DNA from: a virus
Length of the DNA stretch: 23,137 bases
Virus record (IMG/VR): IMGVR_UViG_3300017971_000778
Location: 1-23,137 of that record
Reading direction: 5' to 3' (one strand)
The position numbers were made by a program, and so were the translations under genes. How positions within the stretch are numbered: position 1 is the first letter of the stretch; every line of letters begins with the position of its first letter. Below, in pieces: positions 1-23,137 of the stretch. The notes beneath the pieces are model-generated. The model saw only the letters and a list, made by a program, of their open reading frames with translations, was not told the origin of the DNA and did no database searches.

Positions 1-600
1 ATGCTCCAGCAGTTTGGTCAATCTTACAATGATATCATGACAGAGATTGCTAATAGAAATGTTGAGGAAGTTGATAAAGCTGCTGCTAGACAAATCGCAA
101 TTGAGCAATACAAGAAAGCCATTCTGCTTTCTGGTATAAGTAGTCTTCTTTCTGCTTCTATCTCTCTATTGACAAGCGGGGGAAAGAAGAATTTCAAATT
201 GTATAAGAACTTGGCAATGGCTGAGGCCATCGTGGCTACTTACTCAGCGGCCAACAAAGCTCTTAATACAGGACCAGTTCCAAATCCCGCTTTGGCTGCA
301 GCGACAATCATCATGGGCCTTGCCAGGGTACGGCAGATAGCCCAGACTAAAATAGGAAGTGGTGGCGGTGGAGCTGGTGTTGGTGGTGGGGGTGGTTTTG
401 GTGTTACTCCGAAAGCTGGTGGACGTTATCAGGAAACGGTTGAGAAACCAGAGGAAGAGAAAAAGCCTGATCAGTGGACAGTGGTCATTGAGAACGTTCA
501 TGGAACGGCTGATGATAGATTTGCAGACCAGTTGGCTGAATCTTTGATGAATCGAAGCAGAGATGGTCGTGAATTCGGATTTGCTACAATTTCAAAATAG
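1..600 (+). CDS. Tail tape measure protein, C-terminal part (5' partial)
   Basis: This is the C-terminal 199 residues of a probable tape measure protein, which sets tail length and is threaded through the tail tube. The window edge falls inside the gene, so the ATG at base 1 is probably an internal Met. A helical region with an Ala-rich stretch (about residues 70-115, AIVATYSAANKAL and PALAAATIIMGLARV) is typical of tape-measure C-termini. A Gly-rich linker follows (about 120-140), then a charged tail. The protein ends in TAG at 598-600, 10 bases before the next gene, and tail genes follow on the same strand. The family call rests on the Ala/Gly pattern and the context; no catalytic motif is involved. 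Confidence 0.72.
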   Translation: MLQQFGQSYNDIMTEIANRNVEEVDKAAARQIAIEQYKKAILLSGISSLLSASISLLTSGGKKNFKLYKNLAMAEAIVATYSAANKALNTGPVPNPALAAATIIMGLARVRQIAQTKIGSGGGGAGVGGGGGFGVTPKAGGRYQETVEKPEEEKKPDQWTVVIENVHGTADDRFADQLAESLMNRSRDGREFGFATISK

Positions 601-610
601 GTATTGACAT

Positions 611-1420
611 ATGGCATATCAACTTCCTTTCATTCTTTATGACAACGTTCTGGAGGATGGAACGCTGTCCGTGACTTCTGAGGAATCCGGCTTTCCAAAA
701 GAGAATATGGTTGATTGGTTGGATTGGACGTATTGGAAAGCCTCCAGTGCAGTGACTCAGAACATTGATGTGGATAAAGGAGCGGCTGGAATATCAGTTG
801 ATACCTTGGCTGTGCTTGCTCACAATTTTGGGACTGGTGGAAACTCTTTGGACTGTGATATAACAGTTCAGGAGGATGACAACCCTTCTTTCTCCTCTCC
901 TACTACGTTGGGCTCTGTGACAATAACGGATGACAAACCTTTCTATCTTGCATTGACGGCAGGTACAGAGAGATACAACAGAATCAAGATTGAGAATATG
1001 GAGGATGCACCGTTCATTGGTGTAATTTTCCTTGGGGCAAAGATGACGATACCTGTTGGGCCTGAATTTGATTTTGATCCTGACCGCCAGAATATCCAGT
1101 CAGAAAAATTTGTCAGCTACAGCGGAAGGATGGTGTCTTCAGCTGTGAAGTATTCGGAGAGGGATATGAATGTTCCTTTCCGTAGAATCGCTCAGAGCTT
1201 CGTGGCTTTAAATTTGCTTCCTTTCCTTGAAGACCATTGGGCTCAGATGATTCCTTTCTTCTTTGTACCTGATCCGGGTGATGTATTCGGGACAGACAAA
1301 ATCTACTACTTGGTGGCTCCAGACAATCCGACAATTGAACTTCCTGTGTATGAGGATGATATTGCTTTCAGAAACTGGACACTCAGAGCACAAGGGGTAC
1401 GGCAAAGTACCTTCAGATAG
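611..1420 (+). CDS. Putative tail protein (distal tail or minor structural)
   Basis: A 269-aa soluble, probably beta-rich protein with many aromatic residues, no signal peptide and no membrane segment. It lies directly after the tape-measure gene and before the hub-like gene, where siphophages usually encode distal-tail or baseplate proteins. The middle region (about residues 60-155, including LAVLAHNFGTGGNSLDCD) resembles the jelly-roll carbohydrate-binding-like modules of tail proteins, but this is impression only. The start has a weak AGG about nine bases upstream. The next gene starts 8 bases after the TAG stop. A structural role is likely from position; the exact role is not known. Confidence 0.6.
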   Translation: MAYQLPFILYDNVLEDGTLSVTSEESGFPKENMVDWLDWTYWKASSAVTQNIDVDKGAAGISVDTLAVLAHNFGTGGNSLDCDITVQEDDNPSFSSPTTLGSVTITDDKPFYLALTAGTERYNRIKIENMEDAPFIGVIFLGAKMTIPVGPEFDFDPDRQNIQSEKFVSYSGRMVSSAVKYSERDMNVPFRRIAQSFVALNLLPFLEDHWAQMIPFFFVPDPGDVFGTDKIYYLVAPDNPTIELPVYEDDIAFRNWTLRAQGVRQSTFR

Positions 1421-1428
1421 GATGAGAA

Positions 1429-3222
1429 ATGGCTTGGTCTGATGACATAGGCAAGATTGGTAGAAGCTGGGTTTGGTATATTGAGATTGAACCTAGAGCT
1501 TGTGCCAATGTCTATGGTAATTCCCCTTGCACTGCTTCTGGTGGCCAGTGTGGATATTCCTGGGCCACGTGCGAAGATCCAAACAATTTCGTTTTGGATA
1601 CAGTCACATACAAATTCTCCAGCAAGGATGGTCCAAAGATATTTGATGGGACCCAGGTACAGCCCACATTGGTTTCTGTATCTGATATGCCCACGGAAAT
1701 CAACCCGGACAAATCCACCACCATCAATGCCCGTGTGCAGATGACATTTGAGGATGTGAAGAATCCTCCACCCCTTCATTCTGACAAAGGAGCTGGAAAG
1801 TTCCATGCGTACAGGAATGCTACCTTCTGGAGAATTTTCACCCGTATTTATCGGGAGAGTTATAAATATTGCACACTCAGATTGTATGAAGGGCTTTCTA
1901 CCTACACACAATTGTCTGACTTCAGCCTCCGAAGGGAATTGAGAGTCAACAATATTGAATTCCTGAGTGATGGAAAGGTGCGAATTACAGCAACAGATAA
2001 AACCCGCTCTGCTAAGTCTATCAAGATTCCCAATGCCATCTCCTCTTCCAATGTGACAACTGCTCAGGTGACTGCTGGTGATTCTACTATCCCGGTCACA
2101 GATGATTCTGAATTCAAGATTCTTTCCGCTGGCTATCCCTCATATGCCAAGATTATTGACAGCGTAGCTGGGGATGAATATGTCAAGTTCACTGAAATCA
2201 ATTCCGTTGGTGCTTTGGCCAATGTCACTCGTGGACTTTTTGGAACTTCAGATGTTACCCATGCAGCTGGAAAGAAAGTGATTCAGGTGGCAGTTTTCGC
2301 TGACGATACAGATACAGGAATTGCGGCTGACATTGGAGAGAATCCGGTTGACATCTGCAAGGAGATTATACTGGGTTGGATAGGCACAGCTGCAGCCGAT
2401 GTGGATGATACTCAATTCGATACTGAGAGAGACATCTGGTATCCCTCTTTGAAATATCGGAGAATCATCGAAAGTCCAGTGGAGGCAGACAAGCTACTGT
2501 CTCAACTCAACCAATTCATGATGGCCAACATCTGGCAGAATGAAAGTCAGAAGCTCACATTCAGAGGATTGAAACCACAGGCTCCTGGAGAGTCTATTGC
2601 AGAATTCAAAACCACTGAGAATATTCTGAAAGACTCTCTCAAGATCAATAACAAGGTAGAAACCCAGGTCAGCAGAGTGACAGTTCATTTTGCACCTAGT
2701 GATACTTGGGGCACCAGTGACCATTCTTCTGCTGATGATTTCGATGAGCATTTGATTTGGATTGATGCAGCAGCAGAGAATAGCAATGGCCAAGGTGATA
2801 TAGTTGAGGTTGAATTCTTTGCAGATTGGATTTATGCCATATCAGAGGCCAGGTCATTTGCCAGCCGGTACATTAGGAGATTTGCTCCAGTGGCTCCAGC
2901 TGAGATTGAGTTTGAAGTCTATCGCAGAGATGCAGAGACTGAGACTGGGGACATCATAGATTTGACAAGTGATTTGTTTGTGGATGATGATGGCTCTGAT
3001 GATACTTTGAATTTTCAGATACTGGCAAAATCTGAATCTCAAAAAGGTATCATCAAAATGAAGGCTTTGGAAACGAAGTTTGCTTTGAAATATGCTTTCA
3101 TTGCTCCTACTGGTTATCCAGATTGGACCAGTGCTACAGATGCTCAGAAAGAATATGGATACATCTGCAATACAGGCACTGAGAAGATGAGTGATGGTGG
3201 CCCAGCGTCCTATATTTGGTGA
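1429..3222 (+). CDS. Putative tail hub / tail-tip assembly protein with N-terminal four-Cys motif
   Basis: A 597-aa protein, the largest of the tail set. Its N-terminus carries Cys25, Cys34, Cys41 and Cys48 (spacing C-X8-C-X6-C-X6-C) in a Gly/Ser-rich stretch followed by DPNNF. This recalls the cysteine cluster of lambda gpL-type and BR0599-type tail-tip proteins, where gpL binds an Fe-S cluster. The rest looks beta-rich: a segment near residues 210-300 (ITDSVAGDEYVKFTEI-like, with LANVTRGLFGTS) and a C-terminal region near 470-570 fit hub proteins that form the baseplate ring. AGGA lies six bases before the ATG. The order tape measure, tail protein, hub is normal for siphophages. Metal binding is inferred from the cysteines only. 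Confidence 0.62.
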   Translation: MAWSDDIGKIGRSWVWYIEIEPRACANVYGNSPCTASGGQCGYSWATCEDPNNFVLDTVTYKFSSKDGPKIFDGTQVQPTLVSVSDMPTEINPDKSTTINARVQMTFEDVKNPPPLHSDKGAGKFHAYRNATFWRIFTRIYRESYKYCTLRLYEGLSTYTQLSDFSLRRELRVNNIEFLSDGKVRITATDKTRSAKSIKIPNAISSSNVTTAQVTAGDSTIPVTDDSEFKILSAGYPSYAKIIDSVAGDEYVKFTEINSVGALANVTRGLFGTSDVTHAAGKKVIQVAVFADDTDTGIAADIGENPVDICKEIILGWIGTAAADVDDTQFDTERDIWYPSLKYRRIIESPVEADKLLSQLNQFMMANIWQNESQKLTFRGLKPQAPGESIAEFKTTENILKDSLKINNKVETQVSRVTVHFAPSDTWGTSDHSSADDFDEHLIWIDAAAENSNGQGDIVEVEFFADWIYAISEARSFASRYIRRFAPVAPAEIEFEVYRRDAETETGDIIDLTSDLFVDDDGSDDTLNFQILAKSESQKGIIKMKALETKFALKYAFIAPTGYPDWTSATDAQKEYGYICNTGTEKMSDGGPASYIW

Positions 3223-3233
3223 AAGGTTCTAGC

Positions 3234-3698
3234 ATGTTTGCGTTCCCTCCAAATTTCAATAAGCTATTCTCAAGATTGAAACAACAGCCTCAGAATCAGA
3301 AGGCTATGTTTGAGCTGAAATTCAACGAGTCTAGAGGGATTGCCAGACCTTTCATTACCAACGTTCTGTATGACAAGACTTTGGATATACCTTCAGCAAT
3401 GAAATTTCTGAGATTTGAGAGGGAAGCAGATTTGGGAAAAGCCCTCATCTGTCAACATACTTGTGCTCAGAATATGAAGGTGCGTTTTTTCATCAAGTAT
3501 GTTCCCAAGGGCATCAAGCCTTTCAGTTTGAGATTGACCATTTGCCCAGACTGCGGTGCTCCAGTTGCCTATCAGTTCATTGTCTATCCGGGTGACTTGA
3601 ACAAATATCCCAAAATGAGGGATGTTCGCAAGTTTGAGAATCCAGATGAGCTTCCAAGGGCAAAGATGAGCCCTGAATACAAAATAGGAGTTGCATAA
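3234..3698 (+). CDS. Small tail-module protein with two cysteine pairs
   Basis: A 154-aa protein that I do not recognise. The ATG at 3234 is preferred over upstream TTG/GTG codons because GAAAGG at 3221-3226 lies seven bases before it. The chain is basic at the N-terminus (many Gln and Lys, residues 10-25). It has two cysteine pairs, C73-X3-C77 and C104-X2-C107 (CPDCGAP), separated by about 27 residues, which would suit a zinc ribbon. No membrane segment is visible. It lies between the hub-like gene and a tail-tip-like gene, so it may be a virion or assembly protein. Its stop overlaps the next start by one base (TAATG). Confidence 0.6.
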   Translation: MFAFPPNFNKLFSRLKQQPQNQKAMFELKFNESRGIARPFITNVLYDKTLDIPSAMKFLRFEREADLGKALICQHTCAQNMKVRFFIKYVPKGIKPFSLRLTICPDCGAPVAYQFIVYPGDLNKYPKMRDVRKFENPDELPRAKMSPEYKIGVA

Positions 3699-4306
3699 TG
3701 CCAGTTCCAAGTAAATCATTCACGACCATAGCCGATAGCGCAATAGACGCTGATTCCCCCCTCACTGCTGACTTGATGGAGGACTTCCGGGACAATGATA
3801 TCTTCCTCTATGAGTGGATAGGTTACGGCTACACGGCAGCCCAAGCCCATGACCATGATGGAGTCAACAGTGCTTTAGTTGATATCTCAGGATTGCTCCA
3901 GGCTTATAATGCTCAACACACAGTTGATGGTAGTGGAAGTAGTTGGAATATAGATACTGGTTCCCTTGGTTTCACTCCTCAATGTATGCTTGTTCATTGG
4001 GCAATGTCAGGAGCAAATATTTTGTACAATGGATGGGGTATGGGAATGGGTACGGCTGCTGGGGATCAGCATGGAATGTCAATGCGTTGGGATATAAGTG
4101 CAGCAGGAGTTCTTGATAATCTTTCTATTGACTCAAATGACATAATGGGATATTCAATTACAACAGGTGGTGCTTTTGTCACTTCCTTTGCTTCTGATCA
4201 AGCCCGAATAGATGAATGGACATCTAGTAATATAGAAATTCAAACTCAATCAGGAGCATGGCTGGGTGTTACAATTTATATCAATGTTCAAGTTTGGGGA
4301 GCTTAA
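3698..4306 (+). CDS. Putative tail tip / tail fibre protein
   Basis: A 202-aa protein. Residues 1-35 (FTTIADSAIDADSPLTADL, then MEDFRDND) resemble the N-terminal attachment part of short phage fibre or structural proteins, in which a sentence-like 'initialise the field with N copies' segment is common. Residues about 50-58 give HDHDGVNSA, a His/Asp/Gly motif often found in phage fibre and collar proteins. The rest is Gly-, Ser-, Trp- and Met-rich and probably beta-structured. Position at the end of the tail module fits a receptor-binding or tip role. It starts at the ATG that overlaps the previous TAA. Similarity is by motif and context only. Confidence 0.55.
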   Translation: MPVPSKSFTTIADSAIDADSPLTADLMEDFRDNDIFLYEWIGYGYTAAQAHDHDGVNSALVDISGLLQAYNAQHTVDGSGSSWNIDTGSLGFTPQCMLVHWAMSGANILYNGWGMGMGTAAGDQHGMSMRWDISAAGVLDNLSIDSNDIMGYSITTGGAFVTSFASDQARIDEWTSSNIEIQTQSGAWLGVTIYINVQVWGA

Positions 4307-4308
4307 TT

Positions 4309-4683
4309 GTGATAATATATTACCAAGACAGCACAAAGAAAATCAGAGCGATTCTTAATCACAAAGCCAAGACTCATCTTGATACACAAGAAAAGTTGGA
4401 AGCAGACATGAATGTAATGTTTCCAGAAGGCGATGTGGGAGTGAGCAGATTTGCAGAGGATAAGGAAGCAGCTTGCGGAGGTATCTGGGACCCAGTGACT
4501 CAGACTCAGATTGCTCCTCCTGTCAATCCAACCAAGCCTCCTCATCCTCACAAAGACCGTTTGAAGGAACTCATTAATAAATGGGCAGCAGACCCGACAA
4601 AGGCAACCACGGCTGAGGTTGCTGAATATCTGGTCAAAGCAGATTTGACCAAGAAGATGACGGAGGTTGCTGTCAGTCCATAG
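4309..4683 (+). CDS. Hypothetical protein at end of tail module
   Basis: A 124-aa protein of unknown function. I choose the GTG at 4309 because GGGGAG at 4296-4301 is seven bases upstream and the start then lies two bases after the previous stop. An ATG at 4258 in the same frame would overlap the preceding gene by about 50 bases and has no SD. The chain begins with a short hydrophobic strand (IIYYQ), has a Pro-rich stretch near residues 70-80 (APPVNPTKPPHP), and ends in a Lys/Ala-rich helix. No signal peptide or known motif is visible. It may be a tail accessory protein or the first gene of the next module. Confidence 0.6.
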   Translation: MIIYYQDSTKKIRAILNHKAKTHLDTQEKLEADMNVMFPEGDVGVSRFAEDKEAACGGIWDPVTQTQIAPPVNPTKPPHPHKDRLKELINKWAADPTKATTAEVAEYLVKADLTKKMTEVAVSP

Positions 4684-4707
4684 TATTCAATTACAAGGGA
4701 AGGTTTT

Positions 4708-5364
4708 ATGAAATTGGCTGAACACGATGCAGGACATCCTAAACGACCACTGGTCATAGCCTACTATACAATTGATACTCCATACGAAGGTGAAGCAGAA
4801 GTCCTGAAGCTATCTCTGGAATCAGTAGGCTACAGCTACTCAATTGCTGGTGTTCCCAATCTTGGAAGCTGGCAAAAGAATACTCAGTACAAAGCCTCAT
4901 TCATTTTTAAGATGCTTCACAAATATCCTTCTGAACCATTACTGTATCTGGATGTGGATGCTATCATGGTTCAACCTCCTACACTTCTGGACAATCTCAA
5001 GGCAGATATTGCAGCAGCCCATTTTGCTAATCGTGCAGGAGGCCCAGGAGGTGAACTGCTCTCAGGCACTCTCTTTCTCGGCAACACCAATAAATGTCTG
5101 CGGATTGTAGAGAGATGGATTGAGTTGAATGAACAATATCCTGACAGATTGCCTAATGGAAAAGATGCTTGGGACCAGAGGACATTGAAGATGGCTATCC
5201 AGAATGTTCCTGAAGTGAACTTTGTTGAATTGCCTCAGGAGTACACATGGATCACAGAACTTACCCAGAGAAGAATGCCAGGATTGAGTCCGGTGATTAT
5301 GCATACCAGGGGTGCAAAGAGATTTAAGAATTTGATCAACGGACTGAGAGGGTACGCAAAATGA
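4708..5364 (+). CDS. Glycosyltransferase, GT-A fold (DxD)
   Basis: A 218-aa predicted nucleotide-sugar transferase. The metal/nucleotide-binding DxD is clear: LLYLDVDAIMV with Asp82 and Asp84, preceded by an N-terminal Rossmann-like strand (PLVIAYYTIDTPY). The later segment GELLSGTLFLGNT resembles the acceptor-side motif of Nucleotid_trans-type enzymes, and HTRGAKRF near the C-terminus could supply a metal-binding His. It is shorter than most bacterial GTs, as is common for viral ones. It is the first gene of the glycan cassette and has a strong SD (AAGGGAAGG). The sugar and acceptor cannot be told. The next gene starts in the stop overlap (ATGA). Confidence 0.78.
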   Translation: MKLAEHDAGHPKRPLVIAYYTIDTPYEGEAEVLKLSLESVGYSYSIAGVPNLGSWQKNTQYKASFIFKMLHKYPSEPLLYLDVDAIMVQPPTLLDNLKADIAAAHFANRAGGPGGELLSGTLFLGNTNKCLRIVERWIELNEQYPDRLPNGKDAWDQRTLKMAIQNVPEVNFVELPQEYTWITELTQRRMPGLSPVIMHTRGAKRFKNLINGLRGYAK

Positions 5365-5543
5365 TAGAACGCTCAAAATTCGTTTATAAAGAGGGTTTGT
5401 TTTTGAGCATAAGAAACTATATAAAAAGAAAGAAACGGCTTCCTAGGGACTGTTTTGAAGCTCTTAGGTATATAGAAATAGGGAAAAGCGTATGGGTAGA
5501 CTCAAAGGAAGTAAACTTACTGAAGAGCATAAAAGAAAAATAA
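5361..5543 (+). CDS. Small hypothetical protein, possibly truncated by the following nuclease gene
   Basis: A 60-aa ORF that starts in an ATGA overlap with the glycosyltransferase stop and has GAGAGGG upstream. Residues about 25-52 ([20 protein letters not shown] followed by [14 protein letters not shown]) resemble the N-terminal half of small phage proteins with an 'aromatic-L..GdSv.V' core that usually continue to a C-terminal basic/Trp end. Here the frame stops 52 bases inside the nuclease gene that starts at 5492. That is what would be seen if the nuclease had inserted into this gene. It may be a degraded remnant or a real short protein; the family resemblance is from memory. Confidence 0.45.
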
Positions 5544-6193
5544 GTGAATCTCATAAAGGTAAAAGACTATCTGAAGAACATAAAAGAAAAATAAGTAAAG
5601 CCATAAAAAGACTTCCAGATGAATATCGAAAAAAATTAAGTGAAGTTCGTAAAGGTAAAAGACTATCTGAAGAACATAAAAGAAAAATAAGCAAAACTCT
5701 TATGGGGCATGAAGTCTCAAAAGAAACAAGAAGAAAAATAAGTAAAGCTAATATAGGAAATAAAATTTCAGAGGAACATAAAAGAAAAACAAGCGCTAGT
5801 ATATCACTAGCGATTAAAGAAGGAAGATTAAATACAGGAGGAACAATAGGAATATCTGGTAATTTCTATTCCAAGAAAAACAAACAAATGCTTCACTATC
5901 GTTCTCAATTGGAACTGAATTGGTATCAACTTCTGGAAAAGATGAAGAAGGTAAAGAAATACCAAGTTGAGCCTTGTGTAATTCCTTATGAGTTTGAAGG
6001 AATGCAAAAACACTATGTTCCTGATCTTAGAATTGTCTATACAGATGGAAGTTCAGAATTGGTTGAAATTAAACCTGAACCATTTTGGAATCATCCTATC
6101 AATCAAGCCAAATGGAAAGCAGCTAGACATTGGTGTAAGACAAGAAAGAGATCAATCAGTTTTAGAGTGGTAGGGTATGAGGAGTTGAATTGA
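5492..6193 (+). CDS. Homing-type endonuclease: NUMOD3-like repeats plus TnsA-like PD-(D/E)XK domain
   Basis: A 233-aa predicted site-specific nuclease. Residues 1-110 hold five NUMOD3-like DNA-binding repeats of the form '[16 protein letters not shown]'. Residues about 120-230 form a PD-(D/E)XK nuclease resembling TnsA N-terminal domains: Glu141 in a helix (SQLELNWY), Pro177-Asp178 ([10 protein letters not shown]) and Glu192-X-Lys194 (ELVEIKP). AGGG lies eight bases before the ATG. The gene is strongly A-rich (runs of aaaagaaaaataag), unlike the neighbouring GTs, which suggests separate ancestry. It overlaps the end of the small ORF at 5361 and ends in TGATG with the next GT, whose SD lies in its last codons. 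A related copy starts at 10917. A transposition role like TnsA's is possible, but no TnsB partner is present. Confidence 0.8.
5855..6193 (+). repeat. Dispersed direct repeat, copy 1 (nuclease domain)
   Basis: The 3' half of the first nuclease gene matches 11256-11594 in the same orientation. The two copies share stretches such as CTTCACTATCGTTCTCAATT and the end GTTGAATTGATG. Identity is roughly 70% at the protein level by eye. Confidence 0.8.
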
Positions 6194-6864
6194 TGTCTAT
6201 CGAAGTGTGGTGTTGTTGGCCTACGGTGAATATGGAAAGAAGCCGGGAAATGATAAAGGTGTGGCATGAGAGAGGCTACAAAGTGTCTGTTCTCATCAAT
6301 CCACCTCATGAAGACACTGAATTGGCTGAAGCTGAGAGAGTGATAGTCCAGAATGAATGGAAGGGATTTCCTGTAGCAGCCAACGTCCTATGCTGGGAAA
6401 CTCCCGGAGATATTGTAGTGGTAGTTGGTGATGATATTTATCCTGACAAGGATCATACCCCACAGGAGATTGCGGGAGATTTTCAAAGACACTTTCCAGA
6501 TTTCTTCGGAGTGATGCAACCGATTGGTGATGAATTCGGGTGGACTCACAAATGCGCTGTCTCTCCTTGGATTGGAAAGATGTTCATTGAGAAATCCTAT
6601 AATGGATGTGGTCCTTTCTGGGAAGAGTATTTTCATTATTTCTGTGATCAGGAATTACAGGAATATGCAACCAAGCTGGGAGTGTTCTATCAAAGGAAAG
6701 ACCTGACTCAATATCACGATCATTGGCAACGGAAAGAAGGGGGAGAACGACCTGGCTATCTGTTGCCAGCAAAGAAGAGATGGCACAAAGATAAAAAAAT
6801 ATTTGATGGAAGAATGGCGAAAGGATTTCCAGATGGGATTAACAAAACAAGAAGATATAGCTAA
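6193..6864 (+). CDS. Putative glycosyltransferase (GT-A, GT2-like)
   Basis: A 223-aa protein. The core strand DIVVVVGDDIYPDKD places Asp80 and Asp81 where GT-A enzymes bind metal and nucleotide sugar. Downstream, CGPFWEEYFHYFCDQELQEY (about residues 138-157) and YHDHW (near 175) resemble the acceptor/catalytic half of phage GT2-like enzymes. The ATG at 6193 overlaps the nuclease stop (TGATG); GAGGAG at 6179-6184 gives good spacing, so the TTG at 6190 is not needed. The C-terminus overlaps the methyltransferase gene by 32 bases. No membrane segments are present, so it should be a cytoplasmic enzyme. Donor and acceptor are unknown. Confidence 0.68.
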   Translation: MSIEVWCCWPTVNMERSREMIKVWHERGYKVSVLINPPHEDTELAEAERVIVQNEWKGFPVAANVLCWETPGDIVVVVGDDIYPDKDHTPQEIAGDFQRHFPDFFGVMQPIGDEFGWTHKCAVSPWIGKMFIEKSYNGCGPFWEEYFHYFCDQELQEYATKLGVFYQRKDLTQYHDHWQRKEGGERPGYLLPAKKRWHKDKKIFDGRMAKGFPDGINKTRRYS

Positions 6865-7549
6865 AACGTGGGGCTCACATCAGCCACTGCTCAAAGCCGT
6901 GCTGGAGGTGTTGAAACCTAAGTCAGCTGTAGAATGTGGGTGTGGGGATTTTTCAACACCCCATATGAAATGGATTCCTTATTTGACAACTATTGAACAT
7001 GATCCTAGATGGGCTAAGATAATTCAGAATGAATATCCTTGGAGGCTTGGAAAGATAGATGAGAACAGTCCTGGTGGTGTGAAGAAATCACCTATAAAAT
7101 GGAATTGGTATATTGAGAGATTTGAAGCCAAGAATCCAACACGTATATCTGAATTGCCTACGGGAGAATTTGATAACATATGCTATTATTATCAGAGGCT
7201 TGCTACGGAATTCAAACCCTTTGACCTTCTGTTTGTTGATACCTTCACGGCCTGTCGAGTTCCTGCTGTTCTCTATCTTGGAACGTTGGCGGAATATATC
7301 ATCATTCATGACCTTGAACCACCTGGCCCAGAAGTCTATGAATGGGAAAGGCTTGATGATTTTCTCAAAGGATGGAAACAATATCTCCACAAACCTATGG
7401 GCCATGTAGGCAATGGCCATCAGATTCCATGGACGGGTTTGTTCTCAAGGAAAGAGATACCATTGGATGAATTGAATAAAGCAATGGAGCCAGAGTCAAT
7501 ACGGCTTTGGAAAGAACATACACCTTTGGTAGAGATGACAAATGATTGA
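6833..7549 (+). CDS. Class I SAM-dependent methyltransferase-like protein
   Basis: A 238-aa protein with the Rossmann signature of class I methyltransferases: motif I SAVECGCGDFST (residues about 31-42), the acidic ribose-binding end of strand 2 (TTIEHD, Glu55/Asp57), and FDLLFVDT as the central strand. This suggests O-methylation of a sugar in the cassette's glycan, since it lies between two GT genes; DNA or protein targets cannot be excluded. I choose the ATG at 6833 (AAGGA at 6821-6825, seven bases upstream) over the ATG at 6806, which lacks an SD. The gene overlaps the GT on its left by 32 bases and the one on its right by 8. The C-terminal half is not familiar. Confidence 0.66.
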   Translation: MGLTKQEDIAKTWGSHQPLLKAVLEVLKPKSAVECGCGDFSTPHMKWIPYLTTIEHDPRWAKIIQNEYPWRLGKIDENSPGGVKKSPIKWNWYIERFEAKNPTRISELPTGEFDNICYYYQRLATEFKPFDLLFVDTFTACRVPAVLYLGTLAEYIIIHDLEPPGPEVYEWERLDDFLKGWKQYLHKPMGHVGNGHQIPWTGLFSRKEIPLDELNKAMEPESIRLWKEHTPLVEMTND

Positions 7550-8312
7550 CTTGGTAGCAGGATATGCCCGTGGATATAATGCTGATGAAATCCGGCCTTT
7601 CCTGAAGTCACTTCGGAAAACTGGATACAATAGAAAAATCCTATTGTTTGCAGATGGGGAAGCAGCAGAGGAAGCAAAGAATTGGGATGTGGATTTATTT
7701 GAAGTCCCTGCGCTCAAAGTCAAAGTCCATTCTGATAGGTTCTTATGCTTGGAAAGAGTGTTGAGTGATTATCCCTGTGAAGGCATTTTCCTTTCTGATA
7801 CCCGTGATGTCATCTTCCAGAAGAATCCTGCTTTGAATCTTCCTTCTGATGGGCTGAATGTCTATGAAGAGGATCAAAGCATGAGCTTGGGAATATGCCC
7901 TTACAATTCCAAGTGGATTAAACTGGGGTATGGTGAAGATGTATTGAAAGAGATGGGAGCCTATCCAATATCATGCGTAGGGACAACCTGCGGTGATAGG
8001 GATTCCGTGCTTCATTATCTGAAGAAACTGAAGGAAGAGATTGAGAGAATTCAACCCAAGACAACCCATCCTCAGGATCAAGCCGCTCACAATTATCTTA
8101 TCAGAAAAGACTTGGCTGACCTTCAGATTGCTTCCCAACTTCGGGTATGGAATAATGAAGAGGGAGAGATATACACGGTTGGCTACATTCCCCGTGGGAC
8201 AGTGCAATTGAGAAACAATAAAATCATCAACAAAGCAGGAGTTGCTCCAACGGTAATTCATCAATGGGATAGACACCGCAATCTTGAAAATCTAGTGAGG
8301 TTGGTTTTATGA
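7542..8312 (+). CDS. Putative glycosyltransferase (DTRD-type, GT-A-like)
   Basis: A 256-aa protein with a GT-A-like N-terminal half: alternating strands and helices lead to GIFLSDTRDVIFQKNP, with Asp86 and Asp89 as likely metal and nucleotide-sugar ligands. A conserved-looking end (VAPTVIHQWDRH, near residue 240) could supply the C-terminal metal-binding His, as in GT-A families. Residues about 186-196 (HPQDQAAHNYL) fit a 'DQ..hN.L' acceptor-side motif seen in many small GTs of viruses and fungi. The start overlaps the methyltransferase stop by eight bases. No signal or membrane segment is visible. The specific family and the sugar are unknown. Confidence 0.66.
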   Translation: MIDLVAGYARGYNADEIRPFLKSLRKTGYNRKILLFADGEAAEEAKNWDVDLFEVPALKVKVHSDRFLCLERVLSDYPCEGIFLSDTRDVIFQKNPALNLPSDGLNVYEEDQSMSLGICPYNSKWIKLGYGEDVLKEMGAYPISCVGTTCGDRDSVLHYLKKLKEEIERIQPKTTHPQDQAAHNYLIRKDLADLQIASQLRVWNNEEGEIYTVGYIPRGTVQLRNNKIINKAGVAPTVIHQWDRHRNLENLVRLVL

Positions 8313-9076
8313 GAACATTCATCAACAATCAGAGACTGGCTCAGCTGGCTGGAGTGAATTTCGATTCAGAGGAAATCAAAGAAGGCCCAATTGTATATTC
8401 CCGGACTCATACAATTGCTTCCCAATTCTCCAAGCTGTCCAAGTTCCCTGATTGTGTCTTAATCACCAGCTTCTCAGATGCAGAATGTACGGTGGCTATG
8501 TCTAGGAGATTGCCACCAAACGTTCGGAGATGGTTTAGCAATAATGTTTCAGCCCATCATCCACGCATTACTGCTATTCCCATAGGATTGAGAACATCTC
8601 CAGAAGGCGAAGTGAAATTGAGAGAGGCTATGAACAGAGGGAGATTGCCTCAGCGTAATCTGGTATATATGAATTTCTTCAGGAGAATTCACCGTTCACA
8701 AAATCCACGCAAAGGATTATATGAGATGTTTGGAGGAAAGGATTGGGTGACAACTGAAGGCGGATTTGATCATATGCCAATGGATCATTTCTATGAACAA
8801 ATGCTTTCCCATCCATACATTCTTTCTCCTCCTGGAGCTGGTCCAGATTGTCACCGTCACTGGGAGTCTATCCTGTTGGGCTCAATCCCTATTGTACTGA
8901 AGAGTCCAGCCATGAAAATTCTGTATGGCCTTCCTTGTCTTCAGGTCAATAATTGGGCTGAGGTGACAGAAGAGAGATTGGTAGCTGAACTTCCCGAATT
9001 ACAAAAGCTGTTTCAGAGTCCATTGATGGAAATATGCTATTTTGAATACTGGAAACAGCAGATATTGGAGGCGTAG
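8309..9076 (+). CDS. Exostosin/GT47-like glycosyltransferase
   Basis: A 255-aa protein. The C-terminal segment ILSPPGAGPDCHRHWESILL followed by GSIPIV (residues about 171-196) matches the pattern of exostosin-like GT-B transferases, 'lsP.G.g.d..R.wEal..GciPvv', in which the Arg/His-Glu pair contacts the nucleotide sugar. The N-terminal half has no obvious motif. It starts in an ATGA overlap with the previous GT and ends directly before the first sulfotransferase gene. Exostosin-type enzymes make glycosaminoglycan-like polymers in animals, and it is notable that sulfotransferases follow at once, but the product here cannot be inferred. Family confidence is good, function moderate. Confidence 0.72.
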   Translation: MRTFINNQRLAQLAGVNFDSEEIKEGPIVYSRTHTIASQFSKLSKFPDCVLITSFSDAECTVAMSRRLPPNVRRWFSNNVSAHHPRITAIPIGLRTSPEGEVKLREAMNRGRLPQRNLVYMNFFRRIHRSQNPRKGLYEMFGGKDWVTTEGGFDHMPMDHFYEQMLSHPYILSPPGAGPDCHRHWESILLGSIPIVLKSPAMKILYGLPCLQVNNWAEVTEERLVAELPELQKLFQSPLMEICYFEYWKQQILEA

Positions 9077-9682
9077 ATGGCTCAGCAAATTGTGATGTGT
9101 GGAATTCCCCGTAGTGGATCAACGTTGGTATGGCAAATTCTTCAAGCTGTCTTTCCTAATGAAGCCATTCCAAAGACCCATCCTGATGTATGGGAGCCTG
9201 ATGGTTCCACAGTCATTGTTTCTATTCGCAATCCATTTGATGTGGTTGCTTCTCTATTGAGAGTCCGGCTGAGCAGGGAAAGAAGAAACACTCCTGATGA
9301 AAATGATATTGAGAACGTATTGGGAAGGACAACCCTGTGCTTTGAAAGGTTGGATGGTCTATTGTATGGACCTCATGCTTTGCTTCGGTATGAGTATTTT
9401 TATAAGGATTATTCTCTCATATACGATATGATCAGAAGTGTGTTTGGACTGTATATATCTCCAAATAATCGAAAGAAAATCAATCAACAATTCAGTCTGG
9501 AAAGAAACAGGGAAAGAGCTGATGCTTTGAAAGATTTTAGTGAAGTTGATGGAGATCAAATCCACGGTGATCATATTGGTCATGTCATTCCTGGATATTG
9601 GGAAGAGTATTTGCCTGATTGGAGTTTCAGCCGGGTAGTAGAAGTCTGTGAACCAATATGCAGGGAATGGGGTTATGAATAA
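9077..9682 (+). CDS. Sulfotransferase (PAPS-dependent), copy 1
   Basis: A 201-aa predicted sulfotransferase that would move sulfate from PAPS to a sugar or other hydroxyl. The 5'-phosphosulfate loop is GIPRSGSTLVWQIL (residues 9-22) and the 3'-phosphate site is VSIRNPFDVVASL (about 48-60, Arg51 and Ser59). It is small for the family but contains both PAPS sites. It begins with ATG directly after the TAG of the exostosin-like gene. It is a tandem paralogue of the next gene: both share GIPRSGSTLVW and end in PIC(R/K)EWGY. Conserved PAPS sites suggest an active enzyme; the acceptor is unknown. Confidence 0.82.
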   Translation: MAQQIVMCGIPRSGSTLVWQILQAVFPNEAIPKTHPDVWEPDGSTVIVSIRNPFDVVASLLRVRLSRERRNTPDENDIENVLGRTTLCFERLDGLLYGPHALLRYEYFYKDYSLIYDMIRSVFGLYISPNNRKKINQQFSLERNRERADALKDFSEVDGDQIHGDHIGHVIPGYWEEYLPDWSFSRVVEVCEPICREWGYE

Positions 9683-10310
9683 GATTGTAGCGTGTGGTAT
9701 TCCTCGAAGTGGATCAACGTTGGTATGGTTGCTGCTTCAAAAAATACTAGATAGACAAGTGATCAAAGCTCATCCTGCTTCGTGGTCTCCTGAACCTTGT
9801 GAATTGATTGTCAGTTCAATTCGCCATCCCTATGATACAGCAGCTAGTTGTTTCCGTACTCGTATCGTAGGAAAAGGGGATGGGTCATTGGAAAATTCTC
9901 AATGCACCAAACAAGGTTTGACAGCTGAATTGAATATGATGAACAGCAACTTTGAAGCTCTGAAATTATGGATACAAAAATATCCTGGTAAAGTAGTGAT
10001 ACTTCGCTATGAAGAATTCTTTGATAATTTCAATGTCATCTTTCATATGATCAAAGAGCAATTGGGAGTAGATGTTCCAACATCTCAAAGGAAAGCTCTC
10101 ATTCAGAAATATTCATTTGAGTCCAATAGAAAGAAAAGTCTTCAAATCAATCCTGGGGAAAGCATCGAACGTATGGGGACATCTCATGTAGCTGTCGGTG
10201 TTCCTGGTTCATGGAAATCCATTATACCATTCTGGGGATATGATTTGATGAAAAAATGGTGTGATCCTATATGCAAAGAATGGGGATATATGAAATATGA
10301 GAATCAATAA
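9675..10310 (+). CDS. Sulfotransferase (PAPS-dependent), copy 2
   Basis: A 211-aa paralogue of the preceding protein. The PAPS loop is GIPRSGSTLVWLLL (residues 8-21) and the 3'-phosphate site is SIRHPYDTAASCF (Arg50, Ser58). The ATG at 9675 is chosen because it aligns with the start of copy 1; the upstream ATG at 9648 would add an unaligned extension. The eight-base overlap ATGAATAA couples it to copy 1. The middle differs from copy 1 by insertions and many substitutions, so the duplication is not recent and the two may act on different positions of the same acceptor. The C-terminus overlaps the third sulfotransferase by 14 bases. Confidence 0.82.
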   Translation: MNKIVACGIPRSGSTLVWLLLQKILDRQVIKAHPASWSPEPCELIVSSIRHPYDTAASCFRTRIVGKGDGSLENSQCTKQGLTAELNMMNSNFEALKLWIQKYPGKVVILRYEEFFDNFNVIFHMIKEQLGVDVPTSQRKALIQKYSFESNRKKSLQINPGESIERMGTSHVAVGVPGSWKSIIPFWGYDLMKKWCDPICKEWGYMKYENQ

Positions 10311-10920
10311 GCATTTCGGGTTTGTATTTATCTCAACACCAAAGGCCTGCACTCATACCATTTACAAAATTCTGGATGAGCATTATTCAGAAGGATTGAT
10401 TGAAGATGGATTTCATAATAACAAGATACCTGATTTATATCAATCCTATTTTCGTTGGACAATCTGTCGCAATCCATATTCAAGAATGGTGAGTGTTTGG
10501 TGGAGTGCCTGCAGACTTGCCCACAAGGATCAGTATGGATTCCGAAAGAGATGTGGAGCCAAGGATGATTTCAATCAGTTTGTGCGTTGGTTGGTTGAAT
10601 TGCCATTGAGAAAACGTCAACGTGATCCTTTAATGATGAATCAATCCGAATGGCTTTGGGATATAGAGCCTGTTGTTTCAATCCGAATGGAGAATTTGGA
10701 AGATGGTTTGAAGCATCTTCCCTTTTGGAAAAATGGAATTGAGATTCCACAGTTGAATACTACAGATGAGAAAATACCAGACCGTGAAGAAGAGGAAGGA
10801 CAAACAATTATCAAACCACCTTGGCAAGAATTCTATCAAGACAAGAATATTCAGGAAGCAGTGATGAAATTCTCTGAGCCTGATTTTGCAAGGTTTGGAT
10901 ATTCAGAAGAGATACCATGA
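10297..10920 (+). CDS. Sulfotransferase family 2-like protein (carbohydrate sulfotransferase type)
   Basis: A 207-aa protein of a different sulfotransferase branch from its two neighbours. The N-terminal PAPS loop is FVFISTPKACTHTIYKIL (residues about 9-26, Lys16) and the 3'-phosphate site is WTICRNPYSRMVSVWW (Arg58, Ser66). The 'hK..cT......RnP..R..S..' pattern is that of HNK-1/chondroitin-type family 2 sulfotransferases. It ends with ARFGYSEEI, a family-like C-terminus, so the gene looks complete although the nuclease gene follows in an ATGA overlap. Acting with the GTs it could sulfate a surface polysaccharide; the acceptor is not known. Confidence 0.75.
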   Translation: MRINKHFGFVFISTPKACTHTIYKILDEHYSEGLIEDGFHNNKIPDLYQSYFRWTICRNPYSRMVSVWWSACRLAHKDQYGFRKRCGAKDDFNQFVRWLVELPLRKRQRDPLMMNQSEWLWDIEPVVSIRMENLEDGLKHLPFWKNGIEIPQLNTTDEKIPDREEEEGQTIIKPPWQEFYQDKNIQEAVMKFSEPDFARFGYSEEIP

Positions 10921-11594
10921 AAAAGGGTTCAAAACACACAACTGAAACTCGTATGAAAATGAGCAAAGCTCATAAAGGAGTAAAGCGTGCTAAACATACG
11001 GCCGAAACACGTATGAAAATAGGCAAAGCTAACAAAGGAAAGAAGCGTACTGAAGAAGTTAAAAGAAAACTAAGCATATCTCATTTAGGTCATAAGGCTT
11101 GGAATAAAGGAAAGTCACTATCTAAAGAGATAAGAAGAAAAATGAGTGAAGCTCATAAGGGTCATTGTTTTTCTAAACAAACTCGTGCCAAACTAAGTAA
11201 GGCCATGATTATGTCTATTAAAGAAGGGAGCAGACATCCAGAACGAAATGGTGTTTCAGGTGATTTCTATTCAAAGAAAAACAAAAAGACTCTTCACTAT
11301 CGTTCTCAATTAGAAATGAATTGGTATCAACTTCTGGAACAAATGAACAAGGTCAAAGCATATCATGTAGAGCCTTATATTATTCCTTATAAGTTTGAAG
11401 GTTTAACTAAACATTATCTACCTGACCTAAGAATTGTTTATACAGATGGAACTTTTGAACTGGTTGAAATCAAACCAGAATCACTTTGGAATAATCCTAA
11501 GAATCAAGCCAAGTGGAAAGCAGCAAGACGTTGGTGTAAGAAACAAATTATTAAAACTACTTTCAAAGTAGTTGGGTATGAGGGGTTGAATTGA
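10917..11594 (+). CDS. Homing-type endonuclease paralogue: NUMOD3-like repeats plus TnsA-like nuclease
   Basis: A 225-aa relative of the protein at 5492. Five NUMOD3-like repeats fill residues 1-100, but these are much diverged from the first copy. The nuclease domain (about 112-225) is close to it: Glu133 (SQLEMNWY), Pro169-Asp170 (HYLPDLRIVY), Glu184-X-Lys186 (ELVEIKP) and the end VVGYEGLN. Divergent DNA-binding repeats with a conserved catalytic domain suggest different target sites. It is AT-rich like the first copy. It starts in the sulfotransferase stop (ATGA) and ends with TGATG into a GT gene, exactly as the first copy does. All catalytic residues are present, so it is probably active. 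Confidence 0.8.
   Translation: MKKGSKHTTETRMKMSKAHKGVKRAKHTAETRMKIGKANKGKKRTEEVKRKLSISHLGHKAWNKGKSLSKEIRRKMSEAHKGHCFSKQTRAKLSKAMIMSIKEGSRHPERNGVSGDFYSKKNKKTLHYRSQLEMNWYQLLEQMNKVKAYHVEPYIIPYKFEGLTKHYLPDLRIVYTDGTFELVEIKPESLWNNPKNQAKWKAARRWCKKQIIKTTFKVVGYEGLN
11256..11594 (+). repeat. Dispersed direct repeat, copy 2 (nuclease domain)
   Basis: This is the second copy of the repeat at 5855-6193, about 5.4 kb away in the same orientation. Both copies end at the same GTTGAATTGATG and fuse to the start codon of a glycosyltransferase gene. Recombination between them would delete the enclosed cassette. Confidence 0.8.
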
Positions 11595-12244
11595 TGAAAC
11601 GTTTGATTAGCTTCAGCGTGTACGGAAACAAACCTATGTATAATGAGGGAGCCATTGCGAACGCAAAACTGGCTCCCAAAATATATCCGGGATGGATTGT
11701 GAGAGTGTACTGTGGTAGGAAAGTGACGTGCAAGGAAAAACTGATTGATATGGGTTGCGAAGTGATTCAGATGAGGCATTCCCGAATGCATTCAGGAATG
11801 TTCTGGAGATTCCTTGCGGCCTGGGATGAGAAGGCTGAGCGTGTCATCTTTCGTGATACAGATTCCCGGTTGAATGTAAGGGAAGCAGCTGCAGTGAAAG
11901 CGTGGGAGAAGTCCGGCTTGATGGCCCACTCAATGCATGACCATCCACATCACTGCAACCTTCCCTTTCAGGGAGGAATGTGGGGAATCAAAACAGGTAT
12001 TCTTCCTGCTGAGATGATGGATATGGTTGTGTTGATGGGAAGAAAGCCACAGGGGAGAATCAAAGACATGAGATTTTTGAATGAGCATGTCTATCCATTG
12101 GTATGCAGTTCAACTCTCCGGCATTCTTCTCAGGTTTTGAAGAAATGGAGTTGGGACAAATTCCCTTCTCATCCGAAGTTTGAGGGATTTGTTGGTCAAC
12201 AATATGACAACGAAGGAAATCCAATCTGGCCTGAAGTGAAATGA
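11594..12244 (+). CDS. Glycosyltransferase-like protein (DTDSR motif)
   Basis: A 216-aa GT-A-like protein. VIFRDTDSRLNVREAAAV (residues about 84-101) has Asp88 and Asp90 as the DxD metal site, followed by a conserved 'REAxAVxxW' helix. AHSMHDHPHHCNLPFQGGMW (about 111-130) fits the acceptor region of a GT family found in many phages, algae and fungi. The ATG at 11594 overlaps the nuclease stop and has AGGGG upstream; the TTG at 11591 is not needed. It is the last plus-strand gene and ends in TGA at 12242-12244, just before the convergent inverted repeat. Sugar and acceptor are unknown. Confidence 0.74.
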   Translation: MKRLISFSVYGNKPMYNEGAIANAKLAPKIYPGWIVRVYCGRKVTCKEKLIDMGCEVIQMRHSRMHSGMFWRFLAAWDEKAERVIFRDTDSRLNVREAAAVKAWEKSGLMAHSMHDHPHHCNLPFQGGMWGIKTGILPAEMMDMVVLMGRKPQGRIKDMRFLNEHVYPLVCSSTLRHSSQVLKKWSWDKFPSHPKFEGFVGQQYDNEGNPIWPEVK

Positions 12245-12246
12245 AA

Positions 12247-12315
12247 TTGGTGGGGCGTGAGGAACCTTCCCTATGAGTGTTCAGCCAACTCTCAAAAAAG
12301 ACCCAGCCCCACCAA
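12247..12315. terminator. Long-loop inverted repeat at the convergence of the two arms
   Basis: TTGGTGGGGC at 12247-12256 is exactly complementary to GCCCCACCAA at 12306-12315, with 49 bases between. The gap includes a smaller GGAA/TTCC hairpin and a run of six A. The repeat starts two bases after the last plus-strand stop and ends six bases before the last minus-strand stop, so it probably acts as a bidirectional terminator. The long loop and the lack of a clear U-tract directly after either arm are unusual. Confidence 0.55.
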
Positions 12316-12320
12316 CTATT

Positions 12321-12548
12321 TTATACACACCAATTGCAGATCATATAACCACAGGTAGGACAGGTACATCCATAGCATTCATCACTGAGCGGCTCAAATT
12401 CAATATTATTATCTTTTAATTCTTTTCTACTTCTGATTCTCCATTCTTTACAAGCTCTATCCATATTCCAATTGTCTTCAGGATATTTGAGATTTATTTC
12501 CTTTTCAATTTCGTGACATTTACAATTCTTATCAATATATGGTTTCAT
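12321..12548 (-). CDS. Small Cys-rich protein, unknown function
   Basis: A 75-aa protein, last gene of the minus-strand operon. It has an N-terminal CKCHE, a charged helical middle, and a C-terminal cluster, residues about 58-74, with C-X2-C-X2-C and C-X2-C (CYGCTCPTCGYMICNWC). That would bind one or two zinc ions. The ATG has a very strong SD (AAAGGAGGAGAGG) that lies inside the last codons of the Rad50-like C-half gene, so the two are translationally coupled. It ends in TAA close to the convergent inverted repeat. No family is recognised; the coupling hints at a role with the ATPase, but this is inference. Confidence 0.6.
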   Translation of the reverse strand: MKPYIDKNCKCHEIEKEINLKYPEDNWNMDRACKEWRIRSRKELKDNNIEFEPLSDECYGCTCPTCGYMICNWCV

Positions 12549-13116
12549 CCTCTCCTCCTTTCAGTTCAACCACCTTCCCAATTTTGAGTTCTTCTGAATG
12601 TGTCACCTGAATAAATTGAATGCTAAACTCCTTTGACAACATCTCTAGCATCTCCGGCACCCGTTCCAAGTACCCGTTAGCCTTCGACACATTTCCAAAG
12701 GGCTGATCCAGAATTTCTATTGGAGTTATTCCTTTGTTGGAAAGAAGCAATGAGGAAAGCCGAAGAGCAAACGCCACGACATCAATCACTCCCCCACCCA
12801 CATTCTTCCTCTCACGACCATCCCGAATGAAAACCAATTCGGCCTCAGTCTTTCCCCGTTTGGATTGAAAACGGATTTGGAATTCATACGGATCATCGAA
12901 GATAGTTTGAAGGCATTTGTTGACAATGGTTGTTATCCGCTTATGAACCTGCTGTTGGATTTGCTCTGCTGCCTCCTGGGCCAGCCCTTGGGCCTCTAAT
13001 ACGTCTGACAAGCTCATTTTGGCCTCTTCTAGCCTGTTTCTCTCTGAATCAAGCTCTTTACACGTATTTTCATACTCTCGCTTTAGAGAGGCGATTTTGG
13101 CTTTCAGATGGTTCAT
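12532..13116 (-). CDS. Rad50/SbcC-like ATPase, C-terminal half (split gene)
   Basis: A 194-aa protein equal to the C-terminal lobe of Rad50/SbcC/T4 gp46. Residues 1-60 are a coiled coil, the returning arm. The ABC signature region is NVGGGVIDVVAFALRL (105-120), the Walker B is IEILDQPF (133-140, Asp137), and VTHSEEL (171-177) carries the switch His173. There is no Walker A, so it must pair with an N-terminal lobe, which is encoded separately at 16967-17992 in another operon. Walker B has Gln138 (codon CAG) where almost all ABC ATPases have Glu, so hydrolysis may be slow or absent. It starts in an ATGA overlap, with only a weak SD. It may clamp DNA ends with the Mre11-like protein. Confidence 0.8.
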   Translation of the reverse strand: MNHLKAKIASLKREYENTCKELDSERNRLEEAKMSLSDVLEAQGLAQEAAEQIQQQVHKRITTIVNKCLQTIFDDPYEFQIRFQSKRGKTEAELVFIRDGRERKNVGGGVIDVVAFALRLSSLLLSNKGITPIEILDQPFGNVSKANGYLERVPEMLEMLSKEFSIQFIQVTHSEELKIGKVVELKGGEDETIY

Positions 13117-13295
13117 TTATTAACTTTCATTTCAAAACCTTCTTTTGAGCCGCACCAGGGACAATAATGAAGAGGAGTAAGTGACTTCCAACCACATGTC
13201 TTGCACTTTAGCAATTTGGAATGGAAGTATAGTCCACGCAGACCCCAACCGATACCAACACCTGTAAGATAAAGCAGTGTGTAGTAAAGTATCAT
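13113..13295 (-). CDS. Small membrane protein with zinc-ribbon cysteines
   Basis: A 60-aa protein. Residues 1-23 (ILYYTLLYLTGVGIGWGLRG) are a single hydrophobic segment with a Gly-rich end, likely a membrane anchor with the C-terminus facing the cytoplasm. The rest has two cysteine pairs, CKTC (31-34) and CPWC (45-48), that would form a small zinc ribbon. The SD is AGAGAGG before ATG. It starts in an ATGA overlap with the gene before it and overlaps the Rad50-like C-half gene in the same way. No function is recognised. Confidence 0.6.
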   Translation of the reverse strand: MILYYTLLYLTGVGIGWGLRGLYFHSKLLKCKTCGWKSLTPLHYCPWCGSKEGFEMKVNK

Positions 13296-13483
13296 TTCAT
13301 TTCCTCTCTGAGTGCTTTTTCTAAAGCAATATGAATCTTGTTTGTATCAAGCCATTCTATCACTTTGATCTTATCTCTGATTTCGCTATATGGTTGTTGT
13401 CCTGCTCCTAGGATATTCAATGAGCAAGGCACTTGCAATCCTTCAAGCAATTCTGCTAGCAATTCAATCAATGTCTTTTTCAT
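13292..13483 (-). CDS. Small hypothetical protein
   Basis: A 63-aa protein of unknown function. It begins with a Leu-rich amphipathic helix (KTLIELLAELLEGLQ) and has a second helix near the C-terminus (IHIALEKALREEM). It has one Cys and no membrane segment. GAGG lies eight bases before the ATG and overlaps the last codons of the gene upstream. It is coupled to the following membrane protein gene by ATGA. The compact spacing supports it as a real gene; nothing in it points to a role. Confidence 0.55.
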   Translation of the reverse strand: MKKTLIELLAELLEGLQVPCSLNILGAGQQPYSEIRDKIKVIEWLDTNKIHIALEKALREEMK

Positions 13484-13485
13484 CT

Positions 13486-13680
13486 TTAGTACCTCACCAC
13501 TTCAGCAACTTGGCCGAAGGGAATATTGTGGATATGGGGAGATGTTTGTTTGTAGTACTCCTTTACCAGTACTGTGTTCTCATGTGGCTTTGGTGATTTT
13601 TCTAATCTTGCGAAGTTTCCGTTTTGCAGTTTTAATCTTGAACCTTCTCTTACCTGCAACCTTGATTTTTTTCTTCCCAT
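13486..13680 (-). CDS. Small basic hypothetical protein (internal start with strong SD)
   Basis: A 64-aa protein. The frame is open to 13758, but the ATG at 13680 has AAGGAG with seven-base spacing and is the only start with a good ribosome site. The N-terminal half is Arg/Lys-rich, and the C-terminal half (VLVKEYYKQTSPHIHNIPFG and QVAEVVRY) looks like ordinary protein. It ends two bases before the next ATG, and the SD of that next gene lies in its stop region. The first 101 bases overlap, in another frame, the 3' end of the gene at 13580. Function is unknown. The SD and tight packing argue that this frame is translated. Confidence 0.5.
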   Translation of the reverse strand: MGRKKSRLQVREGSRLKLQNGNFARLEKSPKPHENTVLVKEYYKQTSPHIHNIPFGQVAEVVRY

Positions 13681-13900
13681 GTTTCTTCTCCTTCTTTCTG
13701 AGATGATTTTGTCCCTTGAATTCCTTGCTACTGACAGCCAGCCACTTACCATTGTCAAGCTTCTGGACTCTGTGTCTGCTTTTCCTGCAGTCTTTAACCG
13801 TCATCAAAGTGTTAGAATATCTTTTGATGATCTTACCAAATCTCCATCCCTCCCAGTAGAACCAGACCCAATGTTCTCCTTCTTTTCCTTTTGTTCTCAT
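13580..13900 (-). CDS. Basic hypothetical protein, first gene after an SD-rich gap
   Basis: A 106-aa protein. The N-terminal half (GEHWVWFYWEGWRFGKIIKR, residues about 8-27) is Trp/Tyr-rich like a small SH3-like beta barrel. Residues about 55-106 are almost all Lys, Arg and small residues, which would bind nucleic acid. The SD is AGGAGG, eleven bases before the ATG. The basic tail overlaps by 101 bases the frame of the gene at 13486, so part of its Lys/Arg richness may reflect dual coding, or the natural stop may once have been earlier. A TATAAT-like sequence about 25 bases upstream could belong to a promoter, but no convincing -35 is seen. Function is unknown. Confidence 0.5.
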   Translation of the reverse strand: MRTKGKEGEHWVWFYWEGWRFGKIIKRYSNTLMTVKDCRKSRHRVQKLDNGKWLAVSSKEFKGQNHLRKKEKKHGKKKIKVAGKRRFKIKTAKRKLRKIRKITKAT

Positions 13901-13931
13901 TAAACGTAATTCCTCCTATACTATTATAATT

Positions 13932-14114
13932 TTACAAATCCAAACCAAATTGATTATATATGATTTTTTTGATCAGATTGTGTATCAGCATACGCTCAGT
14001 GAGAACCATCTGGCGCATACCATTCATCATAGGTTTCTCCAACGCCTTGGCTTTCTTCTGCTCTTGTCTCTTGAGGTAGTCTAGCAGACGGGTCTTGCTG
14101 AATCTCTCGGCCAT
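13932..14114 (-). CDS. Small hypothetical protein, Met/Lys-rich
   Basis: A 60-aa helical, basic protein of unknown function. I choose the ATG at 14114 because AGGAG lies seven bases upstream; the ATG at 14120 is too close to that SD. The SD and the first ATG are part of a repeated pattern also seen at three other starts in this operon. The SD is inside the last codons (GGA GAA TGA) of the gene at 14117. The chain is charged, with a predicted helix around ERMLIHNLIKKIIYNQF. It ends 32 bases before the gene at 13580-13900. Confidence 0.5.
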   Translation of the reverse strand: MAERFSKTRLLDYLKRQEQKKAKALEKPMMNGMRQMVLTERMLIHNLIKKIIYNQFGLDL

Positions 14115-14116
14115 CC

Positions 14117-14296
14117 TCATTCTCCTTCAATTTTGTCTTGAGCCCGGACACGGCGATAGAAACGGTCATATGGATCACTTTCAAACCTGACCACCCAGGA
14201 TTCCCATTCACTGCCGTCTTGGTTTGCTTGCTTCTCAATCAGTATTGCTCTGCCTTCTTCAACCGTCTTGCCTTCTAAGGTCTGATTATAGACCAT
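14117..14296 (-). CDS. Small SH3-like phage protein, broken by an in-frame TAG upstream of this start
   Basis: A 59-aa frame starting MVYNQTLEGKTVEEGRAILI and ending FYRRVRAQDKIEGE. The same frame continues upstream through ATG 14326 (or 14332) as MSGLKKGD, then TAG at 14300-14302, then V and this Met. Together the parts read KKGD-x-VMVYNQTLEGK, a natural beginning for small phage proteins of the 'KGDrVmV.N.tl.G' kind, so the real gene probably starts at 14326 behind the strong SD and has acquired a stop at codon 9. It could restart at 14296, where the SD is poor. Beta-rich with aromatic and Asp/Arg residues; function unknown. No rare recoding signal is visible. The last codons provide the SD for the next gene. 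Confidence 0.55.
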   Translation of the reverse strand: MVYNQTLEGKTVEEGRAILIEKQANQDGSEWESWVVRFESDPYDRFYRRVRAQDKIEGE

Positions 14297-14336
14297 GACC
14301 TAATCACCCTTCTTCAATCCTGACATCTTCATTCTC

Positions 14337-14666
14337 CTATGATTGACGATCAAGAGGAATATCACATGCACAATTCTTCCAGCTCAGGTGACACCGTGAG
14401 CAGATTTCAAACGGATTCTCTTCGGTTTCATAATACTCAAAATCAACTGAATCAATATTGTAGATGTGCCCACGCTTCAGTCCTGCATCTTCCAACGCTT
14501 TCCTGATCTCTTGTGCCTTCTCCCCATCAACAGCTTGAACTCCATCACAATCCATCTTCAGTGTGGGAAACTGATCCATGATGAGGTCGTAGGCTTCCTC
14601 CGAATACAAGTAGAAGGTATACATGCGGTTGGGATAGATACGCCCGTTGTGCTGAACCTTTGCCAT
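14337..14666 (-). CDS. Small hypothetical protein with C-terminal Cys cluster
   Basis: A 109-aa protein. I choose the ATG at 14666 because AGGAG is seven bases upstream; the ATG at 14672 is one base from it. The N-terminal half contains a plausible alpha/beta domain (YPNRMYTFYLYSEEAYDLIM), and residues about 90-102 carry CSRCHLSWKNCAC, a C-X2-C-X6-C-X-C pattern that could bind metal. No known family is recognised. It starts in the stop overlap of the 308-aa gene and ends just before the repeated SD of the next gene, so it belongs to the same transcript. Confidence 0.6.
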   Translation of the reverse strand: MAKVQHNGRIYPNRMYTFYLYSEEAYDLIMDQFPTLKMDCDGVQAVDGEKAQEIRKALEDAGLKRGHIYNIDSVDFEYYETEENPFEICSRCHLSWKNCACDIPLDRQS

Positions 14667-14668
14667 CT

Positions 14669-15595
14669 TCATTCTCCTTCTGCTTTAATTATGATCTCAG
14701 CCTTGGAAGGCCTTTTGTAGAAACCAAACTTGTCATCATCCTTGCTGGGGGTTATTGTGGCCGTGAATCTAACCTTGTCCCCCTTGTTGGCTTCCTCTAT
14801 GCTACTGGGAACTGATCCCCAAACCCGGAAACCTCTATTGTCCTTGACCATCATCTTCCATGATGGAAATTGAGCATATTCATCCGGCTCTTTGAGCTTC
14901 AGAATCACGCCTTCAATCTGAGTCCGGCCTTCAGGACAAGATTCAGCAGCAGCATTCTCAGCAGCCCACTTGGCTTCCAGATTCTTGCGCCGTTCCTCTC
15001 TGGTGTTGCCACTGGCAAGGTCATTGAGCATCTTGCGGACAAAATTGATTTGCTTGTCACTCAGACTCTCATACCTGACCAGCTTGCCAATAATGTTAGC
15101 AATGATGCCCATTTCCTCAGAATGGAAGTGGTCCAGCACTATTCCGGCCCGAAAGTCAGCAGCCATCTTCTCGTGCTCTTCGTAAATGTCCCATGCTGTA
15201 TTCAGTCCAGCATCTTGGAGTATCTGCTTGGCCTTCGTTTGTCCTGTCTTGAGATTATTCCAATCAGTGACTGATTTACGCATATTTCGGAAAGCAGCCT
15301 TGTGATTACCTCCAAGATTTCCACAGCAGGTTTCACCAACCTCAATGTAGCTATTGGATGGAGCATGATAAAAGCAAGCCAGGTAGTTTGCATGAGCGCC
15401 ACACACATGGCAGCTGCCGCCATGCTCGTGCATTGAATATACTCCACCTGTCCGGATCATATGCTCCCGTATGATTTGACGCTGAGCCGCATCATGTAAC
15501 ACAGCCTCCAGTCCACCTGAGTTATAAGTTACGGCTACAAACTCATACTCTTCCGGATTGATAACTGAAGGTCTATGTTCATCCGTTCTTGTCAT
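14669..15595 (-). CDS. Phage protein with zinc-binding N-terminal region and OB-like C-terminus
   Basis: A 308-aa protein of unknown function. Residues about 55-90 contain CHVCGAHANYLACFYH and later VGETCCGNL, resembling the 'C..CG......vG..C...l' zinc-binding element of several uncharacterised phage proteins. A helical middle follows (about 90-215). The last 90 residues (TQIEGVILKLKEPD, NRGFRVWGSVPS, GDKVRFTATITPS) have the strand pattern of an OB fold, so nucleic-acid binding is plausible. The ATG at 15595 is taken because ATG 15604 lies directly on the SD; neither spacing is ideal. It is the first full-length gene downstream of the promoter at 15701-15729 and ends in an ATGA overlap. Confidence 0.6.
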   Translation of the reverse strand: MTRTDEHRPSVINPEEYEFVAVTYNSGGLEAVLHDAAQRQIIREHMIRTGGVYSMHEHGGSCHVCGAHANYLACFYHAPSNSYIEVGETCCGNLGGNHKAAFRNMRKSVTDWNNLKTGQTKAKQILQDAGLNTAWDIYEEHEKMAADFRAGIVLDHFHSEEMGIIANIIGKLVRYESLSDKQINFVRKMLNDLASGNTREERRKNLEAKWAAENAAAESCPEGRTQIEGVILKLKEPDEYAQFPSWKMMVKDNRGFRVWGSVPSSIEEANKGDKVRFTATITPSKDDDKFGFYKRPSKAEIIIKAEGE

Positions 15596-15608
15596 TATCT
15601 TCATTCTC

Positions 15609-15671
15609 CTATTTCTTCGCTTCGTAAAGACCTGTCCCCAGCCGCTTGCTTGAAATCTTTTGCTCTGCCAT
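15609..15671 (-). CDS. Possible 20-aa leader peptide
   Basis: An ATG at 15671 with AGGA seven bases upstream opens a 20-codon frame beginning MAEQKISSKR, rich in Lys and Ser, with a Gly/Tyr end and TAG at 15609-15611. It lies about 30 bases downstream of the promoter's -10 and its stop overlaps the SD of the 308-aa gene. It may be a leader ORF for translational control or a small protein; it has no run of a single amino acid that would mark classic attenuation. Confidence 0.4.
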   Translation of the reverse strand: MAEQKISSKRLGTGLYEAKK

Positions 15672-15700
15672 CTCTATTTCCTTATTAACGTTCTATAAGT

Positions 15701-15729
15701 AATATAACATATTTTGATACGAATGTCAA
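15701..15729 (-). promoter_or_regulatory. Near-consensus sigma70-type promoter
   Basis: On the minus strand TTGACA (complement of 15724-15729) is followed by a 17-base AT-rich spacer and TATATT (complement of 15701-15706). The -35 is perfect, the spacing is optimal and the -10 differs from TATAAT at one or two positions. It points toward the 20-codon leader and the operon ending at 12321, and lies just downstream of the terminator at 15761-15805. Confidence 0.75.
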
Positions 15730-15760
15730 CAGAAAAATCGGAAAAATTTTATAGAAAATA

Positions 15761-15805
15761 AAAACTGCTCTAAACAGCTGGAAAACAACGGTTTAGAGCA
15801 GTTTT
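15761..15805 (-). terminator. Intrinsic terminator of the recombination operon
   Basis: AAAACTGCTCTAAAC (15761-15775) and GTTTAGAGCAGTTTT (15791-15805) form a perfect 15-bp stem with a 15-base loop. On the minus strand the stem ends in GTTTTTATTTT, a good U-tract for transcripts from the genes to the right. It lies 12 bases after the stop of the coiled-coil gene. The region 15605-15817 holds only this, the promoter and the leader. Confidence 0.85.
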
Positions 15806-15817
15806 CTGAAATATCTA

Positions 15818-16072
15818 TCAATCTGTTTTTTCCAGTTTGGCTCCCCACTTCTTCATAAAGGCAGCATACTGGATCTTATATTTCTTCTCCAATCGTTTCA
15901 TCTCTGCTTGCTTTTCCTCTAGCAATTCCTTGGCCGTCTCTATGTTAGAACAACTAAATTCATTCTTGAGTGATTTCAACAGCTGGTCAATTCTCCCCTG
16001 GGCTCGTTCCTTGTCCCGCTCAAGGTCTTTGACTTTCTTTTTCAATTCTATAACAGAATCTAGGTCAGTCAC
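15818..16072 (-). CDS. Small coiled-coil protein downstream of Mre11/Rad50
   Basis: An 84-aa, highly charged protein that is almost one long coiled coil (VIELKKKVKDLERDKERAQG, KELLEEKQAEMKRLEKKYKI). It has one Cys (near residue 40) and no hook motif. The GTG start at 16072 has GGAGG nine bases upstream and overlaps the nuclease stop by eight bases, so the two are translationally coupled. Its place after the Rad50 N-half and Mre11-like genes suggests it might pack against the Rad50 coiled coils or stand in for part of the missing arm, but this is inference. It is the last gene before the terminator. Confidence 0.65.
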   Translation of the reverse strand: MTDLDSVIELKKKVKDLERDKERAQGRIDQLLKSLKNEFSCSNIETAKELLEEKQAEMKRLEKKYKIQYAAFMKKWGAKLEKTD

Positions 16073-17069
16073 GTTTCAACGCCTCCAGTAACAGTTTTCT
16101 AACTGTGTTTTTTGTATATCGTTTCTTCATTAGGAATTCAATTGCCTCTGCATAGTCAAAACATTGAGCCTGCACATCTTTCAGCCCATGAATGAAATCA
16201 ATCATGTCACTTTCATTACCTCTGCATTTGCCTTCAAAGTCATCTTCTACACTTATGAACTGTTCCAGTTTGGTGCTGAGATAATGAGTGAGTATGATTC
16301 CTGATTTACATAACAGACCAACCCGTGGAATATAACGAAGCTCATCAGCTTTTCTACGCATGAATGATCCACAATTCATGACAGGTATTCCATTCAGTTT
16401 TGTTTTGAATCCTTTGTGATTGTCTCCAAATACCAAGGCATCATATCCTATTGCTTTGCTTTTGAATTTTGAGATATGGTTATTCTTAGGAGCCTGAGGA
16501 TGTTTGTATTTTTTTATCCAAAGATACTCATGGATAAGAGCAATGTCTGTTCTTTCTTTTGATGTGTTTTTCTTGTTCAATGGTTTCAATGGAACTCCCC
16601 ACGGAAATCCATGTACTACAATGTTGTTTTCTATGGGAAGAAAATTGAGAACAGGACTGATCCGATCAGCCAGCACCATGGTCCAGAAAGCAGATTTTTC
16701 AATTAGGTCAATGTTGTGAAGAGGTAAATCATGCTGACCTGGAACAGCGTACATAGTGGGAAGGTGCTGCAAAGCAAAATTGATCAATGCAGGATCAGCT
16801 TTCCAATAATCAAACACATCTCCAGCACAGAGGATAGGGGCTTTGTAAAAGTCAGCTATTTCAGTCAATTGGTCCAATGGTTTTTTCATTGCAGCAAACC
16901 AATCCTTTTCTTCCCTACGCACTCGTGGAGGTTTGCTGCTCAGATGAATATCAGAACAGAGAATAGCTATGACTTTATCTTCACCAAGCTCCCGCATAAC
17001 GGGCAGGTTTGTCCTATCATCTTTTTTAGCTTTCTTTCGTCTGATTCTAGTTTTCTTTCTGTCTGGCAT
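16065..17069 (-). CDS. Mre11/SbcD-like metallophosphoesterase nuclease (T4 gp47 type)
   Basis: A 334-aa predicted DNA-end-processing nuclease. Calcineurin-like motifs are in order: CSDIHLS (Asp40, His42), CAGDVFDYW (Asp84), PGQHDLP (112-114, with Gln where GNHD is usual), VHGFPWG and FGDNHKGF near residues 145-225. The C-terminal 70 residues may be the Rad50-binding part. The first 35 residues are a Lys/Arg-rich extension. I keep the ATG at 17069 because AGGAAAG lies a few bases upstream; the ATG at 16997 has no SD. It overlaps the Rad50 N-half gene by 103 bases. With the split Rad50 it would form an end-resection complex in recombination-dependent replication. Confidence 0.82.
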   Translation of the reverse strand: MPDRKKTRIRRKKAKKDDRTNLPVMRELGEDKVIAILCSDIHLSSKPPRVRREEKDWFAAMKKPLDQLTEIADFYKAPILCAGDVFDYWKADPALINFALQHLPTMYAVPGQHDLPLHNIDLIEKSAFWTMVLADRISPVLNFLPIENNIVVHGFPWGVPLKPLNKKNTSKERTDIALIHEYLWIKKYKHPQAPKNNHISKFKSKAIGYDALVFGDNHKGFKTKLNGIPVMNCGSFMRRKADELRYIPRVGLLCKSGIILTHYLSTKLEQFISVEDDFEGKCRGNESDMIDFIHGLKDVQAQCFDYAEAIEFLMKKRYTKNTVRKLLLEALKRD

Positions 17070-17992
17070 ATTCTTTCCTGTTCTGTTTCCATTTCAGCAA
17101 TGTGGTCTGATAGTCTTTTAACCAGCTGCTCCGTCTTATTATATTTGTTGGTGATTGAAACCAGCTGTTTGATATTAGGTATTTTCATGGTAGATACCTG
17201 GCTGGCTTTTTCAAGGTCACATAGGATTTTAGATAGAGATTCTACCTGAAAGGTTGCTTTCTGTAGCTCAATACCTGTTTTTAATGCTCTCTCGCACTCA
17301 AAATAGCCCTTAGAAAGGCGTTTCTTTCTTTTTAGGTACCTTTCTATAGTTTGTACGCTCTCGCTCATAGAAACGAAATTTGAGCGTGTTTCATCTATCT
17401 GCAAGGACAGTTGTTCCAATCGTTGAAAGTCAGCGCTCATTCTCTTCACGAAACGTAGGTGTTTTGCTGATTGTGATACTTCGTCCAAACGTTTTTCGCT
17501 CAGAGTCACTTCCATTCTGGTTTGTCTAATTTTGTTGTTCAGATTTGAAAGAGTGGAATCAATAATCTCCAAATCTACAATCTGGTTCAGTTGCTTGCTT
17601 ACTTCTCCGGGAGAAATCATGAACCAATATGGAGCATCGAATTGAAGTTGAAAATTCAATTCCTCCATGCCCAGGAATTGTTTGACCTCTTCCGGGACAT
17701 TGGCGCCAAAGGCCTCTAGTGTCTGGCCGTTGACCTTGTAGATGTTAATGCCCTTTCCTTTTTTTCGGGACACTATACCGTTCTCAGTTTTCAATCCTAC
17801 AAAAGCTGGTTTGTTTTCATCCCGGATAAAGGAATCACCCAGAGGACGATTCAGGACAACCCATTGAATAGCTCTGATGATTGAACTCTTCCCGGCATCC
17901 GTGGCACCTGTGAAGGTGGTAATGCCTGGGTCCAGCTTGGCCTTGAACTTATCATGGGCCTCAAAGTTTTTGATTAACAATTCTTTGATCAC
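16967..17992 (-). CDS. Rad50/SbcC-like ATPase, N-terminal half ending at the zinc hook (split gene)
   Basis: A 341-aa protein equal to the N-terminal lobe plus first arm of Rad50/SbcC. It starts with a typical strand (MIKELLIKNFEAHDKF), Walker A is GATDAGKSS (29-37), and a Q-loop region is near LQFDAPYWFM. A long coiled coil (about 150-325) follows. It stops eight residues after CPLC (330-333), the zinc-hook motif that normally sits in the middle of Rad50. No signature or Walker B is present; those are on the protein at 12532-13116. The start is GTG, preceded by a GA-rich SD-like stretch. Its last 103 bases overlap the nuclease gene. Whether two hooks dimerise through zinc is inferred. Confidence 0.85.
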   Translation of the reverse strand: MIKELLIKNFEAHDKFKAKLDPGITTFTGATDAGKSSIIRAIQWVVLNRPLGDSFIRDENKPAFVGLKTENGIVSRKKGKGINIYKVNGQTLEAFGANVPEEVKQFLGMEELNFQLQFDAPYWFMISPGEVSKQLNQIVDLEIIDSTLSNLNNKIRQTRMEVTLSEKRLDEVSQSAKHLRFVKRMSADFQRLEQLSLQIDETRSNFVSMSESVQTIERYLKRKKRLSKGYFECERALKTGIELQKATFQVESLSKILCDLEKASQVSTMKIPNIKQLVSITNKYNKTEQLVKRLSDHIAEMETEQERICQTERKLESDERKLKKMIGQTCPLCGSLVKIKS

Positions 17993-18113
17993 GATTCTTC
18001 TTCCCTCTCTCTTTGTCTATCCAACCACATCTCCAGCAAATCCATATTTGATATTCATCATCCCAGACCACGGTGCTTTTTCCAGAGCATTTCTTACAAC
18101 TGACTGATCTCAT
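17961..18113 (-). CDS. 50-aa zinc-ribbon protein
   Basis: A small gene starting at ATG 18113 in an ATGA overlap with the gene upstream and ending TGA at 17961-17963. It encodes 50 residues with two CxxC pairs, CKKC (6-9) and CWRC (26-29), and Trp/Asp between them (VVWDDEYQIWICWRCGWIDK), typical of a zinc ribbon. The C-terminus is basic. It overlaps the Rad50 N-half gene by 32 bases, and its last codons carry the GA-rich sequence before the GTG start. Function is unknown; it may act with its neighbours. Confidence 0.65.
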   Translation of the reverse strand: MRSVSCKKCSGKSTVVWDDEYQIWICWRCGWIDKERGKKNRDQRIVNQKL

Positions 18114-18733
18114 GGTTCAATAGCCTTAAATTCAAATGATTCAAGATGATCAATTGTTGATATCCATTTTCCATCTTTGAAATCACAACCTATATTATAG
18201 ATAGCGTCTTTCTCAACAATGGACATTTTTCTTCCTGGACAATCTGTGGGCAGTTCTCCCTTAGCTCCTCTACAGATTTCACAATATCCCAGTTCATCAT
18301 TGCCTGGTACTGGGATTATTTTGTGTTTCAATCTTTCTTCCTTTGATTTTCTAATCACATTTATTTTCAATATCATTTTTGGAACATCATCATGCTTCTC
18401 TGTTATGGAAACTCTTGTTAGGTTTCCTACAACTTCTCCAGTATTTTTGATGATGGGAATTATGAATCCATCTTGGTCTATAAAATCCAATGCTTGCTCA
18501 CCACGTTCTTTGACAGCTTTGCGAAATGCTTCCATCTGTTTATCATTTATTATCTTCATTTTTTCTTCCTTTAATAAAGGACACCATTGAGGACATAATT
18601 CATTTTCATCTATATCTATCTTTCGTCCATCTGCAAGATTACAATAGTATTCCCAATAGTAATCGCTATGATCATTTGTCATGTGTTCTTCTGGGGATTC
18701 ATATACACATTCATCACAGCAAGGAATCTTCAT
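18110..18733 (-). CDS. Cys-rich phage protein, possibly a fusion of two small proteins
   Basis: A 207-aa protein of unknown function. The ATG at 18733 overlaps the upstream stop (ATGA); a longer start at 18775 lacks support. Residues 1-58 form one Cys-rich unit (CCDEC at 5-9, Cys31, CPQWC at 47-51). The rest begins at Met59 (MKIINDKQMEAF) and contains CEIC (151-154), LPTDCPG and GCDFKDGKW, resembling the tail of several small phage proteins. Before Met59 the DNA reads AGGAAGAAAAAATGAAGATA, so that Met could also be a start (18559). The protein may thus be a fused pair or carry an internal initiation site. Zinc binding is likely, enzymatic function unknown. Confidence 0.6.
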   Translation of the reverse strand: MKIPCCDECVYESPEEHMTNDHSDYYWEYYCNLADGRKIDIDENELCPQWCPLLKEEKMKIINDKQMEAFRKAVKERGEQALDFIDQDGFIIPIIKNTGEVVGNLTRVSITEKHDDVPKMILKINVIRKSKEERLKHKIIPVPGNDELGYCEICRGAKGELPTDCPGRKMSIVEKDAIYNIGCDFKDGKWISTIDHLESFEFKAIEP

Positions 18734-19218
18734 ATTTTGCCCGCCAAAAGTCTTCGCCCATATTCGCCAATGCACATGGCATCAGCTAATCCATCTGAAT
18801 CTTTTTTACTCCTAGGCGTAGGTAGCAGGTTGATCTTAGGCCAAAGTCTTTTTGCTACAATGATACTTGCTTCCTTTGACTTCGGTGTATCTTTACAGAT
18901 CACTTTCTTCCATGTTTTAGGATGAACAAGAGTGTAAGGAAGAAATAGTCCACAACAAATACCTCTGAGAATTCCCCATCCAGTTCCATAGTTGAACATG
19001 CTGACACCACCTTGCTTTGGCATCGCTTGGGCTTTCTCAATAAATACATGTTCAATTTTTGTTTTGTAATTATATAGATAATCACGTATACCATTTTCAT
19101 CTAGCATATTTTTTGTCTTTGTCATTTTGAGAGTGGGAACAGGGATCACCTTTACTTTCTTCTTGCCAATAAAAGCAATAGCACCTTTCAGTCCTGGATC
19201 AATGCCTACAATGATCAT
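18730..19218 (-). CDS. RuvC-like Holliday-junction resolvase
   Basis: A 162-aa RNase H-fold nuclease. Acidic residues fit RuvC: Asp7 (VGIDPGLKGAIAF), Glu61 (HVFIEKAQAMP) and the DSDGLADAMCIGEYG motif with Asp142 and Asp146. Length is close to that of phage RuvC-like enzymes. The ATG at 19218 is chosen for the SD (GAGGAAGAGAGG) and the ATGA overlap; the longer frame to 19323 is an overlap with the gene upstream. In this operon it would resolve branched DNA made by the RecA-like protein and Mre11-Rad50 during replication and packaging. No signal or membrane segments are visible. Confidence 0.82.
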   Translation of the reverse strand: MIIVGIDPGLKGAIAFIGKKKVKVIPVPTLKMTKTKNMLDENGIRDYLYNYKTKIEHVFIEKAQAMPKQGGVSMFNYGTGWGILRGICCGLFLPYTLVHPKTWKKVICKDTPKSKEASIIVAKRLWPKINLLPTPRSKKDSDGLADAMCIGEYGRRLLAGKI

Positions 19219-20081
19219 CCTCTCTTCCTCACTATTGTCTTCCTTTTTCTTCTGAAAAATAATCGTTTGATTTCTTCCTTTGTTGCCGCAGGTCTGCTCC
19301 ATGTTCTGGCAAATTTCTTCCACTTAGGATCTTGTTCACCTTTCTTATTCATATATAGCATAGCAAAAGGTAGGAAGCCTAATTTCCAAACAGCCAACAT
19401 TCTTTTCAATGCTTTGTCTGTTGTATCATCTGGATATCCAACTAATACATAACAACGCATATGTCCGTAAGTAAATGCTGCATAGTGCAAAAGCTTTGAG
19501 GCTTCTCTTAATGGTTCATAATCATCTGGTGTATCATAAGCAAAAAACATTTGAGAAGGTCGAAGGTTCCATAATAATTCTACATGCCAATGTTTTAGTA
19601 ATTTGGCTTCTAAACCTCCAGTAAATACTATTGAATTTCCTTTTTCTTTCTGTCTTGATAACATTTTGAAAACATCTTCTATATGTTTTCTACTACAAGC
19701 TAGTAAATTATCATCTAATACATTCCATCCGTTTGTGATCGGATATTCTTTCAAATCTCCACTGCGTTTCCATACATCACAGAACCAACATTTATTTGGA
19801 CATCCTCTGCTTGTAATAACATACCCTTTTTTGAGATACATTCCAGGTTGAAATTCTCCTCCTGGATTATCATATGCTGGTTTAACTGGAGCGATTTTTC
19901 CCCATGACTTTGCCAATTTATTCTCAGCAAATTTTTTATCACCAGTAAAAGTCACACTGATATGGATTTCTTCAAAATCCATTTCACGTTCAATCAGACT
20001 AGGCATTCCAACAAAAGCTAAATTATCATCTGGTGTTGCATTGGTTTTTCTAGGAAAGACTCTAGCTATTTTGTTAGTCAT
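19215..20081 (-). CDS. Radical SAM enzyme
   Basis: A 288-aa protein. CPNKCWFC (Cys94, Cys98, Cys101) is the CX3CX2C motif that binds the 4Fe-4S cluster of radical SAM enzymes, and VFTGGLEAKL (about residues 145-155) fits the SAM-binding GGE-like element. The rest follows a partial TIM barrel (MFFAYDTPDD, MRCYVLVGYPDD). The ATG at 20081 has GAGG eight bases upstream and overlaps the FEN stop; an upstream start at 20138 is not needed. Radical SAM genes occur in some phage replication regions, where a role in nucleotide or base modification has been proposed, but nothing here shows the substrate. No partner enzyme of the 7-deazaguanine pathway is seen. Confidence 0.8.
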   Translation of the reverse strand: MTNKIARVFPRKTNATPDDNLAFVGMPSLIEREMDFEEIHISVTFTGDKKFAENKLAKSWGKIAPVKPAYDNPGGEFQPGMYLKKGYVITSRGCPNKCWFCDVWKRSGDLKEYPITNGWNVLDDNLLACSRKHIEDVFKMLSRQKEKGNSIVFTGGLEAKLLKHWHVELLWNLRPSQMFFAYDTPDDYEPLREASKLLHYAAFTYGHMRCYVLVGYPDDTTDKALKRMLAVWKLGFLPFAMLYMNKKGEQDPKWKKFARTWSRPAATKEEIKRLFFRRKRKTIVRKRG

Positions 20082-20971
20082 TTCCGTTTCCTCATCTTGA
20101 GCTTGCCTTTGAAAACACCTTTGAAAAAATTCAGCCATTGTTTTTGTCTACGTGGTTCCAGATAGCTCATGATATTATAATGCTTACAGAATTTGAAAAA
20201 CATTCTGCTGTTATATTGAGGAGGATGAAAAGAGAATGGCTTGGTTTTCTTATGGGGAAGGATTGTCAATTTTCCCCATCGTTCAATCTCTTTGTCGCTT
20301 GTGACTATGGTCTGATATTTTTTGGTGTGTTCTGATAGTTTTCCTGTCATGTAGTCAATAGCACTTTTCTCTCCAATCCCTTTCAGACCAGGAACACCAT
20401 CAGAGTTGCATCCGCCCATGGCTTTGATAGTCCCCCACCATGCTGGACTAATTCCTTTTTTCTCTGTAAAGGATTTGACATCCAATAGCAGTTCTTTTCC
20501 AGGATCATACCATTGGATATATGGAGTGATGCACTGATACAAATCTCCGTCTGAAGTAATGATGATTCCCTTCTCATCTTTTGCGTTTATTTCTTGAGCA
20601 ACATAAGCAATCAAATCATCAGACTCAAGACCAACCTGCTTGAATACTGGAAATCCTATCTTGGGAAGGATTTTGTTTTTCAGTTTGTTGACCTGCTGAT
20701 ACATGATGCTGATTTGCTGCTGCTCTTCCTCTGTGCGCTCCTCTTTCCTCTTCTTTTTGTAATCGGGGAAAGCTCTTGCTCTGTAGCTCCTTTTGGAATC
20801 AGCAAAGATGAGGACTCTATTGCTACTGATTATTGGGTTGGTGCAGATGGAATAGAGTTGTTCAAAGAATCCATACAAAACCCCTACCGGAATATCATCA
20901 TGCTCCAAATCACCCAGAGCATACCGAGCACGGTGGGCAATATATGACAAATCTAGAAGTACCCATTTCAT
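20078..20971 (-). CDS. 5'-3' exonuclease / flap endonuclease (FEN, T5 D15-like)
   Basis: A 297-aa protein with all FEN/PIN-like landmarks: Asp7 (LLDLSYIAHRARYA), FADSKRSYRARAFPDYKKKR (54-75, Asp58), GLESDDLIAYVA (Glu116, Asp118, Asp119), ITSDGDLYQ (Asp141, Asp143) and the helix-turn-helix GCNSDGVPGLKGIGEKSA (187-204) that grips DNA. It resembles T5 D15, the DNA polymerase I 5' nuclease and T4 RNase H, which remove RNA primers and flaps. Length suits a stand-alone enzyme. It starts in an ATGA overlap with the small gene upstream and precedes the radical SAM gene in the same way. All metal ligands are present. Confidence 0.88.
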   Translation of the reverse strand: MKWVLLDLSYIAHRARYALGDLEHDDIPVGVLYGFFEQLYSICTNPIISSNRVLIFADSKRSYRARAFPDYKKKRKEERTEEEQQQISIMYQQVNKLKNKILPKIGFPVFKQVGLESDDLIAYVAQEINAKDEKGIIITSDGDLYQCITPYIQWYDPGKELLLDVKSFTEKKGISPAWWGTIKAMGGCNSDGVPGLKGIGEKSAIDYMTGKLSEHTKKYQTIVTSDKEIERWGKLTILPHKKTKPFSFHPPQYNSRMFFKFCKHYNIMSYLEPRRQKQWLNFFKGVFKGKLKMRKRK

Positions 20972-21198
20972 AGTTCTATGTCCATTAGTTCTTTCTTGCC
21001 TTTTTTTGGTAGCAGTTCTTTACTATAGATTCTTATGAAGGTTTTTGGGGAAAATATTTTGATTGGTTCATAATCATATCCCCACAATCCATTTTGATCT
21101 ATTTTCAATTTAGGTGGTTTGTTTGGATAAATTACAATAGCAGCATCTTCTGAATCGTCTCTGCATGCCCATGCTTCAATCAGTTTGGTTTTACTCAT
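20968..21198 (-). CDS. Small hypothetical protein
   Basis: A 76-aa protein of unknown function. AGAAAGG lies seven bases before the ATG. The chain has a Trp-containing N-terminal region (KLIEAWACRDDSEDAAIVIY), a basic/Pro-rich middle and a Lys-rich end. No membrane segment or metal motif is visible. It is coupled by ATGA to the FEN gene downstream and overlaps the stop of the secreted-protein gene upstream, so it belongs to the recombination operon. Confidence 0.6.
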   Translation of the reverse strand: MSKTKLIEAWACRDDSEDAAIVIYPNKPPKLKIDQNGLWGYDYEPIKIFSPKTFIRIYSKELLPKKGKKELMDIEL

Positions 21199-21920
21199 TC
21201 TACAACCTTTCTACTACCATCACTGTACTCAGCTATCTTGACAATCTCCCAGCATTCAACTTCCTTCATAGGTGCTCCCCAATGTCTTTGCCGCTGAGCA
21301 ATATCAAAGAAATCTCCAGCAGTAGTGAAGAGCACATCAATCCTTCCACGTTGTTTCATTCTGTCTCGTGGTACGCTGAGATATGGTTTGATTTTAGGTG
21401 AGATATTTCCAAACGGATAATCCTTATTGGCTCCATTGTACTCAGGAACATGAAACATATACTTATGACGCCAACCCTTATTCGGGAGCCATATCAAGGC
21501 TCTATGAAATTCATTCAGTTCAGGAGGAAGAGCAACAGTATAATGATGACGATTGATTCTACGCTCCTGAATGGGAAGTTGAGTCATATCATCATTTGCA
21601 TATCTACCATGTCCAGGATCACCGGGATCATATTTGCTGTAGCAGGTGGTCTTCAATGTTCTTGTCCAGCGATAGATTGGTTTATATCTGTAGTCAATGA
21701 GGATGGGAGTGGGAGCCACCACAGTCTCTTTCTGCGTTATGTGATCCGGGGAGGGAGCAGGGGAGGGAATGGCCTTTTGGATTTCAGTTTGTTGTGGCCA
21801 TTCCATCTGTGGCGGCTCCGTTTCTTTTTTCATATCATAATTGAGGCAAACACAAGACCAACCGCATAGTATGGGCAATATCATCCATGATATGGAACGG
21901 AAGTGTGCGAGCTTTTTCAA
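21195..21920 (-). CDS. Putative secreted or membrane-anchored protein with 3D-like domain
   Basis: A 241-aa protein. The basic start MKKLAHFRSIS is followed by a short hydrophobic segment with three cysteines (ILPILCGWSCVCL, residues about 14-26), a possible signal peptide or anchor; no clean lipobox is seen. A Pro/Gln-rich linker (30-75) precedes a domain (about 85-225) with TLKTTCYSKYDP, YTVALPPELNEF, GRIDVLF and AQRQRHWG. This resembles 3D/MltA-type double-psi barrels of peptidoglycan-associated proteins, but the catalytic Asp pattern is not certain. The start is TTG at 21920 in a TTGA overlap with the RecA gene. A role in the cell envelope or lysis is inferred. It is oddly placed among recombination genes. 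Confidence 0.55.
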   Translation of the reverse strand: MKKLAHFRSISWMILPILCGWSCVCLNYDMKKETEPPQMEWPQQTEIQKAIPSPAPSPDHITQKETVVAPTPILIDYRYKPIYRWTRTLKTTCYSKYDPGDPGHGRYANDDMTQLPIQERRINRHHYTVALPPELNEFHRALIWLPNKGWRHKYMFHVPEYNGANKDYPFGNISPKIKPYLSVPRDRMKQRGRIDVLFTTAGDFFDIAQRQRHWGAPMKEVECWEIVKIAEYSDGSRKVVE

Positions 21921-23020
21921 TATCTATTCTTTCTATCCAGACTACAGGCTTGCCTGATTTCTCTCCAGCATCTGCCAGCTGTGACTTGAAGCTCTTTGTA
22001 CAAATTGTTTTCTTCAATATGCTTTATCAACTTATCCCTTGAGAGAACAACATCAAACTCTTTAGCAACTATCTTTTTTCCTTGCAGGCTCCACCATTTT
22101 TCTTCAATAAGATAGTCAATGCAGGAACCAATATCGTCAATGCCATAAGATGGGAATATATCCATCTTTGATTCATGCAACTCACCAGTGATGCGATTCT
22201 TTTTCACCTTGAGGTTGATGTGAACACCTATTTGTCTAGTCTTTCCCTTGACCGTCTTTTTGATTTTCCCTGTGATGCTACTCCAAATCTCTATGGTGGC
22301 ATAGAAAGTGAGTGACCTTCCACCTGACCTGGTTTTCTTCTCGAAACCAAAACCAATGTTATCCCTTGTCTGAGATATGACGATGAGGATTGAACCACTC
22401 TTTTTCAACTTGTGGACAGCCCTTCTCATATTGTCACTGTTCTTTCTTGCCTTCTGCGTTCCATAGCTCCCTGATACCGTTTTCCCTTTTTCGTGAGCTT
22501 CCTTTTCCTCTTCAAACTTGGTGCTCTCAGCCTCACTATCCAATCCATCCATGCTATCTAGAATATAGATGAATGGTTTATTGTCTTTGATTGCATTGTC
22601 CAGATTATAATAGAACTCCTCAATCAGCATCGAATAGATTGGACTTCCATCTGCATCTTTCCTTGGCGGTTCAACTCTCTTTGCAACTTCTTTGTTGAAG
22701 AGTTTCTCCAAGTCAATGTTCATTCCATCCTCTACGTTGTCATATATTAGCCGGTAGTTCTTGAAGGATGGATGGCGAAGGGCTTCTGCAAAGCAAGTCA
22801 TTGAAAGGAATGTTTTTCCACTGGCCGAATCACCAACAAGAAAATAGTATTTCCCCTTGGTGAATGCTCCAAAGGGATTATTGGTACACGCCAGATTCAA
22901 AAGTGTTGAACCTGATGAGAGTATATTTTTGGTTTTTATTTTCTCTTTCTTTTTCTTCTTTGGCTTTCTGTTTGCTGCTTCTGTTATTTGTGCTGTCATC
23001 TTTTTCTTCAGTTTGACCAT
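21917..23020 (-). CDS. RecA/UvsX-like recombinase ATPase
   Basis: A 367-aa P-loop ATPase. A Lys-rich N-terminal extension (1-32) leads to Walker A GDSASGKT (63-70), Walker B FIYILDSMDGL (about 150-160, Asp155) and ILIVISQTRDN (211-221), which fits the RecA/UvsX/Sak4-type strand-exchange core with its Gln/Thr sensor region. The C-terminal 100 residues may carry the DNA-binding part. The ATG at 23020 has AGGA nine bases upstream; the frame continues to 23053 but that start lies in the hairpin. It is the first intact gene of the operon and follows the acidic-tailed gene at the window edge. Expected role: strand exchange in recombination-dependent replication. Confidence 0.82.
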   Translation of the reverse strand: MVKLKKKMTAQITEAANRKPKKKKKEKIKTKNILSSGSTLLNLACTNNPFGAFTKGKYYFLVGDSASGKTFLSMTCFAEALRHPSFKNYRLIYDNVEDGMNIDLEKLFNKEVAKRVEPPRKDADGSPIYSMLIEEFYYNLDNAIKDNKPFIYILDSMDGLDSEAESTKFEEEKEAHEKGKTVSGSYGTQKARKNSDNMRRAVHKLKKSGSILIVISQTRDNIGFGFEKKTRSGGRSLTFYATIEIWSSITGKIKKTVKGKTRQIGVHINLKVKKNRITGELHESKMDIFPSYGIDDIGSCIDYLIEEKWWSLQGKKIVAKEFDVVLSRDKLIKHIEENNLYKELQVTAGRCWREIRQACSLDRKNRY

Positions 23021-23041
23021 TTGCTTTCTTCCTAAAATACA

Positions 23042-23066
23042 GGGGTGGGACAAAATGCCCCACCCC
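23042..23066 (-). terminator. Hairpin between acidic-tail gene and RecA-like gene
   Basis: GGGGTGGG (23042-23049) and CCCACCCC (23059-23066) form a GC-rich 8-bp stem with a 9-base loop. On the minus strand it lies 20 bases after the TAA of the gene at the window edge and is followed by TGTATTTT, a weak U-tract. It may be a partial terminator or an attenuator ahead of the RecA-like gene. Confidence 0.6.
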
Positions 23067-23086
23067 CTTTATACAATCATTCCTCC

Positions 23087-23137
23087 TTACTCTTCATCCT
23101 CATCGTCAAAATCTTCTTCTTCATCCTCATCGTCAAA
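23087..23137 (-). CDS. C-terminal acidic tail of a gene cut by the window edge (possible SSB)
   Basis: Only 16 codons and the TAA (23087-23089) are present. They encode two copies of FDDEDEE separated by Glu-Asp, all but the two Phe being acidic. Such tails end single-stranded DNA-binding proteins of T4 gp32, T7 gp2.5 and bacterial SSB type, where they bind partner proteins. Being next to RecA and the other recombination genes supports an SSB, but other acidic-tailed phage proteins are possible because the rest is missing. At DNA level the repeat is a 19-base direct repeat (23092-23110 and 23119-23137). SD-like GGAGG follows the stop but leads to no gene. Confidence 0.5.
   Translation of the reverse strand, partial: FDDEDEEEDFDDEDEE

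Follow-up and report, generated by a model that had tools for sequence, protein, structure and literature searches.

What would a tailed phage make with a run of nine glycan-type enzymes, three of them predicted sulfotransferases, and to which molecule would the product be attached? Phage virions are mostly regarded as bare protein, and we know of no phage role for sulfation of this kind. The run lies in a 23,137-base fragment of an uncultured virus in IMG/VR (IMGVR_UViG_3300017971_000778, positions 1 to 23,137), referred to here as the window. An earlier note on this DNA had offered three functions, i.e. decoration of virion proteins, alteration of host surface sugars and mimicry of host polysaccharide. 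We favour the first, because the enzymes are soluble with no membrane protein among them, lie on the strand of the structural genes, have capsid-adjacent and fused homologues in other phages and have relatives in chloroviruses. To judge from gene content and neighbourhood, the cassette is on balance probably a phage locus for virion glycosylation that includes sulfation.

The cassette (4708-12244, plus strand) comprises eleven ORFs (Table 1), namely nine glycan-type enzymes and two homing endonucleases (B and J). The predicted enzymes are four GT-A-type glycosyltransferases (A, C, E and K), the GT114-like protein F, the methyltransferase D and the sulfotransferases G, H and I. All nine were found where the earlier note had put them, in an operon-like run with overlapping or abutting ends behind the tail genes, and its count of five glycosyltransferases, one methyltransferase and three sulfotransferases holds, as does the chemistry, with E and K assigned by motif. 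The run is not made up of these nine enzymes only, as had been supposed: it also holds the two homing endonucleases, which had been missed, and a 127-nt gap separates A from B. The cassette starts 25 nt past the last tail gene on the same strand; one gene upstream (1429-3222) belongs to a PHROG tail family, and the region also holds the end of a tape measure gene and tail-fibre-like proteins. Recombination and replication genes (SbcCD-like, RuvC-like, a 5'-3' exonuclease and RecA) occupy the minus strand of the window. Promoter and terminator scans were not above chance, and HHalign comparisons between cassette families, made with shallow alignments, gave no signal and were left unused.

Table 1. 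Features of the window discussed in the text, with predicted identities.
Feature	Predicted identity	Positions	Strand	Remarks
t2 to t6	Tail genes	611..4683	+	Directly upstream of cassette; include tail-fibre-like 1429-3222
A	GT-A glycosyltransferase, first cassette gene	4708..5364	+	LDVDA motif, predicted fold
B	Freestanding NUMOD3 + PD-(D/E)XK homing endonuclease	5492..6193	+	Between A and C
C	GT-A, GT2-like glycosyltransferase	6193..6864	+	ATG 6193; ORF opens at TTG 6190; GDD motif
D	Class-I SAM methyltransferase	6833..7549	+	Likely start 6833; ORF opens at TTG 6803
E	Putative GT-A glycosyltransferase	7542..8312	+	DxRD motif, cassette position
F	GT114-like GT-B glycosyltransferase	8309..9076	+	Match to PDB A075L of PBCV-1
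G	PAPS sulfotransferase	9077..9682	+	Sulfotransfer_3 4.9e-5, just under Pfam cut-off
H	PAPS sulfotransferase, G paralogue	9675..10310	+	Likely start 9675; ORF opens at GTG 9648
I	Carbohydrate-type sulfotransferase (Sulfotransfer_2)	10297..10920	+	PF03567 1.2e-6, above cut-off
J	Second NUMOD3 + PD-(D/E)XK homing endonuclease	10917..11594	+	Between I and K
K	Putative GT-A glycosyltransferase, last cassette gene	11594..12244	+	ATG 11594; ORF opens at TTG 11591

A search for the same gene set in relatives, which the earlier note had suggested, found the order kept in eight other viral contigs, L003, L004 (G002), L005 (G003), L007 (G004), L024, L025, L026 and L143, and a rearranged cassette in L042. 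Orthologues in close relatives share 40-71% protein identity, and nucleotide differences fall mostly at codon position 3 in all cassette families; together with the kept order, this protein conservation and codon-position bias indicate that the cassette ORFs are real genes. Members with enough sequence have the replication module in common and differ in their tail modules, and upstream tail genes adjoin the cassette in L003, L004 and L007 also. Some relatives carry optional genes for a radical SAM/SPASM protein, FkbM, another methyltransferase and a GDP-mannose-dehydratase-like epimerase. A tblastn search with D, H and I gave no match in 50,697 phage records, so the sulfated cassette is absent from the deposited phage genomes of that collection. 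One relative contig (G006) was binned as a Thermoplasmata MAG (L038); the binning may be wrong and we therefore claim no host.

Protein A, which is kept in the cassettes found, is supported as a GT-A fold glycosyltransferase by its AlphaFold model (pLDDT 91). Its best PDB fold match in Foldseek is domain 1 of A064R of the chlorovirus PBCV-1 (2p6w/2p72; E 3e-9, TM about 0.65, 14-15% identity), GT-A folds being generic. The model of C (pLDDT 84) matches PcManGT, chondroitin polymerase and SunS in the PDB and likewise supports a GT-A/GT2-type enzyme. Glycos_transf_2 matches occur in a mixed set that pools homologues of A, C, D and E and yielded the Pfam tallies, the assignment of hits to families being our reading. 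Neither E nor K has a family match: E has an invariant DxRD motif and a weak match to a PHROG glycosyltransferase (0.016), and the RDxDSR motif of K is invariant, and nearly so in 46 distant homologues, none of which matches Pfam. As their assignment is based on a DxD-type motif and position, we call both putative glycosyltransferases. Homologues of K are present in dozens of phage contigs. Profile searches of the PDB with E and with D gave nothing useful.

F strongly matches a solved enzyme, A075L of PBCV-1, at 6e-26 with a single sequence (phmmer) and at 5.6e-31 with a profile. A075L belongs to GT114, a family of capsid-glycan xylosyltransferases, and the paper describing it assigned Asp73, Asn148, Arg158 and Arg208 to catalysis and donor binding. 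In our alignment, where chain and native numbering are offset by two, these residues correspond to D57, N122, R134 and R183 of F, all four invariant, and the acceptor-site Asn202 is replaced by Ala177. By this similarity F is a member or a close neighbour of GT114; a UDP-xylose donor and a beta-xylosyl product are only putative. The label "exostosin-like" given to F in the earlier note has some basis in a weak match to Pfam Exostosin (1.6e-4), and A075L itself was once filed under that name; the GT114 description fits better. With a match to A075L far better than that to GT47, the hint at a heparan-type polymer lost its basis and was dropped.

Protein D is, by motif, a predicted class-I methyltransferase: its motif I reads ECGCG, and ExGxG is kept in eight homologues. 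D itself has no Pfam match; one member of the mixed homologue set matches Methyltransf_24 (7.7e-11). The domains and binding-site motifs of G, H and I mark them as PAPS sulfotransferases. H matches Sulfotransfer_3 (7.5e-7) and Sulfotransfer_1 (3.5e-6), both above the Pfam cut-off, and is a paralogue of G (35% identity), which has the PAPS-site motifs fully intact and whose profile matches solved sulfotransferases. The 5' and 3' phosphate-binding motifs (GxPRxGST; R51/S59) are invariant in 12 G/H homologues, and I has conserved STPKACTHT and RNPxSR..S motifs. Their place in the cassette and the match of I to Sulfotransfer_2 suggest that the acceptor of the three enzymes is a carbohydrate. Among cassette carriers, sulfotransferases were seen only in the lineage of the window and in L042 and L143, which have the same core; other G/H-like matches (L148-L150) stand without a surrounding cassette.

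The sulfate donor PAPS is the product of APS kinase. A full APS kinase is encoded in one relative, G007 (242.8 bits on TIGR00455, cut-off 138.7), and would supply PAPS there. In G004, a protein encoded next to a large structural-type gene combines an APS-kinase-like with a nucleotidyltransferase-like domain. Most relatives have no recognisable APS kinase, hence sulfation would need PAPS from the host, a point against the proposal, and since a search for a phage-encoded ATP sulfurylase (PF01747) found none, APS would be host-derived.

Which molecule would carry such a glycan? In two lineages with no other relation to that of the window, core cassettes that contain no sulfotransferase follow directly on a major capsid gene. 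In G008 and G009 (GC 63%), which are related and were counted once, the cassette starts behind capsid gene phrog_247; in the L032/L033 lineage (GC 53-54%) it starts behind phrog_29 (in L032), and a neck-type protein gene lies two genes downstream of it in L033. Both pairs have only cassette families in common with the lineage of the window, the few other short matches being read from their positions as overlapping frames inside the cassette. In the three largest contigs of the window's own lineage (G002, G003 and G004), a sialyltransferase-like gene (phrog_4603) stands behind decoration and capsid-like genes, and in L031 protein A carries a phrog_4603 domain as a fusion (2.3e-35). The ties to the head thus stem from different lineages. 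An N-terminal domain joined to A in G008/G009 also looks phrog_4603-like (NGPS-type motif); it missed significance, and only the L031 fusion was used. Further fusions join F, K and an FkbM methyltransferase into one 758-aa protein (L033) and A and C into one ORF (L029), which suggests that these are enzymes of the same pathway. Against a head acceptor counts the position of the cassette in the window's own lineage, behind tail genes and not capsid genes. As the capsid-adjacent cassettes have no sulfotransferases, they bear on the core only, and to suppose that the same acceptor is also sulfated goes a step further.

This position raises a variant, in which the acceptor is the adjoining tail or receptor-binding protein and the glycan tunes adsorption. 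The cassette does trail the tail region in this lineage even though the tail modules differ. However, the neighbouring proteins are non-homologous between carriers (L005, L024 and L025 share no PHROG) and it is capsid adjacency that recurs in other lineages, so we consider the variant rather unlikely.

The absence of membrane-bound components bears on a different alternative, namely that the cassette alters a host surface glycan or secreted polysaccharide and thereby blocks superinfection or mimics host polysaccharide. Soluble glycosyltransferases may act on membrane-bound host precursors too, which counts against the virion reading; the epimerase and methyltransferases of the relatives are typical of polysaccharide loci, and chondroitin polymerase is among the fold matches of C. 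Serotype conversion by phage glycosyltransferases is a known precedent (PMC12619734). On the other hand, the cassette proteins have no membrane segments (hydropathy maxima below 1.5), there is no flippase or polymerase within the cassette, and neither an integrase nor a lysogeny gene was noticed in the window. The location on the structural-gene strand and the homologous cassettes behind capsid genes of unrelated phages also argue against a host surface target, which we regard as unlikely.

The strand arrangement is relevant to a third alternative, glycosylation and sulfation of phage DNA bases, as Iyer et al. (2013) proposed for other operons; phage glycosyltransferase and sulfotransferase genes have been so interpreted (PMC10829341, citing that work). 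Replication genes do lie beyond the cassette, but on the opposite strand. No member of the thymidylate synthase family was found in seven contigs of the lineage (contigs not proven complete), in a search whose control was detected; no TET/JBP protein was found in these contigs either, in a search whose control was silent. For both F and A, the nearest enzyme of solved structure acts on a capsid glycan. We regard DNA hypermodification as highly improbable.

Returning to virion glycosylation, two features of phage systems of this type were found here: soluble glycosyltransferases and linkage to structural genes, the latter a feature that supports more than it defines. We propose that the soluble enzymes A, C, E, F and K would work in the host cytoplasm and assemble a short oligosaccharide of mixed composition, and that the acceptor would be a single virion protein or a few of them, in all likelihood head proteins and possibly tail proteins. 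The GT42/sialyltransferase-like protein whose gene neighbours the capsid genes in the lineage may start the chain. D would methylate a sugar, and G, H and I would transfer sulfate from PAPS; the result would be a glycan coat that is methylated, sulfated and negatively charged, and that FkbM, other methyltransferases, radical SAM proteins and the epimerase may diversify in relatives. The sequence shows the gene content, the motifs and folds described above and the kept gene order; from these we infer the acceptor, the chain order, the linkages and the selective benefit, which might lie in shielding, in charge, or in adhesion or adsorption to host glycans. More tentatively, a modular virion-glycan locus, partly homologous to the chlorovirus capsid machinery, might move between unrelated tailed phages and provide a sulfated, methylated glycoprotein coat in the window's lineage, where a phage-encoded APS kinase would feed the pathway of at least one relative; this wider proposal is plausible, if somewhat doubtful.

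It is instructive to compare the cassette with known systems. The PBCV-1 capsid N-glycan pathway (A064R, A061L, A075L/GT114, A111/114R) is, like the cassette, virus-encoded and made up of soluble glycosyltransferases and methyltransferases; F is homologous to A075L with the catalytic residues kept, and A resembles the fold of A064R domain 1. A064R consists of two glycosyltransferases plus a methyltransferase (PMC9614988), a layout that the L033 fusion resembles. There are differences too: PBCV-1 is a giant virus of algae while the cassette is carried by a tailed phage with a putative acceptor and linkage, and no sulfotransferase is reported in the PBCV-1 pathway papers compared. Glycogene clusters of Moumouvirus australiensis and Cotonvirus japonicus likewise combine glycosyltransferases with sulfate-metabolism genes, and sulfated sugars have been suggested for them (PMC9614988). 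These, however, belong to giant viruses of amoebae, concern fibril glycans and include pathways for rare-sugar nucleotides.

Among phages, virion glycosylation of the mycobacteriophages Che8, Corndog and Myrna was reportedly described by Freeman et al. in 2023. According to three papers that cite it (PMC12363180, PMC11256854, PMC12619734), phage glycosyltransferases modify capsid and tail tube proteins of these phages. The passages concerned name one or two glycosyltransferases per phage (such as Che8 gp110, Corndog gp38), in contrast to a nine-enzyme cassette, and mention no sulfotransferases; the likeness is one of description. The earlier note knew of no cassette of this kind. That holds for the sulfated version within the literature searched (preprints and most subscription journals lay outside), where no phage cassette of glycosyltransferases, a methyltransferase and several sulfotransferases was found described; phage virion glycosylation as such is known from these mycobacteriophages, and the new element is sulfation. 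Single sulfotransferase genes have been recorded in OM43-type phages, Synechococcus phage S-SRM01 and environmental "AMGs", their function being stated as unclear (PMC10580990). Both cases include the Sulfotransfer_3 family, but here three sulfotransferase genes sit together in a glycan cassette that is conserved, and one relative also encodes an APS kinase. The cassette suggests that elaborate virus-made coats span virus groups, its core being linked to capsid genes in unrelated phages and one enzyme family common with giant algal viruses. It supplies concrete candidate enzymes and may account for many of the glycosyltransferases that have no assignment in phage metagenomes. If the wider proposal is true, then to our knowledge no sulfated glycan had been known before on virions of bacterial viruses, and phage sulfotransferases would have been given a role for the first time.

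The two remaining ORFs are, by their NUMOD and nuclease domains and the existence of insert-free alleles, homing endonucleases with putative cleavage activity. B matches Pfam NUMOD3 (1.5e-11), a TnsA-like nuclease (3.7e-12; the domain is TnsA/T7 endonuclease I-like) and a PHROG homing endonuclease family, and J matches NUMOD3 (2.9e-15) and the TnsA-like domain (5.5e-11). Both inserts occur only in the window's phage: the site of B is empty in seven relatives and the I/K junction is likewise insert-free in relatives. As A and C, and I and K, abut directly there, B and J are later insertions outside the glycan pathway. The two proteins are 52.5% identical (at DNA level, 80% across 382 nt of the nuclease region), and one is probably derived from the other as a copy. 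Both genes terminate in an identical junction, GTTGAATTGATG, which contains the ATG of the next gene.

The two homing endonucleases inside the cassette, B and J, occupy two different gene junctions and are present there in this phage only. Both carry at their 3' ends an SD-like motif (GAGGAG/GAGGGG) together with the ATG of the following gene, so that translation of the gene after each of them may be preserved. Distant from the cassette, a radical SAM protein (window 19215-20138, - strand) lies among the replication genes.

Features of the cassette and of other sequence records (L-numbers) compared with the window
Feature	Location	Strand	Remark
NUMOD3/PD-(D/E)XK homing endonuclease B	window 5492-6193		paralogue of J
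NUMOD3/PD-(D/E)XK homing endonuclease J	window 10917-11594		paralogue of B
Full APS kinase (CysC)	L138:6863-7435		replication region of cassette-bearing phage contig
APS-kinase-like domain fused to HxGH nucleotidyltransferase-like domain	L128:887-1645	-	
F-like GT + K-like GT + FkbM methyltransferase	L033:14038-16314		single protein, 758 aa
Sialyltransferase-like gene (phrog_4603)	L117:6518-7159		window's lineage, behind capsid genes

The gene for the fused APS-kinase-like protein in L128 adjoins a large structural-type gene (portal-like, judged by eye). The protein may be an atypical enzyme with a PAPS-related role, or it may have a different function altogether.

The layout of the L033 protein is like that of the chlorovirus PBCV-1 capsid-glycan enzyme A064R. 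In L031 the phrog_4603 domain is joined to glycosyltransferase A in one protein, and a cysteine-dioxygenase-like protein (phrog_7851, L031:11161-11511) adjoins this fusion gene. In the GC-rich lineage, the cassettes that lack sulfotransferases include proteins that look polysaccharide-deacetylase-like, as judged by eye only (L010:741-1424, L029:11242-11907).

One cassette-bearing viral contig (L025) was also deposited within a Thermoplasmata archaeon MAG (L038; QMSR01000001.1), which reflects either an archaeal host or a binning error.
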